Assembly: GCA_002239025.1 (NCBI GenBank)
Contig: MPNM01000001.1
Location: 186,001-250,000, forward strand
Direction of reading: 5' to 3'
Length of the DNA: 64,000 bases
Origin: Chloroflexi bacterium bin125
GTDB lineage: Bacteria; Chloroflexota; Dehalococcoidia; Bin125
Below the pieces are notes generated by a model. It had not been told where the DNA came from, did no database searches, and saw nothing but the letters and a program-made list of their open reading frames with translations. Positions within the stretch are counted from its first letter, which is position 1, and each line of letters opens with the position of its first letter. Shown here piece after piece: positions 1 through 64,000 of the stretch. A program made the position numbers and the translations under genes.

Positions 1-1530
1 GGGCCGGTCGATGGCAATCTCGTACGACGGCTGCCAGGCGCTCGACTTGGCGACGGCGAGGGCATCCGGCCCGGTTCCTCGGTCTTCACCATCGGCTACA
101 GCCCAGCCGACATGGCTGACGCAATTCCCGCCGTCTTCTCCGGCGTCCTCAGCGGGACCGAGGAGTGGGAAGCGGGACAGCGCACATTCCTGCGCACCGA
201 CGCGCAACCGTATGGCGCGACCGCAGGCATGATCCTCGTCGACGGCGGCGGAACGGTCATTGGCATCGCCTCGGCGGCGATGGTGCAGCTCGGCTGGTAC
301 GTCTCCGCCGGCGACCTGGCGCGCAGCCTGCCTCCTGCTGCGATTACTCCGGCGCGCACGCCCGACCCGGCCAGCGCGTCACCGGAACACCTGCTCATTG
401 TTGACTCATCGCAGCCGTCGACTGAGCTGTTCCTCGGCGACGACGCGACCGGGCAGACGGTCTCGCTGTCAATCTCCACCAATGTGCCGGCGCTGTTGCA
501 GTTGATTGACGCCGACGGTCAGGTCCTGCAGGACTCCACGCTGATTGCCGGTTCAACGATCATCAGCCTGGCGCCGGACACGGTCGGTCCCTACCGCCTG
601 TTGATTTCACCGGAACCGGCCATGATGGGCGACGGGGATGAAGAGCCGGTCGCGGCCATGGCCTACGAGCCGACCTTCGAGATCAGCTCGAGCGCTCCGT
701 TGATGTCGATGGCGGAGGCCGACGCGACCATGCCGCTTGAGATCAATGTGCCGTTCGTGGGTACGATCGACGTCCCCGGCGATGCTGACAGCTTCAACCT
801 GGCCCTCCGCGCCGGAGCGACCTACGAAGTCCAAGTCCAGAGCCTGCTCTTCGACACCGTCCTGCTGGTCCAGGGCAGTGGTCTGGATGCAGTCGATGAC
901 GACACCGGCGGCGGCCCGTTCGGTACCGATTCGGCTCTGACGCTGGAGCCCGCCGAAGACGGAATCGTCAGCCTGACTGTCAAGGACTACGCCGACGAGA
1001 ACACCGGCCCTTACGTCTTGACCGTTACTCAGACCGGTGGCGAACCGCCGGCCGAGGACACCGCGATGGAGGAAGATTCAGCGATGGCGATGGGCGTCAC
1101 GCTGCCCACTCCGCTCGGCGACCTCAGTCTGCGCGGCGAGATCACCGAGGACGGCCTGGTGCCCACGCTCCTCGGCATCGGCAGCGAAATCGGCGAGAAC
1201 GGCTCGCTCCTCGTCGGTGACAACGACGGCATCTTCGAGATCGTTGCCTCGATCGTGGGCACGGACTCCAGCACCGCGCGTCTGTTCGTCTTCGACAGCG
1301 AAGGCCAGATAGTGGTCTCGGGCCGAGTCATCCTTAACTGCGCGAGCGCCGATCCCTGCCTGGCCAGCGCCGTCTTCATCACACCCGAAGACGCACCGGG
1401 TCCAGCCGGAGTCTGGAGCGTACTGCTCCAGCCTGAGGGCGCTGGCACGGGCATCACCGAGTGGCAGATCGAAGTCCACCTCTACGACGACGCCCCCGAG
1501 GCGATGGAGGAAGAGTCCGAAGAGCAGTAA
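1..1530 (+). CDS. HtrA/trypsin-like protein, C-terminal part, with PPC-like domains (partial)
   Basis: The reading frame is open from base 1, so the start lies outside the window. The first ~70 residues resemble the end of an HtrA-type serine protease: a VFTIGY strand, a VFSGVLSG strand, then TDAQPYGATAGMILVDGGG and VIGIAS. In active relatives this place reads GNSGG, with Ser as nucleophile; here it reads GATAG, so the domain is probably a pseudoprotease. Downstream are beta-rich modules resembling bacterial pre-peptidase C-terminal (PPC) domains, for instance the part with GTIDVPGDADSFNLAL and FDTVLLVQGS. The tail is acidic (EAMEEESEEQ). It is probably a cell-surface protein, but the signal peptide is not visible. 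The His and Asp of the triad, if present, are also outside the window. A hairpin terminator follows the stop codon. Confidence 0.6.
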   Translation, partial: GPVDGNLVRRLPGARLGDGEGIRPGSSVFTIGYSPADMADAIPAVFSGVLSGTEEWEAGQRTFLRTDAQPYGATAGMILVDGGGTVIGIASAAMVQLGWYVSAGDLARSLPPAAITPARTPDPASASPEHLLIVDSSQPSTELFLGDDATGQTVSLSISTNVPALLQLIDADGQVLQDSTLIAGSTIISLAPDTVGPYRLLISPEPAMMGDGDEEPVAAMAYEPTFEISSSAPLMSMAEADATMPLEINVPFVGTIDVPGDADSFNLALRAGATYEVQVQSLLFDTVLLVQGSGLDAVDDDTGGGPFGTDSALTLEPAEDGIVSLTVKDYADENTGPYVLTVTQTGGEPPAEDTAMEEDSAMAMGVTLPTPLGDLSLRGEITEDGLVPTLLGIGSEIGENGSLLVGDNDGIFEIVASIVGTDSSTARLFVFDSEGQIVVSGRVILNCASADPCLASAVFITPEDAPGPAGVWSVLLQPEGAGTGITEWQIEVHLYDDAPEAMEEESEEQ

Positions 1531-1555
1531 CCGACGACACCGCAGCTAACACAAC

Positions 1556-1585
1556 ACAAGCGCCGGGAGCAATCCCGGCGCTTGT
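1556..1585 (+). terminator. Intrinsic-type terminator hairpin
   Basis: A perfect 13-bp inverted repeat with a 4-base loop (arm ACAAGCGCCGGGA, loop GCAA) lies 26 bases after the stop of the HtrA-like gene. Only a short, mixed T-containing tail follows (TCGTTCTG), so it could work with or without an added factor. Confidence 0.7.
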
Positions 1586-1660
1586 CGTTCTGCCCCATTG
1601 TCATATGCACGCTCTGACGTGCGTAACTCACGGCAAAAGGCCGTTACATCACGCTCTAGT

Positions 1661-1711
1661 CCCCTCTCCCCCCCAAGGGGGGGGAATGTCACGGAGTGGC
1701 AGTGGGGGGGG
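1661..1711 (-). repeat. Family A palindromic element, copy 1
   Basis: C-run/G-run arms (CCCCTCTCCCCCC ... GGGGGGGG) followed by a TGTCACGGAGTGGCA module and a G-run. It is the reverse complement of the copies near 41381 and 59514. It lies in the 404-base gap between two convergent genes. Confidence 0.6.
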
Positions 1712-1750
1712 TCGGCGGGTGACGAGCAGACAGGGTTAGCAGCCAGGGAG

Positions 1751-1818
1751 ACCCCCCTCTGCCCCCGGGTCGAGCCCGGGGCAGGCATGCGGCATCTCCC
1801 CCGCAAAGGGGGGAGAAG
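1751..1818 (+). repeat. Family A palindromic element, copy 2
   Basis: Contains ACCCCCCTCTG, then a longer internal hairpin (CCCCCGGGTCGAGCCCGGGG), GGCATCTCCCCC, and the closing arm AAAGGGGGGAGAAG. It shares flanks with copies at 22754 and 30446 but has a different central module. Confidence 0.6.
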
Positions 1819-1862
1819 TGGAATCGAACGTGGCTTTCAACCAGTGTGCAACACGCGTCGAG

Positions 1863-1930
1863 ATTCCCGCGGCGGAGCGCGGGAATGACGGAGCTACGGC
1901 GGGAATGATGGATCTACGGCGGGGATGAGG
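1863..1930. repeat. Family B palindromic element with decayed tandem tail
   Basis: ATTCCCGCGGCGGAGCGCGG begins a hairpin that continues to GGAATGACGGA. Two further partial units (CGGCGGGAATGATGGA, CGGCGGGGATGA) follow. Related copies lie at 5647, 5761, 25448, 25559, 40291 and 44949. Confidence 0.55.
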
Positions 1931-1934
1931 ACCG

Positions 1935-4154
1935 CTAGCGGATAGCCGACTTTTGCGGTCTGGCCAGGACCATGTGCAGCGCGACACCGAGCATCCGGCG
2001 TACTCGGGTGCGCACAGGGATCGGTGGGTCGATGGTCAGCCGTGGCAGTGCGTTGTCCAGCCACTTCGGCATGTACCAGTTGGCCGGACCGGCGATCTGC
2101 ATGAACGCCGGCACTAGCACGAGCCGGACGAGCGTCGCGTCGATGAAGATGGCGAAGGCCATGCCGATGCCGAACTCCTTGACCGCTCGCTCGTCGCCGA
2201 AGAAGGCGAAGCTGCCGAATACGGCGATCAGGATGGCAGCTGCCGCAGTGATCACGCGAGCCGACGCGCCGATTCCGAATGCCACAGACTCGCCGGAGTC
2301 GCCCGTTTCCAGCCAGTGTTCGCGAATCCGCGAGAGGAGGAAGACCTCGTAGTCCATTGAGAGGCCGAAGAGAATGGCGAACATGATCATGGGGATGAAC
2401 GACTCGATCGGACCGGTCCGATCAAGCCCCAGGAACGAGAGTCCCCAACCCCACTGGAAGATCACGACGAGGAAGCCGAGCGCTGCGCCGATCGCGAGCA
2501 TGTTCATTACGGCCGCCTTGAGCGGCACCAGAATCGAGCGGAAGGCCATCATCAGCAGCAGGATCGAGACACCAATCACGAGCGCGAAGAAGATCGGTAG
2601 CCGTGAGATCATCTTGGCAGTGACATCTTCGTATGCGGCGGTGATTCCGGCGATGTAGATCGTCGTTTGAGGCACGATCTCGTCGAGTGCCGCCGGCACG
2701 GCTCCCTCTCGGAGTCGTCCGATGAGGTGCCGAGACTCCAGTTCTTGTGGCGCCGTCGTCGGGATGATCGGCACCAGCGCTGTCTCGCCACTGACGGAGA
2801 TATCGGGTGGCAATACTGCTGCGACGCCCTCGGTTGCGGCTAGGGCGCGACTCACGGCCTGCAGGTCCTCAGGTGTCAGGCGCTCTCCGGATCTGTCGAC
2901 GACGGCGAACAGCGAGCCGTTGACGCCTGGGCCGAACGCATCCGAGATCAGGTCATAGGCTCGGCGCGATGTGTAGGAAGTGGGCCGGTTGCCATCGTCG
3001 GAGACACCCATTTCCATCATGAACGCCGGGATGGTCATCGTGATCAAGATGGCAGAAGCGATCAGCAGGTAGATCCAGGCGCGGCGCTCGATGCGTCGGG
3101 AGAAGTGATACCAGCGGCCGTGCTCGCCGCCTGCGGTGTAGCGCAAACCGGGAATCGAGAACTTGTCAATCCGTCGCCCGATGAGGACCAACATCGCCGG
3201 CAGCAGTGAGACCGCCACGATCATCTCAATCAACACGACCATCGCCGCCGCGAGCCCCATGTTGGCAATCAGCGGGATCCCGATCGCGAACAGACCGAGC
3301 AACGCGACCACGACGATCGATCCGGCAAAGGCCACTGCGCGGCCGGCCGTGGTCACGGCGGCTCGCGTCGCTTCGCCGGGATCGACGCCGGCGGCAAGTT
3401 GCTCGCGGAAGCGGGCAATGACGAAGAGGGCGTAGTCGATCCCGACGCCGATGCCAAGCATGGCGCCGAAAGTCGGTGCGACGGTTGAGATGTCGAGGAA
3501 CGCCGCCGCGATAATGATGCCGACCGTGCCGACTGCGAGTCCAACCAGCGCGGAGACGATCGGCATTCCTGCAGCGAAGATGGAGCCAAACCCGACAATC
3601 AGGATGATCAACGCCGCCGCCAGGCCGACGAGCTCGGCGGTGCCGGGCGGCTCGGTCTCGTACTCGCGCACCGGTTCCCCGGCGAAGTCGATCTGCAGCG
3701 TGTCGGATCGAAGCGCCTCGCCATAGCCGATCACTTCGCCGATGTTCTCTGACGAGAGATTGTTGGCCAGCTTGTCAAAGGCCACCCGCACAATGGCTGT
3801 TCGGCCGTCGGCCGAGAGGCTGCCTTGTCGCTGTTCAGGTGGGAAGACGACCGCGACTTCATCGACGTCGGCGACTTGTAGCGCAAACGCTTGTATGGCG
3901 GATTGGGCCTCGTCACCCTGAATCGTCCCGTTGGGTGTATGGAAGACGGCCGCGAGTTCTGAACCGGAACGAGCCGGATATCGCTCTTCCAGCAAATCGA
4001 CTGCGGACTGGGTCTCGGTACCAGGAACGACGAAGGAGTCAGTCAGCGTGCCGCCGAGGTTGCGCACCGCGACAACGGCGACCACCACCAACAGAATCCA
4101 CATCGCCACGACGCGCCACGGATGTTCCGCGACGAAAACGGACCATCGCTCCAT
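1935..4154 (-). CDS. MMPL-family RND transporter
   Basis: About 739 residues. The architecture is duplicated: an N-terminal membrane helix, an extracytoplasmic loop, five to six helices, then the same again. Each half carries the RND-type acidic helix motif, GIGVGIDYALFVIARFREQL in the first and GLSMDYEVFLLSRIREHW in the second. The Asp in these motifs is thought to carry protons in MmpL-type exporters. The family moves lipids, surface molecules or drugs across the cytoplasmic membrane using proton motive force; the substrate cannot be read from the sequence. The ATG at 4154 (MERWSVF) is preferred over an upstream TTG at 4169, because MERW...HPW is the usual family N-terminus. A DoxX gene lies 74 bases upstream on the same strand and may be co-transcribed. 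Confidence 0.85.
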   Translation of the reverse strand: MERWSVFVAEHPWRVVAMWILLVVVAVVAVRNLGGTLTDSFVVPGTETQSAVDLLEERYPARSGSELAAVFHTPNGTIQGDEAQSAIQAFALQVADVDEVAVVFPPEQRQGSLSADGRTAIVRVAFDKLANNLSSENIGEVIGYGEALRSDTLQIDFAGEPVREYETEPPGTAELVGLAAALIILIVGFGSIFAAGMPIVSALVGLAVGTVGIIIAAAFLDISTVAPTFGAMLGIGVGIDYALFVIARFREQLAAGVDPGEATRAAVTTAGRAVAFAGSIVVVALLGLFAIGIPLIANMGLAAAMVVLIEMIVAVSLLPAMLVLIGRRIDKFSIPGLRYTAGGEHGRWYHFSRRIERRAWIYLLIASAILITMTIPAFMMEMGVSDDGNRPTSYTSRRAYDLISDAFGPGVNGSLFAVVDRSGERLTPEDLQAVSRALAATEGVAAVLPPDISVSGETALVPIIPTTAPQELESRHLIGRLREGAVPAALDEIVPQTTIYIAGITAAYEDVTAKMISRLPIFFALVIGVSILLLMMAFRSILVPLKAAVMNMLAIGAALGFLVVIFQWGWGLSFLGLDRTGPIESFIPMIMFAILFGLSMDYEVFLLSRIREHWLETGDSGESVAFGIGASARVITAAAAILIAVFGSFAFFGDERAVKEFGIGMAFAIFIDATLVRLVLVPAFMQIAGPANWYMPKWLDNALPRLTIDPPIPVRTRVRRMLGVALHMVLARPQKSAIR

Positions 4155-4228
4155 CTCGTGGACCCCCAACTCGCACGCTTGCCGCAGGCAAGCGTATCCC
4201 GGTGTCCGGCTACGTGGCGAGTCGGCGC

Positions 4229-4666
4229 CTACGAAAGAATGGAATCAATAGAAGCGGGTCCGGCGCCCATCAAGATCAAGGCTATACAAGCGAAGACCAA
4301 CAGGACATCAAGCTCGTACCCCTGCCGGTCGGATGAGCCCTGGAAGGGCAGTCCTTCTTTGAACTTGTTGACATACGTGGCGACCATCATGTTGATCGCG
4401 AGCGGTATCGCAACCCAGGGCACCAGCAGACCGGCCAGCAGCAGAATCCCGCCGCCGAGCTCAATGGACGCCACGCCCGGACCGGCCAGCTTCGGGAATG
4501 GGACGCCCAGCGATTCGAGCCAGCCCGAGAATCCGCCGATGCCTCGGCGGAACTTGCCCAGACCGGCATCAATGAAGATGATCCCCAGCACGATTCGCAG
4601 CGGAATCGGCGCCCACTCGATCACCTCTGTGCCAAACGGAGCGGCCAGCCAGTCGCCCACATCCAT
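4229..4666 (-). CDS. DoxX-family membrane protein
   Basis: About 145 residues with four predicted membrane helices. The helix 1 text (PLRIVLGIIFIDAGLGKF) and the Gly-rich second helix (IELGGGILLLAGLL) match the DoxX/DoxD-like family. The family's role is poorly defined; some members join redox complexes that handle thiol stress. The start is placed at the ATG at 4666 because AGGAGC lies 8 bases before it; an upstream in-frame start at 4753 would add a 29-residue non-conserved leader. It lies just upstream of the MMPL gene on the same strand. Confidence 0.75.
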   Translation of the reverse strand: MDVGDWLAAPFGTEVIEWAPIPLRIVLGIIFIDAGLGKFRRGIGGFSGWLESLGVPFPKLAGPGVASIELGGGILLLAGLLVPWVAIPLAINMMVATYVNKFKEGLPFQGSSDRQGYELDVLLVFACIALILMGAGPASIDSILS

Positions 4667-4791
4667 GTGTTCCCCGCTCCTGTTGCTCAGGCCGCTCAAG
4701 TCGTTCGTTCCGAGGCCTGAATTAAGCTGGATTCTAGTTGAGTTGACATCCATGCTGAGCAGGCAGTTTGGGCAGAGTGAGGAGCGAAGCT

Positions 4792-5493
4792 ATGGGCAAG
4801 TTTGCAGACGCGATTCGCGACCGGCGTAAGAGCCGACAGCGGCGATTGGGATTTGGAGCGGCGGTCGAGGAACGTCAGCCATCGATGCTGGTTGGCACGG
4901 TCGGCGTCGTCGACGGAGCGGACTTCTGTCTCGCGTTCAGCGAGTCGGACGAAGCGGATATGCAATCGGCCGGAGTCGAGTTGTGGGGAGCGCGTCTGGA
5001 AACACTGACGACTGAGAATGTCGCAGCAGCCAAGGAGCGCGGGGCGGCGTTCGTGTCCTTCGTGATCGAGGGCGCGCGGGCAGATGCAATGCTCGACGAG
5101 GATATTGATTATGTCGTGCGTTTAGCAGGTCCGAGAATCGACGAAGCGGACGCGCGCGCGCTGGGCAGCATGCGCCCGGCCGAGATTGCCGTGCCGCTCC
5201 AGTTTCCACTCAGTCTTCAGTCGGTACTGGACGTCCGCAGGCTGGCGCTGTTTGCCTCGGTTCCAATGGGCACAGTCTGTCCCACCGACATCTCTGCTGG
5301 TGACATTGAGGCGTTGAGAGATTCTGGGTTTGCGCTGCTGGCGCTGGCTCCGGGCGCTTCGGCTGAGGATGTCGCGGCAGTCAAGCAGCGCATCCTCGAT
5401 TTGCCAGAGCGCAAGTCAAAGCGCGACGAAGACGCGCAGCCGCTGATTCCATCGGTGCGTGCCGGGAGTGAGGACGGGGCCGGCGAGGAGTAG
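4792..5493 (+). CDS. Conserved-looking protein of unknown function
   Basis: 233 residues, soluble, with no signal peptide or membrane helix. The start ATG is preceded by GAGGAG at a good distance. The N-terminus is basic (KFADAIRDRRKSRQRR). The middle alternates short beta strands and helices, with phrases such as FVSFVIEGARAD, DYVVRLAGPRID and GFALLALAPGASAEDVAAVK. The rhythm is reminiscent of a TIM-barrel enzyme, but no catalytic motif is recognised. The C-terminal ~30 residues are charged and probably disordered. It is divergent from the DoxX gene and followed by repeat-bearing DNA. Confidence 0.6.
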   Translation: MGKFADAIRDRRKSRQRRLGFGAAVEERQPSMLVGTVGVVDGADFCLAFSESDEADMQSAGVELWGARLETLTTENVAAAKERGAAFVSFVIEGARADAMLDEDIDYVVRLAGPRIDEADARALGSMRPAEIAVPLQFPLSLQSVLDVRRLALFASVPMGTVCPTDISAGDIEALRDSGFALLALAPGASAEDVAAVKQRILDLPERKSKRDEDAQPLIPSVRAGSEDGAGEE

Positions 5494-5545
5494 ACCGTAT
5501 CCAGTTAGTTGCCGAGCTCTTTCACCGAGCAGGTGCAGGTTTCTT

Positions 5546-5590
5546 GCTCCCCCTCGCAGGGGGAGCTGCCAAAGGCTGAGGGGGTCCCGC
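5546..5590 (-). repeat. Family A palindromic element, copy 3 (variant)
   Basis: GCTCCCCCTCGCAGGGGGAG hairpin followed by CTGCCAAAGGCTGAGGGGG. Read on the minus strand it has the family A order, with AGCTCC in place of ATCTCC. It sits in the 333-base gap 5494-5826, which has no gene. Confidence 0.5.
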
Positions 5591-5646
5591 TCGCCAGCGG
5601 CCATGCTGTGTAACGCCCATCCGCTGAACAGCCGCCAGACCTTCGT

Positions 5647-5676
5647 CATTCCCGCGCTCCGTCGCGGGAATCTCGA
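5647..5676 (-). repeat. Family B palindromic element, copy
   Basis: CATTCCCGCGCTCCGTCGCG followed by GGAATCTCGA. Inverted orientation relative to the copy at 1863. Confidence 0.5.
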
Positions 5677-5760
5677 CGAGTCCGAAACATCCTGCGAACC
5701 TGAGGATCTGCTGGGGTGCGAGCTTCTCGTACGGTTCTCTGTCGTTATGGAACGCGCTGC

Positions 5761-5791
5761 GAGATACCCGCGTCGGAGCGCGGGTATGACG
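5761..5791 (+). repeat. Family B palindromic element, diverged copy
   Basis: GAGATACCCGCGTCGGAGCG followed by CGGGTATGACG. Compared with the other copies, both arms have compensating changes (ATTCCCG to ATACCCG, CGGGAAT to CGGGTAT), so the stem is kept. Confidence 0.5.
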
Positions 5792-5826
5792 AAGTAACGG
5801 GAGATGTTGGCTGGTCGCCGACAGCC

Positions 5827-6432
5827 CTAATCCCGGAAGACGCTGCGGTTGGTTGGTTCGAGCGAGCTGCGCGAGTTACCGGTCGCCATGCGCAGGAAGT
5901 AGACCAGTGCACCCGCGATAGCGATGCCCAGCAGGATGACGATCGTCCAGAGCACCAGCGCCTGGCTGGACTTCGCTGTGGCCGGCGCTTCAATCTGATC
6001 GCCCTCAATTGGACCCAGCGAGTGATCGACGGTGAAGTCGTATGAGGAGTGGACTTGCAGGTGTTCGCCGTCGCCGATCAGCAAGACGGTGTACTCGACG
6101 TTGAGCGAGCCATCGCCTTCCGCGTGGATTGGCACAACGAGCGTGCGCTGGCTGTAGGTGGAGATTGACGGGTGGCCCTCGTCGACGCGGTGGCCCTCGC
6201 TATTGGTGACCTCGACATGATGCGCGCCCTTGATCTGCGCGAGCGAGTGGTCGAAGGTGAGCAGCAACTGATGCGGCGCTTCCGCCACAGTTGATCCGCG
6301 CTCCGGCTCCTCCTGGATCAGATACTCGCTGGCCCCGGTCGGGTTGAGCAGCGCCAGGGCGGACAGGGCGACGATGGCGCCAACAAGGGCGGTCAACGCG
6401 CCGACGAAGCGGTTGCGGATGGTCATGGGCAT
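5827..6432 (-). CDS. CopC-like domain protein with C-terminal membrane anchor
   Basis: 201 residues: a signal peptide or N-terminal helix (ALTALVGAIVALSALALL), a ~110-residue beta-sandwich domain of the CopC/YtkA type (EEPERGSTVAEAPHQLLLTF), a hydrophilic linker, and one membrane helix (LVLWTIVILLGIAIAGALVYFL) with a cytoplasmic tail. CopC proteins bind copper outside the membrane. Here the usual His at the mature N-terminus is absent, although several His residues lie in the domain (GAHHVEV, GEHLQVH), so copper binding is unproven. The start at 6432 has GGCGGAG just before it. A frame extension to 6564 overlaps the alr coding region and looks like a shadow. Confidence 0.65.
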   Translation of the reverse strand: MPMTIRNRFVGALTALVGAIVALSALALLNPTGASEYLIQEEPERGSTVAEAPHQLLLTFDHSLAQIKGAHHVEVTNSEGHRVDEGHPSISTYSQRTLVVPIHAEGDGSLNVEYTVLLIGDGEHLQVHSSYDFTVDHSLGPIEGDQIEAPATAKSSQALVLWTIVILLGIAIAGALVYFLRMATGNSRSSLEPTNRSVFRD

Positions 6433-6478
6433 ATCTCCGCCCTTGATCCTACGAACGGATCGGCCTGCCGACAAGTTG

Positions 6479-7633
6479 CTAGCTCTCCGAGTTGGCTGGA
6501 TCGACGACCAGGCGAGGGACTCGAGCGCTGATGCTCGTGAAGATCTCGTACGGGATCGTGTCAAGCTGCCGCGCCAGATCCCAGGCAGATATCGCTTCAG
6601 AGCCGTCGCGACCGATGATCGTCACGGTGTCGCCCGCAGCTGCGTCGGTGATATCGGTCAGATCGATCATGGTGCTGTCCATGCAGATTGCTCCACGAAT
6701 CGGCGCGCGTTGTCCTCGCACCAGCATGGCCCCGCTCTCGCCGAGCCTGCGCCGTAATCCGTCTGCGTACCCAGCCCCAATGATTCCGATCCGCGAATCT
6801 CGGTGTGCGGTCCAGAGTCCTCCGTAAGAGACTGACTCGCCCTGCCGTACCTGACGGATGGCCAGGAGCGATGTCTTCCAGGACATCACCGGGTGCAGTT
6901 CTTGGGCCTCAGGCAGCTTAAGTTCGGGTGCCGGATCCATGCCGTAGAGGGCGATGCCAGCTCGGACGAAGTCGAGCGACGACTGGGGCAGATTGAACGT
7001 CGCCGCCGAGGCCGCCGCATGACGCATCGGCGCGCCTATCTGGTCGGCAGTCCGCTGGAAGCGTCGAAAGGCGTTATGTGTTCCCGAGCGGTCGGCGTTG
7101 GCAGCATCGGGAAAGTGCGTGAAGACGGCTTCAAGGTCGAGCGACGGCGTGGCCCGGACCTGTTCGGCGAGCGCAACTGCCCGGTCGTGGGCCAGGCCGT
7201 AGCGCTGCATCCCGCTGTCGATATTGATGTGAGCCCGGACTCGAACGCCCGCCTCAAGCGCTGCGGAGGCAAGCTTGATTGCTGTTTCGTCCGAGTCAAC
7301 GACAGCGGCGATGTCGTGTTCGGCGATCTGCCGGGAATCGCCATTGAGGACGGGTCCAAGACACAGGATCGGAGCGGCAATTCCGGCTTCACGCAGCTCG
7401 ACGGCCTCCCGAACCGTGAATACGCAGAGTCGCTCTGCTCCAGCTTCCAGCGCAGCCAGTGCAATCGCCACTGCGCCGTGACCGTACGCGTCCGCCTTGA
7501 CCACAGCAGCGACACCGGCCGGCTCCGCCTGACGTCGCAACACTTCGACGTTCGTTCGCAGCACCGACAGGTCGATTTCGGCCCAGCAGGTCGCAGAAAT
7601 CGCGCGTTGTGGTTCGTCCGCAACTTGAATCAT
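6479..7633 (-). CDS. alr: Alanine racemase
   Basis: 384 residues, the usual size. It makes D-alanine from L-alanine in the cytoplasm for peptidoglycan. The PLP lysine is in AVVKADAYGHG near residue 46. Other family blocks are visible: INIDSGMQRYG, VFTHFPDA, SVSYGGLW, the GAGYADGLRRRLG loop with the conserved Tyr, and GAICMDSTMIDLT near the C-terminus. The gene is divergent from the lytic transglycosylase gene, another cell-wall gene, with only ~50 bases between the starts. Confidence 0.93.
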   Translation of the reverse strand: MIQVADEPQRAISATCWAEIDLSVLRTNVEVLRRQAEPAGVAAVVKADAYGHGAVAIALAALEAGAERLCVFTVREAVELREAGIAAPILCLGPVLNGDSRQIAEHDIAAVVDSDETAIKLASAALEAGVRVRAHINIDSGMQRYGLAHDRAVALAEQVRATPSLDLEAVFTHFPDAANADRSGTHNAFRRFQRTADQIGAPMRHAAASAATFNLPQSSLDFVRAGIALYGMDPAPELKLPEAQELHPVMSWKTSLLAIRQVRQGESVSYGGLWTAHRDSRIGIIGAGYADGLRRRLGESGAMLVRGQRAPIRGAICMDSTMIDLTDITDAAAGDTVTIIGRDGSEAISAWDLARQLDTIPYEIFTSISARVPRLVVDPANSES

Positions 7634-7684
7634 GGGGCTAAAGTGACTGTAGGCGTCGGCGGGGCAGATCCCGGGGTCGTTTTG

Positions 7685-10009
7685 ATGTTACCTGTAGCGG
7701 CTGACGCTGCCCGTTTGTTTCGTTACCGGATGCTTGGTGTGATTGCCTTGGCCTGTTGGGCCGCTGCGCTGGCAGTGGCCTGCTCGGGCGACGAGGAACC
7801 AGTGCAGCAACCAGAGGCGGCGCCGAGTCCGCCGGCTGACGCTCAACCAGCCGTACAGCCACCGCCATCCGAAGAGCAACAAGTCGCAGAGCCTGAACCG
7901 ACGACACGATCTCCTGGAGATCCGGCCCTGCTGCTGATCGCCGAATCGTCGGCGCTCGAGCACAACGGCTATTGGGAACAGGCGCTGAGTGTCCGCGAGT
8001 CTGCCATTGCAACGGGTGCATCGCTTGATGCGAACGCCCTGACGTCGCTCCAGCTTGATCGCGTGCGGTTGCTGCTGAAGCTCGATCGACCGTCGGACGC
8101 GATGGCCGCCCTGGGCGAGATCGCCGGATTCCTCACCTCCGAGCAAATCCGACGGCATGCTCTGTTGAGAGCGCAATCGGCGCTCATGCTGTCTCAGGTC
8201 GATGTGGCGCTCGAAGCGATGAAGGAATATGTGAACTCCGACAGTCCCGCCTGGGCGATGATCGCGCTCGAGACGGCGCGGACGTTGCAGCGTGCCGGAA
8301 GAGGCGAGGAAGCGATCGAGTGGGCCGAACGAGCGCTCGGCGGCATGTTGGCGTTCCAGGATCGATTGCGGGCCATCCACCTGGTGGCAACCGAACTGGA
8401 CATCGCCGGCGAGGTCGATCGCGCACTGGATCGTTATGACGAATTGCTGGAGCTCTCGCCCTGGCGGGACGACCATGCAGCCGCGTGGCTTAGGACCGGC
8501 GCTCTGAAGCGGGATCTCGGCGATATTGACGGGGCTCGAGAGGCGTGGAGAACATTGGTCGACGATTATCAGGACTTCGCTGAGAGCTCGGAGGCGTTGG
8601 CCCTGCTGATCGACTCAGGCGCAGACGTCGATCAGCTCACGATCGGCAGGATCCGCTTCAACGAGCAACTCTGGGTCGAGGCTCGCAGCGCGATGCTGAA
8701 TGTGTTGGGTAGCTCTGGCGATGTCGCGGAGCAGGTCGCCGGCGAGTACTACATCGCAGCTATTCATCAGGCCAATGATGACCGCCAGAGCGCAGCGCTC
8801 GGTTATGTCGCGGTGATCGGACGTGATGCCTCGCATCCGCTGGCAGCGGAGTCTGCGATGCGACTGGCAGAGTTTGATCTTGCCGACGGCGATCAGGACT
8901 CTGCAGAGGCGTACTGGCGGCAGGTGATGGAGGATCACCCGCAGCACGATCGCGCGGTCGAGGCTGCGCGACGATGGGCGTCGATGGCGGTGGGTCGCGG
9001 GCAATGGCCATCGGCCGCTGAGCGTTTCCGCGACGCTGCCAATATCGGCGCGGACTATTGGGGTGCCGACGTTCGCCAGGAGTTCCTCTACTGGTCGGCC
9101 CTGATGCATCGAGAAGCGGGCGACGCGGAGACGGCCGCCGATCTCGCTTCCAAGGTGATCGACATCAATCCGGTTGGCTTCTACGGACTTCGCGCGGCTG
9201 CCCTGCTGGACCTCGAAGCTCCGGTGGTACTCGACATATCAATCGACGAATGGCTGACGCGATTGACGGGTGAGGCGGATTCTCCTGAGTCGGGTCTCAC
9301 TGGAGCGGCAGAATGGCAGGCCGCGCGTGATCTACGGCAGGGCGGGTTTGATGACGCCGCCGACCGGATGTTGCAGACCTGGATCTCCACGCTGGCGCTT
9401 GATCCCTGGGCTCTGGCGCAGGCGTCACAGTTTCTCGCTGAGCAGCGGGAATTCTCGGGCTCGGCGCGGGCGGCGGCGCAACTGCTGAATGTCTTTGGGC
9501 TCTACTGGACCGACGCTCCGGCCGAACTCCTGCGTCTCGCCTATCCACAACCCTGGCCGGATGTGATGACGTTGCACTCGACAGCGGAAGGAATCGATCC
9601 GCTGCTGCTCTGGTCGTTGATCCGACGGGAGAGTTTCTACGACGCATCCGCGGAGGGGCTGGCCGGGGAGGTCGGTCTGACCCAGGTGATTCCGCCGACG
9701 GGCTCGGATATCGCGGCCGGACTGGGGATTGAGTATCAGCACACCGACCTGGCGCGGCCCGAGCTGTCGATTCGTTTCGGCGCCTGGTATCTGGCGCGGC
9801 AACTGGAGGGCTTCTCGAACGAACCGATCATGGCGCTGGCCGCCTACAACGCTGGTCCCGGCAATGCAGCGCGCTGGGAGGATGATGCCGCGCTCGCCGG
9901 GCCCGACGGCTTCCTCGCCGCACTCGACTTTGAATCGACAAGAATGTATGTTCGATTCGTGATCGAGTCGCTCGCCGCATATCAGGCCGTGGCGCAGAGC
10001 GGGTCGTGA
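7685..10009 (+). CDS. Lipoprotein soluble lytic transglycosylase (Slt70-like) with TPR-rich N-terminal region
   Basis: About 774 residues. The N-terminus is a lipoprotein-type signal ending at the cysteine of AACSG-like LAVACSGDE, followed by a Pro/Gln/Glu-rich linker. Residues ~80-600 form helical repeats resembling TPRs, as in the Slt70 doughnut. The C-terminal SLT domain has IRRESFYDASAEG with the catalytic Glu, GLTQVIPPTG (usually GLMQLMP), and ALAAYNAGPGNA. The enzyme cleaves peptidoglycan to anhydro-muropeptides outside the cytoplasmic membrane. The frame stays open far upstream, but that part is antisense to alr. Starts at 7685 or 7730 both give a usable signal peptide. Confidence 0.88.
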   Translation: MLPVAADAARLFRYRMLGVIALACWAAALAVACSGDEEPVQQPEAAPSPPADAQPAVQPPPSEEQQVAEPEPTTRSPGDPALLLIAESSALEHNGYWEQALSVRESAIATGASLDANALTSLQLDRVRLLLKLDRPSDAMAALGEIAGFLTSEQIRRHALLRAQSALMLSQVDVALEAMKEYVNSDSPAWAMIALETARTLQRAGRGEEAIEWAERALGGMLAFQDRLRAIHLVATELDIAGEVDRALDRYDELLELSPWRDDHAAAWLRTGALKRDLGDIDGAREAWRTLVDDYQDFAESSEALALLIDSGADVDQLTIGRIRFNEQLWVEARSAMLNVLGSSGDVAEQVAGEYYIAAIHQANDDRQSAALGYVAVIGRDASHPLAAESAMRLAEFDLADGDQDSAEAYWRQVMEDHPQHDRAVEAARRWASMAVGRGQWPSAAERFRDAANIGADYWGADVRQEFLYWSALMHREAGDAETAADLASKVIDINPVGFYGLRAAALLDLEAPVVLDISIDEWLTRLTGEADSPESGLTGAAEWQAARDLRQGGFDDAADRMLQTWISTLALDPWALAQASQFLAEQREFSGSARAAAQLLNVFGLYWTDAPAELLRLAYPQPWPDVMTLHSTAEGIDPLLLWSLIRRESFYDASAEGLAGEVGLTQVIPPTGSDIAAGLGIEYQHTDLARPELSIRFGAWYLARQLEGFSNEPIMALAAYNAGPGNAARWEDDAALAGPDGFLAALDFESTRMYVRFVIESLAAYQAVAQSGS

Positions 10010-10121
10010 TCATGCAGGAGGGGCACCATGACGATTGGAACGCTTGACAGGATTAATCTCGGCATTGGGGGCACCTGACGCTCCGAATCGCAGGCAACGC
10101 GAGGTTTGCCCGGCGCTGGCG

Positions 10122-10127
10122 TATACT
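10122..10127 (+). promoter_or_regulatory. Possible -10 element for rpmH
   Basis: TATACT lies 68 bases before the rpmH start in the 185-base gap after the transglycosylase gene. No good -35 hexamer sits at standard spacing, so this is a weak call. Confidence 0.25.
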
Positions 10128-10194
10128 TAGTGCTACTTGTCCTGCATTCTTCGTCCATCGGGCTTGTGTGTCCCGTGATGTGTTGAGGGATTTG

Positions 10195-10335
10195 ATGCCG
10201 AAACGCACGTATCAACCGAAGCGAATACCGCGCAAGCGGGAGCATGGGTTCCTCAAGCGAATGTCTAGCCGCGGCGGGCGGGCGGTGCTGAAGCGCCGCC
10301 GTGCCCGAGGTCGGCGACGATTGACGGTCGTCTGA
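10195..10335 (+). CDS. rpmH: 50S ribosomal protein L34
   Basis: 46 residues, very basic: [20 protein letters not shown], then a [20 protein letters not shown] block, the L34 signature. GAGGGA precedes the ATG at normal distance. It is the first gene of the conserved rpmH-rnpA-yidD-yidC-khpB order. In many bacteria dnaA lies just upstream; here a transglycosylase gene takes that place. Confidence 0.95.
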
Positions 10336-10466
10336 ACGTCGGAAGTACCCTTTTGTCTTCCTGCTTGCCTGTACAGGCGTCGCGTGCCGTGAGGTATAGC
10401 GCCGGTTGTCTGGCAACACGGACGGCAAGACGCCAGTCAAGACTTCAAGTAGGGCGTGGCCGTCCA

Positions 10467-10922
10467 ATGCCCACGATCCAGCGACACCCATATCGCGATC
10501 AGCGATTGCGCCGCAAGTCCGACTTTGACGCCGTGTTCCGCAATGGGATTCGGGCGTCTGGCGGCGTATTGGCGCTGCGCGTCGCTCCTCGAACGGAAGG
10601 CCCCGACGATGATCCGTGCCGATTCGGATTTGCGATCAGTTCGCGTCTGGGCGGCGCGGTGGTGCGCAACAGGATTCGTCGGCGCTTGCGAGAGTCGGTC
10701 AGAAGACTGAATCAGAATGCCGATTGCCAGGGGTTGGATGTCGTGGTGATCGCTCGCAATGGCGCCGCCGAGGCGGACTTTGCGGAGCTGAACTCGACGT
10801 TACGTCGACTTGTGGGCCGATCGGTTCGGCAACTTCGGCAACTTCGGCCACTTCAGCCACGTCGGCCACGTCGTCAAGGCAGACAAAGCGCTGGAGCGGC
10901 TCGATCGGTTGGTGGGTCGTGA
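10467..10922 (+). CDS. rnpA: Ribonuclease P protein component
   Basis: 151 residues. It assists the RNase P RNA in cutting the 5' leader from pre-tRNA. Family features are LRRKSDFDAVFRNG at the N-terminus, RFGFAISSRLGGAVVRNRIR with the RNR motif, and the following RRRLRESVRR helix. The C-terminal ~40 residues form an Arg/Gln-rich extension (RQLRQLRPLQPRRPRRQG) longer than in most homologues. The start at 10467 is chosen because the conserved part begins right after it. The stop overlaps the yidD start (GTGA). Confidence 0.93.
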   Translation: MPTIQRHPYRDQRLRRKSDFDAVFRNGIRASGGVLALRVAPRTEGPDDDPCRFGFAISSRLGGAVVRNRIRRRLRESVRRLNQNADCQGLDVVVIARNGAAEADFAELNSTLRRLVGRSVRQLRQLRPLQPRRPRRQGRQSAGAARSVGGS

Positions 10923-11203
10923 CCAGGTCGTTGGTGCGGAGGATCGGGCAGGTTGTGAGTTCGTTCGTTGTGTTCGTCCTGGAGGGCTACCAGAAGCTGA
11001 TCTCCCCGTTCTTTGGAGCGATGGGATCGCAATGCCGGTTTGAGCCGTCGTGCTCGCAGTACATGATTGACGCGGTGCGGTCGCGCGGGGCGTTGGTGGG
11101 TGTAGGAATTGGCATCTGGCGGCTGGCAAGATGCAATCCGTTCAATCAGGGTGGGTATGACCCCGCTCCTCCGAGTCAGGATGTTTCACGTGAAACAATC
11201 TGA
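10919..11203 (+). CDS. yidD: Membrane protein insertion efficiency factor YidD
   Basis: 94 residues. The GTG start overlaps the rnpA stop in GTGA, the usual coupling for this pair. The family core is clear: LEGYQKLISPFFG, CRFEPSCSQYMIDAV with paired Cys, and RLARCNPFNQGGYDP. YidD is a small membrane-peripheral protein that helps YidC insert proteins. The last codons run through the first parS site. Confidence 0.93.
   Translation: MTRSLVRRIGQVVSSFVVFVLEGYQKLISPFFGAMGSQCRFEPSCSQYMIDAVRSRGALVGVGIGIWRLARCNPFNQGGYDPAPPSQDVSRETI
11182..11197. promoter_or_regulatory. parS: parS centromere site 1
   Basis: Exact 16-bp palindrome TGTTTCACGTGAAACA, the parS consensus bound by ParB in many bacterial phyla. 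It lies inside the 3' end of yidD, 3.6 kb before the parA start. Confidence 0.95.
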
Positions 11204-11228
11204 CCGGTCGATCGGGAGTGTTGCTGCT

Positions 11229-12488
11229 GTGGCTAACGCTGCGCGACGACTGACGGCGAAATTGTTTCACGTGAAACAATTCGGCGGCCCGTTCAGGACC
11301 GGTCTCGGGACGCGCCGACCGGCGATCCTGGGTTTCTTGCTGATCCTCGCCGTGCCCCTGATCGTTGCCTGCGATGTCGCCGACCAGCCCGATGGCTGGG
11401 CAGCGCCGACACCCGACCCGATCGAGCCGGAAACGCGGTTGATCGCGCCAACCGGCGATGACCAGGTCATCGCATTGCAACTGCTAGACGGCAACCTGGG
11501 TTCCGCACTCTGGGAATTTCCCGACGATGACGGCCGCTTCCCCGGCCTGGACTCGGAGATTGAGCCGGTCGCGTTCTATGCGGACCCGGTCTGGGTGGAA
11601 TCGACCGATGAATGGCTGTTTGCCGGCTACTCCGACGGCATCCTTTATGCCGTTCGGCGCGATGGCGAGTCTGCGCGCGTCGTCTTCGATAGTGAATCAC
11701 GGCTCGTCGCCGACCTCGTTGTCGATGGCAGCATCGTCTATCTCGCCGACACGACCTATCGGGTCCACGCGGTAGACATTGAGCAGCCCGGAGAGGCGAT
11801 CTGGACGTGGGACGGCAACTCCGAGCTACAGATCTGGGGCGGTCCGGCGCTGGTCGAAACCGAACGCGGGAAACTGCTGATCGTCGCCGGCCTGGATGGT
11901 CGCGTGACTGCCATCAATGTTGAAGGTGAGCAGATTGGCAGATCGGCGTGGCAGGTGGATATCGAAGGCGGCATCGCAGGATCGGTCACTGCTGCTGACG
12001 GGATCGTCTACGTGGGCAGTCTGGATCGCACGATCTACGGTCTCGACGCTGCGACCGGTGGACAGGTCTGGGCGACACAGGCGTCGCATTGGTTGTGGGG
12101 AACGCCGCTGATCCACGACGGCGTCATGTATGCCACCGACCTGCGCGGCAATGTCTATGCGATTGACGCTCTTACCGGCGCAAAGCGTTGGCTGCAGCCG
12201 TATGCAGCCGGAGATCGGATTCGCGCCAGGCCGCTGTTCGTTGAGCAAGAAGCAGAAACCGGCGATGGCGGCGGAATACTGGTGATTGTGGCTCGCGGCG
12301 GCATGATTCATCAACTCAGTGCGTCCGACGGCGCTCCGCTCCGGCAGTTCCAACTCGATGGAGCCAAGGACCTGATGGCCAACGCCATCCTGCGCGAGGA
12401 CCGGATTCTCGTCAGCGATGAGGATGGGGTGCTCTACGCCGTGCTGTTGGGCGCAAACCAGGCCGTCAGGCTGTATCCGCAGAATTAA
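11229..12488 (+). CDS. PQQ/beta-propeller lipoprotein
   Basis: About 419 residues. The N-terminal hydrophobic stretch (AILGFLLILAVPLIVAC) ends in a lipobox, so the protein is probably anchored outside the membrane. The rest has repeats of a PQQ-type beta-propeller: GYSDGILYAVRRDG, GLDGRVTAINVEG, GSLDRTIYGLDAATGGQVWA and TDLRGNVYAIDALTGAKRW. The position before yidC recalls BamB-like propellers, but no outer membrane is indicated. The start is uncertain: ATG 11181 (inside parS 1), GTG 11229 (GGGAG upstream, chosen) or GTG 11271 (inside parS 2). With the first start both parS sites are coding and each reads FHVKQ. Confidence 0.75.
   Translation: MANAARRLTAKLFHVKQFGGPFRTGLGTRRPAILGFLLILAVPLIVACDVADQPDGWAAPTPDPIEPETRLIAPTGDDQVIALQLLDGNLGSALWEFPDDDGRFPGLDSEIEPVAFYADPVWVESTDEWLFAGYSDGILYAVRRDGESARVVFDSESRLVADLVVDGSIVYLADTTYRVHAVDIEQPGEAIWTWDGNSELQIWGGPALVETERGKLLIVAGLDGRVTAINVEGEQIGRSAWQVDIEGGIAGSVTAADGIVYVGSLDRTIYGLDAATGGQVWATQASHWLWGTPLIHDGVMYATDLRGNVYAIDALTGAKRWLQPYAAGDRIRARPLFVEQEAETGDGGGILVIVARGGMIHQLSASDGAPLRQFQLDGAKDLMANAILREDRILVSDEDGVLYAVLLGANQAVRLYPQN
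11263..11278. promoter_or_regulatory. parS: parS centromere site 2
   Basis: A second exact TGTTTCACGTGAAACA, 81 bases after the first and extended to a 20-bp palindrome by flanking AT/AT (11261-11280). It lies in the first part of the lipoprotein gene frame or in its leader, depending on the true start. Confidence 0.95.
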
Positions 12489-12493
12489 CTACG

Positions 12494-13453
12494 ATGGACA
12501 TAATCGACTTCATCTGGAACGACATTTTGATTGGCCCGATCATGAACGGGCTAATCGTGATCGCACACTCCGTGAGCGACAACTACGGGGTTGCGATCAT
12601 TCTCTTCACGCTGATCGTGCGGGTGGTGACATATCCGCTGACGCTGCGTCAGCTTCGGGCAACCAAGGGCATGCAGGACATGCAGCCGCGGATGCAGGAG
12701 ATCCAGAAGAAGTACAAGGATCCGAAGCGTCGCCAGGAAGAGTTGATGAAGGTCTACCGCGAGGCGGGCTTCAATCCTCTCGGTTGCCTCTGGCCACTCC
12801 TGGTCCAGATGCCGATCTGGATCGCGCTCTACCAGGTATTGCGACGGACGCTGGGCGACACGCCCGAGCAGTTGCTGCGCCTGTCGTCCGACCTCTACGA
12901 CTGGGCGTACATCACGTCGGCGATTCCGATCAATCGTGATTTCCTCTTCTGGGACCTGGGATCATCGTCGATCGAGCAGTCATTGCCGCTGGCGATCATG
13001 GTCGGTGTGACGGCGTACATCCAGCAGAAGGTCTCGACGGCCCGGATGGGTCCGCGCGATGAGCGCTCGGAGTCGATGAACCGCACCATGCTCTGGATGA
13101 TGCCGTTCATGTTTGGATTCTTCACATTGCAGGTACCGGCCGGTCTCGGTCTGTACTGGCTGGTGACGTCAATTTTCACGATTCTCACGTCGTACTACTA
13201 CTACTTCTACCGACAGGGACTGAAGTGGTCGTGGAAGTGGCTGCTGTCGTCCGAACCGCTGCCGACACCAGCGGCAGCAGCTGCTGCGGCCGGAGCCGGC
13301 GGCGGAACAGCAGTCGTCGCTGCGACAGCCGAAACGGTTGAAGAAGGCGATGAGGAGTCGTCGGAGACGCCTGCGGAACGCCCACAGCGGCGGCAGACCA
13401 GCGCAGCGCGACGCCGACGGCAACGGAGGCGACGAGCAAATCGGTCGCGTTGA
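12494..13453 (+). CDS. yidC: Membrane protein insertase YidC/Oxa1
   Basis: 319 residues, Gram-positive/Oxa1-like size without the large periplasmic domain. It inserts membrane proteins, alone or with Sec. TM1 carries the conserved Arg (AIILFTLIVRVVTYPLTLRQ), followed by the amphipathic loop QPRMQEIQKKYKDPKRRQEE and the C1 hairpin GCLWPLLVQMPIWIALYQVL. Three more helices follow, ending at ILTSYYYYFYRQG. The tail has an Ala/Gly run and then an Arg-rich end (ARRRRQRRRRANRSR) that probably binds ribosomes or rRNA. It starts 5 bases after the lipoprotein gene. Confidence 0.93.
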   Translation: MDIIDFIWNDILIGPIMNGLIVIAHSVSDNYGVAIILFTLIVRVVTYPLTLRQLRATKGMQDMQPRMQEIQKKYKDPKRRQEELMKVYREAGFNPLGCLWPLLVQMPIWIALYQVLRRTLGDTPEQLLRLSSDLYDWAYITSAIPINRDFLFWDLGSSSIEQSLPLAIMVGVTAYIQQKVSTARMGPRDERSESMNRTMLWMMPFMFGFFTLQVPAGLGLYWLVTSIFTILTSYYYYFYRQGLKWSWKWLLSSEPLPTPAAAAAAAGAGGGTAVVAATAETVEEGDEESSETPAERPQRRQTSAARRRRQRRRRANRSR

Positions 13454-13544
13454 CGCGAATCAGGAGTTCTATGGGCTCGGTGTCGATAAAGACCGGATTC
13501 AGACTCGACGCCGCCCGACATGCGGTTTAGCTGGAGAAGTGGCT

Positions 13545-14651
13545 ATGGCGAACAGGGATGCAATTGAGCAGTCGGGACGCTCCGTCGATGACGCGGTGCA
13601 ATCGGCGCTACGCCGACTCGGACTCTCTCGCGCTCAGGTAGAGGTCGAAGTGCTGGAGGAGGGCCGAACCGGCATTTTCGGTATCGGTCACGCGCAGTCG
13701 ATGGTTCGTGTGACGCCCCTCTCCGGAGTTCAAGGGGGGAATCGTGGATCGGATGCGCCGGCTCTGCCGAGAATCGATGACTATTCCGATCTGACCGAAC
13801 TTGAACCTGGTCAGCGGGGTGGACGGGGTGGTCGGGGCGGAAGAGGTGGAGGTTCCGGCTCGAGCCGCCGGCCCAGCGGCCAGCGTGCGGTCGTGCAGCC
13901 GTCGGATCAGGAAAGCGCCACCGCCGATACAGGACAGCGCGAGGTCCAGCCGGATCATCGTTCGCGCTCTCGTCCTCGATCAGTGGCGCCCGCTTCCGGC
14001 GGTCGACGAGATCGTGGGGACCGGGGCGAACGCGGCGATCGTGGGCGCGGTGGTAGCGGCGGTCGTGGCCGCGGGAGAGAACGTGAGTCGTCGCGAGAGC
14101 GCCAGCCGGCTCGAGAGCCGCTAGGACCGTTTGAGTTGCTAGCCGATCCCGACTTCGAACCGAACAGCGATCCGAAACAGTTTGCAGTCGAGGTGCTGAC
14201 TGACATTGCGCACCAGCTCGGCTTCGACGTGGATGTGACCGCGCGCGAGCCGCAGACGCCGATGGACGGCCTCGGACATGCGGTGTCCGTGCTTGACGTC
14301 ACGCCGGTTGGCGACGAGGATCTGGGACTGCTGATCGGTCGCCACGGGGCGCATGTGGCGGCGTTGCAGTACGTGGTCAACGTCATCGTCAGTCGCGCGC
14401 TGGAGGGCAACAATCCGGTCACTGTCGATGTCGACGGCTACCGTCGCCGCCGTGAGACCGCGCTCGAAGAGATGGCCCAACGAGCGGCGTCGGAAGTGCG
14501 CGATCGCGGCGAACCGGTCACCCTGGGTGTGATGCCAGCCGCCGAACGGCGGATCATTCACCTGCAATTGCAGGACGACCCGGAACTGAAGACCGAGTCT
14601 TACGGCGAGGGCACATCGCGGCGCGTGCGAATTCTGTACCGTGACGACTAG
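13545..14651 (+). CDS. khpB: RNA-binding protein KhpB (Jag/EloR) with RG-rich linker
   Basis: 368 residues. Order of domains: Jag_N (SVDDAVQSALRRLGLSRAQV, EEGRTGIFGIGHA) at ~10-65; a long linker ~85-195 packed with GGRGGRGGRGGG, RSRPRS and GGRDRGDRGERGDRG runs; a KH domain with LLIGRHGAHVAALQYVVN; and an R3H domain at the C-terminus (RRRRETALEEMAQRAA, then PAAERRIIHLQL). The family binds RNA and affects cell-wall synthesis and elongation. The start ATG has GGAGAAG before it; the open frame further upstream is a shadow of yidC. The RG-rich, probably disordered linker is much longer than in Firmicute Jag. Confidence 0.9.
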   Translation: MANRDAIEQSGRSVDDAVQSALRRLGLSRAQVEVEVLEEGRTGIFGIGHAQSMVRVTPLSGVQGGNRGSDAPALPRIDDYSDLTELEPGQRGGRGGRGGRGGGSGSSRRPSGQRAVVQPSDQESATADTGQREVQPDHRSRSRPRSVAPASGGRRDRGDRGERGDRGRGGSGGRGRGRERESSRERQPAREPLGPFELLADPDFEPNSDPKQFAVEVLTDIAHQLGFDVDVTAREPQTPMDGLGHAVSVLDVTPVGDEDLGLLIGRHGAHVAALQYVVNVIVSRALEGNNPVTVDVDGYRRRRETALEEMAQRAASEVRDRGEPVTLGVMPAAERRIIHLQLQDDPELKTESYGEGTSRRVRILYRDD

Positions 14652-14754
14652 ATCCGGATACCCGACGTAACGGGTTGACCATTATCCTCAGACCAGAGCG
14701 GCCGATCGTGCCGCAACTGAGGTTTGTGCCCGGAGTTGTCGGAGGCGCGCTGAC

Positions 14755-15561
14755 GTGAGTGTGGTTGCGGTGGCGAATCAAAAGGGCGGCGTCGGCAAGA
14801 CGACGACCACCGTGAATCTGGCTGCCGCAGCGGCGGCGCAGGGTCATCGCACGCTCGTGCTCGACGCGGACGCGCAGGCGAACGCCACATCGGCGCTGGG
14901 CGCCGCTACGAGCGGCGCGTTTCTGTACGACGCGCTGCTGGGTCAGGTGGAGTTGAGCGACTGCATTGTGCCGACCGACTGGCCGCGGCTCGAGGTCGCC
15001 CCGTCGTCGATGGACCTGGTCGGGGCCGAGCTGGAACTCGCAACTCGGCCAGACCGCGAGTACGTCCTTCGAGGCACGTTGTCGGGTGTTGCAGACTCGT
15101 ATGACTTGATCCTGGTGGATTGCGGCCCGTCGCTGGGTTTGATGACGCTGAACGCGCTCGCCGCGTCGGACGGAGTGATAGCTCCGGTGCAGTGTGAGTA
15201 CCTGGCGTTGGAAGGGTTGTCGGCACTGCTCGAGACGATTCGTCGCGTGCAGATGCATTTGAATCCCGGGTTACAGCTCCTGGGCGTCGTAGCCACGATG
15301 TATGACGGTCGGACGCGGTTGTCACAGGACGTTGCGGCGCAGTTGCAGTCGCATATCAGTTCTATGTTTGATACGATCATCCCACGTTCGATCCGCCTCT
15401 CCGAGGCGCCGAGCCATCAGCGTCCGATTATCGACTACGCGCCGACATCTCGCGGGGCGGAGGCGTATCGGGAGCTGACGGAGGAGTTGTTGAGCCGCCT
15501 GTCAGCGCTTCCGCCGTCGTCTCTATATCGCGGCGGCACGCTGGATGGAGTATCGGCATGA
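14755..15561 (+). CDS. parA: Chromosome partitioning ATPase ParA/Soj
   Basis: 268 residues with a GTG start. It has the deviant Walker A KGGVGKTT (residues 10-17), the A' box LDADAQANAT, and Walker B LILVDCGPSLGLMT. ParA forms dimers on DNA that pull ParB-parS complexes apart. The gene overlaps parB by four bases (ATGA), and both lie near two parS sites. A longer N-terminal DNA-binding part, as in plasmid ParA, is absent. Confidence 0.95.
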   Translation: MSVVAVANQKGGVGKTTTTVNLAAAAAAQGHRTLVLDADAQANATSALGAATSGAFLYDALLGQVELSDCIVPTDWPRLEVAPSSMDLVGAELELATRPDREYVLRGTLSGVADSYDLILVDCGPSLGLMTLNALAASDGVIAPVQCEYLALEGLSALLETIRRVQMHLNPGLQLLGVVATMYDGRTRLSQDVAAQLQSHISSMFDTIIPRSIRLSEAPSHQRPIIDYAPTSRGAEAYRELTEELLSRLSALPPSSLYRGGTLDGVSA

Positions 15562-16526
15562 GTGACACCACGGCGCCTCGAGTGAGCCCGTTCGGCAGTC
15601 GGCCACTGTCAGGGTTGGCAGAAGACCGGAAGCGGCGATTGGGCCGAGGTCTCGATTCACTGATCCCGGCTGCGAAGCAGGATGAGACCGCCGAATCGCA
15701 GTTGCGAGCGCCGATCGGCGCGATTTCACCGAATCCGTCGCAGCCGCGGCAGGAGTTTAATTCCGATTTGCTGGAAGAGTTGGCGGCGAGCATTCGCGAA
15801 CACGGCATCTTGCAACCGCTTCTGGTGCAGCGGACCGAAGCGGGCCAGTACGAGTTGATCGCGGGAGAGCGGAGATGGCGGGCGGCGGGATTGGCTGGCC
15901 TGGACACGGTGCCGATCGTCGTTCAAGAGGAAGCGGCCGACGATGACGAAGAGCGCTTGACACTGGCCCTGGTTGAAAACCTGCAGCGCGAGGATCTAAA
16001 TCCGATTGAGATGGCGACAGCCTTTGAACAGCTCTCGGACTCGGGCTGGACGCAAGAGAAGATCTCCACGGAGGTCGGCAAGAGTCGCGCCTCGGTGGCC
16101 AATGCGATCAGATTGCGCCGGTTGCCGAACGTTGTGCAGTCGATGATCGCTGCCGGATCGCTCAGCGAGGGTCACGGGCGAGCGCTCCTGGGCGCGCCGG
16201 AGTCTGAGCAGGTCCCGCTGGCGGAGCGCGCGCTTAAGTCGGGTTGGACCGTGAGGAAGCTTGAGGATGTCGTGCGAGTCCTTGGGGAACAATCATCGGA
16301 GGCGCCGAGCAGCCCAGAGCCTTCGGCGACAGTGTTTCGCGCGGTGCAGATGTTGGAGTCGGCATTGGGGACAAAGGTCGAAGTGCGCGTCGGAGCCAAT
16401 GGACCGAGCGGCGGCGGACGAATCGTCGTGCATTGGTACGACGAGGAACAGCTCGGTGCGCTGGCATCGCAAATGAGCGGCGCGATGGTGGATGCGGACG
16501 AGGATGCTGAGGAGTTTGGAATCTAG
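15558..16526 (+). CDS. parB: Chromosome partitioning protein ParB/Spo0J
   Basis: 322 residues. A variable N-terminus with KRRLGRGLDSLIP is followed by the CTPase/N-domain (QPRQEF, ELAASIREHGILQPLLVQ, and the GERRWRAA motif), the HTH region (LTLALVENLQREDLNPIE, then TQEKISTEVGKSRASVANAI) and a C-terminal dimer domain. It binds parS, loads as a CTP-dependent clamp, and recruits ParA and SMC. It is translationally coupled to parA. Confidence 0.95.
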   Translation: MSDTTAPRVSPFGSRPLSGLAEDRKRRLGRGLDSLIPAAKQDETAESQLRAPIGAISPNPSQPRQEFNSDLLEELAASIREHGILQPLLVQRTEAGQYELIAGERRWRAAGLAGLDTVPIVVQEEAADDDEERLTLALVENLQREDLNPIEMATAFEQLSDSGWTQEKISTEVGKSRASVANAIRLRRLPNVVQSMIAAGSLSEGHGRALLGAPESEQVPLAERALKSGWTVRKLEDVVRVLGEQSSEAPSSPEPSATVFRAVQMLESALGTKVEVRVGANGPSGGGRIVVHWYDEEQLGALASQMSGAMVDADEDAEEFGI

Positions 16527-16601
16527 GACTGTTCGCGTAGATGCGCTTGCGGTGGGTACGTGAGATTGGGATGGAGTTGCACGGACTCACCGAAGGGGAG
16601 C

Positions 16602-16646
16602 AGCCCCCCCTCTGCCTTCGACATCTCCCCCGCAAGGGGGGAGAAT
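16602..16646 (+). repeat. Family A palindromic element, copy 4
   Basis: GCCCCCCCTCTGCCTTCGAC then ATCTCCCCCGCAAGGGGGGA. Short-centre type (CCTTCG). It lies between the convergent parB and ricT genes. A GGGGGAGCTGGGAGGG fragment follows at about 16675. Confidence 0.6.
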
Positions 16647-16698
16647 GGGAGTTGTGTGCATTTAGTCTCTACAAGGGGGAGCTGGGAGGGTTGATGCG

Positions 16699-18138
16699 CT
16701 AGTCAGCCGAGTCGTTGGGTTGGTCGGGTTGGTTGACTGGTTGACGTGAGCGCCGGCGTCGGCGTCGGGTTCTGCCACCCTTGCCTTCGGGCTTTTGCAA
16801 CGGACCTGATGCATCCTGTGATTCGGCCGATGGATCTGACTGTTGCTGGTTGACGACCTGTTGCTTGCGTCGCCGGCGCCTGCGTGACGGACGCGTCTGT
16901 GTCGATTCGGACTGCTCCTCGGACCGGCTGGTGTCCGTGGCGTCCGGTTGGCGATCTGCGTCAGACGTTCCCGGCTGCCGCTCCGATTGTGATCTGCGGG
17001 ATCGTCGTCGGCGACGACGCGAAGGCCGCTCGGTAGGCGGCGGGGATGCTTCATCGGGTGAGCTTGGAGCGGCGGCCTGACGCAGCGCAGCGGCTTGAGC
17101 GTCAGCTTCCTGCTGGTCTCGTTCGGCGTCGATCAGCGCCTGGTTGGGCGCATCCTCGGTGCGGACGGCCATGCCGATTTCGGCTGCCGGCACGTCGACG
17201 CGCTGGGGATGATCATCGAGCGAGATCGTCACCTTTTGCTGCAGCACATTGAGTTTGATCACCTTGCCCATACCCGCCGGCGTGCTGACGCGCTTGCCCA
17301 CGCGGGGCAGCGAGCCGCGCATCTCGCGATAGACCTCGTGCTCGAACGTGAGGCAGCAGAGCAGGCGTCCACAAACGCCGGAAATGCTGTCCGGGTTGAG
17401 CGACAAGTCCTGGTCTTTGGCGACGCGAATGCCGACGTGGGGGAAGTCGGTCATCCAGCTCGAGCAGCAGAGTCGCAGGCCGCAGATGTCATAACCATCG
17501 ACCAGACGAGCGCGCTCGCGCTGGTTGGCCTGCTGCATGTTGAGCCGGACGTCGTGTTTGTTCTGGACTTCGTCGAGCAGGGGTCGGAAATCGACATGGT
17601 CAGGCGCCTGGAACCAGGCGGTGCCCTGATCGCCATCAAGGTTCAGTTCGACGGCGACGGGATAGAGGCCCATGTCCTGCTGAACAGCGGCTGTGCGCAT
17701 GTCCTGGAGGATCTCGTCGGCACGCTGCGCCTGTTGTTCGGCGTGTTCGCGATCATCCGCGTCCGCGAGCCGGACGATGGGTCGGACGTCCCGGGGAATT
17801 GGTTTGGCCGGACCATCTTCGTCTGGCACGGTCACGACTCGCGCGAGCTGGTCGCCGCGGGAGCGGTCCACCACGACATAGTCGCCGGCAAACACCTGGC
17901 CGCGCGGGGCGGCGAAGTGGTAGATGCGAGAAGCCTCGCGGATGCGAATACCGATCATCACCTGGTCATCAACGGATGATTCTGAGGCTGGCTCGGGAGT
18001 TGAGTCAGGCGATGGCTCAAGAGTCGATTCAGCAGGGGAATCGGCAGGTGATTGGACTTCGTTCGTACAGGCGGGATCGTCTTGAGCTGCGTCGTCCGTG
18101 GCTTGCGATGTGGGACCGTCGTCACTTTGTTGGTTCAT
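16699..18138 (-). CDS. ricT: PSP1 / RicT-like protein with arginine-rich tail
   Basis: 479 residues. The central part is the PSP1 domain family (YaaT/RicT): AAPRGQVFAGDYVVVDRSRG, then NQRERARLVDGYDICGLRLC, CSSWMTDFP and DSISGVCGRLLCCLTFEHEVY. The conserved cysteines match those that ligate Fe-S clusters in RicT of the RicAFT complex, which assists RNase Y. The N-terminal ~90 residues are Ser/Asp/Glu-rich. The C-terminal ~130 residues are disordered and carry three arginine blocks (SRRRRRRSRR, SRRRRRRKQQ, RTRRRRRRSRQ). The start at 18138 overlaps the holB stop (ATGA), the usual holB-ricT order. The longer upstream frame is a shadow of holB. Confidence 0.88.
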   Translation of the reverse strand: MNQQSDDGPTSQATDDAAQDDPACTNEVQSPADSPAESTLEPSPDSTPEPASESSVDDQVMIGIRIREASRIYHFAAPRGQVFAGDYVVVDRSRGDQLARVVTVPDEDGPAKPIPRDVRPIVRLADADDREHAEQQAQRADEILQDMRTAAVQQDMGLYPVAVELNLDGDQGTAWFQAPDHVDFRPLLDEVQNKHDVRLNMQQANQRERARLVDGYDICGLRLCCSSWMTDFPHVGIRVAKDQDLSLNPDSISGVCGRLLCCLTFEHEVYREMRGSLPRVGKRVSTPAGMGKVIKLNVLQQKVTISLDDHPQRVDVPAAEIGMAVRTEDAPNQALIDAERDQQEADAQAAALRQAAAPSSPDEASPPPTERPSRRRRRRSRRSQSERQPGTSDADRQPDATDTSRSEEQSESTQTRPSRRRRRRKQQVVNQQQSDPSAESQDASGPLQKPEGKGGRTRRRRRRSRQPVNQPDQPNDSAD

Positions 18139-19274
18139 GTTGTCTTTCTGGGGACCGGAATGTTGAGGAGGAGCACGTCGAGCGCGAGTCGGGCATTGAC
18201 GCCCGTCTGGATGAGTGCGCGAGTGCGTTGTATCTGCTCCAGAAACTGGCTGAGTTCCTGTTGATCGTACAGCGCCGCAATCTCGCCGACCCGGTCGCGC
18301 TGCGAGATATGAATCAACGCCTCGGTCTGATTGGTCTGCGCCAGCCAGAGATCGCGCCACCAATCGGTCCAGGCATCGAGGATCAGCTCGAGGTTGGCGA
18401 CGGTCTGCGGCGAAGCTCCGCGACCGACGAGCTGCTCAGACCAGGCGAGCCGATCGGCGCGACTGGCGCCGGCGATGCGGACAGCGTCGTCGATTTGCGC
18501 GGATCGCATGGTGACAGGATCGCCGTCGCGCAGGTTGGTCTGCAGCCAGCCGGGGCGTCCACGGGCCAGTCGGGCCAGCTCTCCGCGCCGCTCGGCTTCG
18601 ATTGGCAGTTCGACCCCTTCGTCTGCGGCCCATTGTTCGAGCCAGTCGTCTAGCTGTGCTGCCGGCAACGGCGACAGGGTGAGGGTGCGGCAGCGGGAGC
18701 GAATCGTCTCGGAGAGTTTCGCCTCCTGGGCTGTGAGGAGAATGAAGTGCACCCGGTCGGGCGGCTCCTCCAGCGTCTTGAGGAACGCGTCGGCGGCGTC
18801 GGAGGTGAGCGCGTCGGCGGGATTGATGATGACGATTCGTTGGTCGGCCTCGAACGGTGCGAGGGTAGCGGCGTGCTCGATGCGTCTGATCACGCAGATG
18901 CCGATGGTTCGGGAGTTGCGATGATCGTGGTCAGACTCGACGCAAATTGCGCCGGGCGCGATGACCTCGACATCTGAGTGCTGCGGTTCGAGCGTAGGTT
19001 GGGCGGGATCGTGGAGGCGTCGGCAGTTGCGGCACTCTCGGCACGGACCGGCGCTCTGATTCGTGGCCGTTTCGCAGAGCAGTGCTTGCGCGACGCGAAT
19101 GGCGAGGTCTCGTTTGCCGACGCCGACTGGACCCGCGATCAGCAAGGCATGGGGCAGGCGTTCGGCGTCGAGCATTGCGACCAGCGTGTGGCCGGCCAAG
19201 GATCGCGCGTGTGGGCCCCAACGGTCGGCGGGATCGTCGGAGATGGACTCGGAAACGGACTCGGAAACGGACAT
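18135..19274 (-). CDS. holB: DNA polymerase III subunit delta prime
   Basis: 379 residues, a clamp-loader AAA+ subunit. The P-loop is GPVGVGKRDLA (near residue 50); the zinc knuckle is CRECRNCRRLH plus an upstream Cys; Walker B-like and sensor regions are RIVIINPADALT and AADAFLKTLEEPP; then SETIRSRCRTLTL contains the SRC motif. In the P-loop, Lys is followed by Arg rather than Ser/Thr, as is common in non-hydrolysing delta prime subunits. The N-terminus SVSESVSESISDD is encoded by short tandem repeats. It lies between lysA and ricT, all on the minus strand with gaps of 11 and -4 bases. Confidence 0.92.
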   Translation of the reverse strand: MSVSESVSESISDDPADRWGPHARSLAGHTLVAMLDAERLPHALLIAGPVGVGKRDLAIRVAQALLCETATNQSAGPCRECRNCRRLHDPAQPTLEPQHSDVEVIAPGAICVESDHDHRNSRTIGICVIRRIEHAATLAPFEADQRIVIINPADALTSDAADAFLKTLEEPPDRVHFILLTAQEAKLSETIRSRCRTLTLSPLPAAQLDDWLEQWAADEGVELPIEAERRGELARLARGRPGWLQTNLRDGDPVTMRSAQIDDAVRIAGASRADRLAWSEQLVGRGASPQTVANLELILDAWTDWWRDLWLAQTNQTEALIHISQRDRVGEIAALYDQQELSQFLEQIQRTRALIQTGVNARLALDVLLLNIPVPRKTT

Positions 19275-19285
19275 GGTGCGCTACT

Positions 19286-20614
19286 TCACAGCTCCAAAAG
19301 CAGCAGATCGTCAAGCGTCTGACGACGCCGGACGAGTTGCGCGTCGCCGTCGTTGACCATCACGATGGCCGGGCGAAGGGCGAGGTTGTAGTTGCTCTCC
19401 ATGGCGATCTGGTACGCGCCGCTGGCGGGAATCGCGATCAGCTCGCCGAGTTGCAGCGCGGGCAGGTTGGCATCGCGGACCAGGACATCGCCTGACTCGC
19501 AGAACTTTCCGGCGACCGTCGCCACGAGGCTGGGAACGGTGTTCATCTGCTCGGCGGCGGCGGCTTCGTAGGTCGACTCGTACATCGCCGGTCGAATGTT
19601 GTCGGCCATGCCGCCGTCGACTGTGACATAATCGCGTGTCTCGGGAATGTGCTTGCGGCTGACGACGGAGTACAGCGCGACGCCGGCGCGTCCGACGACT
19701 GAGCGGCCCGGTTCGATATGAACATCGGGCATCGCGAGACCGTGCGTGTCGCATGCGGTGTGAATGGCATTGGCGATCTCGACGGCGTAGATGTCGGTCT
19801 CTGGCGCGACGCGGTCGGCGGTGTAGGTCAGGGCCATACCGCCACCTGGCGAGAATTCTCGCCATTCGTAGCCGTGTCGTTGCTTCATTTCAGCGGCGAA
19901 CTGGCCGATGGTGGCGATCCCGTCGGCATATGGCTCGACGTTGAACAGCGGTGAGCCGAGATGGATGTGGAGTCCGGTGAGGTCGAGGAACGGCGCCTGC
20001 ATCGCGCGCACGACGGCAGCCTCGGCCTGGCCTGAGGGCAGAGGGAATCCGAACTTGCTGTCACGCAGACCTGTCGTGGTTTTGGCATGGGTCTGGGCGT
20101 CGACGCCGGGCGTGATGCGCAGCATGATGCGTTGCTCTTGCGCGCGTTTTCTGGTCAGTTCGTCCAGAACCGCGAGTTCGTCGTCGTTGTCGACGATGAT
20201 CCGTCCGACGCCGGCGTCAAGGGCGTACTCCAGCTCGGCTCGGGTTTTGCCGTTGCCGTGGAAGCCGATCTGCTCGGGGTCCATGCCGCCGGCCAGCGCC
20301 ACGTGTAGTTCACCGGCGGAGACGACGTCAAGACCGAAGTCTTCCTCGACGAGGATGCGGGTCAGGGCGGGATTGAGCCAGGCCTTGGAGGCGTAGTGGG
20401 CGCGAGCTCCGGGCAGTTGGGCCTGGTAGTCGCGCAGGTACGCACGGCAGGTTTCGCGGATTGTGCGCTCGTCGTAGATGTAGAGCGGCGTGCCGAATTC
20501 CTGGGCCAGTTCACGGACGTTACAACCGCCGATTTCGAGGACGCCGTCCTCGTCGGCCTGGGCCGTGAACGGTAAAACATCGGCGAGTGTTGCGATGGGT
20601 GTCCGGTTGGTCAT
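19286..20614 (-). CDS. lysA: Diaminopimelate decarboxylase
   Basis: 442 residues. It makes L-lysine from meso-diaminopimelate, the last step of the pathway, with PLP. The PLP lysine lies in HYASKAWLNP near residue 80. Other family blocks are GFHGNGKTRAELEYALD, HIHLGSPLFN, FSPGGGMALTY, HIEPGRSVVGRAG, the dimer-site KFCESGDVLVRD, and ASGAYQIAMESNYNLALRP. An AGGATG ribosome site precedes the ATG. The same strand continues into holB after 11 bases. Confidence 0.94.
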   Translation of the reverse strand: MTNRTPIATLADVLPFTAQADEDGVLEIGGCNVRELAQEFGTPLYIYDERTIRETCRAYLRDYQAQLPGARAHYASKAWLNPALTRILVEEDFGLDVVSAGELHVALAGGMDPEQIGFHGNGKTRAELEYALDAGVGRIIVDNDDELAVLDELTRKRAQEQRIMLRITPGVDAQTHAKTTTGLRDSKFGFPLPSGQAEAAVVRAMQAPFLDLTGLHIHLGSPLFNVEPYADGIATIGQFAAEMKQRHGYEWREFSPGGGMALTYTADRVAPETDIYAVEIANAIHTACDTHGLAMPDVHIEPGRSVVGRAGVALYSVVSRKHIPETRDYVTVDGGMADNIRPAMYESTYEAAAAEQMNTVPSLVATVAGKFCESGDVLVRDANLPALQLGELIAIPASGAYQIAMESNYNLALRPAIVMVNDGDAQLVRRRQTLDDLLLLEL

Positions 20615-20690
20615 GGATCATCCTGCGGGCTGGGTATGCTGCGAACAGTTGGTAGACAGTTGGCAGACTGCTGACTGATTGGAGTGCGCC

Positions 20691-21410
20691 ATGAGTATGG
20701 AGCTACATGCGGAATCGCGCTTGTTGCGAGTGTATTCCCGCGTCGTGGTGATGCAGATGTCGTGGGGACCATTCGAGAACAACGCGTTCGTGCTGGTTGA
20801 CAAGGGCACGGGCGACGCGGCGATCATTGACGCGGTTGCTCAGCATGAACTGGTGATGGCGGGTGTGGAGGACTCGGGAGCGACGCCGAAGATGGTGCTG
20901 TTTACGCATTCGCATCCCGACCACATCAAGTCCTACCACGAGCTGCGGGAGCGGCTGGGGCCGAATGTGCCCTTCTACATGCACACATCGGACACCGTGG
21001 CCGACGAGCAGCATCCCTGGCTGGAGACCGACCTCGACATCGATATCCATCTGCAGGGCGGCGAGACGATCCTGTTGGGCGGGACAGAGTTCGAGGTACT
21101 GCACACGCCGGGTCACACGACCGGTTCGGTGTCGTATTACAACGCCGATGAAATTGATCCCTATTGCGTCGTTGGGGACACGCTGTTCCCAGGCGGTCCA
21201 GGGAACACTAGAGGGATGCCGCAGGTGACCCAGGAAGTGCGCTCGATTGTGACGAGGCTGTACGGCCTGCCGGAGAAGACATTGACATTCAACGGGCATG
21301 GGGACGACACGACGATTGGCGCCTCGATTGATGAGTTCGTCCAGGGCGCGATGGCGCACAGCATTGTGCGCGATGACGCCTCGGGCGACACGACATGGGG
21401 CGTGGAGTAG
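20691..21410 (+). CDS. MBL-fold metallo-hydrolase
   Basis: 239 residues. The metal-binding motif is FTHSHPDHIKSYHEL (HxHxDH), with more ligands in HTPGHTTGSVSYY, VVGDTLFPGG and FNGHGDDTTIG. Proteins of this shape include glyoxalase II-like hydrolases and persulfide dioxygenases; the sequence does not tell which. The cytoplasmic location is inferred from the missing signal peptide. The start ATG at 20691 has GGAG before it. The 3' end overlaps the M16 peptidase gene by 16 bases, suggesting a two-gene operon. Confidence 0.85.
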   Translation: MSMELHAESRLLRVYSRVVVMQMSWGPFENNAFVLVDKGTGDAAIIDAVAQHELVMAGVEDSGATPKMVLFTHSHPDHIKSYHELRERLGPNVPFYMHTSDTVADEQHPWLETDLDIDIHLQGGETILLGGTEFEVLHTPGHTTGSVSYYNADEIDPYCVVGDTLFPGGPGNTRGMPQVTQEVRSIVTRLYGLPEKTLTFNGHGDDTTIGASIDEFVQGAMAHSIVRDDASGDTTWGVE

Positions 21411-22693
21411 TGGCGCCCCGGGCAGACGGCGCGCCACGAGTTTCCGTCCTGGATAACGGACTACGTGTCATATGCGCTCCCATGGCGTCAGCGCGTTCGG
21501 CGTCGGTGTCGTTCTATGTGGGCGCTGGATCGCAATACGAGCGTGATGAGTTGGCCGGAGTTTCGCACCTGGTCGAGCACTGTGTGTTCAAGGGGTCGGA
21601 GTTGCATCCCTCGGCGGCCGATATCTCTACGGCGATTGAGGGAGTCGGCGGTTACATCAATGCGGGTACCGACCGCGAGCTAACGGTCTATTACGCCAAG
21701 GTGCCGGGTCCCGATTGGGAGACAGCGGTTGACGTGGTGGTCGACATGGTCTGTCGGCCGAGGTTTGATCGCGACGAGCTGGAGAAGGAACGATCAGTCA
21801 TCCTGGAGGAGTTGGCCCAGATTGAGGATTCTCCGTACCAACTGGTCGGCGAGCTGATGGCTGAAGTGATGTGGCGAGATACGCCGCTGGGCCGCGATAT
21901 TGCCGGCACACCTGAGTCGGTGAATGGGATTCCCTATGAGGACACGGTCTCCTATTGGCGATCGCAATACTCGCCGGGCAACACGCTGGTCTCAGTTGCC
22001 GGGGAGATTGACCCGGACGCGGTGTTGGCTCGGGTCACAGCGTTGACTGAGCGGTGGGCGCCGGCGCAAGCGGAAGATCGCCGCGCTGCACCATTGTCGA
22101 CAGCCGGCGACCGCGTGGCGGTGCGCATCAAGGAGACGGAACAGACGCAGATCTGCATCGGACTGCCGACAATCACATCGAGACATCCTGATCGGCACGC
22201 GCTGTCGCTGATGACGGCGATGCTGGGCGATGGGATGAGTTCGCGGCTGTTCCTCAAGGTGCGTGAAGAGTTGGGACTGGTCTACGACATTCACTCGTCG
22301 CTGGCCTTGATGCGTGACTCGGGCGTGATGCAGTTGTCGATGGGCGTTGATCCGGAGAACGTGACCCAGGCGCTCGAGGCGACGTTGGGTGAGCTGGCTC
22401 GGTTAAGGGACGGGGTGACGGAGGAGGAACTGCAGCGCGCGAGACGGCTGGCGGCGGGTCGGATGTTGATGGGGATGGAAGACACGCGGGCTGTGTCGGC
22501 CTGGAACGGCGGCCAGATGCTGCTGCACGAAGAGCTGCGCTCGGTGGACGAGGTCAACGAGCAGTACCAGGCGGTAGAGGCGGACGATGTCGCGCGGCTG
22601 GCGAATCTGTATCTGTGCGAGGACGAGTTGCGGTTGGCGCTGGTGGGTCCCTCGGGTGAGGCGGAACAGCTTCAGGAACTGCTGCGGTTCTAG
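21395..22693 (+). CDS. M16-family zinc metallopeptidase
   Basis: 432 residues. The inverted zinc motif HLVEH (in VSHLVEHCVFKGSE) and the downstream Glu (RSVILEELAQIEDSP) are present, so the N-terminal half looks active. The C-terminal half is the second M16 fold, with KVREELGLVYDIHSSLALM. The size matches single-chain bacterial processing-peptidase-like proteins such as YmxG/PqqL-type. It may start at ATG 21395 or at a GTG at 21410; the first is chosen. Confidence 0.9.
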   Translation: MGRGVVAPRADGAPRVSVLDNGLRVICAPMASARSASVSFYVGAGSQYERDELAGVSHLVEHCVFKGSELHPSAADISTAIEGVGGYINAGTDRELTVYYAKVPGPDWETAVDVVVDMVCRPRFDRDELEKERSVILEELAQIEDSPYQLVGELMAEVMWRDTPLGRDIAGTPESVNGIPYEDTVSYWRSQYSPGNTLVSVAGEIDPDAVLARVTALTERWAPAQAEDRRAAPLSTAGDRVAVRIKETEQTQICIGLPTITSRHPDRHALSLMTAMLGDGMSSRLFLKVREELGLVYDIHSSLALMRDSGVMQLSMGVDPENVTQALEATLGELARLRDGVTEEELQRARRLAAGRMLMGMEDTRAVSAWNGGQMLLHEELRSVDEVNEQYQAVEADDVARLANLYLCEDELRLALVGPSGEAEQLQELLRF

Positions 22694-22753
22694 GGATTCG
22701 GGTCACAGGGCAGGTCGGCTGGTGACGACCGGATAGGGGTGATCGACGGGGAA

Positions 22754-22823
22754 CCCCCCCTCTGCCCCCGGGTCAAGCCCGGGGCAGGCTTTCGGCATCT
22801 CCCCCTCAAGGGGGGAGAAGGGG
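22754..22823 (+). repeat. Family A palindromic element, copy 5
   Basis: CCCCCCCTCTG, the long centre CCCCCGGGTCAAGCCCGGGG, GCAGGCTTTCGGCATCTCCC, then CTCAAGGGGGGAGAAG. It lies between the convergent M16 peptidase and DinB genes (22694-22878). Confidence 0.6.
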
Positions 22824-22878
22824 AATCACGCCTCGGTTGCCACTTCGCGCTGGTACATGGCTTTCATTTGAGCGTGGA

Positions 22879-23358
22879 CTAGTCGACCTGGTGGAGGAGG
22901 GCTCGGAGGTGGTTGATTTCTCCGGCGTGGTAGACGTCGTGGACGGCGATGGCGTCGAGGATTCGGCGGGTTTCCCAGGAGGCTCCCCAATAAGTTGGTC
23001 TAGGCACGACGAGTTCGTGGTCGTCGTTGAGGTGTTGCACGGAATCGATCACGACGTCGTGGGCTTCTTCCAGCCATTCGAGTAAGTCCTCGAATGATGC
23101 CTCGCTGACGGGGTCTTCACGGTCCCAGGTGGTCCAGAAGGTGTGGGCGGCGTCGCCGAAGGCGTGATTGGCGTGCATGAGTTTGACGGCAGCGCAATGG
23201 ATGATCAGATCGCGCATGGTGCGACCTCCGCCAGGGACGACGGTGTCGAGGTCGTCGGTAGTGACCGAGGAGAGATTGGCGATCAGGGAGTGTTCGGTCT
23301 TCTTGCGGAAGGATTGTTCGAGGCTCCAGATGAGATGTTCGAGGACGTCTCTTGACAT
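22879..23358 (-). CDS. DinB-family four-helix protein
   Basis: 159 residues. Helical protein of the DinB/YfiT type. The three His positions that bind a divalent metal are visible: LIIHCAAVKLMHANH near residue 50 and AVHDVYHAGEINHLRALL near the end. Members include thiol transferases and uncharacterised stress proteins; the substrate is not evident. It sits 37 bases downstream of the radical SAM gene on the same strand. Confidence 0.85.
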   Translation of the reverse strand: MSRDVLEHLIWSLEQSFRKKTEHSLIANLSSVTTDDLDTVVPGGGRTMRDLIIHCAAVKLMHANHAFGDAAHTFWTTWDREDPVSEASFEDLLEWLEEAHDVVIDSVQHLNDDHELVVPRPTYWGASWETRRILDAIAVHDVYHAGEINHLRALLHQVD

Positions 23359-23395
23359 GGCGGTGGCAGCCTCTTTCTCCTTGTTAGCCCGGCCG

Positions 23396-25273
23396 TTAGA
23401 GCACGCTGATCAGTTGGTCATCGGTGGCGCGACGTTTGGCGATCAGGTCTCCGAGTTTGAGTTCGCAAAGCTGGGCGGCGTGCTCCATGCCGCAGACGTT
23501 GCAGCCGTCGCGGCAGTCGGCAGTGGTGAGTTCTTTCCAGGTTCGCTGCCATTCCTTGCGCAGGAAGGCCTCTGAGACGCCGGACGCGATGTGCATCCAG
23601 GGGAATCGTTCCCAGAGGTCGCGCTCTCGGTGGCAGTAGAAGGCGGGATCGAGTCCCTCTTTGGCCATCGCGTCCCACCAGATGTTCTCGCGCAGGTGTT
23701 CGCTCCAGGCATCGAAGCGTGCGCCGTTGCGCCAGGCAGTCTCGATGACCGGCGCGAGCCGACGATCGCCGCGCGAGAGGACGCCCTCGAGAATTGATTC
23801 CTGCGGGTCGTTCCAGCTCAGGTCGAGGCGCGCACGACGGGTCATCTGCTTGAGCATCTGGTGTTTTGGCTCGAGCTCGGCGGGGGTCTCCTGTCGAGCC
23901 CACTGGAATGGCGCGTGCGCCTTGGGCACGTGGTTTGAGGTGGAGACGCGGACGCGGGCGCGATTGCCGACGATTTGACGGCCGATCTGCTTGACCTGCG
24001 AGGCCCAGTCGACGATGCCTTCGACGTCGGACATGGTCTCGGTGGGCAGGCCGACCATGAAGTAGAGCTTGATCGATGTCCAGCCCTGCTCGAAGGCGTT
24101 GCGGGCGGCGTCGAGCAGGTCCTGCTCGTCGACGACTTTGCTGACGGCGTTGCGCAGGCGCTGTGAGCCGGCCTCGGGGGCGAAGGTCATCGAGTGCTTT
24201 TTGCGCGGCGAGCAGAGCAGGGCAACATCGACGCTGAAGCTGTCTACGCGGGTGGAGGGCAGCGAGACGCCAATGTCGTCGCCGAATTCAGCGCGTAGGG
24301 CTCGGACGATGGCCTTGATCTGGGAGTGATCTGTTGAGGAGAGGGAGACGAGGGAGAGGTCGTCAAAGCCCGTATTGCGGAAGAGTTCTTTGGCTCCGGC
24401 GACGACTTCCTCTGGGGTGCGCTCGCGCAGCGGTCGGTAGATCATGCCGGCCTGGCAGAATCGGCAGCCCTGGGTGCAACCGCGCTGGATCTCGATGCCT
24501 CCGCGGTCGTGGACGGTCTGGAGATAGGGGACGATCGGTTTGGTCAGGATTGGCGGGAGTCCCTGGATGAAGCGCTTGACGACGGGGACTGAGGCGGCGT
24601 CGTCGGTGGCGAAGACTTCGGCGGGTGTGCCGTCGGCCTCGTAGCGCCACTCGTAGAAGCGGGGGACGTAGACGCCTGGCGTGCGGGCGAGGGCGCTCAG
24701 CAGGTCGAGCCGGGAAGCGCCCTGAGTTTTGGCTTCGTGCAGGAGTTGGTTGACCTCGAGGATGACGTCTTCCGCTTCGCCGAGGATGAAGGCGTCGATG
24801 AAGGGCGCGAGCGGCTCGGGAACGAGCGCGCCGGAGCCTCCGGCGAAGATGATCGGATCGTCTTCAGTGCGGTCGAGGCTGCGGATTGGGATGCCCGAGA
24901 GGTCGAGCATTTCGAGGATGTTGGTGTAGGTGAGTTCGTAGGAGAGGGAAAAGCCGAGCGCGTCGAAGTCGCGCAGACCGCGCCGATTTTCGAGAGAGAA
25001 GAGCGGCTGTCCGTGGGCGCGAAGGCTGTCGGCCATGTCGGGCCAGGGCGTGTAGCAGCGCTCGGCGAGGGTGTCGGGTGTGTGATTGAGGATGTCGTAG
25101 AGGATGGCGAGTCCGCCGTTGGACTGGCCGATGTCGTAGAGGTCGGGGTAGATCAGGCCCCAACGAACGGCGCGTTCGTTCCAGTCGTGCTCGATGACGT
25201 TCCACTCGCCGCCGACGTATCGGGCGGGTTTGGAGACACCGCGTAGGAGTGGATCGATGTTGATGGTAGGCAT
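23396..25273 (-). CDS. TIGR03960-type B12-binding radical SAM protein
   Basis: 625 residues. The N-terminal half resembles a cobalamin-binding domain (RWGLIYPDLYDIGQSNGGLA, PLFSLENRRGLRDFDALGFS). The radical SAM cluster motif is RGCTQGCRFCQAGM (CX3CX2C). After it come ELFRNTGFDDLSLVSLSSTD and EAGSQRLRNAVSK, typical of this group. The C-terminal part has paired cysteines (DCRDGCNVCGM). Such proteins are often found with a DUF2344 partner near rplU/rpmA; that partner is not seen here. The reaction is not known with certainty. Confidence 0.88.
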   Translation of the reverse strand: MPTINIDPLLRGVSKPARYVGGEWNVIEHDWNERAVRWGLIYPDLYDIGQSNGGLAILYDILNHTPDTLAERCYTPWPDMADSLRAHGQPLFSLENRRGLRDFDALGFSLSYELTYTNILEMLDLSGIPIRSLDRTEDDPIIFAGGSGALVPEPLAPFIDAFILGEAEDVILEVNQLLHEAKTQGASRLDLLSALARTPGVYVPRFYEWRYEADGTPAEVFATDDAASVPVVKRFIQGLPPILTKPIVPYLQTVHDRGGIEIQRGCTQGCRFCQAGMIYRPLRERTPEEVVAGAKELFRNTGFDDLSLVSLSSTDHSQIKAIVRALRAEFGDDIGVSLPSTRVDSFSVDVALLCSPRKKHSMTFAPEAGSQRLRNAVSKVVDEQDLLDAARNAFEQGWTSIKLYFMVGLPTETMSDVEGIVDWASQVKQIGRQIVGNRARVRVSTSNHVPKAHAPFQWARQETPAELEPKHQMLKQMTRRARLDLSWNDPQESILEGVLSRGDRRLAPVIETAWRNGARFDAWSEHLRENIWWDAMAKEGLDPAFYCHRERDLWERFPWMHIASGVSEAFLRKEWQRTWKELTTADCRDGCNVCGMEHAAQLCELKLGDLIAKRRATDDQLISVL

Positions 25274-25400
25274 CGTGGGTCTCGCAGTTGCTCATCGCAA
25301 TCGGCGCGAACGTTGGATTCACGCTACCAGAGGATGACGTGGAGTTGCGATGGCGCCTTAAGCGGAGGGAGAGGGGAATGTGAGGTTGCTGCTGGCGTTC

Positions 25401-25590
25401 TGAGGGACGGGTGGTGGATGATGTTTGGGCTGGAGTTGGGTGGTTCGTGATTCCTGCCTGCGCAGGAATGACGGAGGGGAGATGGGGGAGGGATCTGGCC
25501 GCAGGGGTTGTGAGGGACGGCTGGTGGATGTTGATGGGGCAGGAGTTGGGTGGTTCGTGATTCCTGCCTGCGCAGGAATGACGGAGGGGC
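25401..25590. repeat. Two ~80-base direct repeats carrying family B hairpins
   Basis: The unit beginning TGAGGGACGG at 25401 recurs at 25511. Both contain GAGTTGGGTGGTTCGTGATT followed by CCTGCCTGCGCAGGAATGAC and GGAGGGG. A further CAGGAATCACGGAGGG and CAGGAATGATGGAGGG follow to about 25629. The stretch 25274-25769 has no gene; the rest of it shows only G-rich sequence and the hairpin at 25729. Confidence 0.65.
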
Positions 25591-25728
25591 GCAGGAATCA
25601 CGGAGGGGGCGACAGGAATGATGGAGGGAGGCGGGTGGTGTAGCGGAGCGGGGGTGGAATCCTGTATATTTGGTGGTGCGCAGAGATGCGCCCGGATTTA
25701 TTGGGCGGTTGACCGCTCTGGACTGATT

Positions 25729-25757
25729 GGCGGCCGCATGGCCGCCATTTTCCTTTT
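25729..25757 (+). terminator. Terminator-like hairpin just before the PIN-TRAM gene
   Basis: Perfect 7-bp stem GGCGGCC with loop GCAT, followed by ATTTTCCTTTT. It ends only 12 bases before the GTG start on the same strand and includes no coding sequence. It could be an attenuator of the downstream gene or the end of a short transcript starting near 25680. Confidence 0.5.
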
Positions 25758-25769
25758 GTGGAGCCTGCC

Positions 25770-26717
25770 GTGATTGAGGCAGCGCGACGGATGCGGGATT
25801 GGATCCTTTCGCCGGTCTGGTGGATGCGGCAGGGGATCCTGCGCTCGATCTCGACGCTGGAGATTTTGCTGGGCGGGTTCGGTCTCGTGGCCGCACTGGT
25901 CACGGCGGCGCTGTTGTCTCCGGTGCTTGGGGCGTTGCCCGGCGCAGCAGGTGATTTTGCTCCGATAGGTGTGGCGATCTTGCTTTCTCCGATTGGTATT
26001 GGAGTGGCGCTGGGACGGCGGCTTGAAGTCGAGCGCTTTGTCAACACGGTGCGCGGGCGCGCGGATGAGGTGGCGGAATCGGTGGCGTTGATTCGGCCCT
26101 CGGCGCCGTCGGAAGTGATTCTTGACACGTCGGCGATTATCGATGGCCGGATCGTTGATGTGGCCGCGAGCGGCTTTCTGCTGGCCGACATTGTTGTGCC
26201 TCGGTTCGTCCTGGATGAGCTGCGACGGGTCGCGGACAGTTCGGACGCGCTGAAGCGCGGACGGGGACGGGCCGGCCTCGAGCTCCTGGCTCGACTGCAG
26301 GGACAGGAATCGGTCTCCACGGAGATCGTCGACGACGAGTCGACGGGAGCGGATGGCGATGTCGATGCCCGGTTGGTGCGGATGGCTGTTGAGCGAGGGT
26401 CGGCGCTGGCTCTGACCGATTCCAATCTGGCGCGGGTAGCAGAGCTTGAGGGCGTCCGCGCCTTGAACCTGAACGTGCTGGCCAATGCGGTGAAGACGAA
26501 CGTGTTGCCAGGCGAGGCCTTGACAGTGGAAGTGATCGAGCCGGGTCGCGGCGACCAGCAAGGCGTGGGCTATCTGGCCGATGGCACGATGGTGGTGATT
26601 GAGGAGGGCGCGTCGGTGATTGGCGAGGTGCGCAATCTGGTTGTTAAGCGTGTGATTCAGACCCAGGCCGGTCGGATGGTGTTTGCTCAGCTTGTCGACA
26701 GTGAGGACGCGGCGTGA
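25770..26717 (+). CDS. PIN-TRAM domain membrane protein (YacL-like)
   Basis: 315 residues. Two N-terminal membrane helices (LEILLGGFGLVAALVTAALL, and APIGVAILLSPIGIGVALG) precede a PIN ribonuclease-like domain with conserved acidic residues (LDTSAIIDGRIVDVA, VVPRFVLDELRRVAD, DVDARLVRMA, LALTDSNLARVAEL) and a TRAM domain (VEVIEPGRGDQQGVGYLADG). Bacillus YacL has four helices; this copy has two. The start is the GTG at 25770, with GGAG six bases before it. It is followed after 34 bases by ispDF, the order seen for yacL-ispD-ispF in Gram-positives. Confidence 0.85.
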   Translation: MIEAARRMRDWILSPVWWMRQGILRSISTLEILLGGFGLVAALVTAALLSPVLGALPGAAGDFAPIGVAILLSPIGIGVALGRRLEVERFVNTVRGRADEVAESVALIRPSAPSEVILDTSAIIDGRIVDVAASGFLLADIVVPRFVLDELRRVADSSDALKRGRGRAGLELLARLQGQESVSTEIVDDESTGADGDVDARLVRMAVERGSALALTDSNLARVAELEGVRALNLNVLANAVKTNVLPGEALTVEVIEPGRGDQQGVGYLADGTMVVIEEGASVIGEVRNLVVKRVIQTQAGRMVFAQLVDSEDAA

Positions 26718-26751
26718 GGCGTGACCAGAAGCGCGACCAGAGACGCGAGCG

Positions 26752-27930
26752 ATGAGAGTGGGAGCGATCATCCTGGCGGCGGGGAGCAGCCGCCGGATGG
26801 GTCGCGGCGACAAGCTGCTGACCGAGCTGGCAGGTCGGCCGGTGCTGAGTTGGACGCTGTCGGCTTTTGACGCGTGTGATGCGATCGATGATGTGATCGT
26901 GGTGACGTCGTTGGCGAATCGGTCAGCGGTGGCCGAACTGTGTCGTGAGTTGCAGAAGGTTCGGGCGCTGGTGACAGGTGGCAAGGAGCGCCAGGACTCG
27001 GTGTGGGCGGGATTGTCGGCGCTCCAGCAGATTGATGTCGTGGCAGTGCACGACGGTGCGAGGCCATTGATTACCGCCAGTGGGATCGCTGGATGCATCG
27101 AGGCTGCGGATGGTGGGGTCGGGGTGATTGCGGGTGGGCAGTCGGTCGACACGATCAAGGTGGTGGATTCCGAGGAGACGATCGTGGCCACGCCGGATCG
27201 ATCGACATTGCGGGCGGTTGCGACGCCTCAGGTGTTTCGCGCCGAAACGCTGCGGCAGGCGCATATCGCTGCTCGCGAGGCCGGAGTTGTTGCCACAGAT
27301 GATGCAGCTCTGGTTGAGCGCATTGGGGAGCGGGTTGTCGTGCATGATGTTGGGGGTCCGAATCCGAAGATCACGTCTCCCTCGGATGTGATCGTGGCTG
27401 AGGCGCTGTTGGGCGCTGGCCATGAAGTGCGGACAGGGATTGGGATTGACTCACATCGATTCTCAGCAGACCGGAAACTGGTGCTGGGCGGGATTGAAAT
27501 TGCCGGTAGCGAAGGGCTGGCTGGTCACTCCGATGCCGACGTGCTGACACATGCGATCATCGATGCCCTGCTGGGCGGCGCTGGACTTGGTGACATCGGC
27601 GCGCATTTTGGCACTCGTGACCCAGCGTGGGCCGGGGCGAGTTCTGTGGCGATGCTCGCGGTGGTGCTGGAGAAGTTGGCTGCGGTTGGAGCCTCTGTGC
27701 AGTCGGTTGATGCGACCGTGATTGCTGAGCGGCCGCGGCTGCGGCCGAACATTGCCGCGATGCGAGCTCGTCTGGCGGAAGCGCTGGAACTCGATGTTGC
27801 TGCGGTGAATGTCGCGGCGACGACGGCTGAAGGGATGGGGGCGCTGGGCCGAGCGGAAGGAGTGGCCGCTCATGCGGTGGCGACGCTGCGGGTTCGCCGG
27901 TCGGCAATGTCGGGCCAAATGGACGTATAG
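26752..27930 (+). CDS. ispDF: Bifunctional IspD-IspF: MEP cytidylyltransferase and MECDP synthase
   Basis: 392 residues. Residues 1-~225 are IspD: GAIILAAGSSRRMGRGDKLL (nucleotide-binding loop), VHDGARPLI, and TDDAALVERIGERVVVHDVGG. Residues ~228-390 are IspF: GIGIDSHRFS and GHSDADVLTHAIIDALLGGA carry the Asp-His-His zinc site, followed by DIGAHF and ATTAEGMGALGRAEG. The two steps are steps 3 and 5 of the MEP isoprenoid pathway, and IspE is not in the window. The fusion order IspD-IspF is known in some other bacteria. Confidence 0.93.
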   Translation: MRVGAIILAAGSSRRMGRGDKLLTELAGRPVLSWTLSAFDACDAIDDVIVVTSLANRSAVAELCRELQKVRALVTGGKERQDSVWAGLSALQQIDVVAVHDGARPLITASGIAGCIEAADGGVGVIAGGQSVDTIKVVDSEETIVATPDRSTLRAVATPQVFRAETLRQAHIAAREAGVVATDDAALVERIGERVVVHDVGGPNPKITSPSDVIVAEALLGAGHEVRTGIGIDSHRFSADRKLVLGGIEIAGSEGLAGHSDADVLTHAIIDALLGGAGLGDIGAHFGTRDPAWAGASSVAMLAVVLEKLAAVGASVQSVDATVIAERPRLRPNIAAMRARLAEALELDVAAVNVAATTAEGMGALGRAEGVAAHAVATLRVRRSAMSGQMDV

Positions 27931-27939
27931 GCTGCTGAC

Positions 27940-28650
27940 ATGGGACTTCTGCGAGAGATTGAGGCTCGGTTTAACTCCTTTGTCGACGGGGTTTGGGCGG
28001 ACATCCAGTTCACGATGGAACGCGATCCAGCGGCGACGTTCTGGCTGGAAGTGCTGGTCGCGTATCCGGGGATCCATGCGTTGATGCTGCACCGGATTTC
28101 CAGTTCACTGTTGAGTCTGGGCGTTCCGGTGCTGCCTCGGTTTCTGTCTCATATGGGACGCCTGTTGACGGGGATCGAGATCCATCCCGGGGCGCAGATT
28201 GCGACTCCGTGTCTGATTGACCACGGCATGGGTGTGGTGATTGGCGAGACGGCGCGGCTGGGCAAACGCTGTCATCTGCATCAGGGCGTGACGCTGGGTG
28301 GGACATCGACATTGCGCGAGCGGCGGCATCCGACGTTTGGCGAGGAAGTGCTGGTCGGAGCCGGGGCGTCGATCATTGGCGCGGTGACGATTGGCAGCGG
28401 CGCGCGGATCGGAGCTGGATCGGTGGTGGTGTCGAATGTGCCGCAGTACTCGACGGTGGTCGGTGTACCGGGTCACGTGGTGGCGTACTACGACCCCGGC
28501 GACGACACGATGCTGCGACTGCCGGACCCTGAGCATGATCGGATTGAGTCGCTGGAGATGGCGATGTCAGAGATGCGGTTGGAGCTGCGTCGGCTGCGGG
28601 ATCAGATTGAGGATGCGCAGGCGGGGCCTGGGGAGACAGCGGCGGGCTAG
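27940..28650 (+). CDS. cysE: Serine O-acetyltransferase
   Basis: 236 residues. It forms O-acetylserine from serine and acetyl-CoA, the first step of cysteine synthesis. The N-terminal helical part (DPAATFWLEVLVAYPGIHAL) is short, as in the EpsC/Gram-positive type. The left-handed beta-helix has GIEIHPGAQI, HGMGVVIGETARLGKRCHLH with the catalytic His, QGVTLGGTS, and a GAGASIIGAVTIG coil, ending VVGVPGHVV. The C-terminal ~45 residues form a coiled coil (EMAMSEMRLELRRLRDQIED). It starts 9 bases after ispDF and is followed by cysS, so cysteine supply and its charging are adjacent. Confidence 0.93.
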   Translation: MGLLREIEARFNSFVDGVWADIQFTMERDPAATFWLEVLVAYPGIHALMLHRISSSLLSLGVPVLPRFLSHMGRLLTGIEIHPGAQIATPCLIDHGMGVVIGETARLGKRCHLHQGVTLGGTSTLRERRHPTFGEEVLVGAGASIIGAVTIGSGARIGAGSVVVSNVPQYSTVVGVPGHVVAYYDPGDDTMLRLPDPEHDRIESLEMAMSEMRLELRRLRDQIEDAQAGPGETAAG

Positions 28651-28694
28651 GTGGCGGATGGCGCGTGGGCTTGGACCTTGCAGTTGGGGGGAGA

Positions 28695-28741
28695 GACCCC
28701 CCTCTGCCTTCGGCATCTCCCCCCGCGGAGCGGGGGGAGAA
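28695..28741 (+). repeat. Family A palindromic element, copy 6
   Basis: GACCCCCCTCTGCCTTCGGC then ATCTCCCCCCGCGGAGCGGG and GGGAGAAG. Short-centre type with an enlarged right hairpin loop (CGCGGAGCG). Between cysE and cysS. Confidence 0.55.
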
Positions 28742-28831
28742 GGAACGGTGAATGTCACCGAAGTCGCGTAGGGGGTTGTACAGGGTTGATTAGGCTTTGA
28801 TTGACGACTCGCAAGTGAATGGGGTTGGTTT

Positions 28832-30262
28832 GTGGAGCTGTACAACACGCTGACTCGCCGTAAGCAGGCGTTTGCGCCTCAGGATGATCCGATTTCGATG
28901 TATGTCTGCGGGATTACCCCGTATGACGATGCTCATCTGGGTCATGCGATGTCGATCATCATCTTTGACACGCTGCGTCGTTACCTGGAGTGGAGCGGGC
29001 GTCGGGTGCGGTTGGTCTACAACTTCACCGACGTGGACGACAAGCTGATCGCTCGGGCGGCTCAGGAGGGGATGTCTGTCGCGGAGTTGGCTGAGCGGCA
29101 GATCTCTTCGTTTATGGGCGAGTGGCGCGAGCTGGGAATAGCTCCGGCGGATGTGCATCCTCGGGCGACCGAAGAGATTCCGCAGATGCTGGAGTTGATT
29201 GATGGGCTGATTGAGAAGGGCATGGCGTATCCCGCCGGCGGGGATGTGTACTTCCGCGTCCGTGAGATGCCGGGCTACGGCAAGCTGTCGGGTCGTTCGC
29301 TGGACGACATGATTTCGGCGGAGCCGACGGACATCGGCGTGGCCAAGGAGCATGCGATGGACTTCACCCTGTGGAAGGGCGCCAAGCCGGGCGAGCCGCA
29401 GTGGGAGAGTCCGTGGGGTCCGGGTCGGCCGGGCTGGCACATCGAATGCTCGGCGATGTCGATTCGCTATCTGAGCGAGCAGATTGACCTGCATGGCGGC
29501 GGGATGGACCTGATCTTCCCGCACCATGAGAACGAGATCGCTCAGTCGGAGGGATATTCCGGTCAGGACCCGTTCGTACGTCACTGGATGCATAACGCGA
29601 TGATGCAGGTCGGCGGCGAGAAGATGTCGAAGTCGACCGGCAAGATCGTGAGGCTGCGCGAGGGGCTGGATCGCTATGGCGCAGACGGGTTGCGGATGTT
29701 CGTGCTGGGCGGGCACTATCGGTCGCCCTTGACGTATTCCGAGGAATCGTTGTCATCGGCGGCACGTGGCGCCGAGCGATTGCGGACGGCGGCAACGTTG
29801 CCGTTGGTCGATGGCGATGGCGAGATTGATGCGATGGAGTCGCGAGAGACGTTTGTCGCCGCGCTTGAGGATGATCTGAATACGCCCCAGGCGCTGGCGG
29901 TGTTGTTTGATTTGGCTCGCGAGATTAACCGGGCGCGAGCTGAAGGTCGTCCGGCTGGCGTGGCTCGGGACACGTTGGTCGAGTTGGGCGGTGTGCTGGG
30001 TCTGGGCTTTGCTGGTGTGTCTGCCTCGGGCGAGTCGGACGCGGGGCCGTTCATTGACCTGCTGGTCACTGTGCGGCAGGAGTTACGTGTGGCCAAACAG
30101 TATGAGTTGGCCGACTCGGTGCGTGATCGTCTGACGGAGTTGGGTGTGGCGCTCGAGGACACGCGCGACGGAACGCGCTGGCGTCGGGTCCAGCCCGAAC
30201 CTGAGGCGGTCGAGGAGGAGCCGGTGGCGGATTCGTTGGTTGAGAGCGCTCTGCGGTTTTAG
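28832..30262 (+). CDS. cysS: Cysteinyl-tRNA synthetase
   Basis: 476 residues, class I synthetase. The HIGH-type motif is DDAHLGHAMS in YVCGITPYDDAHLGHA, where the Cys is the first zinc ligand; the others are in HIECSAMSIRYL and FPHHENEIAQSEG. KMSKS is intact (GEKMSKSTGKIV). The C-terminal DALR-like helical domain and anticodon-binding region follow. It attaches Cys to tRNA-Cys. The GTG start is used because MELYNTLTRRK aligns with the family N-terminus. Confidence 0.95.
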   Translation: MELYNTLTRRKQAFAPQDDPISMYVCGITPYDDAHLGHAMSIIIFDTLRRYLEWSGRRVRLVYNFTDVDDKLIARAAQEGMSVAELAERQISSFMGEWRELGIAPADVHPRATEEIPQMLELIDGLIEKGMAYPAGGDVYFRVREMPGYGKLSGRSLDDMISAEPTDIGVAKEHAMDFTLWKGAKPGEPQWESPWGPGRPGWHIECSAMSIRYLSEQIDLHGGGMDLIFPHHENEIAQSEGYSGQDPFVRHWMHNAMMQVGGEKMSKSTGKIVRLREGLDRYGADGLRMFVLGGHYRSPLTYSEESLSSAARGAERLRTAATLPLVDGDGEIDAMESRETFVAALEDDLNTPQALAVLFDLAREINRARAEGRPAGVARDTLVELGGVLGLGFAGVSASGESDAGPFIDLLVTVRQELRVAKQYELADSVRDRLTELGVALEDTRDGTRWRRVQPEPEAVEEEPVADSLVESALRF

Positions 30263-30308
30263 AGGCTGTCGGGGAACAGGTGTCTCAGAAGTCCGATTGG
30301 TTGGTTGA

Positions 30309-30414
30309 ATCCCAATCCCCGCTTTACGCGGGGACCCGCTCGGGCAGCACGGGATATCTGGTGGTGGAGTCCCCTGCAGGGAAGGAGCAGGTCCCCGCAT
30401 AAAGCGGGGACTGG
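30309..30414. repeat. Family C long inverted repeat
   Basis: CCCAATCCCCGCTTTACGCG GGGACCCGCTC on the left is mirrored by GGAGCAGGTCCCCGCATAAA GCGGGGACTGGG on the right, with ~45 bases between. Each arm also holds its own small CCCCGC-loop-GCGGGG hairpin. A related single arm is at 59335. Confidence 0.6.
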
Positions 30415-30445
30415 GAATGTTGACTTTAGAGACACCCTCTGGGGA

Positions 30446-30497
30446 GACCCCCCCCCTCTGCCTTCGGCATCTCCCCCCGCAAGGGGGGGAGAGGGGG
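30446..30497 (+). repeat. Family A palindromic element, copy 7
   Basis: ACCCCCCCCCTCTGCCTTCG, GCATCTCCCCCCGCAAGGGG and GGGAGAGGGGG. Short-centre type. It lies 18 bases beyond the 3' end of the secreted cysteine protein gene. Confidence 0.6.
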
Positions 30498-30515
30498 AAA
30501 CCGAAGATTGACTAG

Positions 30516-31280
30516 TTACTCCCGGTTGCGAACCGCGATTCGGCGTCGTTGGGTAACGGCGGTGACGGCGATTGCGAGGATGGCGAAGGTTGCGATGGCT
30601 GACCAGAGGCCGGTTTGGTCACTGGAATCGGCGAGTCCGCCGCTGCCCGCGTTCGCGTAGAGAGTGGGTTGTCCGCCATCGGCCCCCTGGTCGGCCATTC
30701 CGCCTTCACATGGAACGATTTCGACGCCGGCCGGCATTGCTGCTCCGAACTGGTCGAGCAGGCCGATGGCCTCGGCTGCGGAGTAGGACTGGCCGAGCAC
30801 GTCGATGCTGGTGACCTGGTTGTAGTCGCCCACGTGGATGACGAGTTCGTAGGTCTGGCCGCCTGCGGTCGCCGATGTGTTGTGGCTGCCTGGTTCGAGG
30901 TTGAGGCAGATCTCTGCTGCTGCTGATGTGGTCTCGTCGCCACCTGCGAGTTCGTCGCTGGCGCACTCGACGAAGGAGACGCCGTCGGGAAGCGGATAGG
31001 CGTCTTCGCCGGTGAAGATTTCGAGCATGGCGGCGGGCGGGATTGATTGTCCGCCGGGCTCGGTGAAACCGGTGACGACTCCACCCTCGCCGACGGTGAC
31101 GGTGAATGAGACGTCGCCTTCCCGATCCTGGGCCGGAGCTGTGAATGTGTGTTCTCCGGCTGGGAGCGAGAGGCAGACGGACGGTCCGCCTGGTTGAGCG
31201 GCGACCGGCTGGAGTGCGGCGAGTCCGGCGGCGCCCACGACGAGCGCTGCTGCAATGGCAGCGATCAGGATGCGTTTCAC
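30516..31280 (-). CDS. Secreted, membrane-anchored protein with two Cys-bounded repeats
   Basis: 254 residues, not recognised as a known family. A signal peptide (ILIAAIAAALVVGAAGLAAL ending near VAAQ) is followed by two homologous modules. Module 1 runs from CLSLPAGEHTFTA to DGVSFVEC; module 2 from CLNLEPGSHNTSA to GVEIVPC. Each begins and ends with Cys, suggesting one disulfide per module, and shares a V...GxVTxxxxxGQS core. A Gly/Ser/Asp linker leads to a single membrane helix (AIATFAILAIAVTAV) and an Arg-rich cytoplasmic end, as in cell-wall proteins, but without LPXTG. It lies divergent from the tRNA-tuf block. Confidence 0.6.
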   Translation of the reverse strand: MKRILIAAIAAALVVGAAGLAALQPVAAQPGGPSVCLSLPAGEHTFTAPAQDREGDVSFTVTVGEGGVVTGFTEPGGQSIPPAAMLEIFTGEDAYPLPDGVSFVECASDELAGGDETTSAAAEICLNLEPGSHNTSATAGGQTYELVIHVGDYNQVTSIDVLGQSYSAAEAIGLLDQFGAAMPAGVEIVPCEGGMADQGADGGQPTLYANAGSGGLADSSDQTGLWSAIATFAILAIAVTAVTQRRRIAVRNRE

Positions 31281-31413
31281 GAGGGTCCTTAGCTATGCGT
31301 TTACTGACTGATTGGAATGATGGATAAACGCCAGTTGCAGGATAGAGAGATGATTGATTGCGTCCAATGCAAAATACTGCCATTGGCCGCTAATCGGTTT
31401 AGGATCGTTGCAG

Positions 31414-31489
31414 GCCCAGGTGGCGCAATTGGCAGCGCAGCCGATTTGTAATCGGCAGGTTGGGGGTTCGAATCCCCCCTTGGGCTCCA
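31414..31489 (+). tRNA. tRNA-Thr (anticodon TGT)
   Basis: Cloverleaf reads cleanly: acceptor GCCCAGG pairs with CTTGGGC (one G-T), D-arm GCGCAATTGGCAGCGC, anticodon arm CCGAT-TTGTAAT-CGG with TGT, T-arm GGGGGTTCGAATCCCCC. The CCA end is encoded (31487-31489). First of three tRNAs before tuf. Confidence 0.95.
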
Positions 31490-31610
31490 TAAGGTCGGAC
31501 TTGGTTTGCGGGTTTGCGTGCTGGTGAACAGATCGCGGGTGCATGGGTTGGGTGGAGGTGGGCTGAAGCTGATGTGTGGACAGGATTGATGGGAGTAACA
31601 TGAAGGTTGT

Positions 31611-31696
31611 GTCGGGGTGGGTGAGTGGCTAATACCACCGGTCTGTAAAACCGGCGCCGAAAGGCTTCGCAGGTTCGAATCCTGCCCCCGGCACCA
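31611..31696 (+). tRNA. tRNA-Tyr (anticodon GTA)
   Basis: Class II tRNA with a long variable arm (GCCGAAAGGC). Acceptor GTCGGGG pairs with CCCCGGC, anticodon loop CTGTAAA gives GTA, T-arm GCAGGTTCGAATCCTGC. CCA is encoded (31694-31696). Confidence 0.95.
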
Positions 31697-31799
31697 GCAC
31701 CAAGGAACGAACATGGGCCGCCGCGGCACGACTGAGTGTTGCCGGCGGTTCTAGTGTTGGATCAGGCCGAACCAGTAAGGATGCTCTGGGCGGTTCCTT

Positions 31800-31875
31800 G
31801 CCCGCATAGCTCAGTCGGTAGAGCGCGTTCTTGGTAAGAACGAGGTCTTCAGTTCAAATCTGAATGCGGGCTCCA
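31800..31875 (+). tRNA. tRNA-Thr (anticodon GGT)
   Basis: Acceptor GCCCGCA pairs with TGCGGGC, D-arm GCTCAGTCGGTAGAGC, anticodon stem CGTTC/GAACG with loop TTGGTAA gives GGT, T-arm TTCAGTTCAAATCTGAA. CCA is encoded. It ends 59 bases before the tuf start and is probably co-transcribed with it. Confidence 0.95.
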
Positions 31876-31934
31876 TCCACAACATCAGCCGATTCAACGG
31901 ACTACTCACGAAGCAGTCAGCGGAGGACCAGAAG

Positions 31935-33137
<1,203 letters not shown>

Positions 33138-33253
33138 TCACTCCATGAGAATTGAGTGAATCGGGAATAGCGCGGCAGCGCTGGATCGTGCGAAGATAGT
33201 TCTATTCGGCCGGCATGTCTGACATGGCTGGCGCTTGAAGAAGGGAACAGGCC

Positions 33254-33415
33254 ATGGCGAAGGGTGATCGAGTGTTCATCACGCTGCGCTGTCGTGAGTG
33301 CCAGTCACACACGTATCACACGACGAAGAATCGTCGCAATGATGCGGATCGTCTGGAGCTAACGAAGTACTGCCCGCACTGTCGCACACGTCAGGCGTAC
33401 CGAGAGACGCGGTGA
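33254..33415 (+). CDS. rpmG: 50S ribosomal protein L33
   Basis: 53 residues. Both zinc-type Cys pairs are present (CRECQ and CPHC), so this is the zinc-binding C+ form. The core reads [20 protein letters not shown] and [15 protein letters not shown]. It lies between tuf and secE, a common position. Confidence 0.95.
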
Positions 33416-33418
33416 TTT

Positions 33419-33838
33419 GTGGCCAGATCGCGAGATAGCCGAAGACGGAGGGGACGCCGCAGCGGGCAGCCGCGGGCGTCGTCGTCAACACCGCGACCGG
33501 CTCGTCCGACGCCGGAACCGGCTGCTGCGTCGGGGGACGCGGGAGCGGGTTCGGCATCCGAAGCGGCGGCGTTGCCGGTACGTCCTCGGCGGGAGATTGG
33601 AGCGTCGCGACCCACCACGGCGGACGCTCCGCGAGTGCAGAGCCTGTTTTACCGGCTGACCCATCCGCGCGGGATCATGGCGATCATTGACGAGCTGCGT
33701 AAAGTGGTCTGGCCGTCCCGCCAGGAGACGGCGAACCTGACCGTGGTGGTGTTGGTCGTAGCGATTGCGGTTGGGATTTTCCTGGGAGCGATCGACTTTG
33801 GTCTGAACCGAGTCGTTGAGGAAACGTTGTTGCCATAG
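33419..33838 (+). CDS. secE: Preprotein translocase subunit SecE with long N-terminal extension
   Basis: 139 residues, while single-helix SecE is usually ~60-70. The first ~75 residues are Arg/Ser/Pro/Ala-rich and probably disordered. The SecE domain is at the end: IDELRKVVWPSRQETANLTV, with the amphipathic helix and VVW motif, then one membrane helix (VVVLVVAIAVGIFLGAIDFGL). It clamps SecY in the membrane. The GTG start is 3 bases after the rpmG stop; a start further in (for example ATG at 33677) would give a short, more typical SecE. Confidence 0.9.
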   Translation: MARSRDSRRRRGRRSGQPRASSSTPRPARPTPEPAAASGDAGAGSASEAAALPVRPRREIGASRPTTADAPRVQSLFYRLTHPRGIMAIIDELRKVVWPSRQETANLTVVVLVVAIAVGIFLGAIDFGLNRVVEETLLP

Positions 33839-34752
33839 TGACGACTTCACAAAACACACCTGAAGCTGAAGCGACCGATAGCGGATTTGGCCGTCGCGAA
33901 ATCTCAGCAGCCGAACGAGAGCTGCAAGAGGTTCTGGCGGCTGCGCGTGCGCTGGGCCTGGAGGCCGAAGAGCAGTCGGCAGAGGCGGAGATCGACACGA
34001 CGGCGGCGGAAGCGCTGGCGGCGCTGGAGTTGGATCGTCCGGTCGAACAGGAAGAGACGCCGATCGCGTCGTTCCTGCAGAGTGACGAGGCTGAAGCTGA
34101 AGAGGCGGAACCCGCGATCTCGCTGGAGGGCATCCAGGAGGTTGATGCGGCGTGGTTTGCGATCAATACATACACCGGGCATGAAAATCGGGTGCGCGAC
34201 GCGTTGGACCTGCGGATCCGCAACATGGATGCGGAGGAGCATTTTGTCGAGCTGAGGCCCGAACAGGCCGGAGTAGCCAAGAAAGGCATGGCGGAGAAGC
34301 GCTTTGTCATGGTGCCGACGCAGCAAGAGGTGGAGATTCGAGGCGGCAAGCGCCGCGAAGTCGAGCGAAAGCTGCTGCCCGGTTACGTGCTGTTGCAGAT
34401 TCGTCTGGACAAGCTGACAGGCGAACTCTCCGACCAGTCGTGGCACGTGGTGAATGGGACTGACGGAGTGACCGGCTTTGTTGGTACCCGGGAAGAGCAG
34501 CGTGACCGAGCGCGTCCACTGCCGCCGCTGCAGGTTCACAAGATCATTGGTCAGACGCAGGTCGAGGAACCTCGAGTGCGTGTGGGATTCGCGGTCAACG
34601 ATTCGGTGCGCCTGACGGATGGTCCATTCCTCGACATGGTGGCCGAAGTGGAAGAAATCAACGTCGAAAAGGGCAAGGTCCGAGTTCGGATCTCGATGTT
34701 CGGTCGAGAGACGCCGCTTGAGCTTGACTTCGATCAGGTGGAGAAGCAATAA
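33838..34752 (+). CDS. nusG: Transcription termination/antitermination factor NusG with acidic N-terminal extension
   Basis: 304 residues, about 100 longer than typical. Residues 1-~100 are acidic and helical (AEEQSAEAEIDTTAAEALAA, SDEAEAEEAEPAISLEG). The NGN domain begins at AAWFAINTYTGHENRVRDAL, with KRREVERKLLPGYVLLQI and WHVVNGTDGVTGFVG; the KOW domain is SVRLTDGPFLDMVAEVEEIN and KGKVRVRISMFGRETPLELD. NusG couples RNA polymerase to ribosomes or Rho. The GTG start overlaps the secE stop, so translation is coupled. Confidence 0.93.
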   Translation: MTTSQNTPEAEATDSGFGRREISAAERELQEVLAAARALGLEAEEQSAEAEIDTTAAEALAALELDRPVEQEETPIASFLQSDEAEAEEAEPAISLEGIQEVDAAWFAINTYTGHENRVRDALDLRIRNMDAEEHFVELRPEQAGVAKKGMAEKRFVMVPTQQEVEIRGGKRREVERKLLPGYVLLQIRLDKLTGELSDQSWHVVNGTDGVTGFVGTREEQRDRARPLPPLQVHKIIGQTQVEEPRVRVGFAVNDSVRLTDGPFLDMVAEVEEINVEKGKVRVRISMFGRETPLELDFDQVEKQ

Positions 34753-34845
34753 CAGGACATGGCCCAAGGCCGTCGGCCTGTAGGCTGGGCACTTGTGCGT
34801 TCGCGCCGCCGGCGGTTGTTCGGGGGCGGTTAGGGAGATAGCTGG

Positions 34846-35271
34846 ATGGCGAAGCGTGTACGAGCAGTGTTGACACTGCAGTTGGAGGCGGGCAAGGCCA
34901 GTCCTGCGCCGCCGGTCGGACCTGCGCTGGGTCAACACGGCGTGGGCATCATGGAGTTCGTCAAGAGCTACAACGAGCGCACCGCGTCAAACGCCGGGGA
35001 GTTGATCCCTGCGCAGATCACGGTCTATGAGGATCGTTCATTCACGTTCGATCTGAAGACGCCGCCAGCGTCGGATCTGATTCGCCGGGCGGCGGGTCTG
35101 GAGAAGGGCGCGTCGGAGCCTCGGCGTGAGGTGGCCGGATCGATCAGCTCGGACCAGGTACGGGTGATCGCCGAACAGAAAATGCAAGACCTGAATGCGA
35201 ACGACATTGAGGCCGCCATGAAGATGGTTGCCGGCACTGCGCGTTCGATGGGCGTAGAAGTCGAGGGCTAG
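34846..35271 (+). CDS. rplK: 50S ribosomal protein L11
   Basis: 141 residues, normal length. [20 protein letters not shown] is the N-terminal signature; the C-terminal rRNA-binding domain has [20 protein letters not shown]. The site AGGGAGAT precedes the ATG. Followed by rplA after 2 bases. Confidence 0.96.
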
Positions 35272-35273
35272 TC

Positions 35274-35987
35274 ATGCCGAAGCACGGCAAGCGCTATCGC
35301 GGCGCAGTGGACTCATACAACAAGGAATCGCACTATCCGCCGGTTGAGGCGGTCGCGCTGGTCAAGCAGATGGCGACGGCGAAGTTCGATGAGACGATCG
35401 AGCTGCACATCCGAACCGGACTAGACACGCGTCACGCGGATCAGCAGTTGCGCGGCACGGCGCGTCTGCCGCATGGTCTGGGCAAGGAAGTCCGCGTGGC
35501 GGTGTTCGCCGAGGGCGACGCCGCGACGGCCGCATCTGAGGCGGGAGCCGAGATTGTCGGCTCGGACGAGTTGATCCAGCAGGTCCAGGATGGATTTACC
35601 GACTTTGACGTGGCCGTGGCTCAGCGTGAGTTGATGGGCAAGGTTGGCCGCTTGGGTCGGGTATTGGGACCTCGCGGTCTGATGCCGAATCCTCGTGCCG
35701 GCACGGTTGTCGATCGGAACGACGTGGCCAAGGCCGTCGGTGAGGCGAAGGCGGGCCGTGTCGAGTTCCGCACCGATCGCGAAGCCTCCGTGCATGTGCC
35801 ATTGGGCAAGGCGAGCTTTGGTGAAGACCAGTTGCTCGACAACCTGGCGACGATGGTGACGGAGATTGTCAAGGCGCGTCCTTCGGGTTCGAAGGGGAGC
35901 TACATTCGCTCGCTGAACATCGCCTCAACGATGGGTCCCGGTGTGAAGCTGGAGCAACAGTCGACGCTGGCGTTGCGGATTGACTAG
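35274..35987 (+). CDS. rplA: 50S ribosomal protein L1
   Basis: 237 residues. The family signature is VGRLGRVLGPRGLMPNPRAG, followed by TVVDRNDVAKAVGEAKAGRV. It forms the L1 stalk and often represses its own operon by binding the mRNA. The rplK-rplA pair is in standard order. Confidence 0.96.
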   Translation: MPKHGKRYRGAVDSYNKESHYPPVEAVALVKQMATAKFDETIELHIRTGLDTRHADQQLRGTARLPHGLGKEVRVAVFAEGDAATAASEAGAEIVGSDELIQQVQDGFTDFDVAVAQRELMGKVGRLGRVLGPRGLMPNPRAGTVVDRNDVAKAVGEAKAGRVEFRTDREASVHVPLGKASFGEDQLLDNLATMVTEIVKARPSGSKGSYIRSLNIASTMGPGVKLEQQSTLALRID

Positions 35988-36039
35988 GCAAGTGTGCTGT
36001 TTGAATCCTTCGTCTGTTGGCGAAGGCTCTAGGCTAGGA

Positions 36040-36222
36040 ATCGATTAAGGAACGCATTTGCCGCCCGAGACCGCTGGCGGCTCTCCGGTTGGAGAGTCTG
36101 GAAACGTCCAGCGCAGGCAGCAGCCGATGTGACGCTCGCAGTTGATGCGAGTTGAGTTGTGGTTGCAAGTCTGTTGGTCGAGCGGGTTGGGGCGGCGGAA
36201 GAGACGGACTTGCGAGGGTTGT
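36040..36222 (+). promoter_or_regulatory. Candidate L10 ribosomal-protein leader
   Basis: The 235-base gap between rplA and rplJ holds three consecutive hairpins: CCGCC...GGCGG (36061-36080), CTCTCC-GGTT-GGAGAG (36081-36096) and CTGGA-AACG-TCCAG (36098-36111), then unpaired GCAGGCAGCAGCC. Position and shape fit the L10 autoregulatory leader, to which the L10-L12 complex binds to repress rplJL. Not tested by a covariance model. Confidence 0.55.
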
Positions 36223-36768
36223 ATGGCGACAGAACGTAAGCGGGAGCAGGTCGCGCTGCTGGAAGAGCGGTTGGGTCGCGCGTCGATCACGATTGGGATC
36301 GACTATCGCGGTCTATCCGTGAGGGACATGCAGGAGCTGCGGCGCGGGATTCGGGCGGAAGCGCCGGAGACCGAGCTGCGGGTGATCAAGAACACGCTGT
36401 GGCGACGAGCCGCGGATGGCGCCGGGCATGCTGCAGCGGCCGATCTGGCCGAAGAGTCGACGGCGCTGCTGTTTGGCTTTGGCGATCTGACTGAGGCGCC
36501 CAGGGCGCTGCAGAAGTACACGCGCGACAATCGGATGGAGTTGCCGATTCGCGGCGTGTTCGTCGAAGGGGAACTGCAGGACGGGTCACAGGTGTCGGCT
36601 CTGGCCGATGTACCCAGCCGACCGGAGCTGATGGCGAAGGTCGCGGGCGGTCTGAACAGTCCCGTCGCTGGATTGGCTGGCGTGCTGAGTGCGGTCTTCC
36701 GCGATGTCGCGGCGATTGTTGAGGCTCGAGCCGAGCAGTTGGAAACGGCGGAAGCGCCTGCCGAATAG
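36223..36768 (+). CDS. rplJ: 50S ribosomal protein L10
   Basis: 181 residues. N-terminal globular part with ATERKREQVALLEERLG, ITIGIDYRGLSVRDMQELRR and RVIKNTLWRRA; the C-terminal helix (FRDVAAIVEARAEQLE) is the spine that binds L7/L12 dimers. It anchors the ribosome stalk. An L10-type leader lies upstream. Confidence 0.95.
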   Translation: MATERKREQVALLEERLGRASITIGIDYRGLSVRDMQELRRGIRAEAPETELRVIKNTLWRRAADGAGHAAAADLAEESTALLFGFGDLTEAPRALQKYTRDNRMELPIRGVFVEGELQDGSQVSALADVPSRPELMAKVAGGLNSPVAGLAGVLSAVFRDVAAIVEARAEQLETAEAPAE

Positions 36769-36850
36769 CAGGTGACTTGCTCGGGCTGGAACCTGGGCGC
36801 AGAAACAGAGACAACTCGGTCTGAATGACCGGCATTGAGTGGAGATTGAC

Positions 36851-37234
36851 ATGTCGAAGGTTGACGAAGCGTTTGAACTGATCAGCGCGATGACGATTCT
36901 CGAAGCGCGTGACCTGGTCAAGAAGATCGAGGAAGAATTCGGTGTGACCGCGGCGGCTCCGGTCGCGGCAGTCGCAGTGGGTGGCAACGGCGCAGCGGCG
37001 ACAGCCGAGGTAGTCGAAGAGCAGACCGAGTTCGATGTGGTCCTGCAGGAGTTCGGCGACAAGAAGATCAACGTGATCAAGGCCGTGCGCGCGGTGACCG
37101 AGCTGGGCCTGCGCGAGGCGAAGGAATTCGTCGAGTCGGCGCCGCAAACCGTCAAGGAAGGCCTGTCCAAGGAAGAGGCCGAGGCGGTCAAGGTGTCACT
37201 GGAAGAGGCCGGAGCGACGGTCGAACTGAAGTAG
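36851..37234 (+). CDS. rplL: 50S ribosomal protein L7/L12
   Basis: 127 residues. N-terminal dimer domain ([20 protein letters not shown]), an Ala/Val/Gly hinge ([16 protein letters not shown]), and the C-terminal factor-binding domain ([20 protein letters not shown], then [20 protein letters not shown]). The ATG at 36851 has GTGGAG before it. After this gene rpoB would be expected but does not follow. Confidence 0.96.
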
Positions 37235-37254
37235 CTGTCCCGATTCAGGACGTC

Positions 37255-37324
37255 TGCGAGTGTCCGTTCTCGACATCAACTCGACATCAATTGGTACAGA
37301 GAACGGGCGCTCTTGCGCGCCCAA
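37255..37324 (+). terminator. Possible hairpin terminator after rplL
   Basis: GTCCGTTCTC is complementary to GAGAACGGGC about 35 bases later, and GGGCGC-TCTTGC-GCGCCC forms a second stem. There is no T-run, so function as an intrinsic terminator is doubtful. Confidence 0.3.
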
Positions 37325-37397
37325 AGTGCGCTATCGTTAACCCTGCTTTACAGTTTCGCGCCAACAGAGGCTGTTGGTGCGGTATCCGGGGACTGCG

Positions 37398-38027
37398 ATG
37401 GCGGTTGGCAACCCGGTCGTCAACTTCTCCACGAATGGCGTCATGCGCAATTCGAGGGTCTTTGAGCTGGGGATTGTCGTTGCTCTGACCGTCGCGGTTG
37501 TTGTCGTTGCAGCACTGTGGGGCACTTCTTCGACATCGCCAGATCCGGCCTCGGTGGCTGAAGTGGATTCGGCCGCTGAGACGACGTCAGGTGCGCCCTC
37601 CCTGGTTGGTTCAGATGTGATGACTTCGGATTCTTCGGTCGGACTTGACGACGCTACAGTCGCTGTGCAGGGTTCTGCGGAGGGCCGTGCGAGTTCAGCA
37701 GTCTCGGCTGTGTCCGAAGGTCCGGCAGGAGGATCGGAGATTCCGGCCCAATCCGGGATTGTTCCGGGCCGACCGGATCCGATCGAGCCGGACTTGCCGA
37801 GGTCGTTTGAGCGATATCAGGTCCAGCGCGGGGAATCGCTGTTTGTGATTGCGGCTGCTAGAGGCGTGACGATGGCTGATCTGTTGCAGTGGAACTGGCA
37901 TTTGCAGGAGGATTCGACCCTGATTCGAGGTGAGTGGATCTGGATTCCTCAGTGGGATGCTCAAGTGGTATCGGACGAAACAGTGGGTCCATTGGATGAT
38001 GGGAAGAGTGGTCGTGGCGGCGGGTAG
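37398..38027 (+). CDS. LysM-domain membrane-anchored protein
   Basis: 209 residues. One membrane helix near the N-terminus (GIVVALTVAVVVVAALWG), then a Ser/Ala/Val-rich linker of ~90 residues, and one LysM domain at ~140-190 (RYQVQRGESLFVIAAARGVT, MADLLQWNW, RGEWIWIP). LysM binds peptidoglycan GlcNAc, so the protein probably faces the wall. No catalytic domain is seen. The 3' end overlaps the next gene by 29 bases. Confidence 0.75.
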   Translation: MAVGNPVVNFSTNGVMRNSRVFELGIVVALTVAVVVVAALWGTSSTSPDPASVAEVDSAAETTSGAPSLVGSDVMTSDSSVGLDDATVAVQGSAEGRASSAVSAVSEGPAGGSEIPAQSGIVPGRPDPIEPDLPRSFERYQVQRGESLFVIAAARGVTMADLLQWNWHLQEDSTLIRGEWIWIPQWDAQVVSDETVGPLDDGKSGRGGG

Positions 38028-38625
38028 GTTTGAGCAACTGCGGGGAACGCAGGCTCCAGACGATCAGCGAGCGCGACGCGGGATTCTGCGATCGATGTTG
38101 ATCTGGACTCCGGCGTTTGGTTTGTTGACGGTCGGCGCGGTCTACATGATGGTTGAGGCGTTGGGTGGCAATGGCGGATCGTGGTTCGGTTTCTCGCTGT
38201 TCGCGTTAATTGGATTGTTGTCAGGATTTTCGGCGCTGTCGGCGTTCCGCGACTGGTTTTCCGCGCCGATCGAGACGACCGGTCAAGTGGCGCGCAAATG
38301 GCGCAAGTTTGACCTACTGATCTTCTTCCGGGCGCACTATGTTCTGGTCGCGCGTCGGGTGTATCGGGTGCCTCATTTGATGTTCGATGAGATGCCGGAG
38401 CCGGGCGGATGGGTGTATCTGAATCACTATCCGCATACCAATGCGGTGGTGTCCTGGCGTCCACTGGGCGAGGATGAACGTCCGCGCACTGAGGAAGAGG
38501 TAGCAGAAGAGGAAGAGCGGGAGGCCACGGAGCAACGGCGGCAAGAACGAGCGCGTGAACGGGAAGCGACGCCGGTTCGAGAGCGGGTCGATCTGCCGAC
38601 CTTCGGCGACAGCCGCGACGAGTGA
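37999..38625 (+). CDS. Two-helix membrane protein with charged tail, unknown function
   Basis: 208 residues. After a basic N-terminus (RARRGILRSML) there are two membrane helices (IWTPAFGLLTVGAVYMMVEA and GFSLFALIGLLSGFSALSAF), then a soluble part with IETTGQVARKWRKFDLLIFF and RVYRVPHLMFDEMPEPGGWV, and a Glu/Arg-rich coiled end (EEVAEEEEREATEQRRQERA). The middle recalls small membrane proteins of the DUF type, but no family is recognised. The start is uncertain (ATG 37996/37999 or GTG 38014). Confidence 0.6.
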   Translation: MGRVVVAAGRFEQLRGTQAPDDQRARRGILRSMLIWTPAFGLLTVGAVYMMVEALGGNGGSWFGFSLFALIGLLSGFSALSAFRDWFSAPIETTGQVARKWRKFDLLIFFRAHYVLVARRVYRVPHLMFDEMPEPGGWVYLNHYPHTNAVVSWRPLGEDERPRTEEEVAEEEEREATEQRRQERAREREATPVRERVDLPTFGDSRDE

Positions 38626-38629
38626 TCGA

Positions 38630-39493
38630 GTGCGGGATCCTCTAGCTGAACTGCAGGCGGCGTGGGCGGAAGAGGACGCGGAACGGTCTCGACAGGCTGA
38701 GACTGCGGAACTTGAGAACGCGGGTCCGGCGAAACCCGCGACTCAGCGAATCATGGATATGGATCCGGCTGATCGGCCGCGTGAGCGGTTGTTGCGTCTG
38801 GGCGCTGACGCGCTGTCGAACGCCGAACTGCTAGCGATCTTGTTGAGTTCCGGTCGGCAGGGTGAGAACGTGCTGGAAATCTCTCGGCGGCTGCTGGCCG
38901 ACCGGGGATTGGTCGGCCTGCTGCGGTCCGACGTGAAAGAGGTGATGCGGGTCTCGGGTCTGAAGGAAGCCAAGGTGACGCGAATCAAGGCGGCGGTGGA
39001 GCTGGCGGCGCGAGGTCTGGCGGATGACGAATGGCCGGCTCGAGAGCCATTCCGGACATCGCGGCAGGTGTTCGAGCGCTATCGCGGGTTGTTGGGCGAT
39101 CTGGTGCATGAGGAAGTGTGGGTGCTGGTCATGGATCAGCAGCATTGCCTGATTCGTGAGGAACGGCTGTACAAGGGCATGGTGCACGGAGCGTCGGTGA
39201 GAGTGGCGGAGTTGCTGCGCCCGGTGATTGTGCATCAGGGGCCGGCGATGATCGTGGTGCACAATCATCCTTCAGGGTCGCCGAAGCCGTCTGTAGCGGA
39301 CGAAGATATGACGGCAGACTTGCGCTCGGCAGCCGCCACGATGCAGATTGAGTTGCTGGATCATGTGATCGTGACGCGGTCGGACTATGCGTCGATGGCC
39401 CAGCTTGGCTTGATCAAATCAAAGACGCCACTGCCGTCTGCTGCCGACTCGGAAGTTTCGGAACCGATCAGCGAGGTCGGATATCGCGCTTGA
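38630..39493 (+). CDS. radC: RadC/JAB-domain protein
   Basis: About 287 residues. A helix-hairpin-helix-like N-terminal region (NAELLAILLSSGRQGENVLE, MRVSGLKEAKVTRIKAAVEL) precedes the JAMM-type metal domain with MIVVHNHPSGSPKPSVADED. The role of RadC is not established; direct repair function is disputed. It starts with GTG just after the membrane protein stop. The family N-terminus begins around IMDMDPADRPRERLL, so the first ~40 residues are extra. The stop overlaps the next start (TGATG). Confidence 0.88.
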   Translation: MRDPLAELQAAWAEEDAERSRQAETAELENAGPAKPATQRIMDMDPADRPRERLLRLGADALSNAELLAILLSSGRQGENVLEISRRLLADRGLVGLLRSDVKEVMRVSGLKEAKVTRIKAAVELAARGLADDEWPAREPFRTSRQVFERYRGLLGDLVHEEVWVLVMDQQHCLIREERLYKGMVHGASVRVAELLRPVIVHQGPAMIVVHNHPSGSPKPSVADEDMTADLRSAAATMQIELLDHVIVTRSDYASMAQLGLIKSKTPLPSAADSEVSEPISEVGYRA

Positions 39494-40113
39494 TGGCGAG
39501 GTCGTCAGACCTGTGTACAGTGATGCTCGTGGACGAATCCGGGCTGATTTTAGGCTTGAGCTGGATTGATTTGGCCATCCTGGTGGTGGCCATCGGCATC
39601 GGCGTGTGGGGCTGGCGGATGGGGATTCTGCGGGCCAGTGTGGCGTTGTTGGCGGTCGTGGTGGGTGTGCTGCTGGCAGGCATGTACCACGAGCGGGTGT
39701 TTGTCGATCTGGCCATCTCGGACGCTCCGTCGGGGGTGATGCAGGCCGTCAGCTTTGCCGTGATCCTGGCGTTGGTGTCAGTTGGCGGCTATGTGGTGGG
39801 AACGTTTCTGCGCGGGTTGGCATCGTTGTTGCTGCTGGGTTGGGCCGACCGCGCAGCGGGCGGATTGTTTGGTGTCCTGTTTGGCCTGTTGCTAGCGCAG
39901 GCAGCGATTGCGATCGTGGTGTTTGCGGGTCTGGATGACGCTGAAGGCGAGATCGGCGGATCGGTCGTGGGTTGGGCGATGATGGACAATGCGCCTGTGG
40001 TTCGGGCGCTATTGCCCTCGGAATTCGACCTGGCGATCCAGGAGTTTGTATCCGAAGTGGATGAGTTGCGGTCGGGTGTTGACGGAGTCGGTAACGCGCT
40101 GGGCGGCGGCTGA
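39493..40113 (+). CDS. CvpA-family membrane protein
   Basis: About 206 residues with four predicted membrane helices: LSWIDLAILVVAIGIGVWGW, ASVALLAVVVGVLLAGM, AVSFAVILALVSVGGYVVGT and GGLFGVLFGLLLAQAAIAIV. The arrangement, the GWRMGIL turn and the final soluble tail fit CvpA (colicin V production protein), whose role is unclear. The start may be ATG 39493 (coupled to radC) or 39523. Confidence 0.78.
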   Translation: MARSSDLCTVMLVDESGLILGLSWIDLAILVVAIGIGVWGWRMGILRASVALLAVVVGVLLAGMYHERVFVDLAISDAPSGVMQAVSFAVILALVSVGGYVVGTFLRGLASLLLLGWADRAAGGLFGVLFGLLLAQAAIAIVVFAGLDDAEGEIGGSVVGWAMMDNAPVVRALLPSEFDLAIQEFVSEVDELRSGVDGVGNALGGG

Positions 40114-40288
40114 CGGTTTTGGCGTCTGGCGATGTTGGTGGTCGGGATTCTGTGCCCGGGCGTTCGTCCTAACTCTCTCCAAGAAGACTCTTCACAGAGA
40201 ATCTAGCTTGCCTGGGTAGCTCCGTCAGACTCGCGCTTGTCGCGGGTATCTAGCTGAGTCATGCATTGACGTTGGTGCAGGATGCGGC

Positions 40289-40321
40289 GAGATTGCCGCG
40301 TCGGAGCGCGGCAATGACGGA
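40289..40321 (+). repeat. Family B palindromic element, diverged copy
   Basis: GAGATTGCCGCGTCGGAGCG followed by CGGCAATGACGGA. The compensating change ATTGCCG/CGGCAAT keeps the stem. It lies in the 328-base gap 40114-40441, which shows no gene. Confidence 0.55.
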
Positions 40322-40441
40322 ATGCGTTCCTACTCGAGGATCTCTGCAAGTGGAAATACTGCCTGGAGGTCAGACCGCGGAAGGGCTAACGAGACGCAAA
40401 TGTCCGATTTGCTTTGGCGGTGATACGATCACGTCGGTGCG

Positions 40442-40990
40442 ATGACGGTTCTGAATAAGTCAGTGTTGGTGTTGAATCAGAACTATGAGCCGTTGCATGT
40501 CTGCAATGTGCGTCGAGCTGTGGTCCTGGTCGCCCGAGGCAAGGCCGAGGTGATTGATCGGTTGGACCGGGCGAAGGCGTTACTCCGATCATTTGGCGAC
40601 GAGTTTGATGTGCCTTCGGTGATCCGGATGGTGTATTTCATCCGGCGACCGCGGCCGGTGATGCGGCTGTCGCGGCGCGAGGTGTTTGTTCGTGATCGGT
40701 TCAGGTGCCAGTATTGCGGGCGGCGGACGGCGGTCAAGGATTTGACGTTGGACCATGTGATGCCGCGCTTCCGCGGCGGCAGCCACACGTGGGAGAATCT
40801 CGTCTCAGCGTGTCGGGGTTGCAATCACCGCAAGGCTGGCCGGACGCCGCGCGAAGCTCGAATGGCGTTGCGATCGCAGCCGAAGCGTCCGACAGTGACT
40901 CCTGCGAACCTGTTCGGGCAGTACCTCGAGAATCAGCCGGGTTGGGCTCCGTTTATTCCGGGCGCGGAGCGGGTGATGTCGGGGGACTAG
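40442..40990 (+). CDS. HNH endonuclease
   Basis: 182 residues. The HNH core is RDRFRCQYCGRRTAVKDLTL then DHVMPRFRGGSHTWENLVSA and CRGCNHRKAGRTP, with two CxxC-like pairs for zinc and the H-N-H residues. The N-terminal half (VLVLNQNYEPLHVCNVRRAV) is typical of the common housekeeping HNH protein in many Gram-positives, Cyanobacteria and Chloroflexota. Its cell role is unknown; no restriction or mobile partner is nearby. Confidence 0.88.
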   Translation: MTVLNKSVLVLNQNYEPLHVCNVRRAVVLVARGKAEVIDRLDRAKALLRSFGDEFDVPSVIRMVYFIRRPRPVMRLSRREVFVRDRFRCQYCGRRTAVKDLTLDHVMPRFRGGSHTWENLVSACRGCNHRKAGRTPREARMALRSQPKRPTVTPANLFGQYLENQPGWAPFIPGAERVMSGD

Positions 40991-41001
40991 TGGTCAGGGT
41001 G

Positions 41002-41040
41002 TGTTCACATGGGGCGTTCACATAGGGTGTTCACATAGGG
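41002..41040 (+). repeat. 13-base tandem repeat, three units
   Basis: Units TGTTCACATGGGG, CGTTCACATAGGG and TGTTCACATAGGG in direct tandem, 11 bases after the HNH stop. A half unit CGTGAAC follows. Confidence 0.8.
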
Positions 41041-41160
41041 CGTGAACGAACGGATGGGCGCCAAACGGCCTTGTTTGTGGAGAGCGGGACCCCTCGCGGC
41101 CCAGGTTCAAGCCGGAGGCAGGCTCTTCGGCAGCTCCGCCTGAATGAGACTGATGCACAA

Positions 41161-41231
41161 CTCCCCTTCTCCCCCCTAGCGGGGGAGATGCCGAAAGCCT
41201 GCCCCGGGCTTGACCCGGGGGCAGAGGGGGG
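41161..41231 (-). repeat. Family A palindromic element, copy 8
   Basis: Minus orientation: CTCCCCTTCTCCCCCCTAGC, GGGGGAGATGCCGAAAGCCT, then the long centre CCCCGGGCTTGACCCGGGGG and CAGAGGGGGG. Near-reverse complement of the copy at 22754. Confidence 0.6.
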
Positions 41232-41244
41232 TTCCTGTCCGCAA

Positions 41245-41380
41245 CTTCCTTCTGGTACTCACCGACCGAACCCCCCCCCCTCCCCCCCCCCCCGCCCCCC
41301 CCCCCCGCGCGGCCGCCGCGCGCGAGGGGGGGGGAAGGGGGGTTTCCGTTCCGCACCTTCCTTCTGGTACTCACCGACCG
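41245..41380. repeat. Direct repeats around a C-run/G-run palindrome
   Basis: The 24-base unit starting CTTCCTTCTGGTACTCACCG occurs at 41245-41268 and 41357-41380. Between them is a near-pure C tract (about 41271-41306), GCGCGGCCGCCGCGCGCG, and a G tract to 41342. Such runs are also typical places for sequencing or assembly error. The gap 40991-41488 has no gene. Confidence 0.6.
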
Positions 41381-41434
41381 CCCCCCCCTCTGTCACTCCG
41401 TGACATCTCCCCCCGCAAGGGGGGGAGAGGGGGA
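41381..41434 (+). repeat. Family A palindromic element, copy 9
   Basis: CCCCCCCCTCTGTCACTCCG, TGACATCTCCCCCCGCAAGG, GGGGGAGAGGGGGA. TCACTCCGTGA-centre type, the same as 59514 and (inverted) 1661. Confidence 0.65.
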
Positions 41435-41488
41435 GCGGGAAATGTGAAGCTGCTTTGGTTGGGCTGGGTTAGTCGATGCGAACAGGAC

Positions 41489-42319
41489 CTAGGTTGGTTG
41501 GCAGGTTCGGCAGAAGGAGGTGACTCGGCGGTTTGGGGCGACCTCGGAGATGGGGTTCTCGCAGGTTGGGCAGGGTTGGCCGCCTTTGCGGTGGACGTTG
41601 AGGAAGTCTCTTGGTTTGCTGTCGATCTTCTGACCGATTTCGGATGCGGCGATCTCGGCGGCCCAGGCGAGGGTGTCGCGGATCGATTGGTAGAGCCGGA
41701 TGCGGCGGTGTTCGTCGAGTGTTGAAATTTTGGTGAAGGGATGGATGCCGGCGTTGAAGAGGATCTCGTCGGAGTAGGCATTGCCGATGCCGGCGATGAA
41801 TCTGGCGTTGACGATGGCATTCTTAACCTGCCCGCGATAGCGCTTCAGGCGCTGCAGGAACGCTGCCAGATCGAGTGCGGGATCGAGGGCATCCGGGCCT
41901 TGTTCGTTGAGCACCGGAACGGTGTCGAGTTCGTTGGCGTCGACGAGGTAGGTCTTGCCCAGGTAGCGCTCGTCGATGTAGCGGATGCCCAGTTGGACGT
42001 CGTCGTCATCGCGGAACTTCAGGGTGAAGCAGGTTCGAGCATGTGCTTTCTTCTTGCCATCGGGCTCTGATGTCCACTGAAAGCGTCCGTTGAGCATGGG
42101 ATTGACGGCCAGGATGCTGTCGCGGTCGGTGTGGAAGAGGAGGAACTTGCCCGAGCGCTCGACAGAGCGGAAGGATGCGCCGAGGAGTCCGGCCTCGAAG
42201 TCTTCCCGGGGCAGCCGGATCACGATTGGTTTCTGGATGTCGACATCTGTGATGGGGCGATTGGCGATGCGGTCGGTGAGAACCTGGGCGATGTGCTGGA
42301 GCTCGGGTATCTCAGGCAT
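41489..42319 (-). CDS. mutM: Formamidopyrimidine-DNA glycosylase family protein (MutM/Fpg-like)
   Basis: 276 residues. Catalytic N-terminus MPEIPELQ (Pro and Glu after Met), the Lys in RSVERSGKFLLFH, the helix-two-turn-helix ARFIAGIGNAYSDEILFNAG, and the zinc finger at the C-terminus (GGQPCPTCENPISEV ... FCRTCQ). The family excises oxidised bases and cuts the strand. In classic Fpg the second motif is HLGMSG; here it is NPMLNGRF, so the substrate range may differ, as in Fpg/Nei relatives. Next gene on the same strand is pheA upstream. Confidence 0.88.
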   Translation of the reverse strand: MPEIPELQHIAQVLTDRIANRPITDVDIQKPIVIRLPREDFEAGLLGASFRSVERSGKFLLFHTDRDSILAVNPMLNGRFQWTSEPDGKKKAHARTCFTLKFRDDDDVQLGIRYIDERYLGKTYLVDANELDTVPVLNEQGPDALDPALDLAAFLQRLKRYRGQVKNAIVNARFIAGIGNAYSDEILFNAGIHPFTKISTLDEHRRIRLYQSIRDTLAWAAEIAASEIGQKIDSKPRDFLNVHRKGGQPCPTCENPISEVAPNRRVTSFCRTCQPT

Positions 42320-42343
42320 GTTGGATCGGTTTCGACGAAGGAG

Positions 42344-43198
42344 TCAGGGTCTCGGCGCCTTTGGGTAACTGCCAATGATGCGTAGTCGATCGAGTTCGGG
42401 TTCCAGGCGTTCCAGGGCGTTGGCGAGAGCGGGATCGGAACGGTGTCCGTCGCAATCGATGAGGAACAGGTATGAACCGAGGCGCTCACGGGCGGGACGA
42501 GACTCAATTCTGGTGAGGTTGATGTCGGCGTCGGCGAAGTGCTTCAGGACTCTGAGCAATGCGCCGGGCCGATTGGCAGTACTGAACAGCATCGTCGTTT
42601 TGTCGTCGCCGGTTGGGTCATGGTCGTTGTGCGCGAGAACGACGAAGCGGGTCGCATTGCGATGGTCGTCCTCGATGCCAATCTCGAGAATCTCGGCGCT
42701 GTGCAAGACGGCGGCGCGACGCGGCGCGATGGCGGCCACTTGATCACCGACCTCAATAGCGCGGGCGACTGCCTGCGAAGTCGAGAGTGTGGCTTCGGTG
42801 CGGGCGTCGGGGAATCGTCGGGTGATGTAGCGCTGGCACTGACCAAGGGCCTGGGGGTGGGAGTAGATCACGCGGATCTCTGATGTGTCTGCGTCGGGCG
42901 CGGCGATCAAGCAGTGCTCAATGGGAATGATGAGTTCGTCGACGATGAAGAGATTGAGTTGATGGATGATCAAGTCATGCGTCTCGCCGACGGCGCCGGC
43001 GAGCGAGTTCTCGAAGGGCACGATTGCGACGTCCACCTCGCGCTGAGCCACAGCTTCGGCGGAGGCGGTGATGCTGGAGTAGGCGACGAAGTCGGGATGT
43101 GCGTTGTCGCCTGCGAAGAGGACGGCCGCCTGTTCGGTGAAGGTCCCGGCGGGACCGAGGTAGGCGATCCTGAGGGGATCGTGCGGGGATTCAGTCAT
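42344..43198 (-). CDS. pheA: Prephenate dehydratase
   Basis: 284 residues. It converts prephenate to phenylpyruvate. The PDT domain has IAYLGPAGTFTEQAAVLFAG at the start, PFENSLAGAVGETHDLI and the catalytic Thr in RNATRFVVLAHND. The ACT domain follows (KTTMLFSTANRPGALLRVLK, with the Phe-binding ESRP in RIESRPAR), so feedback control by Phe is likely. It has no chorismate mutase part. It lies 4 bases after the RCK gene's end on the same strand. Confidence 0.93.
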   Translation of the reverse strand: MTESPHDPLRIAYLGPAGTFTEQAAVLFAGDNAHPDFVAYSSITASAEAVAQREVDVAIVPFENSLAGAVGETHDLIIHQLNLFIVDELIIPIEHCLIAAPDADTSEIRVIYSHPQALGQCQRYITRRFPDARTEATLSTSQAVARAIEVGDQVAAIAPRRAAVLHSAEILEIGIEDDHRNATRFVVLAHNDHDPTGDDKTTMLFSTANRPGALLRVLKHFADADINLTRIESRPARERLGSYLFLIDCDGHRSDPALANALERLEPELDRLRIIGSYPKAPRP

Positions 43199-43202
43199 GA
43201 GG

Positions 43203-43865
43203 TCACGATTCTCCGGTCAGGATCATCCGTAGTTCTGCTTCGTGCTGTGGCTGTGTCACGGCGACGATCACATCAGCTGCGTTGATGATGGTGTTTGGGC
43301 CTGGAACTTCGGGCTGGTCATCTTCGCGGATGACGAGTGCCAGAACCGTGTGCGACGGCAGGCTGAGCTCACGCACGGTGCACCCGACCGCCGGCGCGAG
43401 ATGAGGAATGGCGAGTTCGGCGAGAATGAAGGCGGTCGAGCGAAGCTGTGTGAGACGAGTCAGGCCAGCGCTGACTTCTTGCTCGATGGCGCTCACGATT
43501 GCCGTGGTGGCGGAGATGGTGAAGGTGAATCCCAGGGCGCGAAAGATGCGTTCATTGCGGGGATCGTTGATCCGGGAAATGACCTTGTCCACATTGAAAC
43601 GGGTCTGAGCAGTCTGTCCGACTGCGAGGTTGGCTTGATCGCGGCCGGTGCAGGCGACGACGACGTCGGCGCGGTTCATACCTGCGGCGCGCTGGACGTG
43701 AATCTCTGCGCCGTCGCCGAGCAGAGCGACTTCACCCAATTCATTGTTTATCGACCAGGCAGTGTTGGCGTCACGTTCGACGACGCAGACTTCATGGCCC
43801 ATGTCGATCAGGTCGCGGGCTGCGCCGCGTCCGACCTTGCCGCCGCCGACGATGATGATGTACAT
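43203..43865 (-). CDS. RCK/TrkA-type potassium regulator with RCK_C domain
   Basis: 220 residues. N-terminal Rossmann domain with IIIVGGGKVGRGAARDLIDM and the acidic strand end VCVVERDANTA; C-terminal RCK_C domain (GCTVRELSLPSHTVLALVIR). Such proteins gate K+ channels or transporters (Trk/Ktr) by binding NAD(H), ATP or ADP. It starts 3 bases after a second RCK gene. No channel gene is in the window. Confidence 0.88.
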   Translation of the reverse strand: MYIIIVGGGKVGRGAARDLIDMGHEVCVVERDANTAWSINNELGEVALLGDGAEIHVQRAAGMNRADVVVACTGRDQANLAVGQTAQTRFNVDKVISRINDPRNERIFRALGFTFTISATTAIVSAIEQEVSAGLTRLTQLRSTAFILAELAIPHLAPAVGCTVRELSLPSHTVLALVIREDDQPEVPGPNTIINAADVIVAVTQPQHEAELRMILTGES

Positions 43866-43868
43866 GGG

Positions 43869-44321
43869 CTAACGCGCCGTCCGTGAGGATGGTTCGACGT
43901 TGTTGTCCTGAGGCGCCGAGTCGTCGCCAAAAGCGGCTTCGCGGACCATCTGGTCGAGGATGGTGGTGGGATTGACGACGTTGATGCCGAGTTGACGATA
44001 GACGTCAGCGCGTTCGGGATCGTAGATACGAGCGACGACTCGTGGGGCTCGGTGAATGTGTTTGGCGACCTGAACAGCCATCGCGTTGCGGTTGTCTCCG
44101 TTGGCGAGCGCGAGGAAGATGTCCGCGCGTTGGACACCGGCGGCCTGTTGGACAGCGATGTCTTCGCCCGCCCCAACAATGGTCGTCCCTCTGAAGTCGT
44201 CCTCGAGCCAGTTGAACGCGGCGGCGTCGATGTCGATTACGGTGACGTGGTGACCCTCAGAGTCGAGCTCTCTGGCCAGCGTGGAGCCAAGTCGTCCGCA
44301 GCCCATGATGACGACGCGCAT
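43869..44321 (-). CDS. RCK_N (TrkA-N) NAD-binding protein
   Basis: 150 residues with only the Rossmann domain: VIMGCGRLGSTLARELDSEG, HVTVIDIDAAAF, AALANGDNRN-like FLALANGDNRNAMAVQVAKH. The C-terminal ~20 residues are Asp/Gln-rich. It lacks an RCK_C domain, unlike the neighbour downstream, so the two may form a mixed regulator of a K+ uptake system encoded elsewhere. Confidence 0.85.
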   Translation of the reverse strand: MRVVIMGCGRLGSTLARELDSEGHHVTVIDIDAAAFNWLEDDFRGTTIVGAGEDIAVQQAAGVQRADIFLALANGDNRNAMAVQVAKHIHRAPRVVARIYDPERADVYRQLGINVVNPTTILDQMVREAAFGDDSAPQDNNVEPSSRTAR

Positions 44322-44348
44322 TGGTGAAGGGCCTGTTTCTGTTGATCG

Positions 44349-44864
44349 CTATTGGCTGAGGAACGAGCCGTTGACAGCCGATGCCGGGTCTACGGCGGGC
44401 TCTCGAACGACCACCACTTCGCATGGCGCATGGGAGAGGATGTAATCAGCAGTGTGTCCGAGGTCAATGGCGGCGCTGGACCTGCGAGCGAGGGCAGTCT
44501 GCTCGCCGCCACCGCCGTAGACAGTGTTGGCATGGGAAACGCCGAGTACCAGCAAGTCGATCTGTTCTGTGGCGGCCACGTCGACAATCGCCGGCCCAGC
44601 GCTGCGGGCTTGCAACAGGATTGCCTCACACGACACGCGGGCCTGCTTGGCGGTTGCCTCGGCTTCGGCCAGGCAGGCTTCACCCTGGGCGGATTGTTGC
44701 GGCAGATCTGAGTCGACGGGGAAGGCGCGATCAACCTCGACGACGTAGATCGGCAGGACGCGGGACTTGCGCCGGTCGACGCGCGCGAGATGCAAGGCCA
44801 CATCGAGTCCACGTCGCGACTCGGGCGAGCGGTCGAACGGAATCAGGACCGAAATTCCAGCCAT
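44349..44864 (-). CDS. Universal stress protein (UspA)-like
   Basis: 171 residues. Alpha/beta fold typical of Usp: SVLIPFDRSPESRRGLDVAL at the start, AIVDVAATEQIDLLVLGVSH, and DYILSHAPCEVVVVREP at the end. The GX2GX9GS nucleotide motif is not clearly present. The start at 44864 fits the first strand; the longer upstream frame runs through repeat DNA. Downstream on the same strand are the RCK genes, a frequent neighbour of Usp proteins with transport roles. Confidence 0.78.
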   Translation of the reverse strand: MAGISVLIPFDRSPESRRGLDVALHLARVDRRKSRVLPIYVVEVDRAFPVDSDLPQQSAQGEACLAEAEATAKQARVSCEAILLQARSAGPAIVDVAATEQIDLLVLGVSHANTVYGGGGEQTALARRSSAAIDLGHTADYILSHAPCEVVVVREPAVDPASAVNGSFLSQ

Positions 44865-44948
44865 GTGCGTAGCGTATTGGTTGTCGGGGTCGGCGTGGTT
44901 AAGAATCAGCGGAACCGGCGCGTTGGTCGTTCGAGTGGCACTCGGCGA

Positions 44949-44976
44949 GATTCCCGCGACGAGTGCGGGATTGACG
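44949..44976 (+). repeat. Family B palindromic element, copy
   Basis: GATTCCCGCGACGAGTGCGG followed by GATTGACGG. Shorter stem than the others. In the gap between the phosphodiesterase and Usp genes. Confidence 0.45.
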
Positions 44977-45015
44977 GGGTGGGGAACAGCGCTCGATCGG
45001 GAATCTGACCAGGGG

Positions 45016-45591
45016 CTAGTAGATGTACTTGGGCTGTTCTCGGACGATGTGGGAGCCGTCCTCGTCGAGTTGTTCGAGCCAAGCGTGGAGGCGACCGTTG
45101 TTGATTTCGATGAAGCCGAGCGTGCCCATGCGGGTGTCAAGGTTGCGTGGATACATGGGGCTGCCGGGATTGATCAGGAGGACGCCGCGGATGGTTTCGA
45201 TGGAGGCCACGTGGGTGTCGCCGTGAACGACAACGTGCTGAGGTGCGCCGAAGTAGTGGTCCATCATCGATTCGACGGTTCGGTAGGGCGGCCACTCGGG
45301 GAGAGCCATGTCGTGCGTCAGACCGAAGCGGAAGCCCTCGAACTCGAGCGACCAGGCTTCGCGGAGGCGAGGATCCTCGGGCTGGACAGGTCGACCGCCT
45401 GAGCCGTCGTCGCCGTTGCCGCGGGCGACATAAATCGGTGCGACCTGCTCGAGTTTGTCGATCAGCGAGATGTCGTGGATGTCGCCGCCGTGAAGCAGCA
45501 CATCGGCTGTAGCGATTCGGTCCCAGAGCTGAGGCCAGAGTTTCGTGCCGGCTTCGGGCACGTGAGTGTCGGAGATGAGACCAATGCGCAT
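45016..45591 (-). CDS. YfcE/MJ0936-type metallophosphoesterase
   Basis: 191 residues. Metal-site motifs in order: RIGLISDTHVPE, LLHGGDIHD, VARGNGDDG (GNCD-like), FGLTHDM, and VVVHGDTHVA. This matches small phosphodiesterases with two metals. The ATG at 45591 starts directly at the first strand; upstream frame extension is not conserved in character. It is divergent from the first sugar-binding protein gene. Confidence 0.88.
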   Translation of the reverse strand: MRIGLISDTHVPEAGTKLWPQLWDRIATADVLLHGGDIHDISLIDKLEQVAPIYVARGNGDDGSGGRPVQPEDPRLREAWSLEFEGFRFGLTHDMALPEWPPYRTVESMMDHYFGAPQHVVVHGDTHVASIETIRGVLLINPGSPMYPRNLDTRMGTLGFIEINNGRLHAWLEQLDEDGSHIVREQPKYIY

Positions 45592-45680
45592 AATTGGTAG
45601 CCTATCGTGACTCGCAATGCGGTACTCGTAGATGGTACGCGGGATCTTTGGCCGGACGGTGGAAGAGGGAGAGTAGGGGC

Positions 45681-46730
45681 GTGCTGGCGCGAAGGATTGA
45701 GCGACTCGCAAACGAAGGTTGGATTCGCTGGGCTGTGCTGGCGGGTCTAGTCGCGCTGGCGATGGTGGCGGCGTACATGTGCCGCGTGGATCGGGAGGTG
45801 TCACTACAGGCTGGGACCGGAGTACTGCCAGCCACTGACATCCGCGTGGCCATGGTGACGCATGGCGGGATCGGAGATCCGTTCTGGGATGAGGTGGCGG
45901 CGGGCGCGTTTGCGGCGCAGCGAGAGTTTGGCATTGAGCTGTTTTACGACGGTGACGGCAACGTCAATGAGCAGGTGCGACTGGTCGACAACGCCGTGGC
46001 GTTGGGGTACGACGTGTTGATTGTGTCGTTGGCCGACCCCGATGCACTGGAGGAGTCGATTCGGTCCGCCGCCGAGGCTGGACTGTTGGTAATGACGATC
46101 AACTCGGGCGAGGAACGGGGACGCGAGTTCGGCGCTGTGACCCACTTTGGCCAGCCGGACGGCGTCGCGGGACTGGGAGCGGGCGAGCGGATGGTGTTTG
46201 CCGGGGTGAAGAAGTTGCTCTGCCTGATACATGAGGCTGGCAATGTGGGATTAGAGGCGCGCTGTGCAAATGCTGGTCTGGCGATGGAGTTGTCCGGCGG
46301 ATCAATGGAGCGGCTGTTTGTCACAGGAACGGCTGATCGGGTGTCGACGACGGGCGAGATTGGCGCAGTACTTCAGGCGGATCCTTCAATCGACGGCATC
46401 CTGGCGTTGAACTCCGGGATCGCTGAGCTGGCTCTGGCAGCGATTGACTCCGCGGGATCGGATGCCCAGTTGGCGACATTCGATGTTTCACCATCGATCC
46501 TGGAGGCGATCGAAGCTGGGGATGTGTTGTTCGCAGTTGACCAACAGGCCTATCTGCAGGGATTCCTGCCGATTGCATTTGCCTACTTCAGCTCGCTGGA
46601 TGCTGATTCGCAGACTCGTGGTGTCCTGGCCGGAATGGAGCGTTGGGCGGCGACAGGTCGATTGGTGACCGGGCCTGGGTTTGTGGATCAGTCGAATGCG
46701 CGGCGATTCCCGCAGCTGGGTGATGACTGA
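45681..46730 (+). CDS. Sugar ABC transporter substrate-binding protein 1 (type I periplasmic-binding fold)
   Basis: 349 residues. N-terminal helix (WAVLAGLVALAMVAAYMC) anchors or exports it; the Cys is preceded by Met, not a good lipobox. The Peripla_BP_4-like domain begins at DIRVAMVTHGGIGDPFWDEV, with LVDNAVALGYDVLIVSLADP, VTHFGQPDGVAGLGAGERM, and a C-terminal lobe VDQQAYLQGFLPIAFAYF. The C-lobe phrase VDQQPYLQGY type is typical of ribose/rhamnose-type binding proteins. GTG 45681 with AGTAGGGG nearby is the likely start. The stop overlaps the next start (TGATG). Confidence 0.83.
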   Translation: MLARRIERLANEGWIRWAVLAGLVALAMVAAYMCRVDREVSLQAGTGVLPATDIRVAMVTHGGIGDPFWDEVAAGAFAAQREFGIELFYDGDGNVNEQVRLVDNAVALGYDVLIVSLADPDALEESIRSAAEAGLLVMTINSGEERGREFGAVTHFGQPDGVAGLGAGERMVFAGVKKLLCLIHEAGNVGLEARCANAGLAMELSGGSMERLFVTGTADRVSTTGEIGAVLQADPSIDGILALNSGIAELALAAIDSAGSDAQLATFDVSPSILEAIEAGDVLFAVDQQAYLQGFLPIAFAYFSSLDADSQTRGVLAGMERWAATGRLVTGPGFVDQSNARRFPQLGDD

Positions 46731-47785
46731 TGCTGAACCGAGTACCAACCTGGGGCGGCGTGTTGGTCTTGGCTGCGATGGTGCTGGTTGGATTACTCGT
46801 CGCCGGTTGCGCGGAGGCGGCTCGCGAGCGTCTGGGATTGGGATTGGCTCCACCGATGTCGGTGGCCATGATTGTTCATGGGGCTGAAGACGATCCCTTC
46901 TGGCACGACGTTCGGGCGGGCGCTGAAGATGCTGCGCGGGCGTTTGACGTCAACCTGTTCTGGCGGTCAACGCCGGACTCGACCGAGCGAGTGCGGCTGA
47001 TTGACGAGGCTGTGCAACAGGGATTTGAAGTGCTGGTCGTCACTCTGTCTGATCCAGAAGCAATGTCTGAAGTCGTCCAGGATGCGGCGCTGATTGGCGT
47101 CACGGTGTACGTCATCAATGTCGGCGCAGACATCGGTGCGGCGCTCGGCGCTGATTCGTACTTTGGGCAAGTGGAGACGGTGGCCGGGCTGGCAGTCGGA
47201 GATCGGTTGGTTGAAGCCGGCGCGACGCATCTGCTCTGTGTGCAGCATGAGGCCCAGAACATCGCCCTGGAGACACGCTGCAATCGAGCAGGTTCTCGTC
47301 TGGAACAGCTCACCACGTTGTCTGTCGAACCAAACGGCGGCACGGTGGAAGAGATGATCGAAGCTGCGTTGTTGGACGACGAATCGATCGACTCGGTGCT
47401 AACGATGAATACGTTGGTGATGAACCAGGCGGCAGCGGCGATTGACGTTGTGCGTTCGTTGCCATCGGGAGGTCGGACATTGGTCCACGCGGTGTTTGAA
47501 CTGAACGATGAGGTTCTCGATGCGATCGAGGACGGCAGCGTGGCGTTTGCCGTCGATCAGCAACCGTATCTGCAGGGCTACCTTCCAGTCGCCTATTCAC
47601 GCCTGGTGCAGTACTCGGAGCTAACCCAGGGCGATGAGTTGGCCGATGCGTTACTGCAATGGATTGCCGGTCGGGGCGTGCTGCTAGGTCCAGGCTTTGT
47701 CGATGCACATAACGTCCAGCGGGTGCGGGAGGCGACGGAGAAGTCGCAATCCGCGTCGGACGCAGACGACCAGGCAACGGAGTAA
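46730..47785 (+). CDS. Sugar ABC transporter substrate-binding protein 2 (paralogue of the preceding gene)
   Basis: 351 residues. A lipoprotein signal ends at LLVAGCAEAA. The fold and many blocks repeat those of the preceding protein: VAMIVHGAEDDPFWHDV, RLIDEAVQQGFEVLVVTLSD, SYFGQVETVAGLAVGDRL, LLCVQHEAQNIALETRCN and VDQQPYLQGYLPVAYSRL. The pair probably came from a local duplication and then diverged. Both are followed by one permease and one ATPase, so two binding proteins may feed one channel. Confidence 0.85.
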   Translation: MLNRVPTWGGVLVLAAMVLVGLLVAGCAEAARERLGLGLAPPMSVAMIVHGAEDDPFWHDVRAGAEDAARAFDVNLFWRSTPDSTERVRLIDEAVQQGFEVLVVTLSDPEAMSEVVQDAALIGVTVYVINVGADIGAALGADSYFGQVETVAGLAVGDRLVEAGATHLLCVQHEAQNIALETRCNRAGSRLEQLTTLSVEPNGGTVEEMIEAALLDDESIDSVLTMNTLVMNQAAAAIDVVRSLPSGGRTLVHAVFELNDEVLDAIEDGSVAFAVDQQPYLQGYLPVAYSRLVQYSELTQGDELADALLQWIAGRGVLLGPGFVDAHNVQRVREATEKSQSASDADDQATE

Positions 47786-47818
47786 TCTGCCGTAGATCGG
47801 CTGAGGAGGGGTAAATCG

Positions 47819-48859
47819 GTGTCACTGTTGCAGTTGCCCGCGTTTGGCAAGGAACGGCCGTGGGTGCGGACGGCGGTGCTGCGGCCTGAGTTGGGTTCGC
47901 TGGTGGCGGCGGCGCTGTTGTTCATCTTCTTCAGCATCGCGAGTTCTGGCGCGATGTTGGACACGCCAACGATCGCGCGTGTGTTGGACACGGCCTGGCC
48001 CTACGGCATCATCGCTGTGGCGGTCGGCTTGTTGATGATCAGTGGTGAATTCGATCTGTCAGCGGGAGTCATGGTCGGGACGGCCGGAGCGCTGTTGGGC
48101 GTGATGGCGACCGAGTGGGGGATGAACCTGTGGCTGGCGTTGTTGTTGTCGTTGGGGGTTTGTCTGGCGCTGGGACTGTGGAACGGTGTCCTGGTGGTCT
48201 GGACCGGGCTGCCTTCGTTTGTGATCACGCTGGGTACGTTCTTTGGACTGCGTGGGGCGAACGTGGCGTTGTCCAAGTACTTCACCGGCGACGCGCTGAT
48301 TGAAAATATTGACGAAGCAGCGGGATATGACTCGTTGCATGCGATCGTGGCGACGGTGTTTGGTACCGCGCCATCCGATTTTCGCGTATCGCTGTTGTGG
48401 TGGGGCGGATTCACGCTGATTGCCACCTGGATCCTGTGGCGAACGAAGATTGGCAACTGGATTTTTGCGACGGGTGATGATCGCGAGGTGGCCCGCGCGG
48501 TTGGCGTGCCTGTCAATGGCACAAAGATTGGGCTGTTCATGCTGACCGCAGGCGCAGCCTGGTTCGTCGGCGTGAGCAATGCCGTCCGCTATACATCGGT
48601 GCAGGCCGGACAGGGCGTGGGAGCGGAGTTCTTCTACATCATTGCTGCGGTGGTCGGCGGATGTCGGATGGCCGGCGGCTATGGATCGGCGGTTGGCCCT
48701 GCGATCGGTGCGCTGATCTGGGGAATCGCCTTTGTAGGTATTCCCCATGCCGGATGGAATTCGGACTGGCGCTGGGCCTTCTTGGGCGTGTTGTTGTTGT
48801 TGTCCACATTGATTAACCACATCGTCGGCGAACGTGTACGCACGGCGCGATCGGGCTGA
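47819..48859 (+). CDS. ABC sugar transporter permease (ribose/xylose type)
   Basis: 346 residues with about eight to ten membrane helices. The BPD_transp_2 core is visible: GLLMISGEFDLSAGVMVGTA, GVLVVWTGLPSFVITLGTFF and GGCRMAGGYGSAVGPAIGAL. It forms the channel with the ATPase encoded next. GAGGAGGGG lies before the GTG start. The gene shares direction and close spacing with the binding proteins and ATPase. Confidence 0.88.
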   Translation: MSLLQLPAFGKERPWVRTAVLRPELGSLVAAALLFIFFSIASSGAMLDTPTIARVLDTAWPYGIIAVAVGLLMISGEFDLSAGVMVGTAGALLGVMATEWGMNLWLALLLSLGVCLALGLWNGVLVVWTGLPSFVITLGTFFGLRGANVALSKYFTGDALIENIDEAAGYDSLHAIVATVFGTAPSDFRVSLLWWGGFTLIATWILWRTKIGNWIFATGDDREVARAVGVPVNGTKIGLFMLTAGAAWFVGVSNAVRYTSVQAGQGVGAEFFYIIAAVVGGCRMAGGYGSAVGPAIGALIWGIAFVGIPHAGWNSDWRWAFLGVLLLLSTLINHIVGERVRTARSG

Positions 48860-48890
48860 CCGAGCATTGGCGGCTGAGTTGGAGTCAGTT

Positions 48891-49727
48891 ATGACGACCG
48901 AGCAAACGTTGGAGCCGGGCTCTGAATCATCGTCTGTGGCCGAACCGCCCAGCGATGTGCCGGTGTTGGAAGCGCGTGGGTTGGGGAAGCAGTTCGGATC
49001 GGTGGTTGCGTTGCAGGATGTGGACGTGTCGCTGCGGGCGGGCGAGGTGACCTGCGTGGTTGGCGACAACGGCGCGGGGAAATCGGTGTTTATCAAAATG
49101 CTCTGTGGCTTGATTCGGCCCAGCGATGGCGAGCTGTTGCTGGACGGGACGCCGACGGAGTTTTCGTCGCCGCGTCAGGCACGAGCGCAAGGGATTGTGG
49201 CCGTCTACCAGGACCTGGCGCTGGCGCCGACAATGTCGCTGTGGCGAAATTTCTTCATGGGCGCCGAGCCGGTCAAGGGCTGGGGCGTGTTTCAACGTTT
49301 TGACGTCGAGTACGCCAAGCAAGCCATGCAGACAGAGTTAGAGAAGCTGGGAGTGGAGCTGGGCGACCCGGATCGAGCTGCGCACACGCTGTCGGGTGGT
49401 GAGCGACAGGGGCTGGCGATTGCTCGTTCGTTGTACTACGGAGCACGGGTGCTGATTCTGGATGAGCCGACATCGGCCCTGGGGGTACGTCAGTCGGGAG
49501 CAGTCTTGCGGCTGATCCGTCGAGCAGCTCAGCGCGGAACGGCGGTGATCCTGGTGACTCCGAAACCGCAGCACGCGTTCTGGGTTGGAGATCGATTCCT
49601 GGTCTTCCAGCGCGGACGGCTGGTGGAGGATCGCCCAAGCGAAACGCTGACGCTAGAAAGTCTCTCGTATCTGATGGCAGGCGGCGGTGAAGTGGACGAG
49701 CTCGAGTCTGCTATCGCGACTGGATAG
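48891..49727 (+). CDS. ABC sugar transporter ATP-binding protein with altered H-loop
   Basis: 278 residues, one nucleotide-binding domain. Walker A GDNGAGKS (58-65), Q-loop at VYQDLALAP (Q107), signature LSGGERQ (167-173), and Walker B VLILDEP (187-193) are intact. The H-loop reads LVTPKPQHAF, where relatives read ITHN..HA; the switch His is Pro (P224). RbsA/XylG-type importers use two domains per chain; this is a single one, so it would work as a homodimer. It ends the four-gene operon that begins at 45681. Confidence 0.85.
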   Translation: MTTEQTLEPGSESSSVAEPPSDVPVLEARGLGKQFGSVVALQDVDVSLRAGEVTCVVGDNGAGKSVFIKMLCGLIRPSDGELLLDGTPTEFSSPRQARAQGIVAVYQDLALAPTMSLWRNFFMGAEPVKGWGVFQRFDVEYAKQAMQTELEKLGVELGDPDRAAHTLSGGERQGLAIARSLYYGARVLILDEPTSALGVRQSGAVLRLIRRAAQRGTAVILVTPKPQHAFWVGDRFLVFQRGRLVEDRPSETLTLESLSYLMAGGGEVDELESAIATG

Positions 49728-49814
49728 GTGCGCTGATATGCCTGACTACTGCTTGCGCATCGGACGATAGACTGACTCTGACTAGACTTTGATGGGGTTT
49801 CGAAAGGGGCTGAG

Positions 49815-49955
49815 ATGGTCGTTGAGGCGGCGACCTCAATGGTGCTCGCAGTGACGGACTACCGGGGCGGCAGTCGTGTAGCTGAAGCCGCGATGGGCAT
49901 GCCGGAACTCACGCAGGGCATCGAGCTTGGGCGGCTGACGAAGCGGGGTTGGTGA
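49815..49955 (+). CDS. Possible 46-residue small protein
   Basis: ATG with AAAGGGG seven bases before it. The product is MVVEAATSMVLAVTDYRGGS followed by RVAEAAMGMPELTQGIELGR and LTKRGW. No family is recognised. It lies between the ABC ATPase and the Ycf45-like gene, in a stretch otherwise without genes (49728-49984). Confidence 0.3.
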   Translation: MVVEAATSMVLAVTDYRGGSRVAEAAMGMPELTQGIELGRLTKRGW

Positions 49956-49984
49956 GTGCAAACAGGTGTGATTACCACAGGGGA

Positions 49985-50161
49985 ATGGAGTTAGTGACGG
50001 ACTTGACTGCGCGAAGTGTTGGCTCAGTCGCTGTGGGAAGATCGGCCCTTTTCTGGGATGTTGCGGAACACGTGTTGTCGCCGATTCGGGTCGGCGCACA
50101 GATACTTGGTGTTCGCTTGATGATTGAGGATGTGGTTGCCAAGACTGAAGGGCCTGGCTGA
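49985..50161 (+). CDS. Possible 58-residue small protein coupled to the Ycf45-like gene
   Basis: The ATG at 49985 is preceded by ACAGGGGA at short distance. The product contains RSALFWDVAEHVLSPIRVGA and LGVRLMIEDVVAKTEGPG. Its stop overlaps the next ATG as TGATG, the coupling used by several real gene pairs in this window (SBP1-SBP2, radC-cvpA, dnaB-dnaD). That supports translation, but the function is unknown. Confidence 0.45.
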   Translation: MELVTDLTARSVGSVAVGRSALFWDVAEHVLSPIRVGAQILGVRLMIEDVVAKTEGPG

Positions 50162-51822
50162 TGGCCGATCCGCTCAGTCAGAGGCAATCCACAACTGGCG
50201 ATGATCTGGAGCTGTTGCTCTCGACGTTGCCGGCGGCGATACGGCATGCGATTGGCGATCTGGGCGACGAGACCAACCTGCTGGAGATCGTGCTGGATCT
50301 GGGCCGGCCACCGTATGCGCGATACCTCGAAGGCGAGGTGGTGCTGCGTGCGACGGAAGTGACCAACGCTGAGCTGCAGTTGGTTGTCGCAGGACTGGGA
50401 GAGTTTGGCGCGGACAATCGGGCGGGGATTCCGCGGACGTTGCACCGGATCGCGTGTATTCGCAACCGGCAGCGCGGTGTGGTTGGACTGACGATGCGCG
50501 TCGGGCGCGCGGTGACTGGTTCGGTGGCGGTGATCGAGGACTTCGTCAAGGCGGGCGCCTCGATCCTGTTGCTAGGACGTCCAGGTGTGGGCAAGACGAC
50601 GATCCTACGTGAAGCGGCTCGTGTGTTGGCAGAGCAGGGCAAACGCGTAGTGATTGTCGACACATCGAATGAGATCGGTGGCGACGGTGACATTCCCCAC
50701 GCTGGCATTGGTCGTGCGCGGCGGATGCAGGTGGAACGTCCGGAGCTACAACACTCGGTCATGGTTGAGGCTGTGGAAAACCATATGCCTGAGGTGATTG
50801 TGATTGATGAGATCGGCACCGAGCTTGAAGCGCAGGCGGCACGGACGATCGCCGAACGTGGCGTGCAACTAGTGGCGACGGCGCATGGCAACACGCTGGC
50901 CAACCTGATGCTGAATCCGACGCTGGTCGATCTGATCGGCGGAATCCAGACGGTGACGTTGTCAGATGAGGAAGCGCGGCGGCGGGGAACGCGGAAGTCG
51001 GTGTTGGAACGCAAAGCGCCGCCGACGTTTGAGGCGCTAGTCGAGATTCAGTCGTTTACCCGCGTCGCTGTGCATTCCGACCTGGACAACACAGTGGACG
51101 CGCTGCTGCGCGGTGAGTCGGTGGCGGCTGAGATTCGCGAAGTGGATGACGATGGCGACGTGCATACGTCGACGGACTCGGTGGAGTCGGTTGTTTCGGA
51201 CGGTCCGTTGGGTGGGTTTGACATGTCGATTAACGATGTGCTCGAACGGCGCTCGGCTGCGATGTCAAAGATGGGCAATGGCGCCAGCTTTGGCAACGGA
51301 TCGTCGCATGAGGCGCCGTTGCGTCGACGCACGGGATCGCGGCCGCGCAACCAGTCGGCCGGTCCGCATCAGAAGGTGTATCCCCTTGGGGTGTCGCTTT
51401 CGCGCTTGCGGGAGGCTATTCGCGAGACCGGGGCGAACGTGTCGATTGCGGAACGGGTCGAGGAAGCGGATGTCCTGCTGACGCTACGAGCGGCGTTCCG
51501 GCGTCGTCCGCCGGAGTTGCGGTTGGCGGAGTCTCGTCGGTTGCCGGTGGTGGTCCTGAAACACAACACGGTGCTGCAGATGGAGAAGAGTCTGCGGGCG
51601 TTGTCGAAGGGTTCCTCGCCCAATGACACGGTGACGGCGGCGTTGTCGGAGGCAGAAGAAGCGATTTCGCAGATTCACTCGGGTCGACAGTCGGCGGTGG
51701 ACCTGACGCCGCAGAATCCGTACATCCGCAAGCTGCAGCATCAGTTGGCCAGCGATCAGGCGCTGGAGTCGGTGAGCAAGGGCCGGGAGCCGAACCGTCG
51801 GGTGCGGATCCATGCCGGCTGA
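50161..51822 (+). CDS. Ycf45/SpoIIIAA-type ATPase with C-terminal R3H-like region
   Basis: 553 residues. The ATPase part (~100-300) has Walker A LLGRPGVGKTTILREAARVL, Walker B VIVIDEIGTELEAQAARTIA, and sensor text VATAHGNTLANLMLNPTLVD. This matches the SpoIIIAA/Ycf45 group found in Chloroflexota, Cyanobacteria and plants. The C-terminal ~200 residues include a Ser/Arg-rich linker, then LGVSLSRLREAIRETGANVS and HNTVLQMEKSLRAL, with R3H-like ends. Sporulation is not implied. The 3' end overlaps tmk by 11 bases. Confidence 0.85.
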   Translation: MADPLSQRQSTTGDDLELLLSTLPAAIRHAIGDLGDETNLLEIVLDLGRPPYARYLEGEVVLRATEVTNAELQLVVAGLGEFGADNRAGIPRTLHRIACIRNRQRGVVGLTMRVGRAVTGSVAVIEDFVKAGASILLLGRPGVGKTTILREAARVLAEQGKRVVIVDTSNEIGGDGDIPHAGIGRARRMQVERPELQHSVMVEAVENHMPEVIVIDEIGTELEAQAARTIAERGVQLVATAHGNTLANLMLNPTLVDLIGGIQTVTLSDEEARRRGTRKSVLERKAPPTFEALVEIQSFTRVAVHSDLDNTVDALLRGESVAAEIREVDDDGDVHTSTDSVESVVSDGPLGGFDMSINDVLERRSAAMSKMGNGASFGNGSSHEAPLRRRTGSRPRNQSAGPHQKVYPLGVSLSRLREAIRETGANVSIAERVEEADVLLTLRAAFRRRPPELRLAESRRLPVVVLKHNTVLQMEKSLRALSKGSSPNDTVTAALSEAEEAISQIHSGRQSAVDLTPQNPYIRKLQHQLASDQALESVSKGREPNRRVRIHAG

Positions 51823-52489
51823 GCAGGTGTCGGATCCGTCATCCAAGCGAGATCGAGGCGTGTTCATCACGGTCGAGGGTGGCGATGGCGCAGGCAAGAC
51901 GACCCTGGCGCGGTCGCTGGCGGAGTGCCTGGGTCGGGCGGGCCGGCCGGTCCGATTGACCTTTGAGCCGGGTGGGACGGAGTTGGGAGTACGGCTGCGG
52001 TCGCTGGTATTGGACCCTGAGTTGGAGATGAACGACTGGATGGAGACGTGGCTGTTTCTGGCAGCGCGGGCCTCTCATGTGCATGACGTGTTGCTCCCGG
52101 CGATCGCGGCTGGTGAGCTGATCTTTAGTGATCGGTTCACCGACTCGACGCTGGCCTACCAGGGCTACGGCCGTGGTCTCGATTTGGATCGGCTGCGCCG
52201 CCTCAATGCCGAGGCGACAAACGGGTTGACTCCGGATTTGACGTTGTTGCTGGATGTGCCGGCTGAAGTTGGTCTGGCTCGGACGCGGGCGCGCTCGTCT
52301 GTTGCAGACCGGATCGGCGATGCCGATCTGGCTTTTCACGAGCGCGTGAATTCGGGCTTTCGGGGGTTGGCGTCGGAGCATGCTGAGCGGATACGGTTGA
52401 TTGACGCGTCTCGGGCGGAGTCGGAAGTGTTGATAGACGCGCTCTCGATTGTGAACGAGTGGTTGGATGCACGCGAGCGAGCGACATAG
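51812..52489 (+). CDS. tmk: Thymidylate kinase
   Basis: 225 residues. P-loop GGDGAGKTTLAR, the dTMP-site EPGGTELG (often TREPGGT), DRFTDSTLAYQGYGRGLD, and the LID region RARSSVADRIGDADLAFHER. It makes dTDP for DNA synthesis. The ATG overlaps the end of the Ycf45-like gene. Confidence 0.93.
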   Translation: MPAEQVSDPSSKRDRGVFITVEGGDGAGKTTLARSLAECLGRAGRPVRLTFEPGGTELGVRLRSLVLDPELEMNDWMETWLFLAARASHVHDVLLPAIAAGELIFSDRFTDSTLAYQGYGRGLDLDRLRRLNAEATNGLTPDLTLLLDVPAEVGLARTRARSSVADRIGDADLAFHERVNSGFRGLASEHAERIRLIDASRAESEVLIDALSIVNEWLDARERAT

Positions 52490-52500
52490 AATGTGGCGCG

Positions 52501-53427
52501 ATGACTAGTGAGACGTGGCCCGAACAATCGGAGTCGATTGAGCCACTTGGGCCGATCACGGTTCGGGTGCCTGCGACATCTGCGAATCTGGGGACGGGAT
52601 TTGACGCGGCCGGAGTGGCGTTGCAACGCTACGCCACGGTGACGGTTTCGGTTGCGTCAGGCAATGAGGGTGAACGCTCGCCAATGTCGCGGCACGTGCG
52701 CAAGGCAGTGCGTGAGGTGTATCGAGAACTGGGTCTTGGACTTCCGGAAGCCGAAGAACTCGATATCTCAGTGCAGGCTGAGTTTCCACTGGGCCGAGGT
52801 CTGGGCGCGAGCGCCGCGTATCGCGGGGCCGGTCTGGTGGCGGCGAATGCGTTGCTGGGTCAGCCGCTGTCGGAGCATCGGATCCTGGAGATCGGGTCCG
52901 ACCTTGAGGGTCACGCGGACAACATGGCGCCGGCGTTGTTTGGCGGCTGTCAGATTGTGGCGATGGACGGACCTCGGGTAACCCGGGTGTCGCTGCCGGT
53001 GGCGGAGGGCGTGCGATTTGTGGGATTCACTCCCAACTTCAATATGTCTACCAAGAAGGGTCGCGCGCTGCTGCCAAACAAGCTGTCGCGCACGGATGCA
53101 GTTCACAACTCGTGCCGCTCGGCGCTGCTGGTCGCCGCGTTGACGACCGGATCGTGGGAGGCGATGAAGACGGCGGTCGATGACCGCCTACACCAACAGC
53201 CGCGATCGAAGCTGTTTCCGACGATGTTTGAGCTGTTTGAGGCGGCAGAATCGGCGGGCGCATATGCGGCGTATCTGTCGGGTGGAGGCTCGACATTGAT
53301 GGCGCTGTCGAGCGAGGAACGGGCGGACACTGTGCGTGAGGCGTTCGTGTCTTCGGCTGAGGCGCAGGGGATTACAGGACATGGATTTGTGACAGGGATC
53401 GATAGCGGCGGGGCGCAGATTCTGTGA
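52501..53427 (+). CDS. thrB: Homoserine kinase (GHMP family)
   Basis: 308 residues. It phosphorylates homoserine for threonine synthesis. The N-terminal VRVPATSANLGTGFDAAGVA and the GHMP loop PLGRGLGASAAYRGAGLVAA are clear; the latter has GLGAS where GLGSS is common. The C-terminal AYLSGGGSTLMAL is also typical. The stop overlaps the lysC start (GTGA), so the aspartate-family enzymes are co-translated. Confidence 0.93.
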   Translation: MTSETWPEQSESIEPLGPITVRVPATSANLGTGFDAAGVALQRYATVTVSVASGNEGERSPMSRHVRKAVREVYRELGLGLPEAEELDISVQAEFPLGRGLGASAAYRGAGLVAANALLGQPLSEHRILEIGSDLEGHADNMAPALFGGCQIVAMDGPRVTRVSLPVAEGVRFVGFTPNFNMSTKKGRALLPNKLSRTDAVHNSCRSALLVAALTTGSWEAMKTAVDDRLHQQPRSKLFPTMFELFEAAESAGAYAAYLSGGGSTLMALSSEERADTVREAFVSSAEAQGITGHGFVTGIDSGGAQIL

Positions 53428-54647
53428 CGGTCGTTCAGAAATACGGTGGGACGTCGGTCGGTTCAGTCGAGCGGCTGCGCAACGTCGCGCGCCGCGTAGC
53501 AGCTCGTGCGGAGGGCGAGCAGTTGGCGGTGGTGGTCTCGGCGATGGGCAAGTCGACCGACGATCTGTTGGCGCTGGCTCGCGAGGTCAATCCTCGGCCG
53601 CCGCGTCGGGAGACTGACCTGTTGATGGCGACCGGTGAGATGGTCTCGAGCGCATTGTTGACGATGGCGCTGATCGACATTGGCTGTCCGGCGGTCGCGC
53701 TGACCGGGGCTCAGGCTGGTGTGTTTACAGATGAGACGTTTGGCCGGGCGCGGATTCGCAATATCGATACGTGGCGGATGCACGAGGAGTTTTCGGCTGG
53801 CAACGTGGTTGTGGTGGCCGGGTTCCAGGGTCAGAGTCCGCAAGGTGATTACGCGACGCTGGGTCGCGGTGGATCAGACACATCGGCGGTTGCATTGGGC
53901 GCGGCGCTTGAGGCCGACCAGGTTGAGATCTATACGGACGTGCAGGGAATTTACACCACCGATCCACGAATTGAGCCGAAGGCGCGCTGTCTGAAGGACA
54001 TTGCGTCGGAGGAGATGCTCGAGGCGGCTCAGCAGGGCGCTGGGGTGATGCATCCACGGGCCGTCGAGCTGGGATTGTTGTACGAGATACCGATTTTGGT
54101 CGCTTCGTCGCAGGCGGAGTTCGGCTCCGGCGGCGGCACGCTGATTCGCAAGGAAGTTCAAATGGAGCCTGAGAATCGAGTCCGAACGATCGCGCTGGAT
54201 CGTGACGTGTCGTCAGTGACGCTGCGCCACGTGCCTGACCGGCCGGGGATTGCTTCGCAGATCTTTGGTCCGCTGGCCGATGCAGGGATCTCGGTCGACA
54301 CGATCGTGCAGAACGCGTCGGAACTGCAACTGACGGACTTGACGTTCACCGTGACGGGCGACGACTGGGAACGTACGCGGGAGATCAGCCGTCCGCTGGC
54401 AGCCGAGCTTGGCGCGGCCGATGTGTTGTTCGCACATGACCTGGTCAAGGTGTCGTTGATTGGCACGGGGATGCAGTCGGGCCCGGGGTATGCGGCGACG
54501 ATGTTCCGTTCACTGTCGGACGCGGGGATCAACATTGAGCTGATTACGACCTCGGAGATTCGGATCACGTGCCTGGTGAGGGCTGAGCGTGGTGAAGAAG
54601 CGGTGCGAGTGTTGCACGCGGCTTTTGCGTTGGACGAAGAGGTTTAG
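53424..54647 (+). CDS. lysC: Aspartate kinase
   Basis: 407 residues. The N-terminal kinase domain has VQKYGGTSVGSVERLRNVAR and GRGGSDTSAVALGAALEADQ; the C-terminal part has two ACT domains (HVPDRPGIASQIFGPLADAG and KVSLIGTGMQSGPGYAATMF) that likely sense lysine and/or threonine. It makes aspartyl phosphate, the first step toward lysine, threonine and methionine. The GTG start overlaps thrB. Confidence 0.95.
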   Translation: MTVVQKYGGTSVGSVERLRNVARRVAARAEGEQLAVVVSAMGKSTDDLLALAREVNPRPPRRETDLLMATGEMVSSALLTMALIDIGCPAVALTGAQAGVFTDETFGRARIRNIDTWRMHEEFSAGNVVVVAGFQGQSPQGDYATLGRGGSDTSAVALGAALEADQVEIYTDVQGIYTTDPRIEPKARCLKDIASEEMLEAAQQGAGVMHPRAVELGLLYEIPILVASSQAEFGSGGGTLIRKEVQMEPENRVRTIALDRDVSSVTLRHVPDRPGIASQIFGPLADAGISVDTIVQNASELQLTDLTFTVTGDDWERTREISRPLAAELGAADVLFAHDLVKVSLIGTGMQSGPGYAATMFRSLSDAGINIELITTSEIRITCLVRAERGEEAVRVLHAAFALDEEV

Positions 54648-54657
54648 CTGGCGGATG

Positions 54658-54726
54658 CCCCCCTTCAGCCCCCGGGTCCGGGCCCGGGCCAGGCTTTCGG
54701 CAGCTTCCCCCGCAAGGGGGGAAGCA
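54658..54726 (+). repeat. Family A palindromic element, copy 10
   Basis: CCCCCCTTCAGCCCCCGGGT, CCGGGCCCGGGCCAGGCTTT, CGGCAGCTTCCCCCGCAAGG and GGGGAAG. Diverged long-centre type, 10 bases after the lysC stop. Confidence 0.55.
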
Positions 54727-54893
54727 GAGAGTCAGTGAAGGGCCTGACACGGTTCAACTATCGTTGACCACATCTTCCCCGATGACGTGGAAGAACCCTG
54801 TGAACCGCGTGGAATCTGGATGTACAGCGCGGGCCCTTCAAGCGAATCTTTGCTGAGCCGAAGCACGGATCAGCGGAGAGAGGTTGAGGGCTG

Positions 54894-57800
54894 ATGTTTG
54901 CGCATCTTCATACGCATACTGAGTATTCGGAATTGGATGGGTTGTCGAAGGTTTCGGCGTTGGCGGCTCGGGCGAAGGGGTTGGGGCAGGAATCACTGGC
55001 GATTACCGACCACGGGAACCTGTACGGAGCGATTGGGTTTTATCGGGCTTGCGAGTCCGAAGGGATTCGGCCGGTATTGGGGATGGAGGCGTATGTCGCG
55101 CCAGGGGATCGGCGGGATAAGTCGGCGGGCCGGGAGGCGGCGTCGAACTCCTTTCATATGGTCCTGTTGGCGCAGAATCAGCAGGGCTGGCGCAACCTGA
55201 TCCAGCTCTCGACACGCGGCCACCTGGAGGGGTTCTACTATCGGCCGCGGATTGATCGGGAGTTGTTGGCCGAATACTCGGAGGGATTGATCGTCCTCTC
55301 GGGTTGTCCGTCATCGGAGTTGCAGCGGGCGCTGATACGAGAGGATCTGGCTGAGGCTCGTCGGGTGGTGGATTGGTATCGCGAGGTGTTTGACGATCGC
55401 TACTACATGGAGATTCAACGCCACAAGGAGCTGCCCCAGTTCGAGCCGCCGTTAGAGCACACGGTTGCTCTGGCGCGGGAGTATGGGATTCCACTGGTCG
55501 CGACTCAGGATGCTCACTATTGCGAGCCTGGCGATCACGATGCCCATGATCTGTTGCTGTGTATTGGCACCAACGCTGTTCGGACAGATGAGAAGCGCTT
55601 CCACTTCGACGGCGAGGACTTCTACCTGACATCCGAGTCCTACATGGCAGAGGCCTTTGACGACTTACCGGAGGCGGTGACGAATACGCAGCTGGTGGCC
55701 GAGCGTTGCGAGGTGAAGCTGGAGTTCGGCCGACTGCGTCTGCCGCAACCTGAGATTCCCGCTGGCAAGACGGCGCTGGAGCACCTGACAGACATCGCTT
55801 TTTCGGGTCTGAGACAGCGCTACGGAGATCCGCCGCAGAGTCACATTGATCGGTTGAAGTACGAGCTGCATGTGATCGAGGAGACGGGATTCGCCGAGTA
55901 CTTCCTGATCGTGATGGACTTTGCCCACTTTGCTCGCGACCGGGGGATTGCGCGGGCAGTGCGAGGATCGGCGGCGGCGAGTCTGGTGCTGTACTGCCTT
56001 GAGATCACCGACATCGATCCGATGGAGTACTCGTTGGTCTTTGAGCGCTTCCTCAACCTTGAGCGTCGGGAGATGCCCGATATCGACATGGACTTTGCCG
56101 ATAACCGTCGTGATGAGGTGATCCGCTACGTGGCCGAGAAGTATGGGCGCGATCGGGTTGCGCAGATCATCACGTTTGGAACCCTTGGCGCGAAGGCGGC
56201 GATTCGCGATTCAGGCCGGGCGCTGGGTGTGCCGCTGGGTGACACGGATCGCGTGGCGCGGATGGTGCCGAATCAACTGAATATCTCGGTGGCGGATGCG
56301 ATTGCACAGTCACAAGAGATGCAGGCGGCCCAGCAAGGAGATTCGACGGTTGCAGAGTTGTTGTCGTATGCGCAGCGGTTGAATGGCGTCGTGCGCAACA
56401 CGTCGACGCACGCGGCGGGTGTCGTGATTTCGCAGGAGCCGTTGGCGGAGAACGTGCCGCTACGTCGTCCTGTGAATGAGTCGTCGGACGAGGGCTGGAT
56501 CCCGATGACGCAGTGGGGGATGGATGAAGTGGCGGCGGTCGGCCTGTTGAAGATGGATTTTCTCGGGCTGACGAACCTGACGATCCTGGAAGAAGCGGTT
56601 GGGCTGTGTCAGGAGCATGAAGGCGTCGAGATTGACTATGTGAATCTGTCCGACGGCGATCAGAAGACGTTTGATCTGCTGGCCAGCGGTGACACGTTTG
56701 GCGTGTTTCAACTGGAGTCGGGCGGGATGCGCCGGGTCGTGGCCGATCTGAAGCCGACCTCGATCCGGGACCTGGCGGCGCTACTGGCGCTGTACCGACC
56801 GGGTCCGATGGAGCACATTCCGCGGTTTATCGAGAGCAAGCATGGTCGCCAGGCGGTCTCGTATCCGCATGACGATCTGGGTGAGATTCTCGATGACACG
56901 TATGGCGTGATTGTGTACCAGGACCAGGTGTTGCACATCGCCCGGAAGTTTGCCGGATACACGCTGGGTCAGGCCGACATCATGCGTAAGGCGATGGGTA
57001 AGAAGATCGCGGCGGTGATGGTCGGCGAGCGTGGAAACTTCCTCAACGGGGCGCTGGGCAACGGTTACACCGAGCACGATGCGCAGACGATCTTCGAGCT
57101 GATTGAGCCGTTTGCCGGCTATGCGTTCAACAAGGCGCACGCGGTGTCGTACGCGGCGATTGCTTATCAGACGGCGTGGTTCAAGGCGAACTATCCAGCG
57201 CCGTACATGGCGGCGGTCCTGCGTGCGGCGTCGGGCAATAGCGACCGGATTCGCGAGGCGGCGGCTGAGTGCGGTCGGCTGGACATTCCGTTGTTGCTGC
57301 CCGATGTGAATCGGTCGGAGGCGACGTTCACGCTGGAGAAAATGGCCGACGGTCGCAGCGCGATCCGGTTTGGTCTGGGCACCATCAAGAATGTGGGACG
57401 CACAGCGGTCGAGCCGCTGATCACCGAGCGAAAAGAGAACGGTCTGATTCAGAATGCCAGTGACCTGGCGGAGCGGCTGGACTCGAAGACGATGAACCGG
57501 CGAGCGTTGGAGGCGCTGGCCAAGGCTGGTGCGTTCGATGAGATTGAGTCCCGAGGCGCGATGGTGGCGGCCGCGGAGGACATCATCAAACGCGCTCGCC
57601 GCGCCCAGGAGCTGCGCGATAGCGGTCAGACATCGATGTTTGACCTGTTTGGCGCAGAAGTTGAGACGCCGACTCCCACGGTGACGCTTGAAGAAGATAT
57701 GGACGCGACACCGCACGAGCAGCTCAACTGGGAACGGGAGTTGCTAGGTGCGTATGTGTCGGAGCATCCACTGCAGGCGGCGACGTTGGCGCTGCAGGGT

Positions 57801-58613
57801 CGGGTGGACGCACAGTTGTCGGAGTTGACCGAGGACATGTCCGGCAACACGCAGACGGTTGCAGGGTTAGTCAACGGCGTGCGTCAGTTGACGACGCGCA
57901 AGGGTGATCAGTTTGCGGCGGTGATGCTTGAGGACCTGTCGGGGACGGCCGAGGTAACGGTCTGGCCCGATCAGTGGGCGGTGACGAAGGATGTGTGGCA
58001 GCCGAATCAGATCGTGATCACCACGGTGAACATCCGCACGCGGATGGATCGATTGACGCTGGCGGTGGAGGATGTGACGGCCTGGAATGAGTCAATGGCG
58101 TCTGCGCCTGCAGCAGAGGTGCTGGGCGGGTCAGGCGGCACGGTCACTGTTCCCCCGATCAAGCAGGTTGCGTCGCCTCCATGGATGTCGAAGCCTCGGC
58201 AGCCGTTACCCGGTCCCGAGCCGGTCGAGGTGGTTGAGGAAGTAGTCGACCCACCTGTGACTGCTCCGACGCCGATTCCGGTTTCTGAACCGGAAGCGGA
58301 GCCGGTCGAGTTGGCGCTGTGGATCACAATTGAGGAGTCCGGCAACGAGACCGCAGATGTCGAGTTGATGGAACAACTGGAGAACGGGCTCAAAGCACTC
58401 AAGATGGTGCATCAGGGCAGTGACGCGATTTACCTGCGCGTCCGATCGGGCGATCAGGTGGAGGTGTTGGTCTGCTCCGATGATTGGCGCCTCAAGGCGA
58501 ATGAGCAGGTGGTCCAGATTGTCGCGGGGACGCTTGGGGAACGGGGCAGCGTGCGGATGGCGCCGTTGCCGCAGCAACCGGTTCGCGCCGGGGATAGCGC
58601 GGCTGGGTTGTAG
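54894..58613 (+). CDS. dnaE: DNA polymerase III subunit alpha
   Basis: 1239 residues. PHP domain HLHTHTEYSELDGLSK at the N-terminus; catalytic palm Asp residues in MPDIDMDFADNRRDEVIRYV (~400) and YGRDRVAQIITFGTLGAKAA; the finger domain; the tandem HhH region with FAGYAFNKAHAVSYAAIAYQ; and the OB-fold near residue 985 (TQTVAGLVNGVRQLTTRKGD). It is the main replicative polymerase. The tail (~1090-1239) has a Pro/Glu/Val-rich linker and a small acidic domain, longer than E. coli DnaE. GAGAGAGG precedes the ATG. Followed by rplI. Confidence 0.95.
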   Translation: MFAHLHTHTEYSELDGLSKVSALAARAKGLGQESLAITDHGNLYGAIGFYRACESEGIRPVLGMEAYVAPGDRRDKSAGREAASNSFHMVLLAQNQQGWRNLIQLSTRGHLEGFYYRPRIDRELLAEYSEGLIVLSGCPSSELQRALIREDLAEARRVVDWYREVFDDRYYMEIQRHKELPQFEPPLEHTVALAREYGIPLVATQDAHYCEPGDHDAHDLLLCIGTNAVRTDEKRFHFDGEDFYLTSESYMAEAFDDLPEAVTNTQLVAERCEVKLEFGRLRLPQPEIPAGKTALEHLTDIAFSGLRQRYGDPPQSHIDRLKYELHVIEETGFAEYFLIVMDFAHFARDRGIARAVRGSAAASLVLYCLEITDIDPMEYSLVFERFLNLERREMPDIDMDFADNRRDEVIRYVAEKYGRDRVAQIITFGTLGAKAAIRDSGRALGVPLGDTDRVARMVPNQLNISVADAIAQSQEMQAAQQGDSTVAELLSYAQRLNGVVRNTSTHAAGVVISQEPLAENVPLRRPVNESSDEGWIPMTQWGMDEVAAVGLLKMDFLGLTNLTILEEAVGLCQEHEGVEIDYVNLSDGDQKTFDLLASGDTFGVFQLESGGMRRVVADLKPTSIRDLAALLALYRPGPMEHIPRFIESKHGRQAVSYPHDDLGEILDDTYGVIVYQDQVLHIARKFAGYTLGQADIMRKAMGKKIAAVMVGERGNFLNGALGNGYTEHDAQTIFELIEPFAGYAFNKAHAVSYAAIAYQTAWFKANYPAPYMAAVLRAASGNSDRIREAAAECGRLDIPLLLPDVNRSEATFTLEKMADGRSAIRFGLGTIKNVGRTAVEPLITERKENGLIQNASDLAERLDSKTMNRRALEALAKAGAFDEIESRGAMVAAAEDIIKRARRAQELRDSGQTSMFDLFGAEVETPTPTVTLEEDMDATPHEQLNWERELLGAYVSEHPLQAATLALQGRVDAQLSELTEDMSGNTQTVAGLVNGVRQLTTRKGDQFAAVMLEDLSGTAEVTVWPDQWAVTKDVWQPNQIVITTVNIRTRMDRLTLAVEDVTAWNESMASAPAAEVLGGSGGTVTVPPIKQVASPPWMSKPRQPLPGPEPVEVVEEVVDPPVTAPTPIPVSEPEAEPVELALWITIEESGNETADVELMEQLENGLKALKMVHQGSDAIYLRVRSGDQVEVLVCSDDWRLKANEQVVQIVAGTLGERGSVRMAPLPQQPVRAGDSAAGL

Positions 58614-58731
58614 ATGGCGCACTCACGTTCTATTGTGAACACAGGTTCGTTTGTGTCCATATGTGTTGGGCGGTTTGCTGTGTATCGGTATGGTTGGTTG
58701 GTATGTCCCAAGGTTCGAGCGGAGCTATCTG

Positions 58732-59307
58732 ATGAAGGTCGTGTTTTTCGAAGAGGTCGAGGGAACGGCGCTGGTTGGCGAGATCAAAGAGGTCAAGAAC
58801 GGGTTCGCGCGCAACTATCTGTTGCCGCGGGGCTTGGCCGGTCCGACGACGCCAAACAATATGACCCGAGCCGACCGACTGGCCCAGGCGGACGCGATCC
58901 GTCAGGAGAAGCTGGACGGCGATGCGAGCCCGGTCGCGCTGGCGATCGCAGGCGCCGAGATGACGTTCGAGGCACGCGTCGGCGAGCAAGGCCGACTGTT
59001 TGGTTCGATCACGGCTCGCGACATCGCCGAGCGTCTGACCGAGATTGCCTCGGAGCAGATTCCGGGCGCGGTGATCGAGCATCGACAGGTGTTGCTGGCG
59101 CAGTCGCTGCGGACGCTGGGCGCGGAGGATGTTCGTGTTCGGCTGACGCGCAACGTGTCGGCCGAGGTGCGAGTGATCGTCGAGCCCGACGCGGACAGCG
59201 TCGACCTGAGTTTCGACGAAGTACTCGCGGAAGTGGACGAAGCCGAGGCCGCAGCGGACGAGGAAGCCGCGGAGGAGGCGGAAGAGGCCGAAGCCGTCGA
59301 GGCGTAG
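58732..59307 (+). CDS. rplI: 50S ribosomal protein L9
   Basis: 191 residues. The N-terminal domain has VVFFEEVEGTALVGEIKEVK and NGFARNYLLPRGLAGPTTPN, the L9 signature. The C-terminal domain follows after a linker helix. The last ~35 residues are an acidic Glu/Ala run (EAAADEEAAEEAEEAEAVEA), an unusual extra tail. GCGGAG precedes the ATG. Position before dnaB is common. Confidence 0.94.
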   Translation: MKVVFFEEVEGTALVGEIKEVKNGFARNYLLPRGLAGPTTPNNMTRADRLAQADAIRQEKLDGDASPVALAIAGAEMTFEARVGEQGRLFGSITARDIAERLTEIASEQIPGAVIEHRQVLLAQSLRTLGAEDVRVRLTRNVSAEVRVIVEPDADSVDLSFDEVLAEVDEAEAAADEEAAEEAEEAEAVEA

Positions 59308-59334
59308 GGCCGGACTTCAGTTGCAACGCTCTCC

Positions 59335-59365
59335 CAGTCCCCGCCTTTGCGCGGGAACCTGCTCC
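59335..59365 (+). repeat. Family C element, single arm
   Basis: AGTCCCCGCCTTTGCGCGGG AACCTGCTCC. Matches one arm of the long inverted repeat at 30309-30414. The gap 59308-59640 has no gene. Confidence 0.5.
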
Positions 59366-59513
59366 TTCGTTGGCCGATACAGGGTCGATCGGTAGAGCGC
59401 ACCTTCGGTGTGCCGCGTTGCCCCGTACGCTTTCGCGACGTGGGGTCAGTAATCCTTTCGGATCAGCGGACTGGGCCCATTCAGTGCAGCGTTTGTCTGT
59501 GCGTCGGCGGCCG

Positions 59514-59564
59514 ACCCCCCCTCTGTCACTCCGTGACATCTCCCCCCGCAAGGGGGGGAGAAGG
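59514..59564 (+). repeat. Family A palindromic element, copy 11
   Basis: ACCCCCCCTCTGTCACTCCG, TGACATCTCCCCCCGCAAGG and GGGGGAGAAGG. TCACTCCGTGA-centre type, close to the copy at 41381. Confidence 0.65.
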
Positions 59565-59640
59565 GAATCGCGATTCCAGGTGAAGCCGGGAGTATCGGGA
59601 AGCGGTCTTTTGGAGACGCAATCTGATCGTGGAGGCTGTG

Positions 59641-61143
59641 ATGGTCTCTTCTGATCCCACCTATGACGAACTGGCCGAGGAATACGGCGGCAATGGGCGA
59701 GGCCAGCGGGCGCGGTCGGCGTCTCGTGGCGTTCCACAGGATCAGGCGGCGGAGGAGTCGGTGCTGGGGGCGATCCTGGCCGAGGCCGGTGTCTATGAGC
59801 GCCTGGCGGGGATGCTCGAGCCCGATGATTTCATGGATCCTCGGCATCGGGCGATCTTTGCTGCGGTACTGGCGGTGTTTGAGCGCTATGAGGCGATTGA
59901 CCAGATCACGATTGCGGCCCAGTTGTCGACGGAAGGTCGGTTGCAGGAAGCGGGCGGACAGGCGTATCTGAATCAGTTGGTGTACGAGCTGCCGGCGACG
60001 GTCGGAGCGGAGCACTACGCGCGGTTGGTGCAGCGGGCGTCCACGTATCGCGACATGATCCGGGCGGCGGGCGAGATCGGGGAGTTGGCCTACCAGGCAG
60101 ACCCGAATGTGGGCGAGTCGCTAACTCATGCAGTGGAGTTGTTGTATGGGATTCGCGGCGCTGATCGGCGTCAGGACTTTCGCCTGCTGCAGGACTTGTT
60201 GACCGATGTGCTCAGCGACGGGAGCGAGGCGGACGCCGGCGTCCATGGACCGATCCGTACTGGGTTTATGGATCTGGACGCACTGCTGAACGACGGTATG
60301 CACGCTTCGGATCTGGTCGTACTGGCGGCGCGGCCGTCAGTGGGTAAGTCGGCATTGGCGTTGAGCATGGCCCGCGCTGCGGCGCTTGAACGGGAGCAGC
60401 CAGTGCCAGTGGCGATCTTCTCCCTGGAAATGTCGGCTGAGCAGATTGCCGGACGGTTAGTGTCGGCAGAGTCGGGCGTCGGTCAATCTCGGCTGCGCCA
60501 GGGTCGGCATTCGGAAGAAGAAGAAGTCAAGATTTCCCAGGCGATTGGCCTGCTGAGCCGCGCTGAGATTCACATCGACGACACCGCCGGACAGACGCTA
60601 GCCGAGATGCGAGCCAAATCGCGGAATTTGCACACCAGATTGCAGGAGCAGTCTCACCGCCGCGGGAACAGCGGCGGGGGACTGGGTCTGATCATTGTCG
60701 ATCACATTCAGTTGGTGCATGGATTCTCAAGAGCGCAGTCGGACACCAACCGCGTGAGCGAGATCTCGTTGATCTCGCGGACGCTGAAGGAGATTGCGCG
60801 GGAGCTACAGATTCCGATCCTGGCGTTGTCGCAGTTGTCGCGTGCGGTCGAGCGTCGGCATCCGCCGGTGCCCCAGCTCTCGGACTTGCGCGAGAGCGGA
60901 TCGATTGAGCAGGACGCGGATGTGGTGATCTTTATCTACCGTGAGGACATGTACGACCGAGATGAATATCAGGACGACCTGGTGACTGATGCGTCGCACA
61001 GCGGTCAGCATGAGGTGGCGCAGCTACTGGTGGCCAAACATCGGCATGGAGCGGTGGGGCGTGTTGATGTTCGGTTCGTGCCGACGGTGGCGAAGTTCGA
61101 AGACTTTTATGCCCAGGCTGAGCACGGAGTGGGTGAGTTCTGA
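59641..61143 (+). CDS. dnaB: Replicative DNA helicase DnaB
   Basis: About 500 residues. N-terminal collar domain with QDQAAEESVLGAILAEAGVY; linker helix; RecA-like motor with Walker A AARPSVGKSALALS, Walker B LGLIIVDHIQLVHG, and LSQLSRAVERR and DLRESGSIEQDADVVIFIYR toward the end. It unwinds DNA at the fork as a hexamer. A glycine-rich insert (HRRGNSGGGLG) sits before Walker B. GGAGG precedes the ATG at 59641. The stop overlaps the next gene's start (TGATG). Confidence 0.95.
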   Translation: MVSSDPTYDELAEEYGGNGRGQRARSASRGVPQDQAAEESVLGAILAEAGVYERLAGMLEPDDFMDPRHRAIFAAVLAVFERYEAIDQITIAAQLSTEGRLQEAGGQAYLNQLVYELPATVGAEHYARLVQRASTYRDMIRAAGEIGELAYQADPNVGESLTHAVELLYGIRGADRRQDFRLLQDLLTDVLSDGSEADAGVHGPIRTGFMDLDALLNDGMHASDLVVLAARPSVGKSALALSMARAAALEREQPVPVAIFSLEMSAEQIAGRLVSAESGVGQSRLRQGRHSEEEEVKISQAIGLLSRAEIHIDDTAGQTLAEMRAKSRNLHTRLQEQSHRRGNSGGGLGLIIVDHIQLVHGFSRAQSDTNRVSEISLISRTLKEIARELQIPILALSQLSRAVERRHPPVPQLSDLRESGSIEQDADVVIFIYREDMYDRDEYQDDLVTDASHSGQHEVAQLLVAKHRHGAVGRVDVRFVPTVAKFEDFYAQAEHGVGEF

Positions 61144-61832
61144 TGAGCTTCGACGGGTTTACCTCGGGAGCGCCGGTGACCCCTCTGCCGCGGACGTTGC
61201 TACGTGACCTGGTTCCGGCGATGTCGGACCCGGCCGAGTTGATTGTGACCTTGTATGCGGTTGAGGCGATTGCCAGGCAACGCCGCTATCCGCGACGGGT
61301 GTCGTTGTCGGATCTGCGTGAGTCTCGGTCGTTGATCGAGGCGCTGGCGAGCTTCTGTCGTGACCGTGAGGTTGAGGACGCGTTTCGGCAGGGTCTCGAC
61401 GCCGCTTCCGAACGTGGCTCATTGTTAAGGGCGCGCTCCGTGCAGGATGGCGGTTGGGTCGAGTGGATTGCGCTCAATGACGCCGATGGCCAGCGTGCAA
61501 TGGCGTCCGCGTCAATGCCTCCTGCGACTCGTTCGGCGTACGGACGTGAGCCCGTCAACAGCTCGGCCCCGGAGATCTGGCAGAGTGCATTTGGGACGGC
61601 GATGCCGCCGATCCTCTCGGAAGAGGTCAAGGCGGCAGAGTCGCGCTACGGGTCGGATTGGATGCGCGACGCATTCGCTGAGTCGGCAGCCAATGGCGTC
61701 CGCAATTGGCGCTATGTGCAGGCAATTCTCGAACGCTGGGAGACGGAGGGACGCGATGGAGGAGATGCAACGGCTCGGACCACTACTGGCGGGCTGGAGT
61801 CATCGCGCTACCGGCACCTCTTCCGAGAGTGA
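61143..61832 (+). CDS. DnaD-like primosome protein
   Basis: 229 residues. The N-terminal half looks like a winged-helix domain (PAELIVTLYAVEAIARQRRY, then DREVEDAFRQGLDAASERGS). The C-terminal half matches the DnaD/DnaB_2 pattern: LSEEVKAAESRYGSDWMRDA, then FAESAANGVRNWRYVQAILE and RWETEGR. Proteins with this domain help load the helicase. It is coupled to dnaB upstream and overlaps the helicase loader downstream by 77 bases, which supports the assignment. Confidence 0.82.
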   Translation: MSFDGFTSGAPVTPLPRTLLRDLVPAMSDPAELIVTLYAVEAIARQRRYPRRVSLSDLRESRSLIEALASFCRDREVEDAFRQGLDAASERGSLLRARSVQDGGWVEWIALNDADGQRAMASASMPPATRSAYGREPVNSSAPEIWQSAFGTAMPPILSEEVKAAESRYGSDWMRDAFAESAANGVRNWRYVQAILERWETEGRDGGDATARTTTGGLESSRYRHLFRE

Positions 61833-63156
61833 GGCTGCCGAATCGCTGGTTCGAGACCAATCGCTGTGGACGCCTGATGGAACTCCGGGTTGCGAGATTT
61901 GTGGTGGCGCGGGGTATGTCCGAGTGGCGAGACCGGTTGGTGATCCCAACTTCGGGCGGGTGCAACCGTGTGAATGTCGGCGAGCTGAAGAGGAAGCAAG
62001 GGCGGCAGAGCGATTGCAGCGGCTGAGCAACCTGGGGCCGCTATCGGATGCTCGGTTGGCGGACGATGAGACGGCGAGCGGTCCAGGCAAGACGATCACC
62101 GAGTTTGCCGATGCGGAAGATGACGAGCCTGGCTGGTTGTTGATTACTGGGCCGGCAGGATCGGGACGTACACGGTTGTCGGCGGAGATGGCGAATCGGC
62201 GGATTGCTGGGGGTCGGGCTGCGCTGTACTTCGTCGTCGCTGACCTGCTGGATCGGCTGCGATCGGCGATGAATGCTCCGAGTGGGGGCGATCTGTCGTT
62301 CGCGTTGTTGTTTGAGCATGTGCGCGATGCGCCGTTTCTGATTCTTGACGACCTGGATTGCATCTCGCCCACGGATTGGGCTCGGGAGAAGCTGTTCCAG
62401 TTGCTCAATCATCGGCGGAATAGCGGTCGGCGGACGGTGCTGGTCTCGGAAGCGGCCGATCTGTCGGCGATTGGCTTGCAGTCGTTTCTGACGTTGGATC
62501 TGGAGCGGTTGGAGTTGGGCGGCGCGGTGTCGGGCGGGCGGTATCGGGAGTTTGGCGGGATGACGGAGTCTGTGCTGGACCAATACTCCTTTGACGGGTT
62601 CCGCGAGGAGGGACTGGGTGGCCGAGGAGACGCCGAGAATCTGGCGACGGTGAAGTCGACGGTTGAGGAGTGGGTGTCGCATCCGGCGGGCTGGCTGACC
62701 TTGTTCGGCGGTACGGGTGTGGGCAAGACGCATCTGGCGGCCGCTGCCGCCAATGATCGGTTGGCTGTTGGCGACAGCGTGTGTTTCGCCGTGGTGCCGG
62801 AGTTGTTGGATGCGTTGCGAGCGTCGTATCGGGATGAGGGCGAGGCCTCGTTTGAGGCGATCTTTGCGTCGCTCAAGGAGGTTGACTTGCTGATCCTGGA
62901 CGATCTCGGCGCGCACCAGTCGACGGAATGGGCGAGCGAGAAGCTGTATCAGCTCTGCGCGTCGAGATATCTGCGCAGCGCGCCGACGCTGATCACCATG
63001 AACGTGTTGCCCGATGACCTGGATCCGCGGTTGGCGTCACGGCTACTGGACAGCCAACGGGGGCTTGCGCTGCACGTGCGAGCCAAGGACTACCGGACTG
63101 ACCAGGAGGCGCGGCAGATTACTCCGTCGCGGCGTCGACCTCAGCGGCGGGGGTGA
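61756..63156 (+). CDS. Helicase loader with zinc motif and two tandem DnaC/DnaI-like AAA+ domains
   Basis: 466 residues. N-terminal zinc motif CEICGGAGYVRVARPVGDPN with a later PCEC pair (Cys 46, 49, 72, 74). AAA-1 (~125-260): P-loop GPAGSGRT (132-139) with Arg in place of the usual Lys; Walker B FLILDDLD; box DWAREKLFQLLNHR; its arginine-finger region is not seen. AAA-2 (~305-445): GGTGVGKT (318-325), Walker B LLILDDLG, EWASEKLYQL, sensor TLITMNVLPDDLDPRLASRL. AAA-2 looks active, AAA-1 probably does not hydrolyse ATP. Loaders deliver DnaB to DNA. The ATG has GGAGGG before it; the frame further upstream is a shadow of the dnaD-like gene. Confidence 0.85.
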   Translation: MEEMQRLGPLLAGWSHRATGTSSESEAAESLVRDQSLWTPDGTPGCEICGGAGYVRVARPVGDPNFGRVQPCECRRAEEEARAAERLQRLSNLGPLSDARLADDETASGPGKTITEFADAEDDEPGWLLITGPAGSGRTRLSAEMANRRIAGGRAALYFVVADLLDRLRSAMNAPSGGDLSFALLFEHVRDAPFLILDDLDCISPTDWAREKLFQLLNHRRNSGRRTVLVSEAADLSAIGLQSFLTLDLERLELGGAVSGGRYREFGGMTESVLDQYSFDGFREEGLGGRGDAENLATVKSTVEEWVSHPAGWLTLFGGTGVGKTHLAAAAANDRLAVGDSVCFAVVPELLDALRASYRDEGEASFEAIFASLKEVDLLILDDLGAHQSTEWASEKLYQLCASRYLRSAPTLITMNVLPDDLDPRLASRLLDSQRGLALHVRAKDYRTDQEARQITPSRRRPQRRG

Positions 63157-63838
63157 GGGAGCCTTCGATCCACTCCTCGCCGTCGGTCCAGACTTCTTTC
63201 TTCCAGATGGGGACGATGGCTTTGAGCCGGTCGATGCCGTAGTGACAGGCGTCGATGCCATCGCCGCGATGGGCTGAGGCGACGGCGACGGCGACGGACG
63301 CTTCGCCGATTTCGAGGCGTCCGGTGCGGTGATGCATGGCGATGTCGAGGACATCCCAGCGGTCGCGGATTTCTGATTCGATCTGTCGCATGACCCGGAT
63401 TGCCATGGCGGGATAGGCGTCGTACTCGAGATAGCTGACATCGCGGCCGAGGTTGTTGTCCCGAACGACTCCGACGAACAGCGAGACTGCTCCTGCTTGC
63501 GGGGAGAGAACGAGGTTGTGGAGGGCGGTAGGGTCGAGGATGTCGCTTGTGATCTTGAAGTACGGATCCGCAGCCGCCTCGCCGTTGTCCGAGCCGCCGC
63601 TGACCGGTGGGATCAAGGCGACTTCGTCTGAGGGCATGACCGGGTGATCGGCAGTGACGTACTCGGCGTTGACGGCGAACATTATCGAGTCGCGCATGGC
63701 GTCGAGTTGCGGGAAGCGGTCGACGAATGCGTCCATGACCAGGGCGGCGGTCAAGGGTTGTGGCAGGTCGCAGAGTTCGACCTGGCGCATGCCGCAGGTC
63801 TCGGCGAGGTTGGCGAAGAGTTGTACGGTGAGCCGCAT
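63119..63838 (-). CDS. MoaD-MoaE fusion (molybdopterin synthase)
   Basis: 239 residues. Residues 1-~82 are MoaD: ubiquitin-like fold, VQLFANLAETCGMRQVEL, ending DEVALIPPVSGG. After SDNGEAAA comes MoaE (~92-225): PYFKITSDILDPTALHNLVL, GAVSLFVGVVRDNNLGRDVS, EIGEASVAVAVASAHRGDG, and VPIWKKEVWTDGEEWIEG with the active-site Lys. In separate proteins the MoaD Gly-Gly end is thiocarboxylated, so the fusion must be cut or must work otherwise; similar fusions (MoaX) are known to be processed. The 3' end overlaps the loader gene by 38 bases, convergently. Confidence 0.92.
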   Translation of the reverse strand: MRLTVQLFANLAETCGMRQVELCDLPQPLTAALVMDAFVDRFPQLDAMRDSIMFAVNAEYVTADHPVMPSDEVALIPPVSGGSDNGEAAADPYFKITSDILDPTALHNLVLSPQAGAVSLFVGVVRDNNLGRDVSYLEYDAYPAMAIRVMRQIESEIRDRWDVLDIAMHHRTGRLEIGEASVAVAVASAHRGDGIDACHYGIDRLKAIVPIWKKEVWTDGEEWIEGSLTPAAEVDAATE

Positions 63839-64000
63839 GGATTCAGTCTATCGGCCCGTTACCTCGGCGCTGGCAGCTATCGAAGCAATGATCGACGTGG
63901 CGCTGCCTCCGCATTGTGTGTCGTGCGGCACGGCTGGCGAGTTGATCTGCCGTACCTGTCGCGGGCTGATGCAACGGGCGGATGGGAAGCGCTGTCGTCA
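63837..64000 (+). CDS. ComF-like protein, N-terminal part (partial)
   Basis: The frame runs off the window end. The visible part has MIDVALPPHCVSCGTAGELI and CRTCRGLMQRADGKRC, a zinc ribbon of the ComF/amidophosphoribosyltransferase type (CxxC ... CxxC). ComF is linked to DNA uptake in naturally competent bacteria. The ATG at 63837 overlaps the opposite-strand moaDE start; a second possible start is 63888. Confidence 0.65.
   Translation, partial: MDSVYRPVTSALAAIEAMIDVALPPHCVSCGTAGELICRTCRGLMQRADGKRCR

Follow-up and report, generated by a model that had tools for sequence, protein, structure and literature searches.

Why do two perfect copies of the centromere site parS lie at the start of a lipoprotein gene, and do they act there as DNA, as RNA, as peptide, or as a switch for neighboring genes? 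We addressed this question in a 64,000-nucleotide stretch of the genome of Chloroflexi bacterium bin125 (the window; positions are counted from its first letter). Both sites have the sequence TGTTTCACGTGAAACA, a perfect palindrome to which no strand is assigned; site 1 spans 11182-11197 and site 2 spans 11263-11278. A sequence-only reading of the window had described identical sites at 11182 and 11263, 81 bases apart and about 3.5 kb before parAB. Our analysis bore this out, in that both sites are perfect at these coordinates and the start of parA lies 3.57 kb 3' of site 1. The same reading had put the pair next to yidD and inside or at the start of the lipoprotein gene. The latter placement holds, both sites being in frame in the lipoprotein open reading frame (ORF), while the former needs correction: site 1 is in fact within yidD (VSRETI, stop codon 11201-11203).

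The site pair in its genome

The sequence-only reading had proposed a genome-wide search for the 16-mer. In the 3.68-Mb assembly (66 contigs, 96.7% complete), we found two perfect copies of TGTTTCACGTGAAACA, so the site pair, confined to 97 bp, makes up all of the perfect copies present. The whole assembly also holds a single copy with one mismatch (C51:98112) and a single copy with two mismatches (C50:18810), and a reversed-pattern control gave 0 matches in it. By a hand estimate from base composition (~63% G+C), about 2e-4 perfect copies would be expected per genome. Dinucleotide shuffles of the window gave a mean of 0.17 matches at up to three mismatches, with two or more matches in 1 of 100 shuffles.

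The genes around the pair are all on the + strand, in the order rpmH (10195-10335), rnpA (10467-10922), yidD (10916-11203), a PQQ/BamB-like beta-propeller lipoprotein gene (11181-12488), yidC (12494-13453), jag (13545-14651), parA (14755-15561), and parB (15558-16526), the start of which is 4.4 kb downstream of site 1. The names rpmH and rnpA were assigned by eye, on the basis of sequence and gene order. The last codons of yidD (PF01809; its start codon is an assumption) contain site 1, yidC matches PF02096, and the jag product has Jag_N and R3H domains. The lipoprotein gene has a proposed start at ATG 11181 or GTG 11190 and a lipobox, LIVAC, recognized by eye. With a genus-only alignment as the query, a lipoprotein 74 to 83% identical was found in 13 contigs of metagenome-assembled genomes (MAGs); a class-wide alignment contained no conserved stretch.

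The parB product carries the sole match to the ParB helix-turn-helix (HTH) family (PF17762) in a profile search of the assembly. It contains ParB_N and HTH_ParB domains and a GxxRxxA-type motif, GERRWRAA. This motif binds CTP in ParB, which loads at parS as a CTP-dependent clamp. The product aligns to solved ParB structures, and its parS-type specificity residues are R..A..R..G; the R and G are kept, in GKSR and GH.R, at positions equivalent to 173 and 201 of Caulobacter ParB, as matched by eye. According to the portion of Jalal et al. available to us (PMC7383237), R173 and G201 are absolutely conserved in ParB and altered in Noc. We therefore rejected the candidate identity of the system as Noc with its NBS sites, since the genome's single ParB-type HTH carries R and G in place of the Noc-type Q173 and R201. 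Contig C12 also encodes an SMC-type protein, in a 1142-amino-acid frame that contains both ends of SMC_N. The sequence tests that we applied all identify the 16-mers as parS.

In the 400 of 515 kb of the contig examined, GC skew shifts twice; the sharper shift, near 180 kb, is some 17 kb away from the sites. A second skew minimum falls near 115 kb, and dnaA is at 30 kb of the same contig, 167 kb from the sites. Given the two minima and the distant dnaA, GC skew does not fix the position of the origin. Two further observations concern this region of the genome. The one-mismatch site at C51:98112 (L003:1501-1516), which is 99 kb from the pair and 15 to 20 kb from the second skew minimum, reads FHVKQ in frame in an ORF that we take, from reading its sequence by eye, to be prmA-like. 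In addition, a 575-amino-acid frame of the window has a DnaA-family-like match at 62626-63042 (E 1.4e-7), distinct from the main dnaA.

Frames and start codons at the junction

A perfect parS 16-mer is open in two of its three frames, one reading VSRET and the other FHVK, the latter with an xTG and a GTG as possible starts; the third frame meets a TGA within the site. The overlapping yidD and lipoprotein genes of this genus occupy both of the open frames at site 1. The C-terminal YidD codons over site 1 read QDVSRETI and the stop ends at 11203, and the lipoprotein frame over the same bases reads ATG-TTT-CAC-GTG-AAA-CAA (MFHVKQ). Over site 2, the lipoprotein frame gives LFHVKQ. The earlier statement that both sites encode FHVKQ if the gene starts at ATG 11181 is thus confirmed by frame reading. 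AAA accounts for 1 of 21 lysine codons in the stretches counted, yet it is present in both sites.

We compared the junction in a genus set of 15 genomes, our own included. All 14 genomes that hold the lipoprotein gene have a junction parS; the fifteenth (G003) gave no lipoprotein match, and its single parS, with one mismatch, is on a 6.9-kb contig without these genes. Across the genus, the mean pairwise identity of site 1 is 0.97, against 0.30 to 0.49 in the flanking 16-mers. Six of the 14 genomes, including our own, have two junction sites, and eight have one only. The spacings of the six pairs (81, 69, 69, 84, 93, and 186 bases) are each divisible by three, and the sites fall in the lipoprotein frame. 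This phase is supportive rather than decisive, because with two open frames any one pair would be in phase by chance about half the time, and because these genomes share ancestry. Outside the genus, pairs are in phase in G069 (48 bases), G107 (36), and G051 (48) and out of phase in G035 (163), and the clusters of sites before the lipoprotein ORF in family f33 show no such phase.

Site 1 offers two start candidates, ATG 11181-11183, made of an A and the first two bases of the site, and the central GTG 11190-11192; site 2 offers TTG 11262-11264 and GTG 11271-11273. A Shine-Dalgarno (SD)-like TCAGGA on the + strand (11176-11181), which also encodes part of YidD, lies 8 nucleotides before the site 1 GTG. 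We scored SD sequences by pairing energy against a generic anti-SD. Pairing before the site 1 GTG was -4.1 to -5.9 kcal/mol in 13 of 14 genus genomes and -1.5 in the other (G004). At site 2, it was +1.7 to -2.1 kcal/mol, with none as good, in all six two-site genomes. Values for the ATG or other xTG at the site 1 edge ran from +0.1 to -6.3 and were as good as or better than the GTG values in G009, G014, G011, and G004; counted for the ATG proper, this was so in 3 of 14. At this edge, 11 of the 14 genomes have an ATG completed by the first two bases of the site, one has a GTG, and two have an ACG. Also in line with a start there, an A precedes the first FHVK-frame site in 24 of 29 cases, compared with 10 of 29 for the mirror base. 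This A may instead stem from an extended ATG...CAT palindrome, since a T follows the site as well in 9 of 15 class sites. In two genomes of one other genus (G081 and G134), the ORF has no start codon besides those borne by parS. Together, the SD-like sequence, the in-phase pairs, and the lack of another start in these two genomes suggest that the lipoprotein ORF likely starts inside site 1, with ATG and GTG not separated by the SD values. In this window, there are also in-frame starts upstream within yidD (TTG 11109, GTG 11151, and ATG 11157), which are possible alternative starts for its lipoprotein.

Two nearby palindromes could also act as RNA: they might pair as a 16-bp hairpin, or fold singly, and hide the lipoprotein start until the ribosome translating yidD opens it. 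The window RNA folds with both sites paired (z -3.6), two other two-site genomes of the genus gave z values of -2.6 and -3.4, the latter with site 1 partly cut off, and the yidD stop ends 6 nucleotides past site 1 in the aligned genus loci. However, any two copies of one palindrome would pair likewise, folding is weak in two genomes with one site (z -2.1 and -0.6), and the single junction site of eight genus genomes leaves no partner copy at the junction. Furthermore, the extended stem does not beat shuffles, which did as well in 107 of 500 cases for cells paired, 307 of 500 for covariation, and 70 of 500 for changes on both sides. With pairing and covariation no better than in shuffles, we rejected the hairpin as a conserved regulator and regard RNA control of the start as quite unlikely.

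The junction across the class

We surveyed 148 genomes drawn from the class, Dehalococcoidia. The yidC gene was found in 132 of these, 8 of them being our own genome and its congeners, and 2.9 kb upstream of yidC (less at contig ends) was taken from 120 non-genus genomes. Two genomes in which the yidC match begins near a contig end (G047 and G088) were left out of the survey. Two were added later: G134, which has a perfect site and ParB, and G070, in which neither a site nor a ParB match was found. Nine of the 120 regions, four of them cut by a contig end, were dropped for want of an identifiable yidD-before-lipoprotein pair, leaving 111. With 111 of the 120 regions carrying the PQQ/BamB-like lipoprotein gene behind yidD, this gene is nearly universal in the class. 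Among the dropped regions, G096 has a parS between yidD and yidC with the lipoprotein gene absent, and G124, in which ParB is present, has two sites with two mismatches and no yidD found.

Sites were called parS-like at up to two mismatches to the degenerate consensus TGTTYCACGTGRAACA. The junction was defined as running from 45 nucleotides before the end of the yidD profile match to 30 nucleotides past the start of the lipoprotein profile match, with bounds set after the first loci had been seen. By this definition, the junction is 5.2% of the bases in the 111 regions and holds 52 of the 56 parS-like sites upstream of yidC, distributed over 26 regions. The figures were 33 of 37 sites in 21 regions at one mismatch or fewer and 17 of 20 sites in 12 regions at zero mismatches, and first-order Markov resampling (five rounds) yielded 0.2 sites. 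Over whole genomes, a parS within one mismatch occurs in 37 of 148. Some class genomes are rich in parS, with 36 (G101), 13 (G069), and 8 (G061) sites within one mismatch on many contigs; none of those in G101 is at the yidD junction, but four are clustered beyond yidC, no more than about 2 kb from it.

We then compared the junction site with the presence of ParB. Genomes were scored as ParB positive when the best HTH match had an E value of 1e-28 or lower, a cut chosen after the list had been seen, at the jump from 2.8e-30 to 1.4e-15. Such a strong match is present in 43 of 148 class genomes, and 58 of 148 match at 0.001. Of the 102 genomes with completeness of 90% or more and contamination of 5% or less, 47 match at 0.001 or lower. 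Many genomes of the class thus seem to be without ParB. In the non-genus regions, the junction site was found in 25 of 31 ParB-positive and 1 of 80 ParB-negative regions (Fisher value 4e-18, ignoring descent). The one site without a ParB match is in G149. Six genomes have ParB and no junction site: G022, G062, G043, and G101 carry parS elsewhere, and G026 and G073 have no parS within one mismatch anywhere in the genome. In a quick tree of RnpA, YidD, and lipoprotein sequences (119 rows), each trait changes 7 times, with one independent pair on supported branches. The co-occurrence is thus clumped by descent and gives no significant independent test.

The frame in which the site is read differs between families: FHVK is the commonest, others read VSRET, and in others the site is outside the lipoprotein ORF. 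Its geometry relative to the lipoprotein start is not fixed either, since it may lie before, in, or across that start. In four genomes (G049, G144, G035, and G110), the yidD stop and a parS-borne ATG combine as TGATG, and in five others (G040, G121, G128, G087, and G082) the yidD stop is the site's own TGA; the stop is doubtful in G107, G152, and G020, where the profile hit left the true frame. One junction parS (L181:1700, in G128) has its central GTG changed to ATG, which gives ATGA, a possible stop/start overlap of yidD and the lipoprotein gene. A constant place under a changing frame is the mark of selection on the DNA. The converse, that the conserved element is the peptide, with FHVKQ as the n-region of the signal peptide, could draw on FHVK being the commonest frame and on the fact that a basic n-region suits a lipoprotein signal peptide. 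Against this stand the families that read VSRET or have the site outside the ORF, the nearly invariant codons, rare AAA included, and the absence of the junction site from 79 of 80 ParB-negative regions. Given the frame changes between families, we rejected conservation at the peptide level, which we find scarcely credible.

Expression, known systems, and meaning

The reading that we consider highly probable, judged from sequence comparison, is that the pair are ordinary chromosomal ParB loading sites in a permissive coding overlap, where they probably supply the lipoprotein start codon. The 16-mers would load ParB, which acts as a CTP-dependent clamp in known systems, and the loaded sites would label the region near the origin for segregation by ParA and for the loading of SMC. 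They would have settled where the 3' end of yidD meets the 5' end of the lipoprotein gene because almost any short peptide may be tolerated there, and site 1 would supply the start as the ATG formed with its first two bases or as its central GTG. An effect of ParB on expression is possible and is not needed to explain the data.

Such an effect would be central if ParB at the sites controlled lipoprotein and yidC expression, by a roadblock to RNA polymerase or by silencing, and if the position had been selected for that. The sites are indeed 1.2 to 1.3 kb upstream of yidC within a co-directional gene cluster. In the parts of the literature available to us, intergenic parS3 and parS4 of Pseudomonas aeruginosa repress adjacent genes (PMC7022226), and control of genes has been proposed in Mycobacterium bovis BCG, where one parS overlaps the gidB promoter and another is in parA (Casart et al., PMC2346475). 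However, 85 of 111 genomes keep the yidD-lipoprotein-yidC order but have no junction site. These genes can therefore do without the site, the geometry of which relative to the lipoprotein start is variable. Moreover, a search of 9900-12600 revealed no sigma-70-like promoter, although such a search is a weak test for this phylum, and in Bacillus subtilis, genes adjoining parS are unchanged without Spo0J, as far as the accessible part of PMC7022226 reports. We therefore hold selection of the position for expression control to be improbable.

Outside the class, we drew 29 perfect-parS loci from 79 positive genomes among 201 of other Chloroflexota. No yidD or yidC match was found within about 1.5 kb of these loci at the sensitivity used, and a parA or parB match was present at 9 of the 29. 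In family f83 (L090 to L094), a perfect parS lies at the 5' end of parA in the FHVKQ frame with a GTG at its edge. From this arrangement, parA of f83 may start in parS; L091 and L094 have a later possible parA start too. A broader proposal would treat parS as a dual-purpose junction that, as start, stop, or peptide, repeatedly ends yidD and begins the lipoprotein gene (and begins parA in f83), with ParB occupancy tying translation or transcription of the lipoprotein gene and yidC to the state of segregation. We regard this proposal as speculative and rather unlikely.

Ordinary ParB loading sites within genes would have precedents. The parS cluster of Caulobacter lies in different genes from those here. 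Like our pair, it consists of clustered sites inside genes, which are origin-proximal in Caulobacter and may be so here; it differs in that ParB occupancy was measured there (PMC5815017, in the part accessible to us). The available text of PMC2346475 describes a similar pattern in Mycobacterium, where the orf60K(yidC)-jag-gidB-parAB region has two parS 16-mers ahead of parB; one is at gidB, in its promoter or 5' part, and the other is within the coding region of parA. In contrast, our pair occupies the junction of yidD and the lipoprotein gene, ahead of yidC, and two overlapping genes read through site 1. P. aeruginosa also has parS upstream of and near genes, but parS3 and parS4 are intergenic and the sites here are coding (PMC7022226, as accessible in part). 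Thus, parS within genes or at gene starts is already known from Caulobacter (PMC5815017) and mycobacteria (PMC2346475), in the portions of those papers available. We found no report of parS at yidD in the open-access literature searched (titles and abstract openings), and neither FHVK nor VSRET occurred in the open-access papers listed among the matches. As far as that literature tells, the recurrent yidD/lipoprotein place in this class and the two-frame use of one site are new.

These findings give a recurrent centromere address for an almost uncultured group. They also provide a clean case of DNA-level selection inside genes, in which a 16-bp element is fixed and the protein frame over it changes. 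The results suggest that MFHVKQ or MFHVKH N termini and VSRET C termini may mark parS, and such termini would aid gene-start annotation and centromere mapping in MAGs. Finally, the presence and absence of ParB and junction parS in the class form a natural comparison for the effect of parS on neighboring genes.
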